Source: Streptomyces cadmiisoli
GTDB lineage: Bacteria > Actinomycetota > Actinomycetes > Streptomycetales > Streptomycetaceae
DNA: 64,000 nucleotides
Direction of reading: 5' to 3'
Assembly: GCF_003261055.1 (NCBI RefSeq)
Contig: NZ_CP030073.1
Span: forward strand, 8,866,001 to 8,930,000
The position numbers and the translations under genes are program-made. The notes beneath the pieces are model-generated. The model did no database searches. It was not told the origin of the DNA and saw only the letters and a program-made list of their open reading frames with translations. Shown piece by piece: positions 1 to 64,000 of the stretch. Position 1 is the first letter of the stretch. Each line of letters begins with the position of its first letter.

Positions 1-1087
1 CACGCCCGGTCAGACGGCGGTACATGTGCCTGCTTCTGCGGGAAGCTCCGGCTCGGCGACCGAAGCCCGAGGTGTGTCTCAAGCGGGGGCGTTGACCGAG
101 GCCAAACGGACGGGTGAGTCGGTGGCAGCCGCAGCGCTGCGTGGGGAAAACCGCGGGGTGTTCGCCACGCCGGAGGGCGATCTGGAAGCGCGTGACTACC
201 TGGGCCCGGTGGGGGCTCATAGGGCGTGCCGGCCGCCAGGTGAGTATGTCGTGGCCCGCGGCGCTGCCGGAGCCTCGGCGGGGAGGTGCAGTGGGCGCGC
301 GTCCGTCCGTGCTGCCCGATGCAGATCTGCGGATGGCGGCCCAGGGGGAGTCTTCACCTAACTGCTGCTGGTCAAGACGGCTCACGCTGGGGAAGTCGGG
401 AGCTGACGGAGCTTCGGATGAAGCTGTTGGCGCAGGGGTTGCGGGTTCAGGAGAGCAGGTTCTGGTGCAGCCAGGGGGTATCGCTCGATCGGCCGATGGC
501 GGCAACTGATTCACCCATACCCGAACCGGGCCGGAGCTGTTGGGGCACGGTATGACAAGGTGCCGCGCTGGTGGCCATGTCTGCCTATGCGCATTCGGTG
601 CGAGGTGCGTCAATTGACTGGTCTCAGACGACTGGCATACGTCTAAACCTGCACCTGGGCAGTGCGAACCTTTTCACAAAGGGCCTTATAGGTGGGGGTT
701 GTGGCAGTAAGTCACTTCTGCGATCGTCGATCCTTGGGCTGATTCGTGTCCTGCGCGCACCTTCGCGTTCTTCTGGGTGTCGATCTCTGTGTCCGTTCGA
801 TCCGCTTCTCGGTCCTGGATTCCGTCTGGTCTATTGATAGGTGAAAAATTCGCACTAGTGCACGGATTTCCAGTGTTTTGGCCTGCGAGCGCTGGCGATA
901 AATACGGCATGGCGGTTCGAAGCCGCCATCGTAAAACGACATGAAACGCCACTGATTACCCACTTCGCCGGGGACGTTGACAGTGTCCAGTTCGGCTTGA
1001 GAGGGTGAAGTGGATCAACATTTCTCCTCAAATTGCTTAAATTAGTTGCTCCCGGTGTGGAGCGCGAGCGTTGACCGAGGTGTGGAT
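1..1087. other. Leader region without a recognisable gene
   Basis: Several short overlapping frames are open here on both strands, but none has a recognisable motif, a convincing ribosome binding site or natural-looking composition. The last 110 bases before the NRPS gene are clearly less GC-rich and probably hold its promoter. A TTGACA hexamer lies at 977-982, but no convincing -10 box sits at standard spacing, so I do not call a promoter. Confidence 0.5.
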
Positions 1088-4000
1088 ATGTCTGGATCGC
1101 ATGGTGGCCGTCGTGAACTGATGGCCGGACAGCTTGGTGTATGGCATGCGCAGCAACTGAATCCGGATAATCCCATCTACAACATGGGTGAATACATACA
1201 GATTCACGGAAAGGTGGACACCGGTTTCTTCGAGGCGGCCGTGCGAAGAGTCGTCCAAGAAGTTGACTGTCTTCGCCTGCGCTTTGAGGGAACTGCAGAC
1301 GAAGTCCCGCGGCAGTATTTTGATCTGCGGGACGATTGGCTGTTTCACGTGATCGACGTGAGTGGTGAGGCGGATCCCCGTTCCAGCGCGCAGAGTTGGA
1401 TGCGGGCGGACATGCGACGTCCAGTGGATCTACAGAGCGGTGAACTCTTTACCCACGCCCTGTTCAAGGTGGCGGAAGATCTCTTCTTCTGGTACCAGCG
1501 AATGCACCACATCATCGCAGACGGACTCGCTGGAGCCCGGATAGCCGCCCGAGTGGCTGAGGTCTACACGGCATTGATGGCCGGCGAATCCCTCACGGAC
1601 AGTGCACGTCCCTCGAGTTCCGTACTGATGGATGCCGATGCCGATTACCGGGTGTCCGCAGAATTCGAACAGGACCGACAGTACTGGACGGAGCGTCTTT
1701 CCGATCGCCCTGAAACGGTCAGTTTGAGTGGCCGGGAACCTTCCACTGCGCCCCATGAACTGACACGTCATTCGCTCCACATCCCTCCCGACGCCGCCGC
1801 GGAAATCAGAAGCTCCGCACGTCGTCTGGGAACGAGCCTCTCGGGTCTGGCCGTGGCCGCGAGCGCCGCCTACCTGCATCGCGCAACGGGACAAGAGGAC
1901 GTCATTCTCGGGGTCCCCGTAATGGGCAGAACAAGTGCACTGCGCGACATCCCTGGAATGACAGCAAATATCATTCCCCTGCGCCTCACAGTGCAGCCGA
2001 GGGCCACCGTGAGGGAACTCGTGAAGCAGGTGGCTCGCGGAGTAAGAGATGCCTTGCGGCATCAGCGATACCGATACGAGGACATCCTCAGAGACCTGAA
2101 GCTCGTAGGGGGCAGCGGACTTTACCCTCTACTGATCAATATTGTTTCCTTTGACTACGACCTGAAATTTGGTGACGCCCTCAGCAGTGCGCACGGACTC
2201 GGTGGTATAAATTTCAATGACCTTTCGATTTCGGTGTACGACAGGTCATCCGACGGAAGCATATCCGTGGTTGTGGAAGCCAACCCGGACCTCTACAGCC
2301 GGCGAGCAGTGCATGAGCATGCTGCGAAATTCCTTGACGTGATGAACTGGATGGCGCGTGCCACTGCGGAGGAACGCGTACACCAGATCACGTTGATGAG
2401 CCGCTCCGAGCAGCGTCTGGTTCTCGAGGAATGGAACGACACCGCCCGGGAGGTGCCCGCGGCGACGCTGCCGGAACTGTTCCAGGCCCAGGCTGCCCGC
2501 ACTCCGGACGCGGTCGCGGTGGTCTTCGAGGGAATTGAGGTGACCTACGCGGACCTCGACGCGCGGGCCAACCGCCTCGCCCGGTTCCTGATCGACCGGG
2601 GCGTGGGACCCGAGTCGTTGGTCGCGGTGATGATGCACCGCTCCGTCGACCTGGTGGTCGCCCTGCTTGCGGTGGTCAAGGCCGGCGGCGCGTATGTACC
2701 CGTTGACCCGGACTACCCTGCCGACCGCATTACTTACGTCCTCACTGACGCCCAGCCAGTCCTGGTCCTCACCAGCACGGACCTGGCCTCCCGCCTCACC
2801 GACAGCCACCCGCCGTACGCGGCCGTCGACGACCCCCGGACCAGCGCCGCACTCGAGGACATCCAGGGCACCGACACCGCCGACACCGAGGCCCGCACCA
2901 CCCTGTCGCCCGCCCACCCCGCCTACGTCATCTACACCTCCGGGTCCACCGGACGGCCGAAGGGCGTAGCCGTACCCCACGCGGGCATCGTCAACTGGCT
3001 GACCTGGATGCAGGGCGCCTACAACTTGACCGCCTCGGACCGGGTGCTGCAGAAAACCCCCTTCGGTTTCGATGTGTCGGTACGGGAGTTCTTCTGGCCG
3101 CTGCTCCAGGGCGCGACATTGGTGGTCGCCAAGCCCGCAGGCCACCGCGACCCCGGATACCTGGCCGAGTTGATCCAACGCGAACATGTCACGATCGCGC
3201 ACTTCGTCCCGTCCCTGCTGCAGGTCTTCCTCCGCGAACCGGCCGCCGCCGCGTGTACCGACCTGCGCGCTGTGTTCTGCAGCGGCGAAGCGCTCCCCAG
3301 CGACGTCGTCGGGCAGTTCCGTCACCTACTGGACGTTCCGCTCCACAATCTCTACGGCCCCACCGAGGCGTCAGTCGAGGTCACCGCATGGACGTGTGAC
3401 AGCGACACCAGCAGGAGCAGTGTCCCCATCGGACGCCCGGTCTGGAACACCCAGGTCTATGTGCTGGACGCGGCGTTGCGGCCGGTGCCGGTGGGTGTTG
3501 CGGGTGAGTTGTACCTGGCCGGCATCCAGCTGGCCCGAGGCTACCTGGATCGGCCGGGGCTGACCGCGCAGCGGTTTGTGGCCAACCCGTTCAACCCGGC
3601 TGAACGGATGTACCGCACTGGTGACCTCGCACGCTGGAACACCGACGGGCAGCTGGAGTATCTCGGGCGGACGGATGACCAGGTGAAGATCCGCGGTTTC
3701 CGGATCGAGCTGGGTGAGGTCGAGGCCGTGCTGGCGGCGCACCCGTCCGTGGCCCAGTCGGCGGTGGTGGTGCGTGAGGACCGTCCCGGCGACAAGCGCC
3801 TGGTCGCCTACCTCGTCCCGGCGAGCGGCCCGCAGGGGGTGGACATCGCCGTCATGCGCAGGCATCTGCACGAGGTGTTGCCGGAGTACATGGTGCCGTC
3901 GGCGTTGGTGGTGCTGGATGTGCTGCCGTTGACGGTGAACGGGAAGCTGGATCGTAGGGCGCTGCCTGCTCCGGACTATCAGGTGGCTGATGGTGGCCGG

Positions 4001-7000
4001 GGGCCGGCCTCGGTGCAGGAGGAGCTTCTGTGCTCGGTGTTCGCCGAGATTCTGGGCCTGTCCATGGTCGGGGTGGAGGACAACTTCTTCGAGCTGGGCG
4101 GTCACTCGCTGCTGGCGACCCGGCTGGTGAGCCGTATCCGGTCGGTCTTTGGGGCCGAGGTGCCGATCCGGACGCTGTTCGAGGCGCCCACTGCGGCTGC
4201 CCTGGCGGAGCGGTTGACTTCCTCCGGTGCGAGGCGGCAACCGCTGGTGCGGGTGGAGCGGCCGGAACGGGTGCCGTTGTCGTTCGCGCAGCAGCGACTG
4301 TGGTTCCTGGGCGAACTGGAGGGCCCGTCGGCCACCTACAACATCCCCCTCACCCTGCGACTGACCGGGTCGCTGGATGTCGCCGCTCTGAAGGCCGCAC
4401 TGCGCGATCTGGTCGGCCGGCACGAGGTTCTGCGCACCGTGTTCGCGACGGTTGACGGGCAGCCCTACCAGCAGATCCTTTCGGCCGAAATGGCCTCGGT
4501 GTCCCTAGCGGTCGAGCAGGTGACCGACCTTGAGTCCGCGATCAACGAGGTCGCGGGTCATCGCTTCGACCTCGCCACCGAAATCCCGGTACGGACCTGG
4601 CTGTTCGAGGCCGGTCCCGATGAGCATGTCCTGGTGATGGTGGTGCACCACATCGCTGGTGACGGATGGTCCCTGGCCCCGCTGACGCGTGATCTGTCGG
4701 CTGCTTACACGGCTCGGTCCACCGGCCAGACACCGGAGTGGGCACCGTTGTCGGTGCAGTATGCCGACTACAGCCTGTGGCAGCGTCAACTACTGGGCGA
4801 GGAGGCCGACGCGGCCAGTGTGCTGGCCCAGCAACTCGGTTACTGGCGCGAGGCACTGGCCGACCTGCCCCAGGAACTGACGCTGCCGTTCGACCGGCCA
4901 CGCCCAACGATGTCCTCCCACCAGGGCGGCCGCGTCGAACTGACCATCGACGTCCAAATCCACAACGCCCTGGCGGAGCTGGCCAGAGCACAGGGTGTGA
5001 CGGTGTTCATGGTGGTGCAGGCGGCGTTGGCCGTCCTGCTGCACCGGATCGGTGCCGGAGACGACATTCCGGTCGGCACCTCGATCGCCGGCCGCACCGA
5101 CGAGGCCCTGGACGACCTGGTGGGGTTCTTCGTCAACACCCTCGTCCTGCGCTCGGACCTGTCCGGCGATCCGACCTTCCTGCAACTGCTGGCCAGGACA
5201 CGGGAAGCGGACCTCGGCGCCTACACGCACCAGGATGTGCCGTTCGAGCGGCTGGTGGAGGACCTGGCCCCGGTCCGGTCGATGGCCCGCCATCCGCTGT
5301 TCCAGGTCATGCTCACGCTGCAGAACACCGTCGAGGCTCGTCTCGACCTGCCCGGGCTGAACATCGAGGCACTGCCTGCGGCCGTTCTTCCCGCCAAGTT
5401 CGACCTGGACTTCCAGATCGCCGAGCAGATCACCGACGGCGGCACCCCGGCGGGCCTGTCCGGACTCATCACCTACGCCACCGACCTGTTCGATCCCGCG
5501 AGTGTCGAGGCGATCGCACGGCGCTTCCTCATGGTCCTGGAGACGGTGACCGCGGATCCGTCGGTGCCGGTCAGCCGCATCGATGTCCTGGACACCGCGG
5601 AGCGGGAGCGGATCCTGTCCGGGTGGAACGACACCACCTACGAGGTTGCGCAGGCCACACTGGCCGAACTGTTCGAAGCCCAGGTCACGCGTACCCCCGA
5701 TGCGACCGCGGTGGTCTTCGACGGCACCGAGTTCACCTATTCGGAGTTGAACGCGCGGGCCAACCGGCTGGCCCGTGTTCTTGTGGGCAGGGGCGCCCGG
5801 CCGGAAGAACGTGTGGCGGTGCTGATGGATCGCTCCGCCGATCTCGTCGTCGCACTCCTCGCAGTGATCAAGACCGGAGCCGCGTACGTCCCGATCGACC
5901 CGGCTTACGCCGCCGACCGCATCACTTACATGCTCGACGACGCCCACGTCACGCTGCTGGTCACACACCAGGCCATGGCAGGCGCAGCGGATGACGGTGT
6001 GACCCGCATCGTGACGGATGCCCCAGACAGCACGGCGGCCCTGTCCACCATGGCGGGGGAGAACCTCACGAACCACGAGCGAGGAGCGGCACTGCTGCCC
6101 GCCCACCCCGCCTACGTGATCTACACCTCCGGCTCCACGGGGCGCCCCAAGGGCGTCGTGGTGAGCCACGCAGCAGTCTCCTCCTACCTCAACTGGGCAG
6201 TCAGTGCGTACCCCGGGTTGAGTGGTCGGACCGTGCTGCATTCGTCGGCTGCGTTCGACCTGACCGTTACGCCGTTGTACGGCACGCTGATCTCGGGTGG
6301 CGTCCTGCATATCGCGGACATCCGGGATGGGCTTCCCGCTGAAGCGGCTCCCACCTTCTTGAAGGTGACGCCGAGCCATCTTGGCCTTCTGTCCGAGGAG
6401 CCCGCCGGATCCTTTGCCCGGGGAGACCTTGTCGTCGGCGGCGAAAGCCTTGCAGGCGAGCAGCTCACACGGTGGCGATCCGTGCACCACGACGTCCTGA
6501 TCACGAATGAGTACGGTCCGACCGAGGCGGCCGTCGGATGCGTCACCTTCACCGTCCGTCCCGGGGACCCGGATGTGCTGGGGGGCGTCCCCATCGGGCG
6601 TTCCGTTCCGAACATGAAAGTCTTTGTGCTGGACGCAGCCTTGCGGCCGGTGCCGCCGGGAGTGGCCGGTGAGTTGTACCTCGCCGGTGTTCAGCTGGCG
6701 CGGGGGTATCTGGGCCGCCCGAGACTGACGGCGGAGCGGTTCGTCGCCAACCCCTACGGCGGGTCGGGTGAGCGGATGTACCGAACCGGTGACCTGGTCC
6801 GGTGGACGGCCGATGGGCAACTGCAGTACCTGGGCCGCACGGATGACCAGGTGAAGATCCGCGGTTTCCGGATCGAGCTGGGTGAGGTCGAGGCCGTGCT
6901 GGCGGCGCACCCGTCCGTGGCCCAGTCGACGGTGGTGGTGCGTGAGGAGCGTCCCGGCGACAAGCGTCTGGTCGGCTACATCGTCCCCGCCAGTGGCAAC

Positions 7001-10000
7001 GGCGGCAGTCACGTCAGTACCGCGAGCGTGGATCTTGCCGCGCTGCGCGCTTGTCTCGGCGAGGTGTTGCCGGAGTACATGGTGCCGTCGGCGTTGGTGG
7101 TGCTGGATGTGCTGCCGTTGACGGTGAACGGGAAGCTGGATCGTAGGGCGCTGCCTGCTCCGGACTATCAGGTGGCTGATGGTGGCCGGGGGCCGGCCTC
7201 GGTGCAGGAGGAGCTTCTGTGCTCGGTGTTCGCCGAGATTCTGGGCCTGTCCATGGTCGGGGTGGAGGACAACTTCTTCGAGCTGGGCGGTCACTCGCTG
7301 CTGGCGACCCGGCTGGTGAGCCGTATCCGGTCGGTCTTTGGGGCCGAGGTGCCGATCCGGACGCTGTTCGAGGCGCCCACTGCGGCTGCCCTGGCGGAGC
7401 GGTTGACTTCCTCCGGTGCGAGGCGGCAACCGCTGGTGCGGGTGGAGCGGCCAGAACGGGTGCCGTTGTCGTTCGCGCAGCAGCGACTGTGGTTCCTGGG
7501 CGAACTGGAGGGCCCGTCGGCCACCTACAACATTCCCGTGGCTGTGCGGCTGACCGGTGACCTGGACGTCGAGGCGTTGCGGATGGCGCTGAGCGATGTG
7601 GTCGGCCGGCACGAGGTGCTGCGGACGGTCTTCCCGACCGATGAGGGCAGGCCGCGTCAGGAGATCCTTGCCCCGCCTTCCTCCTTTGCTTTGCCAGTGG
7701 TTGAGGTGGAACGGGGGAGCCTGACAGAGGCGGTTGCCGGGCTGGCGGGTCATGCGTTCGATCTGGCGGCTGAGCTTCCTTTGCGGGCGTGGCTGCTGCG
7801 GGTGGTGCCTGGTGAGTGCGTGCTGGTGATGGTGGTGCATCACATTGCCGGTGACGGGTGGTCGATGGGTGCGCTGGCGACGGATGTGTCGGTCGCGTAT
7901 GCGGCACGGTCCACAGGCCGGGTACCTGACTGGGAGCCGTTGGTGGTGCAGTACGCGGACTACACGGTGTGGCAGCGTGAGCTGCTGGGTGAGGAGACCG
8001 ACCCGGACAGTGTGCTGAACGAGCAGTTGGGCTACTGGCGCAAGGCTTTGGACGGGGTGCCGCAGGAGCTGGTGCTGCCGTTCGACCGGCCGCGGCCGGC
8101 GGTGGCGTCGCATCGCGGGGGCCGGGTGGAGATCCTGGTGCCGGCCGGGGTGCATGCCCGGGTGGCGGAGTTGGCGCGTGCCGAGGGCGTGACGGTGTTC
8201 ATGGTGCTCCAGGCGGCTTTGGCGGTGCTGCTGTCCCGGCTGGGTGCGGGCAGTGACATCCCGGTGGGTACGCCGGTCGCCGGACGTACCGACGAGGCGC
8301 TGGACGACCTGGTCGGGTTCTTCGTCAATACCCTGGTGATGCGTACGGATCTGTCGGGTGATCCCACGTTCGCCGGGCTGTTGGAGCAGGTTCGGGAGAA
8401 CGGTCTGGCCGCGTTCGCGCATCAGGATGTGCCCTTCGAGCGGCTGGTCGAGGACCTCGCCCCGGCCCGCTCGATGGCCCGCCACCCGCTCTTCCAGGTC
8501 ATGCTCACGCTGCAGAACAACGCCGAGGCCGTCCTTGACCTGCCCGGTGTCGACGCCACACCGTTGCCCGCCGGCGAACCGGTGGCCAAGTTCGACCTGT
8601 CCTTCGCGCTGGCCGAGACCTTCCACACCAACACCGACACCGACGCCGACACCGGTAATCGCCCGGCCGGTCTGCATGGCGTTATCGACTACGCCCTCAG
8701 CCTGTTCGACCGCGAAACGGTGGAGACACTGGCCGAACGGTTCGTCCGCGTCCTGGACACCGTCACCGCCAACCCCCTCCAGCACGTCAACGCCATCGAG
8801 GTACTGGACCCGGCGGAGCGGGAGCAGATCCTGGGCGAGTGGAACGACACCGCCCGCGACGTGCCCGCTGTGACGCTGCCTGAGCTGTTCCAGGCCCAGG
8901 CTGCCCGCACCCCCGAGGCGACCGCGGTGGTCTTCGCCGGCGTCGAGGTGACCTACGCCGACCTCAACGAGCGTGCCAACCGCCTCGCCCGGCTCCTGAT
9001 CGATCGCGGAGTGGGACCCGAGTCGCTGGTTGCAGTCATGTTGGAGCGCTCCATCGACCTGAGCGTCGCGCTCCTCGCGGTGACCAAGGCCGGCGGCGCC
9101 TATCTGCCCATCGACCCGGACTACCCCGCCGAGCGGATCACCTACCTCTTCACGGACGCCCAGCCCCTCCTGGTGCTCACCAGCACGGGCATGGCCTCCC
9201 GCCTCACCCACAGCCACCCGCCGTACGTGGCTGTCGACGACCCTCGGACGACCACCGCACTGGAGGGCCTCGACGACACCGACCCCACCGACACCGAGCG
9301 CCGTTCCACCCTGCTGCCCGCCCACCCGGCGTATGTCATTTACACGTCCGGCTCCACCGGGCAGCCCAAGGGTGTGGCCGTGACCCACCTGGGACTGCCG
9401 AGCCTGTCCGCTGTGCAGGCGGAGGAATTCGCGATCACGGCAGGCAGTCGGGTGCTGCAGTTCGCCTCGGCGAGCTTTGACGCGGCGGTCTGGGAGATGG
9501 TGATGGCCTTGTGTAACGGGGCCTGCCTTGTCTTGGCTGCGCCGCACGACCTGCTGCCGGGCCAGGCGCTCGTCCGCCTGGTCGCGGAGCGGTCGGTCAC
9601 ACATGCACTCCTGCCTCCCGCCGTACTGGCTCTCCTGGAACCGGACAGTCTGGCGTCGATCACGACCCTCATCACCGGCGGCGAAGCCCTGAACCAGAAC
9701 CTGGTCAGTCACTGGGCCGAGGGACGTCGTCTGATCAACGCTTACGGTCCGACGGAATCCACTGTCTGCGCTACCGTCACCGGCCCCCTGTCCGCTGACG
9801 CACACAACGCCCCGCACATCGGCACGCCCGTCGCCAACACCCGGGTCTATGTGCTGGACGCGGCTCTGCGGCCGGTTCCGGTGGGCGTTGCGGGTGAGTT
9901 GTATATTGCCGGCGCGGGCCTGGCCCGCGGCTACCTCGACCGGCCGGGGCTGACCGCACAGCGGTTCGTTGCGAACCCGTTCGGTGGTCAGGGTGAGCGG

Positions 10001-13000
10001 ATGTACCGTACCGGTGACCTGGTCCGGTGGAACGCCGCCGGGCAGCTCGAATACCTCGGGCGGACCGATGACCAGGTGAAGATTCGTGGGTTCCGGATCG
10101 AGCTGGGTGAGGTCGAGGCCGCGCTGAGCGCACATCCGTCCGTGGCCCAGTCGGCGGTGGTGGTGCGTGAGGACCGCCCCGGCGACAAGCGTCTGGTCGG
10201 CTACCTCGTTCCGGCCACCAGTCCCTCAGGCGGTGTCGATACCGCTGAACTGCGCGCCCATCTCGGCGCGATGCTGCCGGAGTACATGGTGCCGTCCGCG
10301 CTGGTGGTGCTGGATGCGCTGCCACTGACGGTGAACGGGAAGCTGGACCGCAGGGCCCTGCCCGCTCCGGACTACCAGGCGGCCGACAGTGGGCGGGGGC
10401 CTTCGACGGTGCAGGAGGAGATCCTGTGCACCGTGTTCGCCGAGGTCCTGGGCCTGCCCCAGGTCGGGGTGGACGACAACTTCTTCGAACTGGGCGGCCA
10501 CTCACTGCTCGCGGTGCGGGTGGTGGAACTGCTGCGCGCCCGGGGCATATCGGTGGATGTACGGGCGTTGTTCGCGGCGCCGACGGCTGCCGGACTGGCT
10601 GGCTCGGACGGTCGGGCCGAGGTGGCGGTGCCGGAGAACCGGATTCCGGACAACGCCCTGACCATTTCTCCCGACATGCTTCCCCTGGTGGACCTGACCC
10701 GCGGGGAGATCGACCGGATCGTGGCCCGGGTTCCCGGTGGAGCGGGCAACGTGGCGGATGTGTACCCGCTGGCTCCGCTGCAGGAAGGGATCCTCTTCCA
10801 CCACCTGATGGGTGACTCCGGCGACGGGTCCGATGTGTATGTGCTGCCGGTGCTGTTGGGGTTCGACTCCCGGCAGCGGCTCGACGGGTTTGTGGACGCA
10901 CTGCAGAAGGTCGTCGACCGGCATGACATCCTGCGGACCGCCGTGCTGTGGGAAGGACTGCCGGAACCGGTCCAGGTGGTAGTGCGCCGAGCTGCGATCC
11001 CGGTGGAAAGCGTCGACTTGCCCGAGGGGCCCGACGATGAGGTGACCGGCCGGATGCTGGCCGCGTGTCCTGGAGCGATGGACATAGGCCAGGCGCCGCT
11101 GATACGTGTGTACACGGCGGCCGACCCGGTGAACGATCAGTGGCTCGCGCTCGTTCAGGCCCATCACCTGATCTCCGATCACACCACCCTGGACGTGCTG
11201 CTGGAGGAGGTGCGCGCGTTCATCGAGGGCGGCGAGGACACCCTGCCCGCGCCTTTGCCGTTCCGGAACTTCGTCGCCCAGGCCCGTCTGCGGGTGGCGC
11301 AGGAGGAACACCAGAAGTACTTCTCGACCCTGCTGGGGGACGTGACCGAGCCGACCGCGCCGTTCGGCCTGCTCGACGTCCGCGGCGACGGCACCGGCGT
11401 GGTGGAGTCCCGCCGCGTGATGGATGCGGAACTTGCGCAGCGACTGCGGGACCAGTCACGCCGGCTGGGCGTGAGCCCGGCCACGGTCTTGCACGTCGTG
11501 TGGGCGCGGGTTCTGGCGGCCACCGCGGGCCGGGACGACGTTGTCTTCGGTACCGTCCTGTTCGGCCGCATGGCCGCGGGAAGCGGCGCGGACCGAGTTC
11601 TGGGCCTGTTCATCAACTCCCTGCCGGTACGGGTGCAAACTCGCGGCGCGCAGGGGCTGGACATGGTCCGGTCGGTGCAGAACCAGCTGGCGGACTTGCT
11701 CGTCCACGAACACGCCCCTTTGAAACTGGCCCGGCAGGCCAGCGGTATCAAGGCGGACACCCCGCTGTTCACCTCCCTGTTCAATTACCGGCACTCCAGG
11801 AACGCTGAGTCAGGGACGGACAAGAGCCTTGAAGGCATCACGCTGCTGTACGACCAGGAACGGACGAACTATCCGATCGGGCTGAGCGTCGACGACACCG
11901 GTGACGGATTCATCCTCACGGTGCAGGTTGCCGAACCCGTCTCGGGTGAATCACTGTGCGCCATGATCCAGACCGCCGCCGAAGGCGTCGTCACCGCCCT
12001 GGAGACAGCACCGCACCAGCAGATCGGCACGGTGGACGTCTTTGATCCCGCGGAGCGGCACCGGCTCCTGGGCGAGTGGAACGACACCGCCCGGGAGGTG
12101 CCCGCTGTGACGCTGCCGGAGCTGTTCCAGGCTCAGGCCGCACGCACCCCCGACGCGACCGCCGTCGTCTTCGAGGACGTGGAACTGAGCTATGCGGAGC
12201 TCAACGAGCGTGCCAACCGTCTCGCCCGCCTGCTGATCGGCCGCGGAGTGGGACCCGAGTCGCTGGTCGCGGTCATGATGCACCGCTCGGCCGACCTCGT
12301 CGTCGCACTCCTCGCGGTGACCAAGACGGGCGGCGCCTACCTGCCCATCGACCCGGACTACCCCGCCGAGCGGATCACCTACCTCCTCACCGATGCCCAG
12401 CCCCTCCTGGTGGTCACCAGCACGGACCTGGCCTCCCGCCTTGCCGGCGGAGAGCCGTCGTACCTGGCTGTCGACGATCTCCGCAGCACCACGGCACTCG
12501 AGGCCCTCGACGACACCGACCCCACCGACACCGAGCGCCGTTCCACCCTGCTGCCCGCCCAACCCGCGTATGTCATCTACACGTCCGGCTCCACCGGGCA
12601 GCCCAAGGGTGTGGCCGTCACTCACCTGGGACTGCCGAGCCTGTCCGCTGTGCAGGCGGATGAATTCGCGATCACGGCAGGCAGTCGGGTGCTGCAGTTC
12701 GCCTCGGCGAGCTTCGACGCGGCGGTCTGGGAGATGGTGATGGCCTTGTGCAACGGGGCCTGCCTTGTCTTGGCTGCGCCGCACGACCTGCTGCCGGGCC
12801 AGGCGCTCGAACGCCTGGTCGCGGAGCGGTCGATCACACACGCCACCCTGCCTCCCGCCGCACTGGCTCTCCTGGAACCGGACGGTCTGCCGTCGATCAC
12901 GACCCTCATCACCGCTGGCGAAGCCCTGAACGAGAACCTGGTTACTCGCTGGGCCGGCGGCCGTCGCCTGATCAACGCTTACGGCCCGACGGAATCCACC

Positions 13001-16000
13001 GTCTGCGCGACCATCACCAGCCCCCTGTCCGCCGACGAACACAACGCCCCGCACATCGGCACGCCCATCGCCAACACCCGGGTCTATGTGCTGGACTCGG
13101 CTCTGCGGCCGGTTCCGGTGGGTGTCGCGGGTGAGTTGTATATTGCCGGCGCGGGCCTGGCCCGCGGCTACCTCGACCGGCCGGGGCTGACCGCACAGCG
13201 GTTCGTTGCCAACCCCTTCAACCCGGGTGAGCGGATGTACCGCACCGGCGATCTGGCGAAGTGGCGACCGGACGGTGTCCTGGACTTTCTGGGCCGTACC
13301 GATGACCAGGTGAAGATTCGTGGGTTCCGGATCGAGCTGGGTGAGGTCGAGGCCGTGCTGGCGGCGCACTCGTCCGTGGCCCAGTCGGCGGTGGTGGTGC
13401 GTGAGGACCGCCCCGGCGACAAGCGTCTGGTCGGCTACCTCGTTCCCGCCACCAGTCCCTCAGGCGGTGTCGATACCGCTGAACTGCGCGCCCATCTCGG
13501 CGCGATGCTGCCGGAGTACATGGTGCCGTCCGCGCTGGTGGTGCTGGATGCGCTGCCACTGACGGTGAACGGGAAGCTGGACCGCAGGGCCCTGCCCGCT
13601 CCGGACTACCAGGCGGCCGACAGTGGGCGGGGGCCTTCGACGGTGCAGGAGGAGATCCTGTGCACCGTGTTCGCCGAGGTCCTGGGCCTGCCCCAGGTCG
13701 GGGTGGACGACAACTTCTTCGAACTGGGCGGCCACTCACTGCTCGCGGTGCAGCTGACCAACAGGATCCGGACGCATCTGGGGGTCGAGGTCGCGATGCG
13801 GGCGCTGTTCGAGGCGCCGACCGTGGCCGGACTCGCGCAGCGGCTGACGGATTCAGGTGCGGCACGTCCCGCGCTGGTGGCGATGACACGGCCCCAGACG
13901 GTACCCGTCTCGTTCGCGCAGCAGCGGTTGTGGTTCCTGGGCGAGCTGGAGGGCCCGTCGGCCACCTACAACATTCCCGTGGCTCTGCGGCTGACCGGGG
14001 ACCTCGACGTCGAGGCGCTGCGGATCGCGCTGGGCGATGTGGTGGCCCGGCACGAGGTGCTGCGGACCGTCTTTGCTGCCGATGAGGGCAGGCCGTACCA
14101 GATGATCCTTCCCTCACCTCCCTCTTTTGACCTGCCGGTGATCGAGGTGGAGCAGGAGGGTCTGACAGAGGCGGTTGCCGGGCTGGCGGCTCACGCGTTC
14201 GATCTGGCGGCTGAGCTTCCTTTGCGGGCGTGGCTGCTGCGGGTGGTGCCTGGTGAGTGCGTGCTGGTGATGGTGGTGCATCACATTGCCGGTGACGGGT
14301 GGTCGATGGGGCCGTTGGCACGGGATCTGTCGGTCGCGTACACGGCCCGTGTTGCCGGGCGGGCACCTGACTGGGAGCCGTTGGTGGTGCAGTACGCGGA
14401 CTACACGGTGTGGCAGCGTGAGCTGCTGGGTGAGGAGACCGACCCGGACAGTGTGCTGAACGAGCAGCTGGGCTACTGGCGCAAGGCTTTGGACGGGGTG
14501 CCGCAGGAGCTGGTGCTGCCGTTCGACCGGCCGCGGCCGGCGGTGGCGTCGCACCGCGGGGGCCGGGTGGAGATCCTGGTGCCGGCCGGGGTGCACGCCC
14601 GGGTGGCGGAGTTGGCGCGTGCCGAGGGCGTGACGGTGTTCATGGTGCTCCAGGCGGCTTTGGCGGTGCTGCTGTCCCGGCTGGGTGCGGGCAGTGACAT
14701 CCCGGTGGGTACGCCGGTCGCCGGACGTACCGACGAGGCGCTGGACGACCTGGTCGGGTTCTTCGTCAATACCCTGGTGATGCGTACGGATCTGTCGGGT
14801 GATCCCACGTTCGCCGGGCTGTTGGAGCAGGTTCGGGAGAACGGTCTGGCGGCGTTCGCGCATCAGGATGTGCCCTTCGAGCGGCTGGTCGAGGACCTCG
14901 CCCCGGCCCGCTCGATGGCCCGCCACCCGCTCTTCCAGGTCATGCTCGCCTTGCAGAACAACGCCCAGGCGGTACTGGATCTGCCCGGCATTCACATCGA
15001 ACCCTTGCCCACCGGGGAACCGGCAGCCAAATTCGACCTGTTCATTGCATTGAGCGAAACCTTCCACACCAACACCGACGCCGACAGCGGCACCGGTAAT
15101 CGCCCGGCTGGTCTGCGCGGCGGTATCGAGTACGCCGTAGACCTGTTCGACCCTGAATCGGTGGAGGTACTGGCCGAGCGGTTCGTCCGGGTCCTGGACA
15201 CGGTCACCAGGGAACCGCACCAGCGGGTCAGCGTCGTGGACGTGCTGTCGGAGGAGGAGCGGCACCGGGTCGTGGCGCGGTGGAACGACACCGCCCAGGA
15301 AGTACCCGGGGCGACACTGCCTGAGCTCTTCCAAGCCCGGGTTGCGAAGCAGCCTGATGCGGTCGCGGTGGTCTTCGGTGGCGCTGAGGTGACGTATTCG
15401 GAGCTCGACGAGCGTGCGAACCGGCTTGCCCGGTTGCTGATCCGTCGCGGTATCGGTCCCGAGTGCATCGTCGGGCTGGCCGTGCCCCGCTCGGTGGACC
15501 TCATCGTGGGTCTGCTGGCGGTGCTGAAGTCGGGTGCCGGTTACCTGCCGATCGATCCGGAGTACCCGGCCGAGCGGATTGCCTTCATGCTGGCCGACGC
15601 CGCCCCTTCGTTGACGCTGACCACCACAGAGGTCGCCGGGCGCATTGCTACCGGGCCCGCGCTGCTGCTGGACGACCCTGAAGTTGTCGCCGAACTCGGC
15701 GCACTGACGGCCGACGTTCCCGGCGATGAGGAGCGGACCGGTCCGCTGCTGCCCCAGCACCCCGCGTACCTGATCTACACCTCCGGCTCGACCGGGCGTC
15801 CCAAGGGTGTGGTGATGTCCTGTGGCGCGCTGGTCAACCTGATGTCCTGGCACGCTTCTGCCATCCCCGCCGAGGCCGGTTCGCGGGTCGCCCAGTTCAC
15901 CGCGATCAGCTTCGACGTCTCGGCCCAGGAGATCCTCTCGGCCCTCTTGGACGGCAAGACCCTTGTGGTTCCGGACGAAGAGATCCGGCGTAACCCGGAA

Positions 16001-17938
16001 GAGTTCGTGGCATGGCTGAGGCAGCAGAAGGCCACCGAGCTGTATGCCCCCAACATGATGGTGGACGCGCTTGGTGAGGCTGTCGCGGAGCAGGGCACGG
16101 ACCTGCCGTTGCTGCGTCATGTTTCCCAGGCCGGCGAGGCCCTTGTGCTCAGTGATCGGGTCCGTGGCCTGTGCGGCGCGGCCGGGACGGTGCTGCACAA
16201 CCACTACGGTCCGTCCGAGACCCATGTGGTCACCGCCCATACCCTGCCGGCGGACCGGGCGGCATGGCCCGGGGGTGCCGCGCCGATCGGCCGTCCGGTG
16301 TGGAACACCCGGGTCTACGTCCTGGACCCGGCTCTGCGGCCGGTGCCGGTGGGTGTTGCGGGTGAGTTGTACGTCTCCGGTGCCCAACTGGCCCGCGGCT
16401 ACCACGCCCGGCCGGGACTGACCGCGCAGCGGTTCGTCGCCAACCCCTTCACCCCGGGTGAGCGGATGTACCGCACCGGCGACCTGGCCCGCTGGAACGC
16501 TGAGGGACAACTGGAGTATCTGGGCCGTACGGATGACCAGGTGAAGGTCCGTGGGTTTCGTATCGAGCTGGGTGAGGTCGAGGCCGCGCTGAGCGCACAT
16601 CCGTCCGTGGCCCAGGCAGTGGTGATGGTGCGTGAGGACCGCCCCGGGGACAAGCGCCTGGTCGGCTACCTCGTCCCCACCGGTGGCACCACCCGCAGTG
16701 ACGGCATCACCGCCGGGGTTGACCTGGCTGCCCTGCGCGCCCATCTCGGCGCGATGCTGCCGGAGTACATGGTGCCGTCCGCGCTGGTGATCCTGGAGGG
16801 TCTGCCGCTGACGGTGACCGGCAAGCTGGATCGGCGGAAACTTTCGGCGCCGGACTACACGCGGTCCGCACCGAGCCGGGAACCCTCCTCTATCCAGGAG
16901 GAGATCCTGTGCAGAATTTTCGCCGAAGGACTGAATGTTCCCTACATCGGCGTCGATGACAACTTCTTCGAATGCGGTGGACATTCACTTCTGGCGGTCA
17001 AACTGGTGAGTCGGATCCGCTCGATCATGGGTGTCGATGTCTCCGTCCAAGTGCTGATGCAAGCCCCCAGCGTCGCAGGACTTGCACATCGGCTCAGCCT
17101 CCCCGAGATGAAGGAATCACTCCGTACGCTCCTTCCCATCAGGACGCACGGAAGCCGGCCACCGCTCTTCTGTGTCCATCCGCGATCCGGGTTGAGTTGG
17201 TGCTTCGCACCTCTGGCCGGATTCGTACCCCCTGACATCCCCTTGTACGGTCTCCAGTCGCGGGATGCCGACGCTGCGGGTGAGCTGCCGGGATCCATCC
17301 GGCAAATGGCGGAGGAATACATCAAAGAGTTGCGTACCGTGCAACCGTCAGGTCCGTATCATCTGCTGGGCTGGTCGATGGGAGGCCGCGTAGCGCAGGA
17401 GATGGCTGTACAACTGCAGGAAGACGGCCAGCAAGTGGCACTCGTCATCATGGGAGGCTATGCACCCGCCCCACTCGACACACACGACTCGGACAAGACC
17501 GGCCAGGAATCTGCAGACCTTATCCGTCAAGTGACTCAAGCACATGATGGCAACAGCCATGACGAGCATGCGGATGCTGGAGAAATATTCGACGAGGCGC
17601 CTTCTCTCCGTGATCTTGCAGGACTTCCGGACTACTTCCGCAGCGAGATTTCAGAGGAAGAGGCTGAAGTAAGGGCAAGAATCATTGCAAACAACACCCG
17701 TATCTACGTGAAGCACTATCCTCGCAAATTTCACGGCGATCTTCTTTTCATCTCGTCGGACGAGCTCGAGGACGGTTCGGGTCGCGCCATGTGGCAGCCC
17801 TACACCTCCGGCCGAATCAGCGAGTCACGGCTGCCGTGTTCTCACGACGACATGGCCAATCCCCCCATGCTCTCTCTGCTTTGGGATTCAATTGCCGGTT
17901 GGCTGCCCACGACCAAAGACAGCAAATTCTTCGGCTGA
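1088..17938 (+). CDS. Five-module non-ribosomal peptide synthetase with terminal thioesterase
   Basis: This 5,616-residue megasynthase reads C-A-T, C-A-T, C-A-T, E/C-A-T, C-A-T-TE. I chose ATG 1088 because GAGG ends 7 bases upstream; TTG 1046 and GTG 1082 are also in frame. The first C domain (about 1100-2400) has HHIIADG at 1505 and resembles EntF-type first C domains. Approximate A domains are 2440-3960, 5625-7150, 8840-10360, 12075-13600 and 15275-16860. Carrier motifs GGHSLL lie near 4100, 7290, 10495, 13729 and 16977. The C domain at 10690-12050 has HHLMGDSGD near 10797, the mark of dual epimerisation/condensation domains. The TE has GWSMGG near 17370. Eye-derived pocket codes are DVRHFSLVEK, DLTKVGEVGK, DAWLIGAVCK, DAWTIAAVCK and DVQYSAHVVK. 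I read them as Ser-like, Asn, unassigned (a variant of the Phe pocket), Phe and Pro-like. Domain calls are firm, substrates are inference, and the product is unknown. Confidence 0.95.
3678..4345 (+). repeat. NRPS internal repeat: end of A1, T1 and start of C2
   Basis: This block is almost identical to 6838-7533 (end of A2, T2 and start of C3), at an offset of about 3,160-3,190 bases. Long runs are letter-for-letter the same, including synonymous positions. That points to recent duplication or gene conversion between modules rather than protein-level conservation. Confidence 0.9.
7721..8520 (+). repeat. NRPS internal repeat: second half of C3
   Basis: Nearly identical to 14162-14961 in C5, offset 6,441 bases. 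Small differences cluster around the region after the HHIAGDGWS motif. The two condensation domains therefore share a recent origin or have been homogenised. Confidence 0.9.
8836..10518 (+). repeat. NRPS internal repeat: A3-T3, duplicated as A4-T4
   Basis: Matches 12073-13752 at an offset of 3,234-3,237 bases, changing by one codon near 9985/13220. The last 320 bases are almost invariant. The copies differ at two specificity positions of the pocket (Leu versus Thr at the 278 equivalent, Gly versus Ala at the 301 equivalent). The duplication was therefore followed by change in substrate preference or drift. Confidence 0.9.
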
Positions 17939-18012
17939 GATGCTGTCGAGCCACTCGCGGGCAGGGATCGGCCACCCTCAAACTTCTACCTCTGAGCGAC
18001 AGATGGGACTTG

Positions 18013-18228
18013 ATGATGACGAACCCGTTTGATGACCAGGACGCCAACTACCTTGTTTTGACGAACGAGGAGGGTCAGTTCTCGCTCTGGCCCACATTCG
18101 TCGACGTGCCGGACGGATGGGAGCCGGTCTTCGGAGAGGCAGCGCGTCAAGCATGCCTTGACTTCATCGAGAAGAACTGGACCGACATGCGCCCCAAGAG
18201 CCTGAGAGACGCCATGAACGCCGGCTGA
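18013..18228 (+). CDS. MbtH-like NRPS accessory protein
   Basis: A 71-residue protein with the family signature intact: NPFDD at the start, NEEGQFSLWP, PDGWEPVFG and WTDMRPKSL near the end. MbtH-like proteins bind adenylation domains and are needed for folding or activity of many actinomycete NRPSs, so this is almost certainly the partner of the upstream synthetase. It starts 75 bases after the NRPS stop and is probably co-transcribed. Two adjacent ATG codons (18013, 18016) fit the family's usual start. A longer in-frame extension back to 17791 overlaps the NRPS and is not credible. Confidence 0.95.
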   Translation: MMTNPFDDQDANYLVLTNEEGQFSLWPTFVDVPDGWEPVFGEAARQACLDFIEKNWTDMRPKSLRDAMNAG

Positions 18229-18236
18229 GCAGGGTA

Positions 18237-18275
18237 GGGGACTGGCGCGGCGGCTGATGCTCCGTGCCAGTTCCC
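18237..18275 (+). terminator. Probable terminator after the NRPS-mbtH operon
   Basis: A 10-bp stem (GGGGACTGGC at 18237-18246 against GCCAGTTCCC at 18266-18275, one G-U pair) sits 8 bases after the mbtH stop. There is no U-tract, which is usual in actinomycetes. Confidence 0.6.
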
Positions 18276-18327
18276 ACCGCTTCCAACCGGACGCGTAGGT
18301 CGCCCGCATCCGGCTTTCCGACAGAGT

Positions 18328-18510
18328 TCACCGGTCGGCATGCGCCGTGCCCCAGTGCACGTTCCCGGTCAGGCGGTAGACGCCGAGCCGGCTGATCCAT
18401 CCGTACACGACGCCTTGTCCGCCTCTGGTCAGACAGACGACGCCCGACTTGTCGAGGTGCCGACGCGTCCCGTGCTCGCCGAGCACTTGAGCGGCCAGTT
18501 CCCGCGCCTG
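18328..18510 (-). pseudogene. Unidentified open remnant
   Basis: The minus strand is open from a TAG near 18517 to a TGA at 18328-18330 and reads like real protein, for example GGQGVVYGWISRLGVYRL. The only start is an internal GTG and the frame is cut off upstream. I do not recognise the family. Given the decayed DNA beside it, it is probably the 3' end of a broken gene. Confidence 0.35.
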
Positions 18511-18584
18511 CCCGGCGCGCTACCTGGTCGTCGACAGAACCACGAAATCGCCACAGCGTGGCCGCGCGCAGCGGCGTCCAAGCG

Positions 18585-18745
18585 TCTTGCCGTGTCGATG
18601 AACGTAGCGTCGGTGAAGTCGACTGTGCTGCCGCCGTTGTGCGTTGCGCCGCCAGAATCGATTCCCCCGGCGAAGCTGGCGTTGGTGTAGTCGATCGATC
18701 CGCCCTTGAACGTGGCTTCGCCGAACGAGGCGGCTGTTGCCGCGC
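18585..18745 (-). pseudogene. Pentapeptide-repeat-like fragment
   Basis: One minus-strand frame reads ASFGEATFKGGSIDYTNASF and later VDFTDATF. This gives the A-x-F periodicity typical of pentapeptide-repeat proteins for about 50 residues, then turns into low-quality sequence. There is no start codon of its own. It is joined upstream to a transposase N-terminus, so it is a remnant. Confidence 0.45.
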
Positions 18746-18779
18746 TCCTTGGCGGCGATGTAGTGCTTGCCCACGTCCT

Positions 18780-18909
18780 GCCAGCGGGCTGGCGAGATGG
18801 CGGGCAGCGGAGAGAGATGATCCAGGATGCGATCGGCGACAGACTTCGAGGCCCCTAACAGCGATGCCGCCCGCCGCAACGTGAGATTCGTGGGCCAGAA
18901 CGTCGCCAC
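18780..18909 (-). pseudogene. N-terminal fragment of an IS5-type transposase
   Basis: The first 40 residues read from 18909 (TLRRAASLLGASKSVADRIL, then DHLSPLPAI) match the helix-turn-helix start of a common Streptomyces IS5-type transposase as I remember it. The catalytic part is absent. The frame runs on into an unrelated pentapeptide-like fragment, so this is an IS relic fused to another broken gene. Confidence 0.5.
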
Positions 18910-19079
18910 CAGTGGCCGGTTCGCCAGCGGAAACCGTCAGGTCGCCCGTGCTGAACGTCGCCAACACAACATCGGACCAAAGCCGGGTCGGCGGATAGCC
19001 GGCACTTGCTCGGCCCACTTCAAGGGACCACGGCACAGAAGATGACGAAGGCGCCGCGGCCGTGCTCACCTGCGGCGAC

Positions 19080-19859
19080 TCAGCCGAACTGAACGGAACG
19101 CTTTGCCAGGCCCCAGCAGAAGCCGTCGATGACGCTGCGCTGAGTGCCGAGGTCCTCCTCAGCAGCGCCAAGGGTGATGAACAAAGGGGCGAAGTGATCG
19201 GTGCGGGGGTGGGCGAGCCGCCCGGCGGGCGCCTTGACTTCGAAATCGAACAGCGCGTCTATGTCCTGGGCTTCCAGGGCGCAGCGGCCCCAGTCGTCGA
19301 ACTCGGCCGTCGCTGCGTGGACTTCGTGCTGCAAGCTGAACATCTGCAGGTTGTGAGTGAAGAAGCCGCTGCCGATGATGAGCACGCCTTCGTCACGCAA
19401 TGGGGCCAGCCGACGGCCTAGCTCGAAGAGTCGCAGCGGTTCGAGGGTGGGCAGCGAAATCTGCAGCACAGGTATGTCTGCGTCCGGGTACATCTCGGCC
19501 AGCGGGACGTACGCGCCATGGTCGAGGCCCCGGTCGGGGACGTCATGCACCAGATTCCCGGGGGCGTGGAGCAGCTTCCTGACGGTCTTGGCCAGCTCAG
19601 GGGCTCCGGGCGCGGGATAGGTCACCTGGTAATAGTGCTCAGGGAATCCCGAAAAGTCGTAGACCAGGGGTACCGTGGCGGTGGCTCCCAGGGCCAGTGG
19701 GGCTTCCTCCCAATGTGCCGAGACCATCAGGATCGCCCGCGGCCTTGGCAGCCCGGCCGACCAGGCAGCTAGCTGACCGGGCCAGACAGGGTCGTCAGCG
19801 AGTGGCGGCCCTCCGTGTGACAGATAAAGGGCGGGTATCCGCTCGGTGGCGGGGGCCAT
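19080..19859 (-). CDS. DODA/LigB-type extradiol dioxygenase family protein
   Basis: A 259-residue protein of the class III extradiol dioxygenase family (4,5-DOPA dioxygenase-like), which opens catecholic rings using a divalent metal. Visible family marks are the N-terminal LSHGGPP, the central DHGAYVPL and SGFFTHNL, which supply the metal-binding histidines. The length is normal. I chose ATG 19859 because AGAGGAG lies 6-7 bases upstream; the longer frame to 19961 adds residues that do not fit the family. It is monocistronic. The real substrate cannot be told from sequence; bacterial members act on varied catechols. Confidence 0.9.
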   Translation of the reverse strand: MAPATERIPALYLSHGGPPLADDPVWPGQLAAWSAGLPRPRAILMVSAHWEEAPLALGATATVPLVYDFSGFPEHYYQVTYPAPGAPELAKTVRKLLHAPGNLVHDVPDRGLDHGAYVPLAEMYPDADIPVLQISLPTLEPLRLFELGRRLAPLRDEGVLIIGSGFFTHNLQMFSLQHEVHAATAEFDDWGRCALEAQDIDALFDFEVKAPAGRLAHPRTDHFAPLFITLGAAEEDLGTQRSVIDGFCWGLAKRSVQFG

Positions 19860-20713
19860 CGAGTGCTCCTCTGAATTCGTTCGATAGTTGAATGAACAAC
19901 TGTCTTTGGTCTGACGGTACACCAGCATGCGGACTGCAAGAGCGGCGGCTCTATCCCGCAATCAGTGGTTGGGGCCGTGGTCAGTGCAGGAGGCCGGTGG
20001 AGGAAATCGGCTCGGCCGTGCCTCTGCCTCATGATTCCGCGGGTGCGGGTGCGGGTGCGGGTGCGGGTGCCATTCCGTGCAACATCTCTTGCGTCATCTG
20101 TTGCACCCGCAGGTCGGCACCTCGTACTGCGGTCTATCAATCCGCCTGAGCAGTTGGAAGGGATGCGCGCTGCCGAGTGATCTCTTCGGGCTGTCTTCCC
20201 ACTGGACCTCATCGCCTCCCTCCCCCGGCAGGGCGGTGCCAGGGCAGGGGACAAGGGGGAATTCGCGGCCGGGGAGTGGTGGCAGCCCTCGTACTTGCTG
20301 GTGAAGTTGTACGACGCCACGACGGATGGCGCGATGCCCGACAGCGACAGCGGCGGGATCGGTCTCTTCTCCCGCATGATTGGCTGGAGCTTCAGCGGCC
20401 CGGCATTCCTCGACGGGCTCCTTGCCGGGGCGTGTCGACGGCCTGGAGCAGGGCCGCGCGGTTTTTGTCGGTATGGACGAGAGGTGGGTCCATGTGTCGA
20501 GGTCCTGGATGCCGCGCCCCGGGACGAACGGCCCGTTGTCCGGCCGTAGCCGACTGTCTGGTGGTCGGCCGTCTCGCCTCCGCCCCGATTCTGGACACGG
20601 CGGAACTGGCCACAGGTGGAACGGACAGCGCCGAGCCTTGGCCCCGCGATCGTTGACATCCGGATTCCCGGTAGCGTCACCGGGACACCCGCATCACAGG
20701 AGAGCGGCTACTC
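19860..20713. other. Intergenic stretch with a decayed open frame
   Basis: About 850 bases with no confident gene. The plus strand is open from a TGA near 20177 to about 20549. It reads like genuine protein for around 75 residues (for example KGEFAAGEWWQPSYLLVKLY) but has no usable start before GTG 20302 and ends in Arg/Pro-rich noise. I do not recognise it and regard it as a relic. The region also holds a hexanucleotide repeat. Confidence 0.4.
20039..20070. repeat. GCGGGT hexanucleotide tandem repeat
   Basis: Five perfect copies of GCGGGT plus a partial copy, in non-coding DNA. Confidence 0.95.
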
Positions 20714-21319
20714 GTGGATCTGGGCATCATCGGACAGGCAGCCGGCCTGTTTGCCGTCACCAACATCGACGACCTCCTCATCCTGGCGCTGTTCTTTGCT
20801 CAGGGCTCTGGCCACCCCAGGTCCACTCGGCGGATCGTGCTGAGCCAGTATCTGGGGTACGCGGCGATCCTCGCTGTGGCGGTGGCCGCCGCGTTTGGCG
20901 CCACGTTTCTGCCCGAGTCCGCAATTCCGTATCTCGGCCTGCTGCCGCTCGCTCTGGGCCTCAAGGCCACCTGGCAGGCATGGAAGGACCACCGCGCCGG
21001 GGACGGGGGCGAGGAGGATGAACAGGGTGAGGGGGGCGGGCCGAGGCCGTTGGAGGTCGCCGCGGTCACCTTCGCTAACGGCGGCGACAACATCGGGGTC
21101 TACGTGCCGGTCTTCGCCACGGCCGGCGTCGGCGGGATGGGCGTGTACGCCGCGGTGTTCCTCATACTGGTGGCCGTGTGGTGCTGCGCGGGTAGATTCT
21201 TCGCCACCCGGCCTGTCATCGCCAAGGCACTCGCCCGCTGGGGCCACATCCTGCTGCCCCTGGTCCTGATCGCCATTGGTCTGCTCATCCTTATCGAGGG
21301 CGGTGCCTTCGGCCTGTGA
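20714..21319 (+). CDS. CadD-family cadmium resistance transporter
   Basis: A 201-residue membrane protein with about five to six hydrophobic segments and the CadD-family features TNIDDLLILALFF near the start and VTFANGGDNIGVYVPVF in the middle. Family members are thought to export cadmium or related cations across the cytoplasmic membrane. An acidic, charged loop (about residues 97-110) separates the two halves. The start is GTG 20714, with AGGAGA about 11 bases upstream. It stands alone and converges with the tetR-like gene downstream; no metal-sensing regulator lies beside it. Confidence 0.88.
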   Translation: MDLGIIGQAAGLFAVTNIDDLLILALFFAQGSGHPRSTRRIVLSQYLGYAAILAVAVAAAFGATFLPESAIPYLGLLPLALGLKATWQAWKDHRAGDGGEEDEQGEGGGPRPLEVAAVTFANGGDNIGVYVPVFATAGVGGMGVYAAVFLILVAVWCCAGRFFATRPVIAKALARWGHILLPLVLIAIGLLILIEGGAFGL

Positions 21320-21369
21320 CTCTGGACGGCGTGTCACCGGCTCGGTTCGACAGCGCCAGTTGCCAGCCT

Positions 21370-21945
21370 TCAGTCATCCCTCGACGTCAGGGCTTCCACG
21401 CCCGCCCGCAGGAAAGTCATGACAGCGACGATGTCGTCGCGTGTTGGTTCGGGACCCAGGGAGGAGCACAGCGCGGCAGCGGCCGCGGCTGTCATGCGGG
21501 CGTCTCTGTCGTGGGGAGGCGTGCCGGTTTCTTCGACCAGGCGACGCGCTCCGGCCTCGACGATCTCGGCCATACGCGCCTTGTGAGGGGCCAGTAGCTC
21601 GGGGTTGAGCGTGAGCATGCGCTCGGTGAGAGCGTTCAGTTCTGCGGGTTGGTCCAGTTCGCTGTAGAGCCAGTGTTCGACAGCGTCGATGGCGCTCCAG
21701 CCTGGTTCACGCTCGCTGATCGCGGCGTCGAGTCGCGTTTCAAGCGCGTCGAGGTGAGCCAGTGCAAGGCTGAGTTTGGTCGGGAAGTACAGGGTGACCG
21801 TTCGTCGTGATACCTCGGCCCGCTCAGCGATGTCGGTGATCGTGGCCGTCTCGTATCCGCGTTCGGCGAAGAGCTGATGGGCGGCCCGCAGGATCGCTTC
21901 CCGCTTCCTGTTCTTGTTCCGTTCCCTCAGCCCGTCCGCCGCCAT
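21370..21945 (-). CDS. TetR-family transcriptional regulator
   Basis: A 191-residue one-component repressor. The N-terminal helix-turn-helix is clear (REAILRAAHQLFAERGYETA, then TITDIAERAEVSRRTVTLYF), followed by an all-helical ligand-binding half. I prefer ATG 21945; GTG 21978 would add 11 residues and place the start inside the operator. It is transcribed away from the neighbouring SDR gene with a strong palindrome between them, so it most likely represses both itself and that oxidoreductase until a small ligand binds. Confidence 0.92.
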   Translation of the reverse strand: MAADGLRERNKNRKREAILRAAHQLFAERGYETATITDIAERAEVSRRTVTLYFPTKLSLALAHLDALETRLDAAISEREPGWSAIDAVEHWLYSELDQPAELNALTERMLTLNPELLAPHKARMAEIVEAGARRLVEETGTPPHDRDARMTAAAAAALCSSLGPEPTRDDIVAVMTFLRAGVEALTSRDD

Positions 21946-21972
21946 GAGATGGACTCTACCATCCGGGTAATT

Positions 21973-22004
21973 TTGCACTCAGTGCAATCATGCCTAGAGT
22001 GCAA
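21973..22004. promoter_or_regulatory. Palindromic TetR-type operator between tetR-like gene and SDR
   Basis: TTGCACT-C-AGTGCAA (21973-21987) is a perfect 7-1-7 inverted repeat, and a further half-site GAGTGCAA lies at 21997-22004. The layout suits two dimers of the adjacent TetR protein. The site sits between the divergent genes. Confidence 0.8.
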
Positions 22005-22086
22005 GTGATCGGACGGTCCGTCCCCGAGCGCAAGCCGGACTTCCCTCTCGGACGACGTCAACTGTGAGTCCCGTTTAGGAGCGAGC

Positions 22087-22941
22087 ATGAATCGACCACT
22101 GTTCGGCAAGATCGCCGTCGTCACCGGCGCGAGCCGTGGGGTAGGCAAGGGGATCGCGCTGGAGCTGGGTGCCGCCGGCGCGACGGTCTACGTGACCGGC
22201 CGCAGCGTCGCAGCGGGTTCGCTGCCCGGCACCGTGAGCGAGACAGCCGACCAGGTGACCGCACTGGGCGGCAAGGGCATAGCCCTCGTGTGCGATCACC
22301 ACAGTGACGAGCAGGTGGCGCACGTGTTTGAGCGCGTGCGCCATGACACCGGCCGATTGGACTTGCTGGTGAACAACGTCTTCTCGTCCCCGGACCTCGG
22401 CGCGTGGCTCGGCAAGCCGTTCTGGGAGCTGCCGCTCGCCGCGTGGGATCAGGTACTGGACATAGGCACGCGCTCGCACTACGTCGCCAGCGTCCATGCG
22501 GTGCCACTGCTGTTCGCCGGTGGAGGAGGGCTGATTGTCAACATCTCGTCGGCCGGCGCACGCCAGTACTCCCACAACACTCCGTATGGCGTCGGCAAGG
22601 CCGCACTCGACAAGATGACAGCGGACATGGCCGTGGAACTGCGCTCGCGCGACGTGTCCGTGGTGTCCGTGTGGCCAGGCTTGGTCCGGACCGAACTGGT
22701 CGACGCTGCCGCCCGCAGGGCCGGGCACGGCCGCTCTGAGATCGAGCTCCCCGGCGAGGGCAGGTTCGACGTCGACGCCGCCGAGTCACCGCGTTTCGTC
22801 GGACGTGCCGTGACCGCGCTGGCAGCCGACCCAGCGGTACGAGACCACTCGGGAACCGCGGTGTCCACGAGCGATCTGGCACACCGCTACGGCTTGACGG
22901 ATGTCGATGGCGCGGCGCCGTCCGCCACGAACCAGACCTGA
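22087..22941 (+). CDS. Short-chain dehydrogenase/reductase
   Basis: A 284-residue Rossmann-fold oxidoreductase. The cofactor motif TGASRGVGKG is at residues 14-23, the structural NN motif (LLVNNV) near 97, the catalytic Ser region VNISSAG near 155 and the catalytic YGVGK near 167. ATG 22087 has AGGAG six bases upstream. The GR-type residues after the second strand (VTGRS) suggest NADP(H) preference, by analogy only. Its promoter shares the palindrome bound by the divergent TetR regulator, so the natural substrate may also be the regulator's ligand. Confidence 0.92.
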   Translation: MNRPLFGKIAVVTGASRGVGKGIALELGAAGATVYVTGRSVAAGSLPGTVSETADQVTALGGKGIALVCDHHSDEQVAHVFERVRHDTGRLDLLVNNVFSSPDLGAWLGKPFWELPLAAWDQVLDIGTRSHYVASVHAVPLLFAGGGGLIVNISSAGARQYSHNTPYGVGKAALDKMTADMAVELRSRDVSVVSVWPGLVRTELVDAAARRAGHGRSEIELPGEGRFDVDAAESPRFVGRAVTALAADPAVRDHSGTAVSTSDLAHRYGLTDVDGAAPSATNQT

Positions 22942-23006
22942 ATCGACAGCGTTCCTGGGGGAGCCTGGCACCGCTGGGCTCCCTCGCATCGGCCGATACC
23001 GGTCAC

Positions 23007-23048
23007 TGGAGCGTGGAGCGTGGAGCGTGGAGCGTGGAGCGTGGAGCG
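23007..23048. repeat. TGGAGCG heptanucleotide tandem repeat
   Basis: Six perfect head-to-tail copies of TGGAGCG (42 bases) plus a partial TG, in non-coding DNA between the SDR gene and an integrase-like remnant. Confidence 0.95.
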
Positions 23049-23159
23049 TGTATTCGGGTCAGAGCGCCGAGTGCGCGAGATGAACTCGTCGGTGCAGGAT
23101 GTCACCTGCGATGGTGCGAGGCGCCATGCCGCCCGGCGGCGTCGCGGAGGGTCGGGATG

Positions 23160-23335
23160 CGGATGAGGTCCACGACGGTTCTGCAGCGGGCTTCTTCGGA
23201 ATCGGGCTGGGCGAGCTTGTCGTGGGCAGGCAAGGCTGACCTCAAGTCCTTCCAGCTTCCCCAGCCAGTCCTCACCTCCAGCCTCGGTGATGCGGACCAC
23301 AAGGTTGTCACGGATCTCGATCAGGCGGCCGCGAT
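23160..23335 (-). pseudogene. Decayed integrase-like C-terminal tail, copy 1
   Basis: The minus strand reads EIRDNLVVRITEAGGEDWLG, then LEGLEVSL. After a frameshift it continues as AHDKLAQPDSEEARCRTVVD. The same arrangement recurs at 24480-24705. I recall this helical tail from actinobacterial site-specific integrases or transposases, but the family name is from memory. No catalytic domain remains. Confidence 0.5.
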
Positions 23336-23520
23336 GGCCGGATGGGGGGCGGAGCGTCGAGCAGCGGACGCAGGCTTCTCTGAGCTCTGGGGCCGTTCCG
23401 TCCCAACGACTCTGATCTGCATCTCCCTGAAAACCGAATTGGTGATGCCAGCGGAATCACGGCGACACGCTTCGGAGCGCGCGAGGCGATCCACGTGCCG
23501 CCTCAGTACTGTGACTTCGC

Positions 23521-24417
23521 ATGACCGACACCGAGATCGAGATCACCGCAGACTTGGTCCGCGACCTGCTGCAGGAGCAACATCCAGACCTGGCAGGGCT
23601 GGCCATTCGTGAGGTGGCGGGCGGCTGGGGCAACCAAATGTGGCGCCTGGGAGACGAGTTGGCCGTACGCATGCAGCGCATGGACCCCACCCCGGAGCTC
23701 CAGCTCAAGGAGCGGCGGTGGCTTCCCGTGCTGGCCCCGCGCCTGCCGCTCCCGGTGCCGACCCCGGTGCGGTCCGGTGAACCGTCCGAGCGCTTCCCCA
23801 AGCATTGGACCGTGATGTCGTGGGTTCCCGGTGAGCCGCTGGACCATGGCGCGATCAGCCGCGGCGCCCACGCGGCCGACACGCTGGCGGGTTTCCTCCG
23901 GGCGCTCCATGTGGAGGCACCTGCCGAGGCACCGATCGCTATGGACCGCGGTGCCCATCCCCGGAACTGCACGGACGGCTTCGAGAACTTCTTCCAGGCC
24001 GTTGCCCCCGACGACATCGCCTCCGACGTCCGGGCAGTCTGGGACGACGCCGCTGAAGCCCACGCGTGGGAGGGTCCGCCGGTGTGGGTGCACGGCGACC
24101 TCCATCCGGCGAACGTCGTCGTCTCGGACGGAACGCTCTCGGGCATTATCGATTTCGGTGACATGTTCGCCGGCGATCCGGCGTGGGACCTCGCCGCCGC
24201 ATGGGTACTGCTGCCCGCGGGTGCGGCCTCACGGTTCTTCGACGTGTACGCGCATGCGGACGAGGCGACGATCCGGCGCGCCCGCGGGCTGGCCGCTATG
24301 AAGAGCCTCTTCCTGATGCTCATGGGGCAGAACGGGGAGCGGGGCCTTCCCGGCGGCAAGCCGCACTGGGGACCTGCAGGGCGGGCGGCACTTGATCGTG
24401 TTCTGAAGGGCGTTTGA
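23521..24417 (+). CDS. Aminoglycoside phosphotransferase (APH) family kinase
   Basis: A 298-residue protein with the APH/choline-kinase fold. It carries the catalytic loop HGDLHPANV (about residues 194-202) and the metal-binding IDFGD (about 210-214), with an N-lobe that includes GGWGNQMWRLG. Family members phosphorylate small molecules such as aminoglycosides, macrolides or homoserine; substrate cannot be assigned, and most chromosomal actinomycete members have no proven resistance role. Start ATG 23521. The gene lies between two decayed integrase-like tails in the same orientation, which suggests it came in with mobile DNA. Confidence 0.9.
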   Translation: MTDTEIEITADLVRDLLQEQHPDLAGLAIREVAGGWGNQMWRLGDELAVRMQRMDPTPELQLKERRWLPVLAPRLPLPVPTPVRSGEPSERFPKHWTVMSWVPGEPLDHGAISRGAHAADTLAGFLRALHVEAPAEAPIAMDRGAHPRNCTDGFENFFQAVAPDDIASDVRAVWDDAAEAHAWEGPPVWVHGDLHPANVVVSDGTLSGIIDFGDMFAGDPAWDLAAAWVLLPAGAASRFFDVYAHADEATIRRARGLAAMKSLFLMLMGQNGERGLPGGKPHWGPAGRAALDRVLKGV

Positions 24418-24479
24418 TGCATGCTTCTTTGAACCTGTTCTCGATCTTGCGTTCGATGTGCATGGCGGCCCGCCTGTGC

Positions 24480-24705
24480 GGGCTTGTCGATCACTACCCC
24501 GTGGTGCCGGATGCCAAGGTTCACGGCCGTACGCTGCCAGTGGACGCGTTCGATCTGCCGAGGTCTCTCTTCGGCGCAGTCCAGGCTGACATGAAGACCT
24601 TCGACCTCGCCCAGCTAGCCTTCTGTCTCGGCTTCGGTGATTCGGGTGATCAAGTTGTCGCGGATCTCGGTAACGAGGTATCGACGGTCGGGCGGACTAT
24701 GTCCT
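24480..24705 (-). pseudogene. Decayed integrase-like C-terminal tail, copy 2
   Basis: Reads LVTEIRDNLITRITEAETEG, an in-frame TAG where copy 1 has Trp, then LGEVEGLHVSL and TAVNLGIRHHGVV. It shares the EIRDNL, RITEA, LG and EGL.VSL pattern with copy 1 at 23160-23335. The upstream part (24705-24960) is degraded. The two relics flank the APH-family gene. Confidence 0.5.
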
Positions 24706-24973
24706 GGCTGCACTGCGGTCGCCGACTCCAGCGCTGCCAGCAGCGCAAGGCCGAGTGCCCACCGGCTATCGGCGGAACTTCCGGTGCCCCCACCTGCTAT
24801 TGCCGCACCATCATTGAGGCGACCCGCTTGGCCAGCCCTGAGATGCTCGTAGCCGCCTGACGACGAATATCGGCCTACCTGTTGGTTGGTGACGGCCAGG
24901 CCGGACCACTTCCGATCACTGCCTGGCCAGGGTGTGTTGGATGGTCGCCAGGGTGCGGGCATGGCCGTGTCCG

Positions 24974-26329
24974 CTACGGACTCACTGTGACCACGGCTGC
25001 ATCGTTGTCCGGCTTGTCGTCCCAGCGGCTTCTGCCGACGTCCACCAAGCCCGTGCTGTCACCGCCCAGGCGCAGGGTGAACTCGAACATCTGGCTCTTG
25101 CCTGGGCCGAGTTCGGTGACCGGGCAGGTGAAAGTCATGCCATCCTGCTCGCACGACGGTTCATATGCGGCCACGTCGATTGCCGTCATGGGCTGCTCGA
25201 GCGCTGTCGAACCGGGTGGCAGCGTGAACTTCAGGCCGGCGGGTGCGGTCGCCCCGGGCCCGTTATTGCGGACGCCCACGGAGACCTTGTGCTCGCTGTC
25301 GGGGACTCCGCGGATCTCGGCGCCGATCGCCTCGAAGTCGGCGGATGCGGCGAGCTCCACCTCGGTCCACGCGTCTCCTTCGGCGTGGAACAGCCTTTCA
25401 TGAGCGGGGGTGGCCACACGCGTCAGTGCCGGGCCGTCTCCGGCTTCGCCGTCGGTGGGCCAGTTGCTGTCCTTTGGCGGCCCGAGGTCCAGGGGCCAGG
25501 CCTGCTGGTGGAATCTGGAGACGAGCACGCTCTCGGGTGCGCGGATGCGTAGGGCCGGGGCCAGTGTCACCCTCTCTCCGGGGCGTAGGCGCAGGCCGGG
25601 GAGCCGGCAGACGGCGGTGTGCCGTGCATCGCCCGCCTGGTAACGGCAGTTGCCGGCCTCGCCGACGATGGTGGAGCCGTTGCGCCCCGGCACATCGAGC
25701 CCGAAGCCGAGTCCCTCGGCGGTGATCTCGCCCGTGTTGCGGACCGTGACCGGTATGTCGATCTCCATGCCGGGAAGCGCACCGGACAGGGTCCTCGGGG
25801 CGCTCACCTCCAGCACCGGCTCGCCGACCACCACCCGGGTGACGGCCTTCAGCACGGTGCCGTCCGCCATGGTGTACCGGTACCGGAGCTTCGCACGGGA
25901 GCCCGCCTCGGCGCCGGCCGCCGCGACGGGCCAGACCCGGCCCAGATCAAGCCAGTTGTCGTATGCGGCCCCCAACTTGCAGGTCACGCTCACCTCGTCA
26001 CCGGAGCAACGGGAGCCCTGGGTCTTGAGCTTCACTGCCCTGCCGGGCCCGTCGACACTGACCACCAGCCGGCCGTCCTCGAGCGGCGCCTCGGCGCGCG
26101 AGCGCCCCGTTCCATCGGAAGTCGAGATGTGGAAGGGGATCTTCCCTTTCGGCCCGGCGCCGTCCCCGTACGGCCGCAGATAGAACAGCTTCGAGACCGT
26201 GAGCTCCGGCCCGGTCACCTCTTCTTCCGGCTCGAGACGGCACGCCCCCGCGCTTGCCACCACTGCCCCCAACGCTACGACCGGCAGGGCGCGGCGGATT
26301 GCTGCCACCGGTGTCTGGAAACGGTGCAC
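24974..26329 (-). CDS. Secreted or lipoprotein-like protein of unknown function
   Basis: A 451-residue exported protein. A basic N-terminus and hydrophobic stretch end at ASAGAC near residue 30, a weak lipobox with Ala at -3, so lipid attachment is possible but unsure. The rest is rich in beta-strand and looks like two DUF11/CARDB-type domains: VTVRNTGEITAEGLGFGLDV near 190 and VGVRNNGPGATAPAG near 360, each with a paired-cysteine stretch nearby. The start is GTG 26329 with GGGAGG five bases upstream. It stands alone. Such domains usually serve as surface adhesion or spacer modules; no catalytic motif is visible. Confidence 0.75.
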   Translation of the reverse strand: MHRFQTPVAAIRRALPVVALGAVVASAGACRLEPEEEVTGPELTVSKLFYLRPYGDGAGPKGKIPFHISTSDGTGRSRAEAPLEDGRLVVSVDGPGRAVKLKTQGSRCSGDEVSVTCKLGAAYDNWLDLGRVWPVAAAGAEAGSRAKLRYRYTMADGTVLKAVTRVVVGEPVLEVSAPRTLSGALPGMEIDIPVTVRNTGEITAEGLGFGLDVPGRNGSTIVGEAGNCRYQAGDARHTAVCRLPGLRLRPGERVTLAPALRIRAPESVLVSRFHQQAWPLDLGPPKDSNWPTDGEAGDGPALTRVATPAHERLFHAEGDAWTEVELAASADFEAIGAEIRGVPDSEHKVSVGVRNNGPGATAPAGLKFTLPPGSTALEQPMTAIDVAAYEPSCEQDGMTFTCPVTELGPGKSQMFEFTLRLGGDSTGLVDVGRSRWDDKPDNDAAVVTVSP

Positions 26330-26339
26330 AAGAACCTCC

Positions 26340-26710
26340 CAGCGCGTGCGACGGGGATGACGCAGCCCCGTGATCCTTCATGACCGACTGCGGCACCGCA
26401 CCGCAACCCTAGCCACACGGCTACGCGGCTCTGTGGCAGGGCGCACAGGGCAAGCGCCACCAGGCCGTGGAGCGAGCGGAAGTCGGGCATGAGAAGAATG
26501 ATCAAGGAGGATGTGGAGATCAACTTCCGGGCCGTTGCTCGTGCGCCAGCGTCAGCTCGGACTTCCCCTCAGCCATCCCGACCTGCGTCAACGTATGAAG
26601 ACCTTGCGCGGCCAGCAACTGGCCGCGGCATACGGCGAGATCACAGGCCTGCAACGCGGGATCCAGTCACATGGCCCGAGGCCGTGACAGCACACGCCCG
26701 TGTCCAGAGC
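26340..26710. other. Intergenic stretch with a short unidentified relic
   Basis: One plus-strand frame (about 26520-26685) reads RQRQLGLPLSHPDLRQRMKT, then LRGQQLAAAYGEI. This looks like real helical protein without a start. I cannot place it; nothing else is supported here. Confidence 0.3.
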
Positions 26711-27196
26711 TCACGATCCAGAACGCGAACCCAGAAGACTGTGCTGCACCAGACCCGAAGGAAGATCGCTCTTCCCCGAAGCCCGAGCAGTCAGCTCCAC
26801 GAGCCCTGCCCGAAGGTCCGCAGCCGGCTCACCAAGGACGACCGCACTGATGATCAGCTCTATCATCAGACGGTCGTACTCGTCGCCCATGCTCCGATAA
26901 CGCTCCCCATCGCCCTCCACCACGGCAGAGACGATTCTTCTTCCATCACCAGCCACAGGGGCGAAGGACGCCTCATAGACGCCGTAACCGGTCCAACTCC
27001 GGTGCATGAAAACGGCATCGGCTTCGACGAAGATGTTCCACTTCTCATCCATGTCCCGGGCTGCGTATCCGCGCTGGATCCGGTCCCAGTCCTCGTCAGT
27101 CCAGACACGATCCGGCACCAGAGCCACCGGTCTGGGCGAGCTGATCGGGTGGAGGCGCCGGAACGACTCTCTGGTGAGCGGGGCATCGGCAGTCAT
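26711..27196 (-). CDS. Conserved hypothetical protein
   Basis: A 161-residue soluble protein with natural-looking composition and a well-defined core (WTDEDWDRIQRGYAARDMDE, then WNIFVEADAVFMHRSWTGYG). I remember similar small proteins in other Streptomyces genomes but know no function. No signal peptide, membrane segment or nucleotide-binding motif is visible. The clean ATG 27196 start and the lack of overlap with neighbours support a real gene. The next gene upstream on this strand is about 2 kb away. Confidence 0.7.
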   Translation of the reverse strand: MTADAPLTRESFRRLHPISSPRPVALVPDRVWTDEDWDRIQRGYAARDMDEKWNIFVEADAVFMHRSWTGYGVYEASFAPVAGDGRRIVSAVVEGDGERYRSMGDEYDRLMIELIISAVVLGEPAADLRAGLVELTARASGKSDLPSGLVQHSLLGSRSGS

Positions 27197-27311
27197 GACG
27201 TGATCCTACTTACGGGTCGCGCAGTGAGGCTGACCACTGCCCGAAAAGCCCCCAAGGCCGGCGGGTTGTGCGGTGGCGGCAGGCGATAGGCCCGGGTGGT
27301 CCGGTTGCTCG

Positions 27312-29762
27312 TCAGGGGCGGAGGTCGAGGTCCTGCTCGGCCCAGACGAGTTTGCCGCCCGGTATCGGACGGGAGCCCCATCGTCGGGACAGTTGGGAGA
27401 CCAGGAAGAGGCCACGGCCGTTCTCGTCGCAGGCGCCCGCGTTGCGCGGACGCGGGAGGCAGGTGTCTGTGTCCGACACTTCGCAGGTCAGGACCTGGTG
27501 CCGGATCAGACGTAGCTGGATGGGGCCGGTGCTGTGGCGGACTGCGTTGGTAATCAGTTCGCTGACGATCAGTTTGGTGGAGTCCTCGAGACGTTCCAGG
27601 TCCCACGCGGCCAGTTGGCCGGCTGCCAGGTTCCGGGCGCGGCGAACGGAGGTGTCGTCGCTCGGAAGGGTCCAGGTGGCGACTCGGTTCGGGCTGAGCG
27701 TGCGGGTGCGGACCAGTAGCAGGCTTGCGTCGTCGCACGCCGTCTGGCCTTGGACGGGCTGCATCGCGTGGGTGCAGAGCTCTTCCAGGGGGAGATCCGG
27801 ATGGGCGAGGGCAGTGCCCAGGCTGTGCATTCCGTCATCGATGTCGTTGTCGCGGGTTTCGACCAGGCCGTCGGTGTAGAGGGCGATGAGGTTTCCCTCG
27901 GGTAGTTCCAGTTCGACGGCCTCGAAGGGGACGCACAGCCCGATTCCGAGGGGAGCTCCGGTGGGTAGGTCAGGGTAGGTGATGTGGCCGTTCGGGCCGA
28001 TGATCGCGGGCGGGAGGTGTCCGGCTGTTGCCATGGTGCACTTGCCGGTGATCGGGTCGTATACGGCGTACAGACAGGTGGCGCCGACAGCGGTGGCAGC
28101 CTGGTCCGGGGCATCGCTGTCTGCTTCTGCCAGTCGCTGGACGGTGTCGTCGAGACGGGTCAGCAGTTCGTCGGGGGGCAGTTCCATGTCGGCGAGCGTG
28201 CGGACCGCGTTGCGGAGCCCTCCCATGGCTGCGGCGGCGTTGATGCCGTGTCCGACCACGTCCCCGATGACGAGGGCCACCCGGGCGCCGGACAGCGGGA
28301 TCACGTCGAACCAGTCGCCCCCGACACCGCGGTCGATGTCGGCGGGCATGTAGCGGGAGGCCGCCTCGACCGCCATGCCGCCATTCAAACGGCGTGGGAG
28401 CAGGGTGCGCTGGAGTGCGAAGGCCGCGTTGTGCTGGCGTGTGTACTGGCGTGCATTGTCCAACGACACTGCGGCGCGGCTGACGAACTCTTCGGCCAGG
28501 AGCAGATCCGCCTCCTGGAATGGCGCCGGGTTCTCGGTGCGGAGGAACAATGCCACGCCTAGCAGGACGCGCCGCACGCGGATGGGGACGAGCATCACAG
28601 AGTGCATGCCGGTCTCGAGGGCCTTCTGGGCCCGTGCCGGGTCCTTGTCGATCCAGGTGCCCGCGGAGGTGTCAAACGACGGCTGCAGGTAGGACCTCCC
28701 GGTGCGCAGGACTTCGAAGAAGGGTGCCTCTGGCGGCATCGGGATTGCTTCCCCTCGCCCCCACGGGGACTCCGGGACCCCTTGGTGGATCGAAGCCAGA
28801 CCGGCACGCCGCAGGACGCGCAGTCGCTCGCCTCGTGAGCCGATGCGGACCGGGACCCCCTCGCCGATCACGGCCGACTGCACCAGGTCCACCGTGACGA
28901 AGTCGGCGAACAGGGGTACGGCGAGGTCGGCCAGTTCCTGGCCGGTCTGCATCACATCCAGGGTCCTGCCGAAGCGTGTGCCGGCCTCGCCAAGGACGGC
29001 GAGGCGCTCACGTACCTGCTGCCTCTCGGTGACATCAACGCTGATGGCGCACACCCCCAGAGGCCGGCCGTCGGCACCCTGGAGACAGGAGAACGAGACC
29101 GCGAACGGGCGCTCCGGACCCCGGCCGGCCGGCAGCCATGTCCGGTACTCGCGGACCTTGGTGGTGCCGCACTCGAGTACCTGCCGCATCACGGCCTCGG
29201 TCGCCTCGGTCTCGGTGCTGGGCCACGCATCGGTGGGTCGACATCCGAGCCGTCGCTCAGCGGTAACCCCGTCCTGGCTTTCCATCACGTCGTTCAGCCA
29301 CGCGCAGCGCAGTTGCAGATCACGAACGACGACGCCGATCGGCGCACGGGCAAGAAGTGCCCCCTGCGCCCGTCCGCTCGACGCGTCTGCGGACAGTACG
29401 CCGATGTCGGTCACGGAAGCGATCCACCGCACTGTTCCGTCCCGTCCCCACACCCTCGACATGCGCATGCTGACGTCGAGCACGCGGCCGTCACGATGGC
29501 GCACCGCCGTAGCGCCCGGCCAGCCGTTGCGGGCAATGCACTGATCGACGAACACCGCTACTGCCTCCGCATCATCGAGGGACGGCAGGACAAGGGCGGC
29601 GGACCGTCCCACCACCTCGCCGGCGCAGTACCCGACGAGCTGCTCGGCGGTATGCGTCCACGCGACCACCATCCCCTGCTGGTCGAGCAGCGCGAACGCC
29701 GTACCCGACACGTCAGACGCGTTCATCCGAGTACCGGCTGTCGCCTGGTCGGTGATGGTCAT
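27312..29762 (-). CDS. PAS-PAS-GAF-SpoIIE phosphatase with HATPase domain (paralogue 1)
   Basis: An 816-residue signalling protein. Order: PAS (about 15-125), second PAS (about 135-250), GAF (about 270-440), PP2C/SpoIIE serine phosphatase (about 455-670, with GGDWFDVIPL, GDVVGHG, YTDGL and DDASLLLVR) and a C-terminal HATPase_c domain of anti-sigma type (SELITNAVRHS, ENGRGL). Such proteins sense signals through PAS/GAF and control anti-sigma-factor antagonists by dephosphorylation, while the HATPase may act as kinase or sigma binder. Start ATG 29762; TTG 29765 is directly adjacent. A close paralogue lies at 41899-44385. Both have a TGTCACA-type promoter pattern upstream, so they may answer to the ECF41-like sigma factor encoded between them. 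Confidence 0.93.
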   Translation of the reverse strand: MTITDQATAGTRMNASDVSGTAFALLDQQGMVVAWTHTAEQLVGYCAGEVVGRSAALVLPSLDDAEAVAVFVDQCIARNGWPGATAVRHRDGRVLDVSMRMSRVWGRDGTVRWIASVTDIGVLSADASSGRAQGALLARAPIGVVVRDLQLRCAWLNDVMESQDGVTAERRLGCRPTDAWPSTETEATEAVMRQVLECGTTKVREYRTWLPAGRGPERPFAVSFSCLQGADGRPLGVCAISVDVTERQQVRERLAVLGEAGTRFGRTLDVMQTGQELADLAVPLFADFVTVDLVQSAVIGEGVPVRIGSRGERLRVLRRAGLASIHQGVPESPWGRGEAIPMPPEAPFFEVLRTGRSYLQPSFDTSAGTWIDKDPARAQKALETGMHSVMLVPIRVRRVLLGVALFLRTENPAPFQEADLLLAEEFVSRAAVSLDNARQYTRQHNAAFALQRTLLPRRLNGGMAVEAASRYMPADIDRGVGGDWFDVIPLSGARVALVIGDVVGHGINAAAAMGGLRNAVRTLADMELPPDELLTRLDDTVQRLAEADSDAPDQAATAVGATCLYAVYDPITGKCTMATAGHLPPAIIGPNGHITYPDLPTGAPLGIGLCVPFEAVELELPEGNLIALYTDGLVETRDNDIDDGMHSLGTALAHPDLPLEELCTHAMQPVQGQTACDDASLLLVRTRTLSPNRVATWTLPSDDTSVRRARNLAAGQLAAWDLERLEDSTKLIVSELITNAVRHSTGPIQLRLIRHQVLTCEVSDTDTCLPRPRNAGACDENGRGLFLVSQLSRRWGSRPIPGGKLVWAEQDLDLRP

Positions 29763-29840
29763 CAAGCTGTTGTTCCTCGGGTGGCTGGGTGACTGGCGAG
29801 AGCTACGAATCTGAGGTCGTTATGCCTGTTTCGAAAGCCT

Positions 29841-29867
29841 GTCCGCGTAGGAGTCTGTTTTGTGACA
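29841..29867 (-). promoter_or_regulatory. ECF41-like promoter of phosphatase paralogue 1
   Basis: Read on the minus strand: TGTCACA (29867-29861), 16 bases, then GGAC (29844-29841), about 80 bases before the ATG. The same spacing occurs at 44488-44462 and 37623-37597. TGTCACA is the -35 consensus I know for ECF41 sigma factors; their published -10 is CGTC-like, so the match there is partial. Confidence 0.5.
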
Positions 29868-30000
29868 GTGCAAGAGCGTGGCTGCCGCGGTCGCGCTGGT
29901 CCGGGACGGAGGTGGCTCGCGCGGGGGCATGTCGGCGTCGGCTGAATCGTGACCCACTTTGGGCGGTGGAAATCTGACCCGGTTGGTGTCGATGGGTGGT

Positions 30001-30843
30001 TCAGTCGTTGTCGGGTGTGTCGGTGGGGACGCGTCCGAGTTCGCGTCCTCGCATGCGGTAGGAGTCGCCTTTGAGGGAGTGGACCTCTGCGTGGTGGACC
30101 AGTCGGTCGATCATGGCGGCGGCTACGGTCTCGTCGCCGAAGACCTCTCCCCAGCGCCCGAAGGGCTTGTTGCTGGTGACGATCACGGACGCGCGTTCGT
30201 ATCTGTTTGATATGAGCTGGAAGAACAGGTTCGCGGCCTCCGCTTCGAAGGGGATGTAGCCGACCTCGTCGACCACGATCAGCGGATAGCGGCCGAGCCT
30301 GGTGAGCTCGGCCGACAGGCGGCCGGTCTCGTGGGCGGCGGCGAGCTTGTCGACCCATTCGGCGGCGGTGGCGAAAGCGACGCGGTGTCCGGCCTGGCAG
30401 GCCCGCACTGCCAGGCCGATCGCCAGGTGGGTCTTCCCGGTGCCGGGCGGGCCCAGGAAGACGACGTTTTCCTTGCCCGCGATGAAGTCCAACGTGCCCA
30501 GATGCGCCAGCTGTTGGCGCGTCATGCCGCGCAGATGGGTGACGTCGAGCTCCTCCACCGTCTTGATCGCGGGGAAACGGGCGGCGCGTACTCGTGCCTC
30601 GCCGCCATGCGATTCGCGGGCGGAGACCTCGCGCTGGAGGCAGGCGACCAGGTATTCGGCGTGGGTCCAGGACTCCTTGCGGGCCCGTTCGGCGAGCCGG
30701 TCGGCGGCGGCAAGGAGAGCCGGGGCCTTCATGGCCCGGGCCAGGAATGCCAGGTCGGAGGCGGTCTGCTGACCGGTCCTGCGACCTGTGGCCGTGTCGG
30801 CGGCGGGTGCTTGTGCGTCGGTGGTGGTGGAGGTGCGGGCCAT
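30001..30843 (-). CDS. istB: IstB-like ATP-binding transposition helper
   Basis: A 280-residue AAA+ ATPase with Walker A GPPGTGKTHLA (about residues 130-140) and Walker B LIVVDEVG (about 188-195). IstB assembles on DNA and directs the IstA transposase to target sites. It shares its start with the istA stop in a TGATG overlap, giving translational coupling. Length and motifs look intact, so the element may still be functional. Confidence 0.95.
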   Translation of the reverse strand: MARTSTTTDAQAPAADTATGRRTGQQTASDLAFLARAMKAPALLAAADRLAERARKESWTHAEYLVACLQREVSARESHGGEARVRAARFPAIKTVEELDVTHLRGMTRQQLAHLGTLDFIAGKENVVFLGPPGTGKTHLAIGLAVRACQAGHRVAFATAAEWVDKLAAAHETGRLSAELTRLGRYPLIVVDEVGYIPFEAEAANLFFQLISNRYERASVIVTSNKPFGRWGEVFGDETVAAAMIDRLVHHAEVHSLKGDSYRMRGRELGRVPTDTPDND

Positions 30844-32099
30844 CAGCCGGCCTCCTTGCCTTCGCCGCCGTCGATGACGGTGAACAACCGGTCGTAAGAG
30901 CCCAGCTCGCGCTGTTCGACCTCGATGAGCGGGCTGGAGGCGGAGCCGACGGCGTGGATGTGACCGGTGGGCCGGCGCCGTGCTTCCTGGCGCATCGCCC
31001 GTCCGGCCTCGGCGTGCTCGGGATCGGTGAGGGTCTGGTGGCGGGCCCAGCAGCGAGCATGCTGGGCGACGATCTCGCCGCCGGAGGTGAGCACGATGAC
31101 CTGCTCGTTGTCGGTCAGCACGGTGACCTGGTGGCCGATCGCGGCGGGGTCGACGGAGTAGTCGCAGGTGTCAACCCGGACATAGTGGTCCCGGCCCAGC
31201 CGGGCCGAGAACCGCCACCAGGTGGGCGGGTCGACCGCGGGCAGGGTGAGCATCTGGGCCCGGTCCGCTGCCCACCGGTCGGCCGGACGGGCCCCGAGAG
31301 TGCGGTGGACACGCCGGTTGGCGACCTTCAGCCAGGTCTGCAGCTGGGTGTTGAAGTCGTCCGGTCCGCTGAAGTGCCGTCCGGGCAGGAACGAGGTCTC
31401 CAGATAGCCGTTGGCCCGTTCCACCAGCCCTTTCGCCTCCGGATCCCTCGGCCGGCACAAGTAGATCTTCGTGGCGAGCAGGCCCGCGAACGCGGCGAAC
31501 TCGCTTGTCGGGCGGCCGCGGCCGACGCCGGCCTCGTTGTCCCAGACCAGCGTCCTGGGAACGGCACCCCACTCCGTCAGCAGCCGCCAGTGCCCGTCGA
31601 TCAGATCGCCGGTCCTGCGGGATGGCAGCATCCGGGCGGCGATCACGCGGGAGTAGCCGGACACCATCACCAGGACCGGCGGGCGTCCGCTCTGCCCATA
31701 ACCAAGGGGGATGTCCGCCTCGGGGAACCATAGATCGCACTGGGCCAGCTCACCTGGCCGATAGACAGTGCGCGAGACCGGATCAACCGGAACATAGGCC
31801 GGCCGCAGTTGCCGGATCCGGTCTTTGAGGATGGTCATGCCCCTCTCCCAGCCGATCCGCTCGGCGATCACCGTCGCGGGCATCGTCGGAGTCTCCCGCA
31901 GCAGTTCCCGGATCTGCACCTCCACCGCGTCGACGGCCGAGCCCCTGGCCGGCCGCTGGTACTGCGGCGGCCGGTCGCTGGCCAGGGCCCGCTTGACGGT
32001 GTTCTTCGAGATGCCCAGATGCCGAGCGATCGCCCTGATCGGCATCTGCTCAGCCCGGTGCAGCCGGCGGATCTCTGCCCAGTCCTCCACGAGGATCAC
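30843..32099 (-). CDS. istA: IstA-like transposase
   Basis: A 418-residue DDE transposase of the IS21 family. An N-terminal helix-turn-helix (IRAIARHLGISKNTVKRAL) is followed by the catalytic core with AQCDLWF, LVWDNEAG and EAKGLVERANGYLETSF supplying the D, D and E residues. GTG 32099 has AGGAGG about five bases upstream. It is slightly short for the family but intact at both ends. Confidence 0.95.
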   Translation of the reverse strand: MILVEDWAEIRRLHRAEQMPIRAIARHLGISKNTVKRALASDRPPQYQRPARGSAVDAVEVQIRELLRETPTMPATVIAERIGWERGMTILKDRIRQLRPAYVPVDPVSRTVYRPGELAQCDLWFPEADIPLGYGQSGRPPVLVMVSGYSRVIAARMLPSRRTGDLIDGHWRLLTEWGAVPRTLVWDNEAGVGRGRPTSEFAAFAGLLATKIYLCRPRDPEAKGLVERANGYLETSFLPGRHFSGPDDFNTQLQTWLKVANRRVHRTLGARPADRWAADRAQMLTLPAVDPPTWWRFSARLGRDHYVRVDTCDYSVDPAAIGHQVTVLTDNEQVIVLTSGGEIVAQHARCWARHQTLTDPEHAEAGRAMRQEARRRPTGHIHAVGSASSPLIEVEQRELGSYDRLFTVIDGGEGKEAG

Positions 32100-32159
32100 C
32101 TTCCCTCCTGACCTTGATCACCAAGGCCAGAGTCAGACGAAGATCACCAAGTGGGTCAC

Positions 32160-32865
32160 TTTTGATCCGCCATCAGAGGGTCAGCGTTCGGCCGTCGCCG
32201 AGAGGGCAGGCGCTGGGGCATTGGCAAGCGAGGTTCGCCGGGCGCCAGTGCGCGTCATGCTTGTCCCGGTGACCTGTGACCAGCGAGAGCATCCCGGACC
32301 GTACAGGTGAGCAGATGTACGGTCGGCCTCGAGCGCGTGGTGCGCATCGCACCACAAGGCCGACAGGACAGTCATCCTCATCCGTGCACCTGTCAACGGA
32401 TTCTTGGTCACCGCGTGCCCGAAAGGCTTTGGCGCAGGCCGCAGCATCGTTCTCGTCTCGCTGTCTTGGCTGCCGTACCAGCGGTCCACCTGCCCCATCG
32501 GGGACGACGGCTGCGCTGTCCCAGATGGGGCGGGCAGCGGAGGCGTTCTGCGCGGAGCCAGGCGCGCAGGCGCCCCGTTGCGGGGGTCGCTGCCCATGGT
32601 CACCTGGCGCGAGTGATGTGCGCCACGGCTGGGGCTTCGGCACTTGAGCACCGGGGCCGTGACGCGGCCGTGCGGGGGCGTCGGTGGGGAGGGCGCATGG
32701 CGGGCCGTGCGCCGTGTCGGTCGACAGCCCACACGGCGGTGAGGCCGAGCCGGAGAACGGCGAACAGAAGCGGGTCTCAGGCGATTTTGGCGCTGCAGGA
32801 CACCCACCGGAGGAGGTCCGCGCCGGACACGATGTGAGGTTGGACGTCGCGGAGTCAGCATTTGG
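32160..32865. other. No recognisable gene
   Basis: Open frames here are Arg/Pro/Ala-rich on both strands and carry no motif that I can place. The stretch lies between the IS21 element and a decayed membrane-protein gene and is probably eroded DNA. Confidence 0.4.
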
Positions 32866-32869
32866 TGTG

Positions 32870-33270
32870 CGCGAAACGAGTGCAGTACTAGGCCGGCGAG
32901 GGTGGACAGGCCTCCCGCCACCAGCACGGGCCATTGTGCACCGAGTTCGGGGCCGCGCCGCCGCAGGCCGATCAGAATCTGGGCCACGCCGGAGATGACG
33001 GCCCAGGTGCCGAAGACGTGCCGTACCGCCTGCGGGCCATTGGCTCCAGTTGCGTCGAGGGCGATCGCGATGTGAGCTCTGACCACGCCGGGACCACGTG
33101 ACCTGATCTTGCGATTCGTTGGTGATCGCGCGGTAGTCGATCACTGATGCCACCGTGTCGATCAACAGGTAGACGGCCGGCAGGGTGATCGTTAAGGCGT
33201 CGAGTGGATCATGGCGGACGGAGGACGTCGCGGCCCAGCCTGGGGCCAGGATGCCTCGACCCATGTACAG
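32870..33270 (-). pseudogene. Frameshifted integral membrane protein (DUF308-like)
   Basis: Two minus-strand frames join into one protein. The first reads DPLDALTITLPAVYLLIDTV and ASVIDYRAITNESQDQV. The second continues with AVRHVFGTWAVISGVAQILI, then GLRRRGPELGAQWPVLVAGG. Together they resemble the four-helix HdeD/DUF308-type membrane proteins common in Streptomyces. A frameshift near 33090 breaks it, and the C-terminal half is missing toward the IS21 element. Confidence 0.6.
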
Positions 33271-33647
33271 CTTGCGCAGCGGGGCGCGGGGGCAGCACCC
33301 AGTAGTGGGCGCTGTCGAGGTCACAGGTGCTTTCGCTGACCAGCGCGTGCGAAGTACGCCCTACCGACGCCGCGCCGGCGGTGCAGCGCGACATGGTCAG
33401 CCGCCCAAAGGATCTCCTGCTTCGTCGTGCTCCCGGCGTTGAGTCGTTGAGAAGGTCGTTCGCCGGGATGATGTCCGCCGCCGCGCGAGGGACTGCGGAC
33501 GACTCATCCAGCACTCCGAAACCTTGATCGTCTGGGTCGCTGTCACCCTCATGACCAGGTGCTTCGTCCGGTAGGGCGCCGTCTCCGAACCTTCGTCATG
33601 TCCGCGGCATGCAGGCAAGCGGCTGTGTCGAAGAGCAGGGCACGGCC
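33271..33647. other. No recognisable gene
   Basis: Several overlapping short frames exist on both strands but none carries a known motif. I see no regulatory structure. Confidence 0.35.
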
Positions 33648-34079
33648 TCAGCGTTTTGTCAGGCCGGCCAAGGTGGCCAGGGTTGTCATGAGGTTGCGGC
33701 GCTGCTCCTGGGTGAGGTCGGCGAGCATGATCTCGTCCGTTCGCGCAGCGATTCGCTGGGCCTGCTCCACGACGTCGGCGCCGTGTTTCGTGAGTTCCAC
33801 GAGTTTGCGGCGTCTGTTGTGCTCGTCTACGCGGCGGCTGAGATATCCGCGTTCTTCCAGTGAGCGCAGGAGTGGTGTGAGGGTTGCTCCGTCGATTGCG
33901 GTGAGTTCGCCCAGGTGGGTCTGGCTGATCGAGGGTCTGTCGCGCAGGGTGAGGAGGACTGAAGCCTGGGGCGGCGTGAGCTGTGGGTACAGGCGCTGCC
34001 ACTGGGCGGTATAGGCCTGCAGTGCCCGTCTGAGCAGGTGCAGGGGGGCGTCCGTGAGGCTGTGCGGGATGTCGGTCAA
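33648..34079 (-). CDS. MarR-family transcriptional regulator
   Basis: A 143-residue winged-helix regulator: QLTPPQASVLLTLRDRPSIS leads into the recognition region (LGELTAIDGATLTPLLRSL) and the wing (GYLSRRVDEHNRRRKLVEL). I chose TTG 34079 because GAGAGG lies 5-6 bases upstream; upstream ATG/GTG starts would read through the operators. Two near-identical palindromes lie between it and the divergent sigma factor gene, so it probably represses both. MarR proteins respond to phenolics, oxidants or drugs; no sensing cysteine is evident. Confidence 0.9.
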   Translation of the reverse strand: MTDIPHSLTDAPLHLLRRALQAYTAQWQRLYPQLTPPQASVLLTLRDRPSISQTHLGELTAIDGATLTPLLRSLEERGYLSRRVDEHNRRRKLVELTKHGADVVEQAQRIAARTDEIMLADLTQEQRRNLMTTLATLAGLTKR

Positions 34080-34141
34080 GGAAGCCTCTCGTAGATGGGT
34101 GCGTTGCGGACTCGTAAGTGGCGCTTGCGCGACCAGTGTAT

Positions 34142-34168
34142 CTTCGTATGCGAAGGTTCGTATACGAA
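34142..34168. promoter_or_regulatory. Twin MarR-type operators
   Basis: CTTCGTATGCGAAG (34142-34155, one mismatch from perfect) is followed directly by the perfect palindrome TTCGTATACGAA (34157-34168). Centres are about 14 bases apart. They lie between the divergent MarR and sigma genes. Confidence 0.8.
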
Positions 34169-34197
34169 GTGTTGTTTCGTGGGATGGAGGGTGGCGA

Positions 34198-35091
34198 ATG
34201 GACCACACTGACGCGATGCCGATCGCCGAGCTGCTCGACGAGCGTCGGTATCTGCGAGATGTCGCCGATTCGATGCTGAGCCGCCGCAGTGAGGCGGAGA
34301 GCGTCGTCGACGAGACCTACCGCAGGTGGTTCGGGCTCTCGGAGGCCGCACGCCGGCGGATCAAAGCGCCCCGGTCGTGGCTTGCGAGGACCGTGGACGG
34401 GATCTGCCGAAGCCGCCTGGCCCAGCCCTTCCTGGATGATGACGTCACCCACGAGGGTGAGACCGCTGAAGTGCGCCGAGCGGCTGCTCGCCCCGCTGCT
34501 GTGCCGGAGGCCGAGGTGAGTCGGGTGCAACCGATGGCGCTTGACTCCCTGTCCCCGGCCAGGAGGGTGAGATTTCTACTTGAAGACGTCTTCGGGATGG
34601 CCCCAGGCACATTCACCAACGTCTGGGGGCACCCCGTCCCAGAACGTAACGAAGCGCAACAACTCCTGCACTTCCTTCGATTGCGACGCTCAACTCCCAC
34701 CACGCCGCAGCAGCATGACGCCGCTGTCCGCGCGGTCCGCCAGGCCTGCTTGAACGATGACGTCGACCTGCTGGCGTCCCTGCTGGATCCGGACGTCGCG
34801 GCGTTCTTCGACGGGGGCGGCAAGGTCCGGGCGCTGCCCAGGCCCGTCCACGGCCGATGGCATGTTGCCCACAGCCTGCTGAAACTCCTGACTTGCCACC
34901 CTGGCACCACGCTGACCACGCACTCCGTCAACGGCCGCACCGGCCTCGTGGCCCGCTACGGCCATCAGGTCGCTGCCGTCGTCAGCCTCGACATCGCCGA
35001 TGACCAGGTCGCACAGGTCTGGGCAGTCCTCAACCCCGACAAGCTGCTCACCTGGAACCAGACCCCGGCACAGACCAGACCTCCGGCATAG
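34198..35091 (+). CDS. ECF41-like RNA polymerase sigma factor with SnoaL-like C-terminal domain
   Basis: A 297-residue sigma factor. The N-terminal half fits sigma-2 (SEAESVVDETYRRWFGLSEA, then PRSWLARTVDGICRSRL) and a diverged sigma-4 (ALDSLSPARRVRFLLEDVFG). The C-terminal half is an NTF2/SnoaL-like domain with DGGGKV near residue 205 and NPDKL near 283, both hallmarks of the ECF41 group, in which this extension modulates activity in place of an anti-sigma factor. The usual helix-turn-helix in sigma-4 is poorly conserved here, so promoter recognition may have shifted. ATG 34198 has GGAGG seven bases upstream. The divergent MarR gene shares its control region. Candidate targets with TGTCACA boxes lie at 29.8, 37.6 and 44.5 kb. 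Confidence 0.82.
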   Translation: MDHTDAMPIAELLDERRYLRDVADSMLSRRSEAESVVDETYRRWFGLSEAARRRIKAPRSWLARTVDGICRSRLAQPFLDDDVTHEGETAEVRRAAARPAAVPEAEVSRVQPMALDSLSPARRVRFLLEDVFGMAPGTFTNVWGHPVPERNEAQQLLHFLRLRRSTPTTPQQHDAAVRAVRQACLNDDVDLLASLLDPDVAAFFDGGGKVRALPRPVHGRWHVAHSLLKLLTCHPGTTLTTHSVNGRTGLVARYGHQVAAVVSLDIADDQVAQVWAVLNPDKLLTWNQTPAQTRPPA

Positions 35092-35324
35092 CGGGCCCAG
35101 GTGCAGCGCCACCGACTCGTGTGTGAGGCGCTTGACCGGTGCCAACTTCCGATCGCAGCGCGACCTGCGGCAACGGAAGCATTCTCGACCCGCACTTGCC
35201 CATGGCGGTCAGATGCGAGGAGCAGGATCTGACTGGATGAGACCACGGTCGCACCTGAGCGGCCGTCCGAGCCGCATACCGGCGGCGGAAGCTCACGGGG
35301 GGACTGATGGCGGCTGACGACGAA

Positions 35325-35356
35325 CGTGCGGGGCGGCGCCTTCACCGCCCCGCACG
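35325..35356. terminator. Strong hairpin downstream of hydrolase gene
   Basis: A perfect 12-bp stem, CGTGCGGGGCGG against CCGCCCCGCACG, with an 8-base loop. It lies 15 bases beyond the stop of the minus-strand hydrolase gene and could also stop transcription from the sigma gene. Confidence 0.8.
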
Positions 35357-35370
35357 GCTGAGTGTGCTGG

Positions 35371-36213
35371 TCAGCGGACCGTCCGCGCCGCCTTCTCAAT
35401 GATGCGGGTGACGGCACCCGGGTGGGACACGCTCACCGCGTGGGAGGACTTGATCTCCTTGATGTGGGCATGGGCGCGCTTGGCCATGTAGAGCTGAGCA
35501 TCCCGGGGGATGATCTGGTCATTGGAGCCCACCAGGGCCCAGGAGGGGATCGTCTTCCAGGCAGGCTCTCCGGAGGGCTCATTGAGAGCAGTGCCGGTTC
35601 CGGGGCGCTGAGTGACCGCCATCAGGTCAGCGGTCTTCGCGGGGACATCCGCGCCGAAGGCTTGGTGGAACTTGGACTGGTCGATGTAGAGGTCGACGTC
35701 CTGGGAGCCGTCGGGCTTGGCGATCGGGACGGGGCGCAGAACCTTGTTGATGACGCTGCCCGGGAACTTGCTCGCCAGGTCATTGGCGCTCTCGCCCTTG
35801 TCGAGCAGGAAGGCGTCGGCGTACACGAGTGCCTTGACGTTGTCGGAGCCGTGGGCCGCGTTGCTGATCACCGCTCCGCCGTAGGAGTGCCCGACAAGAA
35901 CCACCGGCCCGTCGATGCTTGCCAGCAGGTTCTTGACGGAGGCGGCGTCGCCGCTCAGGCTGCGCAGCGGGTTGGCGGCGGCCACTACCGGGTAGCCCTT
36001 CTCCTTCAGCTTCTTGATGACACCGTTCCAGCTGGAGGAGTCGGCGAACGCGCCGTGGACGAGCACGACGGTCGGCTTGCCGCTCTTTGAGGGCGTGCTC
36101 TTGGCAGCGGTGGCCGGACCGGCCGACGTAGCAAAAAGGGCGGTGGCGACGGTTGCGGCGGCCATGAGGGTGAGCGGAGTGCGGGCACGCCGAAGACGCG
36201 AGTGACGGTACAT
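35371..36213 (-). CDS. Secreted alpha/beta hydrolase
   Basis: A 280-residue hydrolase with a signal peptide (basic RHSRLRRART, hydrophobic core, cleavage around SAGPATAA, residues 30-37). The mature part has the oxyanion-hole motif VLVHGAFADSSSWNGV, the nucleophile elbow GHSYGG (Ser near 108) and a C-terminal SSHAVSVSHPG supplying the catalytic histidine. It belongs to the EstC/salicylate-esterase-like group; substrate unknown. ATG 36213. The ribosome binding site (GAAAGG) lies inside a perfect palindrome directly upstream, which may affect translation. Confidence 0.92.
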   Translation of the reverse strand: MYRHSRLRRARTPLTLMAAATVATALFATSAGPATAAKSTPSKSGKPTVVLVHGAFADSSSWNGVIKKLKEKGYPVVAAANPLRSLSGDAASVKNLLASIDGPVVLVGHSYGGAVISNAAHGSDNVKALVYADAFLLDKGESANDLASKFPGSVINKVLRPVPIAKPDGSQDVDLYIDQSKFHQAFGADVPAKTADLMAVTQRPGTGTALNEPSGEPAWKTIPSWALVGSNDQIIPRDAQLYMAKRAHAHIKEIKSSHAVSVSHPGAVTRIIEKAARTVR

Positions 36214-36227
36214 GAAAGGGCCCTTTC
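36214..36227. promoter_or_regulatory. Perfect palindrome over the hydrolase ribosome binding site
   Basis: GAAAGGGCCCTTTC, 7+7 with no spacer, immediately before the ATG at 36213. It covers the only plausible ribosome binding site. It could be an operator; with no loop it is unlikely to fold as RNA on its own. Confidence 0.5.
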
Positions 36228-36597
36228 GAGGCGGAGGTTTCGGTCATTTCCTGATAGATGGATATGGCCGCAGTGCGGCAGGATGCTGCCGCGAGCCATG
36301 GAGTGGCAGTCCGTGAGCGGAAGCGAGGGCAGCTCAGGGGACTTGCCGGGATCGGGCTACGGCCGGGGACCGGCTCGGTGAGTCGATCGGGCTCGACGGT
36401 TCCGTACGAGGGTTGGCAGGGTGCCGAGTGACCGAGCTGATCGGTTCGCCCACAGTGCTCTTTGTGTCTGTGGGGTGATGAGTAGTCGCAGCAAACAGAT
36501 GTCTTCGTCTGTCAGGTCTGCGTGCGCGAGCGCCGAGGTGCGTATGGCGTCGGTGCTTGTGGTCCTTGGGGTGCTGTGGCTGAGCAGCGCGGCAGTC
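36228..36597. other. Intergenic region between two hydrolase genes
   Basis: It holds the promoter region of the secreted hydrolase gene. No gene is supported; one plus-strand frame starting at 36421 is a shadow of the next hydrolase. Confidence 0.5.
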
Positions 36598-37548
36598 TCA
36601 GTTGCTGTGGAGGGCGGCGCGCAGGGCGTGAATGGCCTGCTCCACCGCGGCAGTTGTGGCCTGAGTGGGGCGGAGTGGGTTGAGCATCATGAAGTCGTGC
36701 AGGATGCCGTTGTAGCGGATGCTCGTGGTGGGTACGCCGGCCTGGGTCAGCTTGCGGGCGTACGCCTCGCCCTCGTCGCGCAGCACGTCGTTCTCGTCGA
36801 CGATGACGAGCGCGGGCGGCAGGCCCTTCAATTCCTCCAGGCTCGCTCGAAGCGGCGAGGCGGTGATCTCACCACGCTGGGCTGGGTCGGTGGTGTAGCA
36901 GTCCCAGAACCAGGCCATGCCCTTCGCCGTGAGGAATGGGCCGTCCGCGAACTCCCGGTAGCTGTCGGTGTCCTGGGCTGCGTCCGTGACGGGGTAGTAC
37001 AGCGACTGGTGCACGAAGGTCACGTCGCCGCGCTGCTTGGCCATGATGGTCAGTGCGGCAGTCATGTTGCCGCCGACGGAATCGCCGGCCACCGCCAGAC
37101 GCGAGGCGTCCAGGCCTTCCTCGCTCCCCTTGGCAGTGATCCATTGAGCAGCCGCGTATGCCTGCTCGATGGCGACGGGGTATTTGGCCTCCGGTGAACG
37201 GTCGTACTCGACGAACACGACGGCGGCATTCGCCCCGATGGCCAGCTCGCGCACCAGACGGTCATGAGTGCCGGCGTTGCCGAGGACCCAGCCGCCGCCG
37301 TGCACGTAGAGCACGACGGGCAGCGGGCCCCGGCTGCCGACGGGCTTGACGATGCGTATCTGCACGTCGCCGACCGCAGCGGGCACGGTGATCCACTTGT
37401 CCTCCGCGTCTGGCTTCTTCACTGGCGCAGCTTGCAGATCGTCCAGAACCTTCCGGGCGCCTTCCGGGCCAAGTTCGTACAGGAACGGCGGGTTGGCCGT
37501 GGCATCCGCGAGCTCCTGTGCCGCGGGCTCGAGAACGGGCTCAGTCAT
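36598..37548 (-). CDS. Alpha/beta hydrolase of the HSL/lipase-esterase type
   Basis: A 316-residue cytoplasmic hydrolase. It has the HSL-family oxyanion motif HGGGW near residue 83, the nucleophile elbow GDSVGG (Ser near 160), the acid in VIVDENDVLRDEG near 258 and the histidine in LHDFMM near 288. Family members cleave short-chain esters or acyl groups. I chose ATG 37548 because GAGGAG lies 7 bases upstream; the longer frame to 37626 reads through the promoter. The control region carries a TGTCACA-N16-GGTC promoter pattern shared with the two phosphatase genes, and a palindrome overlapping its -35 box. Confidence 0.92.
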   Translation of the reverse strand: MTEPVLEPAAQELADATANPPFLYELGPEGARKVLDDLQAAPVKKPDAEDKWITVPAAVGDVQIRIVKPVGSRGPLPVVLYVHGGGWVLGNAGTHDRLVRELAIGANAAVVFVEYDRSPEAKYPVAIEQAYAAAQWITAKGSEEGLDASRLAVAGDSVGGNMTAALTIMAKQRGDVTFVHQSLYYPVTDAAQDTDSYREFADGPFLTAKGMAWFWDCYTTDPAQRGEITASPLRASLEELKGLPPALVIVDENDVLRDEGEAYARKLTQAGVPTTSIRYNGILHDFMMLNPLRPTQATTAAVEQAIHALRAALHSN

Positions 37549-37596
37549 GGTTGCACTCCTCGGGTTGGCAGGCTGTTTGCCTGCGTTAACCCGTAT

Positions 37597-37623
37597 GACC
37601 AGGAACCTGCTCATGATGTGACA
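37597..37623 (-). promoter_or_regulatory. ECF41-like promoter of the HSL-type hydrolase
   Basis: Minus strand: TGTCACA (37623-37617), 16 bases, GGTC (37600-37597), about 50 bases before the ATG. The palindrome GATGTG-ACA-CACATC (37615-37629) overlaps the -35 box and could be a repressor site. Confidence 0.5.
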
Positions 37624-37629
37624 CACATC

Positions 37630-38097
37630 TCGTAGACATGAAAAAGCTGTATTTTTCCAGTTCTGGAAGGAGCATGTCGAACGCTGGTCCCGGCGGAGTG
37701 GACTTCTTGTGATCGGGCCGCGATGGCAGGACCTTCGTGGACAACTCGTGGTTGCCGCTGCAGGTTTGCGTCACGGTGCGCGTGGCGTTCAGGTCGACTT
37801 GGCGTTAGCCAGGTCGGCGACGGGGGAGCGGGGCGCGCCGGCCCTTCCCGACGGTGCGCCGCTGTTCCCATCCGGTCTCCGGGTGGTGTCTTGGGCAGGC
37901 ATCGGCGGCCCGTGGTGAACAGGGGCAGGTCGACTGCCCCCGGCCGCAGCATTGTTATGAGGTGTGAAACTCAGGACTCTTTGGTGGGCTCAGGACCACG
38001 ACATCTCAGTGCTGAGCGACTAGGGCGTGTTGGGAATGTCCCCCGCAAGGAGGCCGGAGACTTGTCCGCAGTCGCCTCGAGTGTGGAAGATCAGCTC
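37630..38097. other. Intergenic stretch, no supported gene
   Basis: Short frames on both strands carry no motif. The segment just before 38098 continues the reading frame of the downstream DUF6193-like gene and may be its eroded N-terminus. Confidence 0.4.
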
Positions 38098-38448
38098 ATG
38101 CCCGAAGCCCCTGACATCGAGACGGCCTGGCGCCAACTGCTGGAAGGCACTCCCGGAACCAGGCAGGGGGATCCTTTGGTCGTCGAGGCGGCATACGCTC
38201 AGTCCCGACTTCGTGACCTCTTTCCCTTCCCGACTCACGGTACGTTGCACTTCCTGCGTGCTGCGCCGCCACTGTGGCCTGAGTCGGACAGGGACCGCCT
38301 GCCCTTCATCGTCTGTGGTGGACCGCCGTACAAGATCTACACGCCCGGTTATGGCGACCTCCTCGGGGAAGCCGCGACTCCGGACGAAGCCGCCGAGCTT
38401 CTGGTCGCTCATCTGCCGGACGCCGTGGGCGCGGACGCGGATGAGTGA
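38098..38448 (+). CDS. DUF6193-family protein, probably N-terminally shortened
   Basis: A 116-residue protein whose core (VVEAAYAQSRLRDLFPFPTH, then GTLHFLRAAPP) and tail (TPDEAAELLVAHLP) match the DUF6193 'natural product biosynthesis' family as I remember it. Members are often 150-200 residues, so this copy appears to lack its N-terminal part. The frame is open upstream to 37723 with weak similarity only from about 38030. I took ATG 38098, with GGAAGA 7-8 bases upstream. No function is known. It lies just before an IS element and may be decaying. Confidence 0.6.
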   Translation: MPEAPDIETAWRQLLEGTPGTRQGDPLVVEAAYAQSRLRDLFPFPTHGTLHFLRAAPPLWPESDRDRLPFIVCGGPPYKIYTPGYGDLLGEAATPDEAAELLVAHLPDAVGADADE

Positions 38449-38489
38449 GCCGGCACCTGGCAAAGCAGGGGTAGTCTCCAGGGGGTTGG

Positions 38490-38579
38490 TCATAGCCATT
38501 CATTGATGGCTGCGACGAGAACTGTCGCCTCGTAGCGCACGGCCAGCTTGTCGTACCTCGTGGCCACGGCCCGGTGGCG
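38490..38579 (-). CDS. IS5-type transposase, 3' exon
   Basis: Encodes the last 29 residues of the transposase (RHRAVATRYDKLAVRYEATV, then LVAAINEWL) and the stop at 38490-38492. This is the stereotyped C-terminus of Streptomyces IS5-type transposases. It continues exactly from the codon at which the 5' exon stops at 41105, so splicing of the intervening intron restores a 257-residue protein without a frame change. Confidence 0.88.
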   Translation of the reverse strand, partial: RHRAVATRYDKLAVRYEATVLVAAINEWL

Positions 38580-38580
38580 G

Positions 38581-38655
38581 TCGGGTAGCCGGGTCACGTC
38601 GCCGTGACCCGGCCCCCTCAGAACCGGACGTGCCTGTTTCCAAGCATCACGGCTC
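38581..38655 (-). ncRNA. Group II intron domains V and VI
   Basis: Domain V begins GAGCCGTGATGC, has a GAAA tetraloop and closes with GCACGTCCGGTTCTGAG, matching the canonical catalytic hairpin. Domain VI is the stem GCCGGGTCAC / GTGACCCGGC followed by CTACCCGAC; the A eight bases from the intron end is the likely branch point. Confidence 0.85.
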
Positions 38656-38685
38656 AAGCAAGCCCGAAGGCTTCACAGGTTCTGC

Positions 38686-40437
38686 TCATTTCCGGTCGCT
38701 GTCGCCTGCGTGATGCTGGCGATGGCATTCCGAGTGGACGAGCCGAAGATTCTTGCTCTCATCAGAGCCGCCATGCCGCCGGTAGGTGAAGTGGTGTTTA
38801 TGCAACCGCTTCTTCACCGCGTCGAACCAGTCAATCCACTCGCGTGGGCTGTCAGGCTCATATTCCGCGCCGGCGATGAGCGCTTGACCGCACAGTGGGC
38901 AGACGCCCTTCTGGCGGGCTGCCAGAGTAAGGCTGATCTTGTCCATCGGTGGTGGTGTGCGCGTCTGACGGCGTTGGCTCCAGTAGTCGAGGAGTGCGGG
39001 ATCGTCAGGTGACGACTTACCCCTGACCAACTGATGCCGCCTGATGTTGGTCCAGGCGAACTTGGGAAGGTGTGCGCCCGTGGCACGGTCACCGAATACC
39101 CAGTTGTTCATCTTGGATCGGTTGAGCCTGCCGAAGTACTTGTTCACAATCCAACGCTTCGACTTCTTCGGGTGGGTGCGCTTGGCCCACTTGTAGGTGA
39201 GCGTCCACACATAGCTGTCCAGCGCCGAGAACGTCCGGCTGGACACCACTGTCCGGTAATACGCGGACCAGCCCCTGACGATAGGGGACAGACGGCGTAG
39301 TACGACTGTGATGCTCTGCCCTAAGAGGGCTTGCATCTCGGATCTCAGTCGCTTCCGGACTCTCTTGACCGCGTCCCTGCTGGGCGTGATGATCAGGCTG
39401 TCGCCATGGCGGCGGATGTTGAACCCGAGGAAATCGAACCCGTCCGACAGGTGGAGGATTCGCGTCTTCTCTTCATTGAAGCGAAGTCCTCGGGGTTGCA
39501 GCCATTCCGCCAGGCGTGACCTGACGGTCTCCGCCTCCTCCTTGCTCGTGCAGAACACGGCGAAGTCATCGGCGTATCGCACCAGGATCGGAGTTCCTTT
39601 CGCAGCCCACATGACCTTTCCTTTGCGGGTGGCGAAGCGGACTCCTGCGGCCTCCTCCATCCCGTGCAGAGCGATGTTGAGCAACAAAGGGCTGATCACG
39701 CCGCCTTGAGGGGTTCCCTCCTCGGTCCGGGTGAAGCGTCCGTCATCGACCACACCAGCCTTCAGCCACTGCCGGACTAATTCCCTGGCTGGGAATTGCC
39801 CAACGGCTTCGAGCAGGTGGTAATGGTCGATGCGGTCGAACGCGGCAGCCAGGTCGGCGTCCAGTACCCACTGGCGCTTGGCCGCCTTGCCCTTCGCGGT
39901 GCTGAAGATCGCCTGGATGGCGTCGTGGCAGCCGCGGCCCGGCCGGAATCCGTAAGAGCGTGATTCAAACCGAGCTTCCCACTCAGGCTCCAACGCGTTC
40001 TTCACACGTGCTTGGATGGCCCTGTCACGCATGACGGGGATTCCGAGTGGTCGTTGCTTTCCGTTGCTCTTTGGGATGTAGACCCGCTTGACGGGCTTGG
40101 CCCGCCAGGGTTGTGTTTGGCCGTCAATTTCAACTGCCATCCGTGCTCTCGCCTTGGGAGTGAGAGCGCGTTCCCTGTCGATCCCTGCCGTCTTGCGGCC
40201 TCTGCTCTGCTGTGTCACCCGCTTCACGCTCACGAGCGTGTTGCTGCGGCTTCTCAGCATGAGCTTTTGCAGATTGCGGACCTTCTTGAGGTCCCCTTCC
40301 TGTGTCGCTTTGAAGATCCTCTGTCTCAGACGCCGTACGTTCTCCTCGGCTTCGGCCCAGTTGATGCTGTGCCAGTCGAGATTTCCGCCCTGGGGTCCGT
40401 TCGCTATGGAAGTCCGAACAGGATTGGGTAACTCCAA
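38686..40437 (-). CDS. ltrA: Group II intron reverse transcriptase/maturase with HNH endonuclease
   Basis: A 583-residue multifunctional protein. It has RT domain blocks including KRVYIPKSNGKQRPLGIP, GFRPGRGCHDAI, GTPQGGVISPLL and the catalytic YADDF (near residue 292). A maturase X domain follows (SPIVRGWSAYYR) and then a C-terminal HNH endonuclease (CPLCGQ, HHFTYRRHGG, SECHRQHH). It helps the intron fold and splice and carries out target-primed reverse transcription. TTG 40437 has GGAGG nine bases upstream and is the only well-placed start. The second residues include a rare TTA leucine codon, which in Streptomyces would need the bldA tRNA. The gene looks intact. Confidence 0.95.
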   Translation of the reverse strand: MELPNPVRTSIANGPQGGNLDWHSINWAEAEENVRRLRQRIFKATQEGDLKKVRNLQKLMLRSRSNTLVSVKRVTQQSRGRKTAGIDRERALTPKARARMAVEIDGQTQPWRAKPVKRVYIPKSNGKQRPLGIPVMRDRAIQARVKNALEPEWEARFESRSYGFRPGRGCHDAIQAIFSTAKGKAAKRQWVLDADLAAAFDRIDHYHLLEAVGQFPARELVRQWLKAGVVDDGRFTRTEEGTPQGGVISPLLLNIALHGMEEAAGVRFATRKGKVMWAAKGTPILVRYADDFAVFCTSKEEAETVRSRLAEWLQPRGLRFNEEKTRILHLSDGFDFLGFNIRRHGDSLIITPSRDAVKRVRKRLRSEMQALLGQSITVVLRRLSPIVRGWSAYYRTVVSSRTFSALDSYVWTLTYKWAKRTHPKKSKRWIVNKYFGRLNRSKMNNWVFGDRATGAHLPKFAWTNIRRHQLVRGKSSPDDPALLDYWSQRRQTRTPPPMDKISLTLAARQKGVCPLCGQALIAGAEYEPDSPREWIDWFDAVKKRLHKHHFTYRRHGGSDESKNLRLVHSECHRQHHAGDSDRK

Positions 40438-41104
40438 CTGTAAGTTCCTCCTTCGCGTCTAACTTGTCCGCCAGGTTCCGGCTGCTTTACTCGGGATACT
40501 GCAAAGGCTCACCTGGTCCACGTGGGCACCCTTTCGGGTCGGGTCACTGGGACCCGTATCCGGCGGGTTATGACCGGAGGCGTGAAGGTTGCCTCCAACT
40601 TTCCCCTGATCTTTCGATCTACCGGCATTCGCTTCTTGGACCATCCTGTTCCCGCTGGAGAGTTGGGCCTTCCTTGCGGTTGGCTTACCGGGCTGTGGCC
40701 CGGACTCCATCGGGGTTTCCACGTTCCACACACGTAAGTTGCGACTGGGGTGGGTGCCCCCTCTATCCCGAAACCGGCGGTGTCCTCCTTCCGGTCTCAA
40801 ATCTCCGGAAGTCGCCTGACGCCTCTCAGCATCGGGTTCTGTAGCTGCCGACTGCAAACCACCAGGCAGCTTCAACCTTACGAGACATCAACAGGGGTTC
40901 ACGCGGTTCACCCGTCCAGTCTTTCCCTCGCCTGTTATTTCCCGGCGGCCGGGAAATTCTTGGGCTTGAACGCTCAGCTTCACACCCCGCTGTTACCGGC
41001 GACGCATGTGAGCGCGGGAACGGATACGGACACTAATCCGGGGTCAGCACATCTCTCCTTCCTTCGTGGCTTTCCCACTTAACGTGTGCGACTTCGTGTC
41101 GCAC

Positions 41105-41788
41105 TTTCAGCCGGTTGATGCCGCACTCCACCGCGTGTCGCTCCTTGTAGTCCTCCTTATCGAAGACCGGCGGCCGGCCACCTCGGGAGCCGAGCTTCTT
41201 GCGGTTGCGGACCTGATCGGCTTTCTCCGGGATAGTGCATCCGATTCTGCGTCTGCGCAGGTAGAAGCGGTTCGCGCGAGAGCCGTAGGCTTTGTCGGCT
41301 CGGACCCTGACCGGCTTGGAGCGCGGTCGTCCGAGACCGGCGCGGGGGACACGAATACGTTCCAGGACAGGCTGGAACTGCGGACTGTCGTGCCGGTGCC
41401 CGGCAGTGACCAGCAGCGACAGCGGCTTCTGCCCCTGCTCGGTCGCCAGGTGGATCTTCGTGGTCAGGCCGCCTCGGGAACGTCCAGCGGCGTGCTGGTG
41501 GGCGCGGCAGCCAGTCGAATCCACGCTCACATCCCAGGTAATCAGACCCTGCGCGTCGGCCTGGAGTTGCAGTTGCTCCAAGATCCGCTTCCAGGTGCCG
41601 TCGCGCTGCCACCGACGGAACAGGTCGTAGATCCGGTCCCACGGGCCGTATCGCTCGAGGACGTCCCGCCACGGGGTGCCCGCGCGGGTCCGCCACCGTA
41701 TCCCGTCGATCAACTGTCGACGCGTCCACGTCCGCGGCCTGCCCGCCTTCTTCCCCACCGGCAGCAACGGCTCCAACTCCCGTGGCAC
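41105..41788 (-). CDS. IS5-type transposase, 5' exon
   Basis: Encodes 228 residues ending GINRLK at the intron junction. The DDE core is visible: WDVSVDSTGCRAHQHAAG, VRADKAYGSRANRF and ERHAVECGINRLK give D, D and E. Against the family as I remember it, about 25 residues are missing between AHQHAAG and RSRGGLTTK, an in-frame deletion close to the first catalytic Asp. Start GTG 41788 is tentative: the frame is open upstream through KEASSALGG, with no better start. Without splicing the frame would run into the intron and stop at 41033. Confidence 0.85.
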
Positions 41789-41804
41789 GCCGCCCAGAGC
41801 GGAC

Positions 41805-41848
41805 GACGCCTCTTTCCCCAGGCAACACGCGAGCGGGAAAGAGGCGTC
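41805..41848. repeat. Perfect 14-bp inverted repeat upstream of the IS5-type transposase
   Basis: GACGCCTCTTTCCC (41805-41818) and its exact reverse complement (41835-41848), 16-base loop. It lies between the phosphatase stop and the transposase. It could be a terminator, or a hairpin that shields the transposase from outside transcription. Confidence 0.8.
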
Positions 41849-41898
41849 ATGTCAAGCGATGCCGGGACCGGCGACGTCACATGCTTGACGTCGGCGCG

Positions 41899-44385
41899 TC
41901 AACGGGCTGTACGCAATTGGGGACGGGACAGGCGGGGTAGGTCTGCTTCTGCCCAGACGACCTTGCCGGCCTGCGCCGGGCGGGTGCCCCATCTGCGGGA
42001 CAGCTGGGCGACCAAGGCGAGGCCGCGGCCGTGCTCGTCGACGGTGCGCGCGGTACGCATGCGCGGGACGTGACTGTCGGCATCTGTCACCTCGACGGTC
42101 AGGACATGGTGCCGGATCAGACGCAGGCGAATCGGATCGGCGCTGTGGCGGACGGCGTTGGTCACCAGTTCGCTGACGATCTGCTTCATGCCGTCCACGG
42201 ATCCTTCCAGACCCCATTCGGCGAGCTGATCGGCGGTGAGGTTCCGGGCGTGGTGGACAGCGGTCTGGCAGCTGGGCAGGGTCCAGGAGGCGACCTGGTC
42301 TGTGCTGAGCGAGCGGGTGCGGACCAGGAGAAGGCTGGCGTCGTCGAACGCTCCTCGGTCCTCGACGAGTGCCATGGCGTCGGTGCAGAGCTCCTCCAGA
42401 GACCGGCCCGGTTGCGTCAGGGTGGTGCCCAGGCGGTGCATGCCCTCCTCGATGTCCTGGCCGCGGGCTTCGATCAGGCCGTCGGTGTACATGGCGAGGA
42501 GGGTTCCCTCGGGCAGTTCCAGCTCGATGGCTTCGAAGGGGAGTGCCAGTCCGATGCCGAGGGGGCTTCCGGTGGGAAGGTCGGGGAAGGTGACCCGGCC
42601 CTGCGGGTCGATGATCGCGGGCGGTGGGTGCCCGGCCGCAGCCATGGTGCACCGGCGGGTGGCCGGGTCGTAGACGGCATACAGGCAGGTGGCGCCCACT
42701 GCCGCGTTGCTCTGGTCCGGATCGTCGCCGCTCCCTTCAGTCACTCGCTGGACCGTGTCGTCGAGGTGCGCCAACAGTTCGTCGGGGGGCAGCTCGAGTG
42801 CGGCGAGCGTGTGGACGGCGGCGCGGAGCTTGCCCATCGTCGCGGCAGCATCGATGCCGTGTCCGACCACGTCGCCGACCACGAGGGCCACCCGGGCACC
42901 GGACAGCGGGATTACATCGAACCAGTCGCCGCCGACACCCCTGTCGATGTCCGCGGGCTGGTAGCGCGAGGCCGCCTCGACCGCCGCACCGCCACACAGA
43001 CTGCGCGGGAGCAGACTGCGTTGCAGCGCGAGCGCCGCGGTCTGCTCGCGGCAGTATCGGCGGGCGTTGTCCAACGACACCGCGGCGCGCCTGACGAATT
43101 CTTCGGCCAGCCGCAGATCGGCCTCCCGGAACGGCACGGGATCCTCGGTGCGGACAAACAGCGCCACACCCAGCAGGACGCGCCGCGCATGGATTGGCAC
43201 GACCATCGCGGAGTGCAAGCCGTTCTCATGAATCATTCGCGCCCGCACCGGGTCCCGGTCGATCCACGAGCCCGGAGCGGTGTCGAGGGCCGGCTCCATG
43301 TGGGACCTGCCGGTGCGCAGGATGTCGGTGAAGGGCGAGGCGGGCGGAAGGGGGACCAGCTCACCGCGTACCCAGGGGGATTCCGGAACCCCTTGGTGGA
43401 TCGAGGCCAGACCGGCACGCTGGAAGACGGGCAGGCGCTCCTTCATCGGACCGATGCCGATCGAGGGTCCTTCACCGGACAGGACCGACTGCTCCAGATC
43501 CACGGCGACGAAGTCGGCGAGCAGGGGCACGGCGAGATCGGCCAGTTCCTGACTGGTCTGCATCACATCCAGGGTGCTGCCCAGGCGTATGCCTGCCTCA
43601 CCGAGGACCGCCAGGCGCTCGCGCTCCCGCCGACTCTCGGTGAGATCGGCGCTTATGGTGCAGATCCCCAGCGCACGACCGTCGGCGCCCTGCAGACAGG
43701 AGAATGACACCGCGTACGGGCGCTCCTCGCCCCGACTCGTCGGCAGCCACGTCCGGTACTCGTGGACCTTGGTGCTACCGGATCTCAGTACCCGACGCAT
43801 CACCGCCTCCGTGGCTTCGGTTTCGACACTGGGCCACGCGTCGGTGATTCCGATTCCAAGCCGCCGGGCACGCGGAATGCCGTCGTGGCTCTCCATCGCA
43901 TCGTTCACCCAGGTACAACGCAGTTCCAGATCACGGATAACCACGCCGATCGGTGCACCGTCGAGAATCGACCCCTGCACCGATAGGTTCACCGTCTCCC
44001 CGAACGGCATGCCGATGTCGGTGACGGACGCGAGCCACCGCTTTGCTCCGTCCTGTCCCTGCACCAACGAGATCCGCAGGCGGGCGTCGAGTGTGCGACC
44101 GTCCCGGTGGAGCACAGCCGGCGCTCCCGACCAGCCGTTGCGGGCACGGCACTGCTCGACGTACGCCGACATCGTCGGTGCTATCCCGAAGCATGGCAGG
44201 ACGAGTGTGACGGAACGCCCGACCACCTCTTTGGCGGAGTATCCGACGAGGTGCTGAGCGGCCTGCGTCCATGCGACCACCGTCCCCTGTTCGTCGAGCA
44301 GCGCGAACGCCGTGTCGGAAATGTCAGAGGCCTGGATCTGCCTACCGAGTGTCACTCGCTCGGTGCTGATCGTGGTCTTCTTCAT
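41899..44385 (-). CDS. PAS-PAS-GAF-SpoIIE phosphatase with HATPase domain (paralogue 2)
   Basis: An 828-residue protein with the same domain order as the one at 27312-29762 and high identity throughout (for example AGLASIHQGVPESPW and DRGVGGDWFDVIPLSGARVA in both). The PP2C motifs GDVVGHG, YTDGL and DDASLLLVR and the HATPase motif SELVTNAVRHS are intact. It likely sets the phosphorylation state of an anti-sigma antagonist in response to PAS/GAF input. I chose ATG 44385 because the alignment with the paralogue starts there; ATG 44424 would add 13 residues. An upstream TGTCACA-N16-GGTC pattern suggests ECF41-type control. Confidence 0.92.
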   Translation of the reverse strand: MKKTTISTERVTLGRQIQASDISDTAFALLDEQGTVVAWTQAAQHLVGYSAKEVVGRSVTLVLPCFGIAPTMSAYVEQCRARNGWSGAPAVLHRDGRTLDARLRISLVQGQDGAKRWLASVTDIGMPFGETVNLSVQGSILDGAPIGVVIRDLELRCTWVNDAMESHDGIPRARRLGIGITDAWPSVETEATEAVMRRVLRSGSTKVHEYRTWLPTSRGEERPYAVSFSCLQGADGRALGICTISADLTESRRERERLAVLGEAGIRLGSTLDVMQTSQELADLAVPLLADFVAVDLEQSVLSGEGPSIGIGPMKERLPVFQRAGLASIHQGVPESPWVRGELVPLPPASPFTDILRTGRSHMEPALDTAPGSWIDRDPVRARMIHENGLHSAMVVPIHARRVLLGVALFVRTEDPVPFREADLRLAEEFVRRAAVSLDNARRYCREQTAALALQRSLLPRSLCGGAAVEAASRYQPADIDRGVGGDWFDVIPLSGARVALVVGDVVGHGIDAAATMGKLRAAVHTLAALELPPDELLAHLDDTVQRVTEGSGDDPDQSNAAVGATCLYAVYDPATRRCTMAAAGHPPPAIIDPQGRVTFPDLPTGSPLGIGLALPFEAIELELPEGTLLAMYTDGLIEARGQDIEEGMHRLGTTLTQPGRSLEELCTDAMALVEDRGAFDDASLLLVRTRSLSTDQVASWTLPSCQTAVHHARNLTADQLAEWGLEGSVDGMKQIVSELVTNAVRHSADPIRLRLIRHHVLTVEVTDADSHVPRMRTARTVDEHGRGLALVAQLSRRWGTRPAQAGKVVWAEADLPRLSRPQLRTAR

Positions 44386-44424
44386 GGAGCTGTCGTCCTT
44401 GGATGGCTTGGGGATGGGCGACAT

Positions 44425-44815
44425 GGGGCATAGAGGTCACTTCTCCTCTTAGTGGGCAACTGACCGGACAGTGTCTTGTTCTGTGACAACGCCGCATCCG
44501 TGGCGTACACCATTTCCTCCTTGCACCCCGTTGACGGGATGCGAGGAGGACGCATCACGCGGACGTCACGTGCGCGGCGGCCTGGGGAACAAGGGAAGCG
44601 TGTTGTCGGCCGGGGATCGCTCGGCCGGCGTGCTCACGCTGGAGAGGCAGTGCGGAAATCGCTGGGCCAGTTGTAGGGCAGAAACGTCTCGTCGAGATGA
44701 TCACAGCCGTTGTCGCGCCGTGAGTCAGGCATGACCGTTGTCCGCTCGGCGCTGTTCGTGCGGCTGCCCAGGCTGCGTCTCACCGCATCGTTCATCGCTT
44801 TGCGACCTTCCTGCC
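44425..44815. other. Intergenic stretch holding the paralogue 2 promoter
   Basis: Beyond the promoter at 44462-44488, a minus-strand frame from about 44795 to 44634 could encode a 53-residue peptide. It has no convincing ribosome binding site and I do not call it. Confidence 0.4.
44462..44488 (-). promoter_or_regulatory. ECF41-like promoter of phosphatase paralogue 2
   Basis: Minus strand: TGTCACA (44488-44482), 16 bases, GGTC (44465-44462). Same boxes and spacing as at 37623-37597, and as at 29867-29841 apart from one -10 base. Confidence 0.5.
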
Positions 44816-45523
44816 TCAAGAGCCCGGTAGGTGTGCGGCCGCGAACGACGGGCTGCCGGCGGCATGGCCTCCTGGCCGGTACTGCTTGCGGCTGGTCGTT
44901 TCGGACGAGCGCCGGTCTGGGGGCGGCAGGTAGGGGGTGATGTTGCGCCACGCACGCTGTACGTATTCCTCCTTCTCGCCGACCGGGGCGACATAGTGCA
45001 ACGCGCTTTCGGCGGCGGCGTCGCCCTTGAGGCGGGCGATGATCCAGGCGGCGAGGTAGTGCGAGGCCAGGCAGCCGCCGGCGGTGGCGATGTTGTCCTT
45101 GGCGTAGAAGGGCTGATTGAGCACCTCGACGCCGGCGGCGATGACCCAGGGCTTGGTGATCAGGTCGGTGCAGGCGGGGATGTCATTGAGCAGGCCGAGC
45201 CTGGCCAGCACGAGTGCACCGGAGCACTGTGCCGCGATGAGCTGGCGCGAGGGGTCCAGGCCGCGCAGGCTGTTCATGATCGTCTCGTCTTCGACGACCT
45301 CGCGGGTAGCGATGCCACTGCCGACGATGACGGCGTCAGCGCCGCACGCCTCCTCGAGAGTGGACATCTGTTCGATGATCACTCCGTTCATGGAGGCCAC
45401 CTTGGGGCTCGGGGTGGCAATGGTGACGCGCCAGCCGTCGGTCTTGACACGATTGAGCACGCCGAGGGCGATCAGGGAATCGAGCTCGTTGTAGCCCTCG
45501 AAGGTGAGGATGGCGATGTGCAC
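44816..45523 (-). CDS. DJ-1/PfpI-family protein
   Basis: A 235-residue protein of the class I glutamine-amidotransferase-like superfamily. The nucleophile elbow AAQCSGALVL places the reactive Cys near residue 99. Also visible are the N-terminal strand HIAILTFEGYNELD and TAGGCLASHYLAAW. Homologues include isonitrile hydratases, chaperones and oxidative-stress proteins; the exact role is open. The last 35 residues after NITPYLP are low-complexity and may be read-through of a lost stop. GTG 45523. It is transcribed divergently from a MocR-type regulator across a shared palindrome, so it is the likely target of that regulator. Confidence 0.85.
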   Translation of the reverse strand: MHIAILTFEGYNELDSLIALGVLNRVKTDGWRVTIATPSPKVASMNGVIIEQMSTLEEACGADAVIVGSGIATREVVEDETIMNSLRGLDPSRQLIAAQCSGALVLARLGLLNDIPACTDLITKPWVIAAGVEVLNQPFYAKDNIATAGGCLASHYLAAWIIARLKGDAAAESALHYVAPVGEKEEYVQRAWRNITPYLPPPDRRSSETTSRKQYRPGGHAAGSPSFAAAHLPGS

Positions 45524-45583
45524 GGCGGCTGTCCTTCCGCAGGAGTGGTCTTGACGCTAGGGACCGCAAACAGGACAGTCAAA

Positions 45584-45604
45584 GAATTGTCATGGATACA
45601 ATTC
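45584..45604. promoter_or_regulatory. Operator between DJ-1 and MocR genes
   Basis: GAATTGT-N7-ACAATTC, a perfect 7-7-7 inverted repeat six bases upstream of the preferred ATG of the MocR gene. An alternative ATG at 45592 falls inside it. The layout fits autoregulation by the MocR protein. Confidence 0.75.
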
Positions 45605-45609
45605 GGTGC

Positions 45610-46947
45610 ATGGCAGCCCCGCGGTACAAAACGCTGGTCGACGCGCTCGCGTCCGACATCCGGACAGGCCGGCTCGCCGCAGGCATGCGGCTTCCGACAC
45701 ACCGTGGGCTCGCCGCTCGCGAGGGCATCGCCGTGGTGACCGCGACCCGGGTGTACGCCGAACTGGAGGCGATGGGACTGGTGAGCCGGGAACAGGGCCG
45801 CGGCACGTTTGTGCGTGACATCGCCGTTCCCGCCGGTCACGGCATCGATCAGCAAGTCGTCGCCGCGGATGCGGTCGACCTCAACTTCAACTATCCGTCG
45901 CTGCCCGGACAAGCCGATCTCCTGCGGCAGGCCTTGCGAGAGGTGGCCACCTCAGGGGATCTCGACTCGCTGCTGTGCTACCAACCACATCGAGGGCGCC
46001 CCCAGGACAGAGCCGCGATCGCACGGCATCTGAGGCGTCGAGGAATCACCCCTGACGCAGACCAGATCCTCATCGTCAACGGTGCGCAGCACGGCCTGGC
46101 CGTCACCGTCATGGCCGCGCTCAACGCCGGTGACGTCGTCGCCGTGGACACACTCACCTACCCCGGTTTCAAGGTGCTCGCGCAGGCCTTTCATCTGGAC
46201 TTGGAGCCCGTACCCACATCCGCCGACGGCCCAAATCTCGATGCCTTCGAGAAACTGTGCGCGACCCGTCCTGTGCGCGCGATCTACACCATGCCGACCT
46301 TGCACAACCCTCTGGGCTGGGTCATGCCGGCAGCTGACCGCACCCGTCTCATCGAGATCGCTCGGCAGCACGGTCTGCTCATCATCGAAGACGCCGCATA
46401 CGCCTACCTGGTCGAGGACCCTCCACCGCCGCTGGCTGCAAGCGCTCCGGACATCACCTTCTACGTCTCGGGACTGTCCAAGAGCGTAGCCACCGGCCTC
46501 CGGGTCGGCTTCGTCGTCGCCCCGCCTTCCACGGCGCCATCGCTCGAACGCGCGATTCGGGCAACCACCTGGAACACCCCGGCCCTCACCACCGCGATCG
46601 CCTGCCGCTGGCTCGAGGACGGCACGGTGGACCACCTGGAAGCGAAAAAGCGAGACGACGCCAAGGCCCGCCAAGCCCTCGCAAGGCACGAACTGGCAGG
46701 CCTACCCCTCATCGGCCATCCCTCGTCGTATTTCACATGGCTACCCCTGCCCGACGACGCACGCGCAGATCGCCTGACCGCCACGCTCGCCCGTCAGCAC
46801 ATCTCGGTAAGCACGGCGGAGCCCTTCACCACCTCGAAACACACGCCACAGGCGCTCCGCCTCGCTCTGGGCTCGACCGATCTGGACCGCCTTCAGTCGA
46901 CGCTGCGCACAGTGCGACGAGTCGCTGTCGAGGACGCCTACGCCTGA
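45610..46947 (+). CDS. MocR-type GntR regulator with aminotransferase domain
   Basis: A 445-residue PLP-dependent regulator. The N-terminal GntR winged helix (ASDIRTGRLAAGMRLPTHRG, then EGIAVVTATRVYAEL) is linked to a fold-type I aminotransferase domain with NGAQHGLA, the NPLG loop and the PLP lysine in SGLSKSVATGLRVG near residue 295. Such proteins regulate vitamin B6, GABA or amino-sugar genes and usually act on a divergent neighbour, here the DJ-1-like gene. I prefer ATG 45610 because ATG 45592 lies inside the operator. The short leader suggests leaderless or near-leaderless translation. Confidence 0.92.
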   Translation: MAAPRYKTLVDALASDIRTGRLAAGMRLPTHRGLAAREGIAVVTATRVYAELEAMGLVSREQGRGTFVRDIAVPAGHGIDQQVVAADAVDLNFNYPSLPGQADLLRQALREVATSGDLDSLLCYQPHRGRPQDRAAIARHLRRRGITPDADQILIVNGAQHGLAVTVMAALNAGDVVAVDTLTYPGFKVLAQAFHLDLEPVPTSADGPNLDAFEKLCATRPVRAIYTMPTLHNPLGWVMPAADRTRLIEIARQHGLLIIEDAAYAYLVEDPPPPLAASAPDITFYVSGLSKSVATGLRVGFVVAPPSTAPSLERAIRATTWNTPALTTAIACRWLEDGTVDHLEAKKRDDAKARQALARHELAGLPLIGHPSSYFTWLPLPDDARADRLTATLARQHISVSTAEPFTTSKHTPQALRLALGSTDLDRLQSTLRTVRRVAVEDAYA

Positions 46948-46954
46948 AGTCCAC

Positions 46955-47016
46955 TCGACACCGATTCCTGCCGGACTGTCATACGAAACGATTCGTCCGG
47001 TAGTCGGTGGTGTCGA
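46955..47016. terminator. Probable terminator after the MocR gene
   Basis: TCGACACC (46955-46962) pairs with GGTGTCGA (47009-47016), with further inner pairing (CCGGAC with GTCCGG), forming a long imperfect hairpin directly after the stop at 46947. Confidence 0.55.
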
Positions 47017-47154
47017 CAATTCTCCATCCTTGAGCATTATCCTGCAGCGGCCATCAAATCCTCTGTTATAAGCGTGCTTTACGCGTTATCGGCGCTGGTC
47101 GTCGAAGACATGGCGGACGGCGGTGTCGCAGGGGGGTCGGCCCGCACTCGGGAG
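47017..47154. other. Short AT-richer spacer
   Basis: No gene or clear site seen. Confidence 0.4.
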
Positions 47155-47500
47155 GACCCGGTGTGCCGCGTCCGGTGTGCGGCACGACGTCGGTGAAGCT
47201 GCACCGGTAGCACCGCCGTACGGTGGCAGGCGTGCCGGTCGATGGGCGCCCGGTTGTGGTCCGCTGCGCTTACGGCGGTTGGTCTGCCCGGATCTGACCT
47301 GCCGACGGCAGGCCTTCCGCGAGCAGATCGCCTGGCTGCTGGAGCGCTTCCGGCGGCGCATTGTGCGGCTGACGTGGCCGATATCCCCGGTGGCGCGGGA
47401 GTCGTGCGGCCGGCCGCGGTTGCATGCCTCGCCGACTTCCCGGCCGTGCTTGCGGAACGGGAGGGTCTCGATGCTGACCGCCCCGGCTGCTGCCTGACCC
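47155..47500 (+). pseudogene. ISL3-type transposase N-terminal relic
   Basis: Pieces in different plus frames line up with an ISL3 transposase: CGTTSVKLHR, then HRRTVAGVPVDGRPVVV, then RRLVCPDLTCRRQAFREQIA and WLLERFRRRIVRLT. The cysteine pairs belong to the family's zinc-binding region. Stops and frameshifts interrupt it and the catalytic core is missing. Confidence 0.6.
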
Positions 47501-47884
47501 AACATCCCGGTCACCTTCACCCTCCCCGACTGACCAGTGCCACTACCCCCGAATCGCGACTGGTGAGCGGTCCGTCCAACTGGGCCGGCCGATTCGCGCT
47601 GCATTGCACACTCTGGCGCTGCGCGCCGGGGCTGTGGCTGGCTTGGTGGTGTCGGCTGCGCGCACCGAGCTGTATCTCGGCCAGGAGAGCATGGTGCGCT
47701 GCGCTGGTCGGACGTGATGATGTCGTTGAGTTGCCCACCTGAGCCAGTGGGCGATTGTCACGTACGACGTTGCGGACTGCCTACGCACGCTCGCACGTAC
47801 GCGCGAGTGGCCTGGTGCGCACGGCCGTGAGCGTGAGCAGCGCGAGGCCCAGGCCGGGCATGAGCAAAGTCACCCGGACGTGAA
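47501..47884. other. Non-coding stretch before the sigK operon
   Basis: No recognisable gene. It probably includes eroded IS sequence; an imperfect palindrome of CGTACG-type repeats occurs near 47757-47802. Confidence 0.4.
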
Positions 47885-47913
47885 CCAATCCGGTCTCCGA
47901 GTTGCCTCGGATT
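47885..47913 (+). promoter_or_regulatory. Probable SigK autoregulated promoter
   Basis: CCAATCC (47885-47891), 16 bases, CGGATT (47908-47913), about 44 bases before GTG 47957. The identical boxes with identical spacing precede the oxidoreductase gene at 54828-54800. No other function is evident for the shared motif. Confidence 0.7.
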
Positions 47914-47956
47914 ACGCGGGGACATCCCGCTCGTCGCGCCTGTTGGAGTGAACACC

Positions 47957-48541
47957 GTGAAGGAAGCCGTGTACATCGGCAAGAATCCATCAGCCCAGCC
48001 CGATCTCCAGAAGCTGATCCATGAAGTGGCTCTGGGTGACCAGGACTCCTTCGCCGCGGTGTACGACGCCGTGGCAGGTTCCGTGCTCGGGGTGGTCCGG
48101 GCGGTATTGCGTGATCAGGCGCAGTCGGAGGAGGTCGCCCAGGAGGTCCTGGTGGAGGTGTGGCGCACGGCGCCCCGGTATCGGCCCGAGCGCGGGACGG
48201 TGATCAATTGGGTGCTGACCATGGCTCACCAGCGGGCCGTGGACCGGGTCCGGTCGGCGGAGGCTGCGGCGGCACGTGATCACAAGGCCGCTCTGCTGGA
48301 CCGCACGCCCGAGTACGACGAAGTGACCGAACAGGTGGAGAACCGGCTGGAGCGGGAGCAGGTGCGCCGATGTCTGCGCACCCTGACCGAGATCCAGCGC
48401 CAGGCGGTGACCCTGGCCTATTACCGGGGCCTGACCTACCGGCAGGTCGCCGAGGCGCTCGCGCTGCCGCTCGGTACGGCCAAGACCCGGCTGCGCGACG
48501 GTCTCATCCGGCTTCGTGACTGCCTGGGAGTGAGTGCATGA
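47957..48541 (+). CDS. sigK: ECF RNA polymerase sigma factor SigK
   Basis: A 194-residue ECF sigma factor. Sigma-2 includes QDSFAAVYDAVAGSVLGVVR and EEVAQEVLVEVWRTAPRY; sigma-4 ends in LTYRQVAEALALPLGTAKTR. Sequence and context (rskA directly downstream, fasciclin and molybdopterin oxidoreductase genes nearby) mark it as SigK. I chose GTG 47957, with GGAG eight bases upstream; GTG 47948 overlaps that site. Its stop overlaps the anti-sigma start (ATGA), giving translational coupling. In mycobacteria SigK drives secreted MPT70/MPT83-type proteins. Confidence 0.92.
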   Translation: MKEAVYIGKNPSAQPDLQKLIHEVALGDQDSFAAVYDAVAGSVLGVVRAVLRDQAQSEEVAQEVLVEVWRTAPRYRPERGTVINWVLTMAHQRAVDRVRSAEAAAARDHKAALLDRTPEYDEVTEQVENRLEREQVRRCLRTLTEIQRQAVTLAYYRGLTYRQVAEALALPLGTAKTRLRDGLIRLRDCLGVSA

Positions 48542-49296
48542 ACAGCATGACCGACCCGCACGGCCTGACCGGTGCCTATGCCCTGCACGCGCTACCGGAC
48601 GCCGAACGCGCCGCTTTCGCACGGCACATGGCCGACTGCGAACCCTGCCGCCAGGAAGCCGCGGAGTTTGCGGCCACCGCGGCCCGGCTGGGCCTCGCGG
48701 CCACGGTCACGCCCGGCAGCGCGCTCAGGGAGCGGGTGCTGCGGCGTGTCACCACTGTGCGGCAGGTGCCACCGGTCGGCCGTCCGGTGGAGTGGGCCCG
48801 GCGTGCCGGGGTGAGGAGGGCGGGGGCGTTGTCCCGATGGGCGCTGGCCGCGTGCGTTGCCGCGGCGTCGGCGTTGGGCGGCACCGCCGTCTGGCAGTAC
48901 GAACGGGCACAGGACGCCGCGGAACGCGCGGCACGGGCGGAGCAGCGGGCCGACGCGCTGACCGGGGTGCTGGCCGCGTCGGACGCCAAGTCGCGGACGG
49001 TGAGCCTGCCCGGCGGGGCGAGTGGGACCCTTGTGGTCTCCGACGGCCGGGACCGTGCCGTGTTCCTGGCGTCGGGGATGGCCGAGGCGCCGCGGGACAA
49101 GGTGTACCAGTTGTGGTTCTCCGACGGGGGGACGATGCGGTCGGCGGGCCTGATGGACCCCGGCCGCACCGAACAGGCCGTGTTGTTGCGAGGCCTCGTG
49201 GACGGTGCAGCGGGCGTGGGCATCACCGTAGAGCCGGCTGGCGGATCGGAACAGCCAACCTCTGAGCCGATCGCCCTGATGGAGATGCCGGCATGA
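48538..49296 (+). CDS. rskA: Anti-sigma-K factor RskA
   Basis: A 252-residue membrane anti-sigma factor. The N-terminal zinc-binding anti-sigma motif is complete (HMADCEPC, H-x3-C-x2-C, about residues 30-37), one membrane helix lies at about 101-120 (ALAACVAAASALGGTAVW) and the outer domain is of RskA type (VYQLWFSDGG). It holds SigK inactive at the membrane until regulated proteolysis. Translation is coupled to sigK by the overlapping start. The gene ends next to the C-terminal half of a broken DUF1295-type gene. Confidence 0.92.
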   Translation: MNSMTDPHGLTGAYALHALPDAERAAFARHMADCEPCRQEAAEFAATAARLGLAATVTPGSALRERVLRRVTTVRQVPPVGRPVEWARRAGVRRAGALSRWALAACVAAASALGGTAVWQYERAQDAAERAARAEQRADALTGVLAASDAKSRTVSLPGGASGTLVVSDGRDRAVFLASGMAEAPRDKVYQLWFSDGGTMRSAGLMDPGRTEQAVLLRGLVDGAAGVGITVEPAGGSEQPTSEPIALMEMPA

Positions 49297-49299
49297 GGC

Positions 49300-49532
49300 T
49301 GTGCGGTAACCGGGGGATGAAAGCTGCGGGTGCGCGCCGCATAGGCGCACCAGCCGGGACCGTCGGCCATGTGGCCTTCCGGTAGCCGTTTCCCGCTTCC
49401 GGCGATCAACAGGTAGGTCATCCCGACCGGCGAGAGGACGGACACAGGCAGCCGCCGCGGGACCGGCGTCGCAGGCGATCAGGAACAGGTCCCACCAGAC
49501 GAGGAAATCGCCGAGGTCGGGGCGGCGGGGTC
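49300..49532 (-). pseudogene. DUF1295-type membrane protein gene, C-terminal part
   Basis: The minus strand reads RRPDLGDFLVWWDLFLIACD and then, in another frame, VLSPVGMTYLLIAGSGKRLP, GHMADGPGWCAYAARTRSF. This is the characteristic end of DUF1295 (steroid-reductase-like) membrane proteins, with a frameshift between the two parts. The N-terminal part lies at 51188-51750, on the other side of an IS630-type element. The gene was already decayed or decayed afterwards. Confidence 0.75.
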
Positions 49533-49628
49533 TAGCGCTGCGACCGGAAAGGTTCACTGGGTTCGGGAGCGGATGAGCCTTTGGAGGGAGCGGACGGCCG
49601 GTGGGCCAGGCGTGAGAGTATCGCGGCC

Positions 49629-49946
49629 GTGACCATCAAGCTTCATGACTTCGACGGCGAGCACTCGCTGACCTTGGATGTTGGTGGCCTGGCTGCTGAT
49701 GCCGCAGTGGTCGATGCAGAACACGAGCCGAACGGATACTTCTGGGAAGGTCTCGTGCGGTTTGCCTGGCCGGACATCGCCGAGCGCCTCGACTTCGACA
49801 GCGAGGCTGGCATGTTCTGCGCGGTCGGGAGTCCGAGCGACCTCGTACTTCTCAAGACGGCCGTTGAATCAGTCATCACGAACCCCGAGGCAGTCCGCGA
49901 CATCATCACCCGGGCGGAGACTTCGGGCTTCGAGTTCGACGATTAG
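49629..49946 (+). CDS. Imm51-family immunity protein
   Basis: A 105-residue acidic protein with the Imm51 core HEPNGYFWEGLVRFAWPDIA and LDFDSEAGMFCAVGS. Imm51 proteins are predicted antidotes to nuclease or similar toxins of polymorphic toxin systems. I chose GTG 49629 because the family-like part begins there; the frame is open to TTG 49581. No toxin gene lies nearby. The gene sits inside the inverted repeats of an IS630-type element, tail to tail with the transposase, so it seems to travel as cargo or to have been trapped there. Confidence 0.78.
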   Translation: MTIKLHDFDGEHSLTLDVGGLAADAAVVDAEHEPNGYFWEGLVRFAWPDIAERLDFDSEAGMFCAVGSPSDLVLLKTAVESVITNPEAVRDIITRAETSGFEFDD

Positions 49947-49976
49947 AGATCCAACCCGATAGCAACACCAGGTGGG

Positions 49977-51158
49977 TCAGGATGCTGTGCAGAGTGCGCG
50001 TCCGCCCCAGCGGATGCCCTTCTCGCTGCGGATCCGGGCACGCTCCTTGCGCTGGGCGGCCAGCACGTCGGGGTGGCGGGCGTTCTTGTTGCGCCAGCGC
50101 AGGTAGGCGTGCAAAGCCCGGGTCTGGGTGGGGTGGCTGCGGTGGTTGAAGTTGGCGACGGTGAACTGCCGCAGTGGTCCAAAGTGGGCTTCGATCGGGT
50201 TGGCCCAGGATGCGTAGGTGGGCGTGAAGCACAGCTCGACCCGGTTTCTCCTGGCCCAGCGCCGGATCGTCTCGCCCTTGTGAGCGGACAGGTTGTCCAA
50301 GATGACGTAGATCGGCGCGCCGTCCGGGCGGGCCGCGCGGATCGACCTCAGCGCGGCCAGGGCGTTCGCGGCGCCCTTCTTGCGGCGGTTGACGCCCCAC
50401 AGCGTGTCGTCGCCTATCGAGTAGCAGCCGTGGAAGTAGCGGACGCCGTGGGTGCGGTGGTAGGTCGCGGGGTGCCGCTCGGGGTGGCCGGCAGGGGCCC
50501 AGCCGGAACCGCCGGTGGGGCGGATGCCGAGCGGGCCGAACTCGTCGAACGCGAACACCCGGTCCGGGAACCGCTCCAGAACGTGCTCGATCCGGTCGAG
50601 CTTGGTGTCACGCTCGGGGTCGGGTGATTCCTTCCAGGTCTTGGTGCGCTGGAAGGTGATGCCACGACGGCCGAGCAAGCAACGTAACGCCTCGCGGCCG
50701 ATCCTGATCACGCGACCGTGCACGCGTCGCAAGTGGGCGGCAAGTTTGCGGACGGACCAGCTGGTGAAGGGTTGGCCGGGCCTGGTCGGGCGGGTGGTGG
50801 CCGTCGCGACGACGAAGTCCTCGTCGTCAGGACTGAGCAGGCGGGGACGGCCTCCCGCCCACTGAGGGTCCAGGCAGACCAGGCCGATCTCGTTGAACCG
50901 GTGGATCACGTCACGGACGGTGTCCTCGTCTGCCTGCACCAGTTGTGCAATCACCGGGACCCGGTTCCCGCCAGCCGAGGCCAGCAGCATCATCGCGCGC
51001 CGGTAGCGCACCGAACTGGTGCTGCCCCGGCGCACGCTCTGCTGCAGCTTCTGCCCCTCTTGGTCGGTCAACCTGCGCACACGGACAGGCCCAGCCACCA
51101 CACCCCCAGCGATCGGACGAACGGACGTCACCGGACATCCAACCGCCGCGACCACCAA
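49977..51158 (-). CDS. IS630-family transposase
   Basis: A 393-residue DDE transposase. The N-terminal helix-turn-helix region (RVPVIAQLVQADEDTVRDVI) is followed by a catalytic core with FAFDEFGPLG, YVILDNLSAHKG and TYASWANPIEAHFGPL, giving D, D and E. The GTG 51158 start is close to the right terminal repeat; a later GTG before RVRRLTDQEG would also work and may be more usual. The gene looks complete, so the element may be mobile. Confidence 0.95.
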   Translation of the reverse strand: MVVAAVGCPVTSVRPIAGGVVAGPVRVRRLTDQEGQKLQQSVRRGSTSSVRYRRAMMLLASAGGNRVPVIAQLVQADEDTVRDVIHRFNEIGLVCLDPQWAGGRPRLLSPDDEDFVVATATTRPTRPGQPFTSWSVRKLAAHLRRVHGRVIRIGREALRCLLGRRGITFQRTKTWKESPDPERDTKLDRIEHVLERFPDRVFAFDEFGPLGIRPTGGSGWAPAGHPERHPATYHRTHGVRYFHGCYSIGDDTLWGVNRRKKGAANALAALRSIRAARPDGAPIYVILDNLSAHKGETIRRWARRNRVELCFTPTYASWANPIEAHFGPLRQFTVANFNHRSHPTQTRALHAYLRWRNKNARHPDVLAAQRKERARIRSEKGIRWGGRALCTAS

Positions 51159-51187
51159 CCCGGCGAACCTTCCCGGTCAGAGCACTA

Positions 51188-51750
51188 GCTCCGCAGGCTG
51201 CAGTCCATGATGCGGCCCCGCATCGGCCAAGTGCGCCTTGAACGCCGCCAGTTGGGCGTTCCCTGACGGCCTCGGAGCACAGCCCCGCGGCCCACGGGAC
51301 GGTCTCGGTCCAGTCAGGACCATGAGGGGGCCCGGTCCGTACGCCGCGGCCTGGACGGGCAGGGACACCAGCCACACAAGGGCGCCCTGGAACAGGCCGA
51401 TCATGCGCAGAGCGTAGAGATTCCGGCTGCCGGGAGCCTTGACCAGTACGGCTTCGTGGCGGGGGTGCTCGCCGTGGCCGTGGCCGTGGCCTCGCCCGGC
51501 GATGTGCGCGGCGAGACACAGTCCCCGCACGACCGACAGCGTGGTCACCAGGATCCGGCGCGCCGCGTCCCCGTGGCCGACCGCGGCGGTTGATTCCGAG
51601 ACGGCGGCGAAGCCGAGTTCCCATGCGACGTCAACCACCCGGTGCAGGCCCTTGCGCACCGCCACTGCGAAGGTGACCGGCATGACGGCGAGCGCGAGCG
51701 CGGGCGCCGCGGCCAGCCCGAGCCTGAAGGCACCCCGCACACCGGGGAAC
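51188..51750 (-). pseudogene. DUF1295-type membrane protein gene, N-terminal part
   Basis: Reads MPVTFAVAVRKGLHRVVDVA and WELGFAAVSES. Further on come EAVLVKAPGSRNLYALRMIG, LVSLPVQAAAYGPGP and QLAAFKAHLADAG, the N-terminal two thirds of a DUF1295 protein. A frameshift precedes the expected RIMD motif, and the coding sequence then meets the IS630-type element at 51187. The remainder is at 49300-49532. Confidence 0.8.
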
Positions 51751-51818
51751 CGGCGGGACGTTTGGCTGGGTAGGTGTACTACCGCGGACGTGGCTGAATC
51801 GGCGATCAAGCCGATCCC

Positions 51819-52225
51819 GTGCGTGACACCCGGCGGGCGTTGGACCGGCTGCGGGAACTTGTCGAGGACGTACCCGCTGTCCTGCTGAGTCACTCGATAG
51901 GCGGGCGCGCCGCCCTCAGAGCGGCGGGCGCCGATCGGGTGCGAGGTGTCGTCACCCTGGCGCTGTCGTGTCCGAGGGCGCGTTTCTCGGACAACTCAGG
52001 TACAAGGACATACCGGTGCCGCACGGCGGTCGTGACCGCGTCACCGTTCCCGGTGCCTTCGCGGTCTGCCCGGCATGCGCGGGCGGCGGGCGCGCATGCC
52101 GGAATGCTGCTGATCGAGGACGGCGGCCCCGCGATGCTCCGCCGTCGCAGCGACGGGTATCGCACCGCGGCTTCAGCCGTGGCCCACCTGGTGGCGCCGG
52201 ACACCGCACGCTTCGACCTGTTCGC
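51819..52225 (+). pseudogene. Frameshifted alpha/beta hydrolase fragment
   Basis: A plus-strand frame begins RRALDRLRELVEDVPAVLLS followed by HSIGGRAALRAAGADRVRG, the nucleophile-elbow region of a small dienelactone-hydrolase-like protein. It shifts frame near 51970 (IPVPHGGRDRVTVPGAF, an acid-loop region) and shifts back near 52085 (AGMLLIEDGGPAMLRRRSDG, a histidine-loop region). The N-terminus is missing. Confidence 0.6.
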
Positions 52226-52342
52226 CGAAGCCACCGGCACCGGAGAGCCGGCCGTGAGGCCGCCCCTGCCCCTACGGGCATGAACGTCCGGCCCCGGCCT
52301 CCCGGGCCGACCGCCTCGCGACCTGTCCGTGCCACAGCGCCC

Positions 52343-52380
52343 GGGACGGCGGTGGGGCGTGACTGCCCGACCGCCGTCCC
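52343..52380. terminator. Strong terminator downstream of fasciclin gene
   Basis: Perfect 11-bp stem GGGACGGCGGT / ACCGCCGTCCC, with further GGGC/GCCC pairing inside the loop, 19 bases past the fasciclin stop on the minus strand. Confidence 0.8.
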
Positions 52381-52398
52381 CGACTTGCCTACCTTGCG

Positions 52399-53058
52399 TC
52401 AGTTCTTGGGCATCAGGACATTGTCGATGATGTAGACGGTGGCGTTCGCCGTCTTGACGTTGCCGCAGACGACCTTGGCGGTGTCGTTGACCGTGTAGGA
52501 CTCGCCGGTACCGGTCGTGGTCAGCTCGGACTTCTCCAGCGTCTCGAACGATCCGCTCTTCAGGTCCTCGGGCGTCAGCTTCTGGCCCACGACGTGGTAG
52601 GTAAGGATCTTCGTCAGCTGTGTCTTGTCGTTCAGGACCTTGTCCAGATCGGCCTGCGGGATCTTGGCGAACGCGTCATTGGTGGGCGCGAACACCGTGA
52701 TGTTCTCGGCGTTGTTCAGCGTGTCGACCAGGCCGGCCTTCTTGACGGCACTGACCAGTGTTGACAGCGCGGGGTTGTTGGACGCGGCCGTGGCGACCGG
52801 GTCCACGGCCATGCCGTCGAAGGAGCCGGCGCCCTCCTGTGGCACCGAGGAACAGGCGGGGCCGAACGGCTCGTCCGTGGTTGCCATGCCGTCGGGCGCC
52901 TCATCCGTCTTCTCGTCGCCGCCCGCGGGGGCGGACGAGGCGGCCTGGGCGGAGTCCGAGGGCTTGCTGTCGGCGTCGCCGGAGCAGGCGGCGAGGGCCA
53001 ACGGCAAGACGGCTGCAGCGGTGGCAGCGACGGCGGCGCGGCGGATGCGAGTATTCAT
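52399..53058 (-). CDS. Fasciclin-domain lipoprotein (MPT83/MPT70-like)
   Basis: A 219-residue exported lipoprotein. The signal peptide ends in a good lipobox (LALAAC, Cys near residue 25), then a Ser/Ala/Asp-rich linker, then one FAS1 domain (about 85-217) with NNPALSTLVSAVKKAGLVDT, NITVFAPTNDAF, ILTYHVVG and the closing VYIIDNVLMP. Mycobacterial MPT83/MPT70 have the same build and belong to the SigK regulon. It follows the oxidoreductase gene by 106 bases on the same strand with no promoter-like SigK boxes of its own, so it is probably the second gene of that operon. Confidence 0.92.
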   Translation of the reverse strand: MNTRIRRAAVAATAAAVLPLALAACSGDADSKPSDSAQAASSAPAGGDEKTDEAPDGMATTDEPFGPACSSVPQEGAGSFDGMAVDPVATAASNNPALSTLVSAVKKAGLVDTLNNAENITVFAPTNDAFAKIPQADLDKVLNDKTQLTKILTYHVVGQKLTPEDLKSGSFETLEKSELTTTGTGESYTVNDTAKVVCGNVKTANATVYIIDNVLMPKN

Positions 53059-53164
53059 GGGATCTCCTGTGAAACGGGCAGCGCGAAGGCTGCGTTGATA
53101 GGAATGAGGGGGAGTGCTGTTCTGTGGGGGTGTGGCATGCGCTTACGGCACGGCAGCCGGCCCG

Positions 53165-54793
53165 CTATTCGACGGTCACCACCACGGTGTGCCTACCGCT
53201 GGCACCGTCCGGGACGGTTTTGGCCCGGTCGGCGGTCTGTATCTGGCCGGTGCCGTCGGTGGCGCGGACAGTGAGGGTGTGGCCGCCTTTGGTCGCCTGC
53301 CAGGGCAATGACCATTGGCGCCAGGTGTCACGCGAGTCCTCGGCCGCGAGCGTGGCTTGCTGCCAGGGCCCGTCGTCGATGCGTACCTCGACCTTCTCGA
53401 TGCCACGGTGCTGTGCCCAGGCGACGCCGGCCACCATCACTGTGCCGGACTCCGGCCGGGCGAACGGTTTCGGGGTGTCGATCCGGGACTGTGTCTTGAT
53501 CGGCGCCTCACGGGCCCAGTTGCGCTCGACCCAGTAGGGGTCGTAGTTGTCGAACGTGGTCAGCTCGATGTCATCGATCCACTTGCAGGCGGAGACGTAG
53601 CCGTACAGCCCCGGCACGACCATGCGGACGGGGAACCCGTGGTCGAACGGCAGAGGTTCACCGTTCATGCCGACGGCGAGCAGCGCGTCGCGGCCGTCCA
53701 TGACGTCCTCGACAGGGGAGCCGAGAGTCATGCCGTCGACTGACCTTGCGACCAATTGGTCGGCGGGCCCGCCACGCGAAGGCGGCTCGACGCCGCACTC
53801 TGCGAGCAGGTCCGCCAGCCGGACACCGATCCAACGGGCGTTCCCGACATACGGGCCACCCACCTCGTTGGAGACGCAGGTCAGGGTGATGTCACGCTCG
53901 ATCAGTTCCCGCCGCAGCAGGTCGTCGAAGGTCAGGGTCTTCTCACGGGTGACCCCCTTCCCGTGGATGCGCAGACGCCAGGTCGCGGTGTCCAGCCGGG
54001 GTACCACCAACGCGGTGTCCACCCGGTAGAACCGCTCGTTCGGCGTGAAGAACGGGCTGAGGCCGTCCACCCTGAACTGAGCACCCCGCGGTACAGCGGG
54101 CGCGGGTGAGGCGGGTGGCGGCAGAACGAGGTCCTGGCGTGAGTCGATCGCTGCACGACCGCTGGAGGCCTTGAGCTTGCGCCCCAGCATGCCGACACCC
54201 AGCGAGGCGGCCGCGGCCGCCGTCGCGGCGAGCACGAATCCGCGCCGGTCCCAAGCCACGTCCACAGCCGGCTCGTTCGGAGCCGGTCGCACGGCCGGCT
54301 CGTCCGATACCGATCCGGCACCGGTACGGGTCACCAGTCGACCCGTGAGCGTGTGCAGGAGCACGGCGCCGCCGAGCGCCCCGATCAGGGAAGGCAGGGC
54401 GTCGACGAGGCCGGTGGAGTCCGGGCGGCCAGTCGCCGTCAGCGCTCCCAAGGCACCGAAGATCAGTACTCCGCCCGAACCGGTCCGTCGGTGGTGGACT
54501 GCGAGGAGGCCGAGGGCGATGGCCAGGCCCGTGAGTACGGCGAAGATGCCGATCTGCAGGACCAGTTTGTCGTCGGTGCCGAAGCTGCGGATCGCCCAGT
54601 CCTTCACAGCAGCCGGCGTCCGGTCGATGGCGGCGCCTCCTACTGCGACGACCGGGCCGGCCTGCGGACGTACCGCCGCCGCTGTCAGTTCGGCGAGGGC
54701 GAGCGCTGCGAAACCGGCCAGGAGGCCACTGAGCGCACCCAGCTCCGGCCGCCGTTGCCGTAGATCACTGGGCTTCTTCGCTTCGTTGCTCAC
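53165..54793 (-). CDS. Membrane-anchored molybdopterin-dependent oxidoreductase
   Basis: A 542-residue protein. The first 165 residues hold about four hydrophobic helices; another follows a DRRGFVL segment near 185-205. A sulfite-oxidase-type molybdopterin domain follows (about 250-425), with the metal-ligand Cys in TLTCVSNEVGG and VPGLYGYVSACKWI, and a C-terminal Ig-like Mo-co dimerisation domain (about 430-542). It probably oxidises or reduces small sulfur or methionine compounds outside the membrane; substrate unknown. GTG 54793 begins only six bases after the -10 box of a SigK-like promoter, so the transcript is probably leaderless. Confidence 0.92.
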   Translation of the reverse strand: MSNEAKKPSDLRQRRPELGALSGLLAGFAALALAELTAAAVRPQAGPVVAVGGAAIDRTPAAVKDWAIRSFGTDDKLVLQIGIFAVLTGLAIALGLLAVHHRRTGSGGVLIFGALGALTATGRPDSTGLVDALPSLIGALGGAVLLHTLTGRLVTRTGAGSVSDEPAVRPAPNEPAVDVAWDRRGFVLAATAAAAASLGVGMLGRKLKASSGRAAIDSRQDLVLPPPASPAPAVPRGAQFRVDGLSPFFTPNERFYRVDTALVVPRLDTATWRLRIHGKGVTREKTLTFDDLLRRELIERDITLTCVSNEVGGPYVGNARWIGVRLADLLAECGVEPPSRGGPADQLVARSVDGMTLGSPVEDVMDGRDALLAVGMNGEPLPFDHGFPVRMVVPGLYGYVSACKWIDDIELTTFDNYDPYWVERNWAREAPIKTQSRIDTPKPFARPESGTVMVAGVAWAQHRGIEKVEVRIDDGPWQQATLAAEDSRDTWRQWSLPWQATKGGHTLTVRATDGTGQIQTADRAKTVPDGASGRHTVVVTVE

Positions 54794-54799
54794 GTGGGG

Positions 54800-54828
54800 A
54801 ATCCGGGCCAGAGCGGCCGGCGGATTGG
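54800..54828 (-). promoter_or_regulatory. Probable SigK-dependent promoter of oxidoreductase-fasciclin operon
   Basis: Minus strand: CCAATCC (54828-54822), 16 bases, CGGATT (54805-54800). Boxes and spacing are identical to those before sigK at 47885-47913. Confidence 0.7.
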
Positions 54829-54829
54829 T

Positions 54830-55593
54830 CCGGATGCCTCATAGATCTACTTTCTCTCCCGACCAATCCGGGCACCCGTCGGCTACGGATAGGATCAGTC
54901 CCGGTGGGCCGTCGGCCTTGCGGCTCGGGCGTGACCAACAGCGCCTCGCGCGGGTGGTGCGACGCGGGAGTGACGGAATGCGCGTGGCGCTGAGCCTGGT
55001 GACCGGGTCCCGGCGGAGGTCGCGGTCCTGCTCGGTCTTCGTCGGCATGTTGAGCGGGACGATGACCACCCCTGCCGCGTGCAGCAGGCCGAAACGGGTG
55101 GTTACGGTCGCCGACGGGCCGGTGCAGGCCCGGGCCAGCGAGGGGGCGACGGAGGCGGAAAACTGGTGGGCGTCGTCCGGCGCGGCTGCCCGGCCTCGCT
55201 GCCTGTCGTGGTCGAATTGGACCGCCCAGCCACTGTTCGGCCCGGGGGCTCAAGGTCGGACATGTAGCCTCTTACTGGATGTGTCGGGCAGTGCGCTGGC
55301 AGGGAGGCCGGAGCGGTGACCACGACAGGACAGCGAGCGTAGATCCACCCGAACTGAGATCAAGGGATTTCGAGCCTGCTGGAACGACGAGTGCGAAGGG
55401 CTGCATCTCGAGTCGTGCGGAATCTGGAAATACTTCTGGTGACAGCCGGATGCGGCCAGTGTGGGTGAGTCGTTCTCGGTCCGGTGGGGGCGGCTCAAGT
55501 TGTTCGGATGGGGTCGCCGAACGCCATGGCAGGTGTACGCGGGTGCGGGCCGGTCTTGCCTGGGCTGAGGGCCTTGTCTCACCGTGAGTCGGC
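54830..55593. other. Intergenic stretch with an unassigned open frame
   Basis: The minus strand is open without any early start from a TGA near 55250 to 54839, about 134 codons. Parts read like real protein (SVAPSLARACTGPSATVTTR, then FGLLHAAGVVIVPLNMP). I do not recognise it; the lack of a start suggests a truncated relic. The rest to 55593 shows nothing convincing. Confidence 0.35.
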
Positions 55594-57513
55594 ATGGATC
55601 ATGACCGCGTGCAACACCGAGAGGAACTCCACGAACTGCTTGCATGCGCCGGGCTCACGGTTGTCGCGGACGTGCGCCCAGGCGGCCTGTTCCCGCCGGA
55701 GGCCGGCTGGCGCATCGCGCGGGGGATTGCAGCGCCGATCGGAGCGGCCCGGGAAGGGCTCGACGCCGCGTGGTGGCGCCGCGTTGCCGACTGCGATGGT
55801 GAGTTCTTGGTGGCAATCCTCGGACGTCGGATCGGCGGCAACGATTCCTGGTGGACCCGGGTCCGGCACTCCAGCGAGGTGCCGGGGCTGACCGGCGGCC
55901 CCGGGTTCGTGGCGCTCTCCCTTGACGGGCAGGTGTTGCTTGCGGAGGTTCCTCGCGCGGACGGGCCACGGGTGACGGCCCTCGACCGGCTGCCGGAGCA
56001 GTTGGAGGAAACCGCAGCGGCCGCCGGGCGCGAGACGGAGACCGAGCGCGCCGAGGTGTGGGCGGCGGTGCCCGGCCGGCCGGTGTGGCCTTCGCACTGG
56101 GCGGAGGGGATCGGGTTCAATCCGGCCGCGCCGGACGAGCTGCTGATCCGGCTGCTGGACGTTTCGGAGGGCTTCCTGCACGACTGCGACCGGTCCGCCG
56201 TCCTCGACGCCGCCGTGGCACACCCCGATCCGCGGGTGCGCTCGCAGCCCGCCGACACCTTCCGGCCCAAGCTCACGTCCGATCAATGGGTACGCCTGAT
56301 CCGCGCCGAACCGTCGCAGAGCCGGCGCGTGCTGTGGGCAGAGCATGCCTGTGCCTGGGGCGTTGAACTCCCCGGAGACCTGTACGACGACCTCCTCGCC
56401 GGCCCGTCCCGCGCCCAGGCCGCCGAACTCCCAGGACTCCCTACACACCACTTGCCCAGCCTCGCGGCCGACGCAGATCCCCGGGTGCGGGCGACTGCCT
56501 GCGCCCACTGGGAGGACCTCGCCGTGCCACTGCGCAAGCGGCTGCTGGCCGACACCGACGACGCGGTGCGTACGGCGGCGCTGCTTGCCCACCACACCGT
56601 TGTCCCGATGCCCCGTGAGGTCTTCAACGAGGTGCCGGCACCCCAGCGGGCGCTCGAACAGTGCCGTATCGAGCCCGGTTTGGAGGCGGAGCTGGTCCGG
56701 GACGGGGACGTGGAGGTACGCCGGGCGCTGGCCGGCAACCCACGACTTGGCGCACCCAGTGTCGCCGTCCTGGCGCAGGACCCCTACGACGACATCCGCT
56801 CCGTGGTGGCACTGCGACCTGATCTCACCGAGGAGCAGCGTGCCTCGGTGCGCTACGACTTCGACCCGACCTTGATGTCGCACACTCTGCCCTGGGTCGA
56901 GAGCCTGCACGGCGACGCCGACGCGATGCGCCGCCTGGCCGTATCGTCCCATCCGCTCGTCCGCCGCAGCGTGGCCCGTGCCCGGCACCTTCCACCGGAC
57001 GTCGTGGCGCGCCTGGCCCGGGACGAGGACCGGACGGTCCGCCTGTTCCTCGCCGAATCGTGCGACGATGCGCCGACCGAGATGCTGCTGGAGGTATGGC
57101 GCTGGTGGGACGGCAGCTTCAGCCACCCCGACCGCCCCCGCGGCCACCCCAACTTCCCCCGCACCGGACTGCTGCGTTACGCCGCCGACCCCAGTGGGCG
57201 GATGCGCCGGTTGGCCCTGGACGATCCCGAGTCCACACCTGCCGACGTCGCGCGACTCGCTCGGGATCCCGAAGCCGAGGTGCGCCGCCGGGCGGCCGAG
57301 GATTCCCGGTTGCCGTCGGCCGACGCAGTGCGGCTTCTGAACGACCCGGCGTCCCATGTCCGTGCGGCCGCGATACGCAATCCGCAGATGCCGGCGCGAG
57401 TCCTGGCCGGGTTGCTGCACGACCGTGCCACGGCATACGAGGCGATCGTCAACCCGGCGATCCCCGTCCCCGTCCTGCAGCGCATCCTGGCCGCGGCCGC
57501 CGGGGCACGCTGA
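55594..57513 (+). CDS. Leucine-rich-variant/HEAT-like repeat protein
   Basis: A 639-residue soluble protein. From about residue 190 it is built of short helical repeats with the pattern hP(D)xxVRxxxAxN, for example VAHPDPRVRSQPAD, RDGDVEVRRALAGNPRL, ARDPEAEVRRRAAEDSRLPS and NDPASHVRAAAIRNPQMPA, typical of leucine-rich-variant (LRV) or HEAT-like scaffolds. The first 180 residues are a separate domain without a motif I can name. Such scaffolds bind proteins or DNA (some relatives are DNA glycosylases of the AlkD kind), but no catalytic residues are evident. Start ATG 55594 is the first good one, with only a weak ribosome binding site. It is not in an operon. Confidence 0.8.
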   Translation: MDHDRVQHREELHELLACAGLTVVADVRPGGLFPPEAGWRIARGIAAPIGAAREGLDAAWWRRVADCDGEFLVAILGRRIGGNDSWWTRVRHSSEVPGLTGGPGFVALSLDGQVLLAEVPRADGPRVTALDRLPEQLEETAAAAGRETETERAEVWAAVPGRPVWPSHWAEGIGFNPAAPDELLIRLLDVSEGFLHDCDRSAVLDAAVAHPDPRVRSQPADTFRPKLTSDQWVRLIRAEPSQSRRVLWAEHACAWGVELPGDLYDDLLAGPSRAQAAELPGLPTHHLPSLAADADPRVRATACAHWEDLAVPLRKRLLADTDDAVRTAALLAHHTVVPMPREVFNEVPAPQRALEQCRIEPGLEAELVRDGDVEVRRALAGNPRLGAPSVAVLAQDPYDDIRSVVALRPDLTEEQRASVRYDFDPTLMSHTLPWVESLHGDADAMRRLAVSSHPLVRRSVARARHLPPDVVARLARDEDRTVRLFLAESCDDAPTEMLLEVWRWWDGSFSHPDRPRGHPNFPRTGLLRYAADPSGRMRRLALDDPESTPADVARLARDPEAEVRRRAAEDSRLPSADAVRLLNDPASHVRAAAIRNPQMPARVLAGLLHDRATAYEAIVNPAIPVPVLQRILAAAAGAR

Positions 57514-57864
57514 CGCTGGGCTCCGGCACAACTTCGTCCGCCTGGCCGCTTGGCCGGCCCGGCCCTCAGACCGCGTCAGCGGCAGCCTCCGCAGGCTCAA
57601 GCGATATCACCTCGGTCTACTGCGGAGCATGTACCTATCGGCGATCGTCAGCATCACGACCTGTCCCTCCTCCAAGGCGCATCACCAGCGCAAGCGCAGC
57701 GAGGAGGAAGGGACACAAGCAAGTCATGCCATCGCACGGCGACACCTCGACGTGCCGTGGGCAATGGGACGTGACGGACAACGCTCTGAAGGTTCACGTT
57801 CCGTCACGGCTGCGTCTTGGTATCACGATAGGGAATCCTTTCCGCCGGGCGTTAGGTTGACGAA
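57514..57864. other. Intergenic stretch, no supported gene
   Basis: A plus frame reads RHNFVRLAAWPARPSDRVSG for a short way before losing quality. I cannot place it. No clear regulatory site was seen. Confidence 0.35.
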
Positions 57865-58494
57865 ATGCGCGATCAGCAGAACTTAGAAGCGGCCTGGAGT
57901 TGCCTCACCACCTGGCTGAGGGTGAATGCCCCAGTCTCGTATTCTTCGCTGCTTCCGCCCGCCCCGGAGCAGGTAATCGAGGCCGCTGACGCCCAGCTGA
58001 GACAGCACCTCGGCTTCGGGGTTCCTGTGGAGCTGGCCCACCTGTGGCGGTTGTGCGGCGGTGTGGAGCACCAGTACATCGAGGCCAATGAGGAGGAGGG
58101 CGAGGTTGGTTCGGGGGCGTTCTTGCCGGGCGGAATCCTGCTCGGCCCGGCGGATGCGCTCAGGCTGCGGCTGCCCGAGATCGACCGCAACGACTTGTGG
58201 GGCTCCGCGGTGGTGCCTTGGTTGACCGGCGACGAAGCAGGCCCCGAGTCCGGGCACTACGTGGGCGCGGGCGGCGTCGGTTACTGGTCGCTGCCGGACA
58301 ATCTGGCCTGTCACAAACCCGGCTGTCCGTCGATCGCCGCCTACCTCGAAGCCGTTCACCGCACCCTCACCGAAGGGCCGGCCGATGCCATGGGCCCAGA
58401 TGTGCCCGGCCTGGTGTGGGGCTGCCTGATCTGGGATGACCCCGAGACGCCTGTGCTGGACGATGCGCTGGAGCATTGGAGCCCCGTCCACTGA
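57865..58494 (+). CDS. SMI1/KNR4 (SUKH)-family protein
   Basis: A 209-residue protein with SUKH-like features: an N-terminal helix pair, then LGFGVPVELAHLWRLCGGVE, the turn GAFLPGGILLGPADAL and a late SIAAYLEAVHRTL. Bacterial SUKH proteins often act as immunity factors in polymorphic toxin systems, while others are scaffolds. No toxin gene is adjacent, so its job is open. ATG 57865. It is monocistronic. Confidence 0.8.
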   Translation: MRDQQNLEAAWSCLTTWLRVNAPVSYSSLLPPAPEQVIEAADAQLRQHLGFGVPVELAHLWRLCGGVEHQYIEANEEEGEVGSGAFLPGGILLGPADALRLRLPEIDRNDLWGSAVVPWLTGDEAGPESGHYVGAGGVGYWSLPDNLACHKPGCPSIAAYLEAVHRTLTEGPADAMGPDVPGLVWGCLIWDDPETPVLDDALEHWSPVH

Positions 58495-58740
58495 CCCGGG
58501 CCCTCGCCCGTGTGCCGCCTGGCGGACGTGCCCTGGGTGGAGGCGCAGTGGCCACCGCTTCGTCATCTCGCAGAACAGGTGGTATGAGCAGGGAATTCTT
58601 GGGCACCCCCGTGTCGACCCCTGCCCTGGTCGGCGGATGTAGCCGGGCGACCGTCCTTCTGTGGGACTTCGCAGCTCAGGGTGACGAGAGCATCGACCGC
58701 GGCGGTATACCGCTGGGCAGGACGTCCGTGACATCAAGCG

Positions 58741-58776
58741 AGGGCCGGGTCTACCGCAGGGGGAAGACCCGGCCCT
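58741..58776. terminator. Strong terminator of the ABC transporter operon
   Basis: Perfect 12-bp stem AGGGCCGGGTCT / AGACCCGGCCCT with a 12-base loop, 19 bases after the permease stop on the minus strand. Confidence 0.85.
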
Positions 58777-58794
58777 GTCGTCGTACGCCAGCCG

Positions 58795-61350
58795 CTACTC
58801 GGTCTTGATGGCGTTCAGTATGTTCAGCTTCGCGGCGCTGCGGGCCGGCCACAACGAGGCCAGCACGCCGACCAGTCCCGCGAGCGCCAGGAAGATCCCG
58901 ATCCGCTCCCAGGGCAGGATGAGTTCGTAGCCGGGGATCGACGCCTTGATCGTCTCGCCGATCGCCCAGCCGAGGAACGTACCGAGGCCGATGCCGATCA
59001 GTGCGCCGAAGAGGGAGATGACCACGGCTTCCAACCGCACCATCCGCTTGACCCGGCGCCGGTCGAGACCGATCGCGCGGAGCATGCCGATCTCCTGCTG
59101 CCGCTCGAAGACCGACATCGCAAGGGTGTTGACCACGCCGAGGACGGCGATGAGGAGGGCCATCGCGAGCAGGCCGTACAGGATGTTCAGCATCAGGTTG
59201 ATCATGCCGCCGAACTGGTCGCGGATGTCCTGGTGATCCATCACCGTGATGGCCGGGTTCTCACCGAGAGCGCTGATCAGCGCCTTCTCGTTCGTCGCGG
59301 TCGGACCGCCGTCCATCTTGACGAAGATCTGCGGGATGAACGGCTTGGCCTCGTGCGGGTTGACGACCTCGGTGCTGACGATGACGGGGGACACGAACTC
59401 GCTGTCCTTGTAGACCGCGCCGACCGTCAGGGTGCCCTGCTTCTTGTCGCCGAAGGTGACGGGGATGTCCGTTCCGACTTCCCAGCCTCTCTTCTCGGCC
59501 GTCTTCTCGGCGACCGCGATACGTCCATCGGCGAGCGATCCGAGGCCGCCGTCCACGACGTCGATGTTCAGGACCTGCCCGATGGCGCCCGGGGTGACCG
59601 CCGAGGCTGACACGAAGCCGTCCCTTTCGGCCTTCTCGCCCTTCCGGAGCTCGAAGTACACGGACTGCTGCGGCGAGACCGCGGTCACCCCGTCCGCCTT
59701 CTCCAGGGCCGTCAGTGCGGACTGGTCCAGGTCACCACCGTTCGCCATCACGACCATGTAGTCGGCCTTGATGTTGTCCGTGGTCATCTTGTCGAGGGCC
59801 TGGCCGACCGTGACACCGAGCACCGTCAGACCGGTCACGAGCGTCAGACCGATGGCGAGCGCGGATGCCGTGGCGCCGGTGCGGCGCGGGTTGCGGACCG
59901 CGTTCTGCCCGGCCAGCTTGCCGGAGACCCCGAACGGGCCGGTGAGGAGAGGGCGGATGAGCGCGATGACGGGCCGCGACAGCAGCGGGATCAGGATGAT
60001 GATGCCGATCAGTGCGAAGAACGCGCCTGCCGCGATTCGGATCCGGCCGTCGTCGCCGCCCATTCCGGCGCCCCACACGATGGCGGCCGTGCCGAGCGCG
60101 GTGATGAACGTGCCGATGGAGTTGCGTACCACCAGGGACTTGACGGTGGCGACCGCGTGGACGCTGCTCATCGCCGCCACCGGCGGGATTTTCGCGGCCC
60201 TGCGGCCCGGCAGCCAGGCGGCGAACATCGTGATCAGTACCCCGACGGCGAGCGCGGCGGTCACCGGGGTGGCGGTCACGACCAGCGGTCCGGGCGGGAC
60301 GTTCATTCCGAAGGCGGCCATGCCCGAACGCAGCCCGAGCGCCAGACCCACGCCGATGACGAAGCCGATCGCCGAGGCGACCGTCCCGACGAGCGCGGCC
60401 TCGATGAGCACCGAACGGGTGATCTGCTTGCGCGAGGCGCCGACGGCGCGCATCAGCGCGAGCTCCTTGGTGCGCTGGGCGACCAGCATGGAGAAGGTGT
60501 TGGAGATCAGGAACACGCCGACGAAGAGAGCGATGCCGGCGAAGCCCAGCAGCACTTGCTTGAGGGCGCCGAGGCCCGACTCGATGTCCCTCGCCTGCTC
60601 TTCGGCGATCGCCCGGCCGGTCTTGGCCTCGGCGGACTTCGGCAGCAGCGGTTCGATCGCGTCAAGGAGCTTCGCGTCGTCGGCGCCGGGGGCGGCGGTG
60701 ACGGTGACGTCCTGGTACCAGCCCGTCTCGAGGTACTGCTTCTGGGCGACGGCCGTGTCGAAGAGCACGAGGCTGCCGCCGGCTTTCACTTCGCCGTCGT
60801 CGGTGGTGAAGACACCGCTCAGGGTGAACTTCTTGACCGGCCCGTTGGTCGCGACCCGGACACGGTCGCCGACCTTGTAGCTGCCCTTGGCGGCGGTGCC
60901 CTCGTCCAGTGCGATCTGACCGGACTTCAGCGGGCCCGAGCCGTCGGTGAAGGCGTAGGCGGGGTCCTTGCCGTCCTTGCCGGGGGCGAAGTTGGAGCCC
61001 TTGGGGCTGCCGAATGTGCCGTCGATGAGCTTTCCGTCGGGGTCGGCGACCCCGGCGAAGCCTTCGACGCGGCCGTACACGGCGGCCACGCCGTCCAGTG
61101 CCCGGATCTTGTCGACGGTCTTCTGCGAGACGCCGGGGTCGGACTCGGGGTCGTTCGGGTCACCGAACGAGGTGACGGCCACCGCCACGTTGTCGTAGCT
61201 CTTCGCGGACTGGCTTCGGAAGGCGTTCGAGAGGGTGTCGGTGAAGACCAGGGTGCCGGAGACGAAGGCCACGCCGAGCATCACGGCGAGCACGGTCATC
61301 AGCAGCCTGGCCTTGTGCGCGAGCACAGTGCGCAGGGCGGTACGGAACAT
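58795..61350 (-). CDS. FtsX-like ABC transporter permease
   Basis: An 851-residue membrane protein. It has an N-terminal helix (about 15-35), a large extracellular MacB-type domain (about 40-260), a first FtsX module of three helices (about 265-390, QRTKELALMRAVGASRKQIT), further helices near 420-470, a second extracellular part and a second FtsX module at the C-terminus (about 725-845, ERQQEIGMLRAIGLDRRRVK). This duplicated layout fits the LolE/MacB-like exporters widespread in actinomycetes. It is the second gene of the operon after its ATPase, separated by 93 bases that contain a hairpin. The substrate may be a lipid, peptide or antibiotic; nothing here decides it. Confidence 0.93.
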   Translation of the reverse strand: MFRTALRTVLAHKARLLMTVLAVMLGVAFVSGTLVFTDTLSNAFRSQSAKSYDNVAVAVTSFGDPNDPESDPGVSQKTVDKIRALDGVAAVYGRVEGFAGVADPDGKLIDGTFGSPKGSNFAPGKDGKDPAYAFTDGSGPLKSGQIALDEGTAAKGSYKVGDRVRVATNGPVKKFTLSGVFTTDDGEVKAGGSLVLFDTAVAQKQYLETGWYQDVTVTAAPGADDAKLLDAIEPLLPKSAEAKTGRAIAEEQARDIESGLGALKQVLLGFAGIALFVGVFLISNTFSMLVAQRTKELALMRAVGASRKQITRSVLIEAALVGTVASAIGFVIGVGLALGLRSGMAAFGMNVPPGPLVVTATPVTAALAVGVLITMFAAWLPGRRAAKIPPVAAMSSVHAVATVKSLVVRNSIGTFITALGTAAIVWGAGMGGDDGRIRIAAGAFFALIGIIILIPLLSRPVIALIRPLLTGPFGVSGKLAGQNAVRNPRRTGATASALAIGLTLVTGLTVLGVTVGQALDKMTTDNIKADYMVVMANGGDLDQSALTALEKADGVTAVSPQQSVYFELRKGEKAERDGFVSASAVTPGAIGQVLNIDVVDGGLGSLADGRIAVAEKTAEKRGWEVGTDIPVTFGDKKQGTLTVGAVYKDSEFVSPVIVSTEVVNPHEAKPFIPQIFVKMDGGPTATNEKALISALGENPAITVMDHQDIRDQFGGMINLMLNILYGLLAMALLIAVLGVVNTLAMSVFERQQEIGMLRAIGLDRRRVKRMVRLEAVVISLFGALIGIGLGTFLGWAIGETIKASIPGYELILPWERIGIFLALAGLVGVLASLWPARSAAKLNILNAIKTE

Positions 61351-61372
61351 GAGGGCGTCCAGGTGGTGGGGC

Positions 61373-61395
61373 GTCCGGTCCCACAGGGACCGGAC
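61373..61395. terminator. Intercistronic hairpin between ATPase and permease
   Basis: Perfect 10-bp stem GTCCGGTCCC / GGGACCGGAC with a 3-base loop. Lying inside the operon, it may stabilise the ATPase mRNA or partly end transcription and so set the ATPase:permease ratio. Confidence 0.65.
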
Positions 61396-61443
61396 GAAGT
61401 GACGGGAGCGGGGCTGGTCCCCGGACAGGGGGAGCCTGAGGGT

Positions 61444-62211
61444 TCAGCTCGTGCGGCCCTTGGCGTCGAACGCCTTCATGCGGTCCAGCACACCGTCCGC
61501 GGTCGGGGCTAGCATCTCGTCCACGATCCGCCCGTCCGCGAGGAAGACGACGCGGTCCGCGTATGAGGCCGCCATCGGGTCGTGCGTCACCATCACGACG
61601 GTCTGGCCCAGCTCGCGTACGGAGTTGCGCAGGAAACCCAGCACCTCGGCGCCGGAACGGGAGTCGAGGTTTCCGGTCGGCTCGTCGCCGAAGATGATTT
61701 CGGGCTGGGAGGCAAGTGCGCGGGCGACGGCGACGCGCTGCTGCTGGCCGCCGGAGAGCTGGGCGGGGCGGTGGTGGAGCCGGCCGGAGAGCCCGACCAT
61801 GTCGATGACCCGCTCCACCCACTGCTTGTCGGGCTTGCGGCCGGCGATGTCCATCGGCAGCGTGATGTTCTCCAGACCCGTCAGCGTCGGCAGCAGGTTG
61901 AACGCCTGGAAGATGAATCCGATCTTGTCCCGGCGCAGCTGGGTCAGCTGCTTGTCCTTGAGGGAGCCGAGCTCGGTCTCACCGATCCGCACGGAGCCGC
62001 TGCTGAAGCTGTCGAGTCCGGCGACGCAGTGCATCAGCGTGGACTTGCCGGAGCCCGAAGGGCCCATGATCGCGGTGAACTCGCCCTGTCGGAAGTCCAC
62101 GGAGACCCGGTCGAGCGCGACCACCTGGGTCTCACCGTGTCCATAGACTTTGGACAGCTCCGTGGCGCGGGCGGCCACTGTGGTTGCACGGTGGGCGGTG
62201 GTAATGGTCAC
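61444..62211 (-). CDS. ABC transporter ATP-binding protein
   Basis: A 255-residue ATPase of the MacB/LolD type. Walker A GPSGSGKST is near residue 48, the Q-loop in FIFQAFNLLPTLT, the signature LSGGQQQR near 150, Walker B EIIFGDEPTGNLDSR near 170 and the switch His in VMVTHDP. It energises the FtsX-type permease encoded downstream. I chose GTG 62211, with GGAGAG eight bases upstream; the frame continues to 62496 but the added residues look non-coding. Confidence 0.95.
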   Translation of the reverse strand: MTITTAHRATTVAARATELSKVYGHGETQVVALDRVSVDFRQGEFTAIMGPSGSGKSTLMHCVAGLDSFSSGSVRIGETELGSLKDKQLTQLRRDKIGFIFQAFNLLPTLTGLENITLPMDIAGRKPDKQWVERVIDMVGLSGRLHHRPAQLSGGQQQRVAVARALASQPEIIFGDEPTGNLDSRSGAEVLGFLRNSVRELGQTVVMVTHDPMAASYADRVVFLADGRIVDEMLAPTADGVLDRMKAFDAKGRTS

Positions 62212-62665
62212 TTGACGGCTCTCCTGGTGGCGGGTCCTTGGGGACCCCACCATCCTGCTGTCCGCCAGGCCCCCGGATCGTCCGTCTTGGTGCCCGTTCC
62301 TGGGGCCCTCTTGGGTCTGACGGCGGTGCCTGCGCGTCCTCCTCTGGTATGACGTCGTCCCCCGGACGGTCGAGGGTGCGCCCTCGGGGTGCGTTTCGTG
62401 CCGTCGCGCCGTGCGGGGCGGCCACTCTGTGTCATTCCGGGGCACGGGGCTCGACGCTCGCCCAGCGAGCCACGGTTTGGGCAAGCCAGCGGTCATCGCG
62501 CTGACGCACCCTCAGGCATCAGTATGTGCCTGCGCCGTGGTACTGGCCCATAGGTCCAGGGCTTCTGCTGCGTAACGGTAGAAGGAGTGGCCGCGGCGCG
62601 TCAGGGATACTCCGTGCGGGCCGGCGCTCGAGAAGTCGGTGTCCGGCCGTCAACTGAACGGCCCG
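62212..62665. other. Control region upstream of the ABC operon
   Basis: About 450 bases without a supported gene. The ABC operon promoter must lie here, but I could not identify confident boxes. Confidence 0.5.
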
Positions 62666-62705
62666 CGGGTTCGGAGCAGCCGTCCGAGTGGCTGCTCCGA
62701 ACCCG
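62666..62705. terminator. Strong terminator of secDF
   Basis: Perfect 16-bp stem: CGGGTTCGGAGCAGCC (62666-62681) against its reverse complement (62690-62705), 8-base loop. It lies about 40 bases beyond the secDF stop on the minus strand. Confidence 0.9.
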
Positions 62706-62742
62706 GGCTGCCCCGAAGCAGGTGTGCGATGCCCCGACCACA

Positions 62743-64000
62743 TCAGGTCACAGCATTGCGCCGGCTCTGACGGGATGGGGGGCCGCCCGTGGTGGTTGCG
62801 GGATGAGTCATGTGCGTGCGGTTGTGGATTGCGATGGCGAGGGGCGTGGCGGTGAACATGGAGGAGTAGGTGCCGACTGCGAGGCCGATGAGGAGCGCGA
62901 GGGCGAAGTCGGTGAGGGAGTCGCCGCCGAGGACGGCCAGGGCGGTGAGGATGAAGGCCGCGCCGATGCCGGTGTTGACGGTGCGGGGCAGGGTCTGCAG
63001 GAGCGCCTGGTCGCTGATGTGTGAGAGGGGTGCCTTGCGGTTGCGTCGGCTCAGTTCTCTGATGCGGTCGAAGACGACGACGGAGTCGTTGACGGAGTAG
63101 CCGACGACTGTCAGCAGGGCAGCGAGGAAGATGCCGTCGATGGGCTTGCCGAGCCAGGCGAAGATGCCGATGAGGATCACGACGTCATGGGCGAGAGCGG
63201 CGACCGCTGCGGTTCCGAACAGCAAGCGGAAGCGCGCGGCGAGGTAGAGCAGTTGCGCTCCGAGGGCAGTGGCGAGAGCGATGAGGGCTCCGCGGCGCAG
63301 CTCGTCGCCGAGGCTCGGGCCGATGGCCTCGTCGCGGAGCTTGTCCGCGTGCCCGGTCAGATCTCGGATGGCTTCGGTGATTTCGGCAGTCTGAGCGTTG
63401 GTGAGCTGGCTGGTCCGTACGGTGAGTCGGTTGTCTCCGGACGTGTGGACGATGGCGTGGGGGTAGCCGGTGTCGGCGAGTGCGGTTCGGGCCCGGTCGG
63501 GGTCTGCGGGGGTGGCGGTGGCGTATTCGATGAGACGTCCGCCGGTGAATTCGATGCCGAAGTCGAGGCCGCGCAGCGCGATGCCGGAGGCGGCCAGGAC
63601 GAGTGCGGCGGTGGAGGCGGCGAGCCACCGGCGGGGCTGACGCAGCAGGCGTGGGTTCGTGCGGCTCAGACGGTTGCGGACGGTGCCGGCGTGAGCGATG
63701 CCCGTGAGGTGGGGGCGGCGGCGCATGCCGGGACGTGCGACGGCGTGGTCGGCCAGGACGCGGGTGATGACCAGGGCGCTGAACATGGATGCGAGGACAC
63801 CGATGCCCAGGGTGACTCCGAAGCCCCGGACGGGGCCGGAGGCGAGGAAGAACAGCAGGGCGGCGGCGATGAGGGTGGTGATGTTGGAGTCGGCGATCGC
63901 GCTGAAGGCGCCGCGGAATCCGGCGGCCAGGGACGAGCGTGGGGTGGGGCGGTTGCGCGCGGCGTACTCTTCGCGGGCGCGTTCGAAGACGAGTACGTTG
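62743..64000 (-). CDS. secDF: Protein translocase subunit SecDF, 3' part (runs off the window)
   Basis: The minus-strand frame is open from the window edge to the stop at 62743-62745, at least 419 residues. The upstream part reads SNITTLIAAALLFFLASGPV, then RGFGVTLGIGVLASMFSALV, the end of a SecD half. After a short linker it becomes a SecF half with LRGLDFGIEFTGGRLIEY, SVNDSVVVFDRIRE and TLPRTVNTGIGAA. SecD and SecF are thus fused. SecDF uses proton motive force to pull exported proteins through SecYEG. A start placed at ATG 63786 would cut the protein in the middle of a helix and is not real. The C-terminal tail is hydrophilic. Confidence 0.92.
   Translation of the reverse strand, partial: NVLVFERAREEYAARNRPTPRSSLAAGFRGAFSAIADSNITTLIAAALLFFLASGPVRGFGVTLGIGVLASMFSALVITRVLADHAVARPGMRRRPHLTGIAHAGTVRNRLSRTNPRLLRQPRRWLAASTAALVLAASGIALRGLDFGIEFTGGRLIEYATATPADPDRARTALADTGYPHAIVHTSGDNRLTVRTSQLTNAQTAEITEAIRDLTGHADKLRDEAIGPSLGDELRRGALIALATALGAQLLYLAARFRLLFGTAAVAALAHDVVILIGIFAWLGKPIDGIFLAALLTVVGYSVNDSVVVFDRIRELSRRNRKAPLSHISDQALLQTLPRTVNTGIGAAFILTALAVLGGDSLTDFALALLIGLAVGTYSSMFTATPLAIAIHNRTHMTHPATTTGGPPSRQSRRNAVT

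Follow-up and report, generated by a model that had tools for sequence, protein, structure and literature searches.

The window, a 64,000-nucleotide stretch of Streptomyces cadmiisoli DNA (contig NZ_CP030073.1, positions 8,866,001 to 8,930,000), contains a 1,651-bp unit at 49535-51185 in which an IS630 transposase gene and an intact Imm51 immunity-family gene lie tail to tail between two ends (Table 1). The initial annotation, made from the sequence alone, had proposed a unit of this length bounded by imperfect inverted repeats matching at about 23 of 29 positions and directly flanked by TA. We recovered 23 matches in 29 positions between the termini at 49535 and 51185, the best unrelated pair among the 29-mer pairs listed for 49000-51800 having 22, and found TA adjoining both ends, each within a CTAG. 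On a position matrix, the left end (LE) scored 33.9 (49532-49561), compared to −2.1 for the 99th percentile of the best scores from 300 shuffled 2.5-kb stretches. The two gene assignments of the annotation also held. Specifically, the transposase, whose open frame extends to 51158, matched NF033545 (IS630) with 157.3 bits (cut-off 100) as well as DDE_3 (62.4 bits), and the neighboring protein matched Imm51 (PF15595) with an E value of 5.1e-13 and 49.3 bits (cut-off 29.8).

Table 1. Features of the unit and of the gene that it interrupts (positions in the window)
Feature	Position	Strand	Basis or remark
DUF1295 gene, left piece	49303..49532	-	DNA alignment to uninterrupted relatives
TA target duplication, left	49533..49534		Inside CTAG 49532-49535; empty-site alignment
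Outer left end (LE)	49535..49564	+	Imperfect inverted repeat of RE
Imm51 immunity-family gene, cargo	49629..49946	+	105 aa, GTG start
Putative weak relic of a former inner left end	49943..49972	+	Overlaps Imm51 stop codon; score −9.2
IS630 family transposase	49977..51098	-	Start placed as in the annotated 1122-bp gene of L195
Right end (RE), transposase 5′ side	51156..51185	-	Inverted repeat; matrix score 50
TA target duplication, right	51186..51187		Inside CTAG 51185-51188
DUF1295 gene, right piece	51188..51893	-	PF06966

The unit holds one transposase and so lacks the IS copy on each side of the cargo that defines a composite transposon. Inspection of its open reading frame (ORF) list gave no second half of a toxin-antitoxin pair, and a pattern search of the whole genome allowing up to three mismatches found no ends beyond the unit's own two. 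Cut-and-paste transposition by its own transposase is known for ISY100, an IS630/Tc1-mariner element, as passages of PMC2170065 describe; by analogy, the window unit presumably moves in the same manner into TA within CTAG, with which the identical dispersed copies described below are consistent. A short relic of a related IS630 transposase is present elsewhere in the same genome (G000:C1:471097-471268, L002). Within the unit, a motif like GAGAGNATCGC at about 49614-49629, a few nucleotides ahead of the GTG start codon, is shared by many Imm51 loci and could be the −10 element of a leaderless transcript.

The two pieces of a DUF1295-type gene lie exactly outside the unit, an arrangement that had been taken to indicate one insertion event, to be checked against an uninterrupted locus from a relative. 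When the flanks were joined at one CTAG, they aligned continuously across the junction in 11 of 11 relatives (L184-L194), which were the best of 150 genomes by match to the right flank and in which continuity of the DUF1295 gene was judged at the junction. Within 25 nt on either side of the junction the relatives showed two gap positions, and L187 four. The TA of the empty site could be read in two of the 11 (L188 and L194), the other nine having diverged there. Thus, the site is empty in every relative examined, in agreement with a single insertion, and the relatives lack the insert at this locus rather than carrying an Imm51 gene without the IS, the finding that the annotation had named as evidence against cargo. 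Directly before the interrupted gene, at 47948-49296, are genes for an extracytoplasmic function (ECF) sigma factor of the SigK type and an anti-sigma factor of the RskA type.

Dispersal of the unit and conservation of Imm51

The annotation had also proposed a search for other copies with the same ends and the same gene at unrelated sites. Such copies exist: Streptomyces acidiscabies carries three identical units, each 1,657 bp from CTAG to CTAG with the same ends outside the same gene, and neither flank is similar among them. Among the matches listed, four further genomes of the genus (G264, G059, G126, and G223) match over the whole unit. Unit pairs of at least 96% identity lacked a common flank on the sides compared in 16 of 17 cases, one of the 16 having been compared on one side only. 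Any match to the unit was found in 149 of 72,556 plasmid records, and five of these, all Streptomyces plasmids, hold at least 80% of it; in the four that we inspected, three have an annotated Imm51 gene beside an IS630 transposase and one is without annotation. As a separate observation, two 99.9% identical cargo elements with identical flanks (L158 and L160) lie near both ends of one chromosome, probably reflecting duplication of a terminal repeat and not two separate insertions.

The association of gene and element extends to the wider Imm51 family. A scan of species genomes gave 48 loci with close Imm51 relatives; in 21 of them a transposase of the same type (full, split, or truncated) lies directly past the Imm51 stop in opposite orientation, and in 20 of those 21 an LE match of at least 24 of 33 positions lies 60-108 nt before the Imm51 start. 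Across 392 genomes of the window's genus, 22 had an Imm51 match (23 matches in total). Fifteen of the 23 were at least 73% identical to the window protein, 12 of which lie beside an end (score >14) and/or a transposase, and in about 1.5 kb of flank neither was found beside any of the eight more distant matches. Imm51 is therefore true cargo of the unit, as had been proposed: a passenger gene unrelated to transposition that lies inside the ends and moves with them, which is what passages of PMC3129680, PMC9330008, and PMC10132070 define as a transporter IS (tIS).

To describe the cargo protein, we compared it with its family. The table of PMC3482391 gives a W and a Dx[DE] motif as conserved Imm51 residues. 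In 32 aligned Imm51 proteins W39 and E59 are invariant, and the Dx[DE] position reads DSE in the window protein, the D being absent from a few relatives. Tox-RES and Tox-URI1 are the Imm51 partners named in PMC3482391. Immunity proteins of polymorphic toxins neutralize a cognate toxin whose gene is usually their neighbor. Judged solely by its family, the protein would neutralize a toxin, with Tox-RES or Tox-URI1 toxins as candidate targets. No toxin partner was recognized in the ORF list of the unit or among the neighbors of 16 Imm51 loci, viewed as ORF lists. A spread of antidotes without their toxins, as the annotation had proposed, is plausible.

Conservation was measured over 41 loci, comprising the window and 40 of the 48 loci of the species scan (L032-L071; the partial or distant L072-L079 were left out), with dN/dS restricted to genes that have exactly 105 codons. 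An open Imm51 frame of at least 100 codons was present in 13 of 14 loci with a full transposase (dN/dS 0.15), in seven of eight with a truncated one (0.20), and in 18 of 19 with none (0.23). Ten of these 19 keep an end above 99% of the null before the gene, and Imm51 is open in all ten; the other nine have no sign of an IS and are uninformative on its loss. Where the IS is dead and still recognizable, by a truncated transposase or an end only, Imm51 is thus open in 17 of 18 loci, with a dN/dS of about 0.19 (16 genes, 120 pairs, which partly share a history predating transposase loss). In L048 and L066 the gene is broken (51 and 25 codons, respectively), and in L067 the frame overruns the family length. 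Because Imm51 stays open with low dN/dS beside dead elements, it is probably useful to its hosts. The annotation had left room for an addiction gene or a trapped-gene relic, and the latter option is argued against by these data.

One cargo slot and traces of capture

To place the unit among its relatives, we assembled 110 elements, consisting of the window unit and 109 others among the matches listed that have a near-complete transposase and were chosen by similarity to the unit; those left out were mainly truncated or lower scoring. Ends were recognized by a position matrix score >14, the best of 300 shuffled 2.5-kb stretches reaching 0.9. A left end was found in 100 of the 110 elements, 89 of them with cargo and 11 near 1.2 kb without cargo in that slot; the fraction 89/110 is not a genus-wide rate because the elements were chosen by similarity to the window unit. 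In the remaining ten no outer end was recognized, one of these being cut by a contig end. Both ends were recognized in 85 of the 89 cargo elements, which range from 1.1 to 3.3 kb (median 1,894 bp), and 67 of the 89 have CTAG at both ends. The forms near 1.2 kb bear out the earlier reading that a simple IS630 element measures about 1.1-1.2 kb and that the additional length of the window unit is the immunity gene.

The slot is shared by many other genes, which goes beyond what the annotation had envisaged. The cargo comprises 47 sequence classes, of which 17 occur in more than one genome. For most classes a single representative was compared with Pfam or NCBIfam; several of these representatives had no match in either. 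Four families of immunity protein are present: Imm51, Imm53, SUKH-4, and MafI. The remaining cargo includes DUF6368, several GNAT proteins, VOC/glyoxalase, NADAR, OMP decarboxylase, CPT-like and APH-like proteins, two methyltransferases, MDMPI/DinB, an S1 domain, histidine phosphatases, an inositol phosphatase, an LD-carboxypeptidase, alpha/beta hydrolases, a pentapeptide protein, a beta-lactamase fold, an ABC ATPase, an SDR with HxlR, and an ArsR-type HTH with AHSA1. In 199 genomes, such an end and/or a transposase match lies within about 1.5 kb at six of 21 Imm53 loci and five of 20 MafI loci; in L221 the transposase is only 28% identical. The window's own genome has two MafI-type matches of equal score and opposite orientation (G000:C1:135678-135818 and 9133554-9133694), and no IS630 end lies beside either of them.

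Immediately past the stop of the transposase gene, many cargo elements retain a degraded version of the left end. Compared with a null of 2,298 zones from inside cargo, such an inner-end relic scored above the 99th percentile in 22 of 89 cargo elements (0.9 expected) and above every null zone in 14; the 22 are spread over 12 of the 47 classes and include near relatives, so not all are independent. In the other 67 of the 89 no relic reached that level. At one place the relic is preserved to different degrees: in L003 it scores 31.4 and overlaps the Imm51 stop codon, in L040 it scores 8.7, and in the window, where it is nearly gone, its score lies above the 99.9th percentile of the null (−12.0) and below its maximum (−3.0).

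The outer ends also retain pieces of a second copy in some relatives. Similarity of at least 45 nt to a plain IS was seen at the outer end in 64 of 89 elements, compared to six with reversed cargo; as the end itself gives about 30 nt, most matches are little longer, and reversal destroys the end, only the longer matches speak for a second copy. The clearest are in L149, where 214 nt cover the 3′ part of the transposase gene and LE (90%), in L178, where 236 nt in inverted orientation cover the 5′ part and RE (74%), and in L132 (140 nt, 82%), with weaker remnants in L116 (100 nt, 73%) and L139 (118 nt, 68%). No intact two-copy precursor was found. The simplest, and likely, history is that a composite transposon lost all but the end of one copy by deletion and that the other copy's inner end decayed. 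Two elements counted as plain, L030 and L009, have a strong inward-facing end about 0.36-0.39 kb past a weakened RE, with a 112-aa ORF between the weakened inner end and the outer end in L030; apparently, cargo has also been captured on the 5′ side of the transposase.

Origin of the unit and relation to known systems

Taken together, we consider it highly probable that the unit is an IS630-family tIS that moves as a whole, arose from a collapsed composite, and has kept Imm51 because of a benefit to the host. It would comprise one transposase and one passenger between two functional ends. Two plain 1.2-kb IS630 copies would have come to flank a host gene, forming a composite transposon, after which a deletion would have reduced one copy to its outer end and the inner end of the surviving copy would have decayed, leaving only the long unit mobile; this order of events we infer from the relics and remnants in relatives. 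Imm51 would have been retained for its use to the host, the most likely use being protection from the toxins of competitors by an orphan immunity protein.

It is scarcely credible that the parts are chance neighbors, a plain IS630 beside an Imm51 gene with a far end-like sequence that is unrelated or belongs to a second IS. Such IS630 sequences are indeed common, at least 345 of 392 genomes of the genus having some match to the unit, many of them partial, and a strong inward-facing end (score >14) lies on the side away from the cargo in two of the 29 relatives whose sequence extends 1.3 kb or more on the RE side. Past the transposase 3′ end, however, 26 of the same 29 have one (four of the 26 being forms of about 1.2 kb), further copies of the unit, at unrelated sites, share its outer end, and the empty site is as expected if the unit inserted in one piece. 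A chance pairing of the ends is ruled out by the comparison of both sides and by the three identical units dispersed in S. acidiscabies. That Imm51 is a useless trapped passenger, moved only because the ends enclose it, we regard as unlikely: the apparent lack of a toxin gene and the two broken and one overlong reading frames would suit it, but the gene's integrity and low dN/dS beside dead elements and the occurrence of four immunity families as cargo do not, and conservation after transposase loss largely disposes of a useless relic. It is more doubtful still that Imm51 serves the transposon rather than the host, as a regulator of transposition or an addiction component. The two genes converge across a narrow gap at the 21 loci that have both, yet Imm51 keeps its open frame at loci whose transposase is truncated or missing, unrelated proteins fill the same slot in sister elements, other elements have no such gene, and inspection of the unit's ORF list gives no toxin-antitoxin partner. 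The persistence of an open Imm51 frame after IS death therefore favors host benefit over both of these readings.

A further possibility, to which we give slightly less than an even chance, is that the slot was filled mostly by recombination of cargo-plus-LE modules between elements, with few primary captures. On a transposase tree (from which 10 duplicate loci and one short-transposase row were left out) the cargo labels require 63 changes, and Imm51, found on several transposase lineages, requires seven, of which well-supported branches force five. In class c7 (97% versus 89%) and in the pair L040/L041 (86% versus 76%), identity is higher for the cargo than for the transposase, and the Imm51 stop with its inner-end relic forms a similar junction in several lineages. 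These tree changes and cargo pairs indicate an additional exchange of modules between elements, and such exchange obscures any single course of capture. Nevertheless, 47 cargo classes still require primary captures, and cargo and transposase divergence rise together in nine classes with at least three members (r from 0.53 to 1.00; the Imm51 elements L037, L177, and L182 were left out of this comparison). Module exchange thus complements the collapsed-composite origin rather than excluding it. We put at even chances a general process of single-gene capture by Streptomyces IS630 elements, in which IS pairs would trap a gene, one copy would collapse, the inner end would decay, and modules would be swapped, giving a cassette-like pool that spreads antidotes without toxins.

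Several known systems resemble this lineage in part. Tenzen and Ohtsubo reportedly described, in 1991, an IS630-associated composite transposon preferring CTAG; a composite transposon keeps two IS copies, whereas in the present elements one copy is missing or cut back to its end. Integron gene cassettes likewise bring many unrelated single genes to one slot, but the ends here are transposon ends. With IS630/Tc1-mariner elements such as ISY100, as described in passages of PMC2170065, the unit shares a TA duplication, a single DDE transposase, and inverted ends; plain IS630, in contrast, has no cargo. With tIS it shares one transposase, two ends, and one extra gene unrelated to transposition. 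PMC10132070 lists three tIS members in the IS1202 group, with extra ORFs left unassigned; the elements described here differ in belonging to the IS630 group and in having one slot, 47 cargo classes, and traces of capture. Orphan immunity genes on mobile DNA without their toxins also form the AID and rAID clusters of Bacteroidales, which they protect, according to the abstract of PMC12247911 and passages of PMC10470768. There, AID are arrays of immunity genes, which in rAID are associated with a recombinase, whereas in the Actinomycetota unit one gene sits on a 1.65-kb transposon with a DDE transposase.

Among the literature matches listed, which include few subscription journals, no title concerned cargo-carrying IS630 in Streptomyces, which is not proof of absence. 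Transporter IS and the IS630 mechanism are known; what these elements add is a lineage whose modular slot takes one gene and in which a record of capture can still be seen. Close relatives include plain elements, elements in which the inner end persists as a relic, others that keep part of the second copy, and finished units, and together they make the passage from an IS to a gene-carrying transposon readable. If general capture is correct, the pool repeatedly includes Imm51, Imm53, SUKH-4, and MafI, and would be a transposon counterpart, in soil actinomycetes, of the AID of gut bacteria. The lineage itself offers a route along which immunity genes could spread in Streptomyces separately from toxins. 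The slot also points to many small, unknown cargo genes that merit testing, because genes kept after the death of their transposon are likely to be useful.
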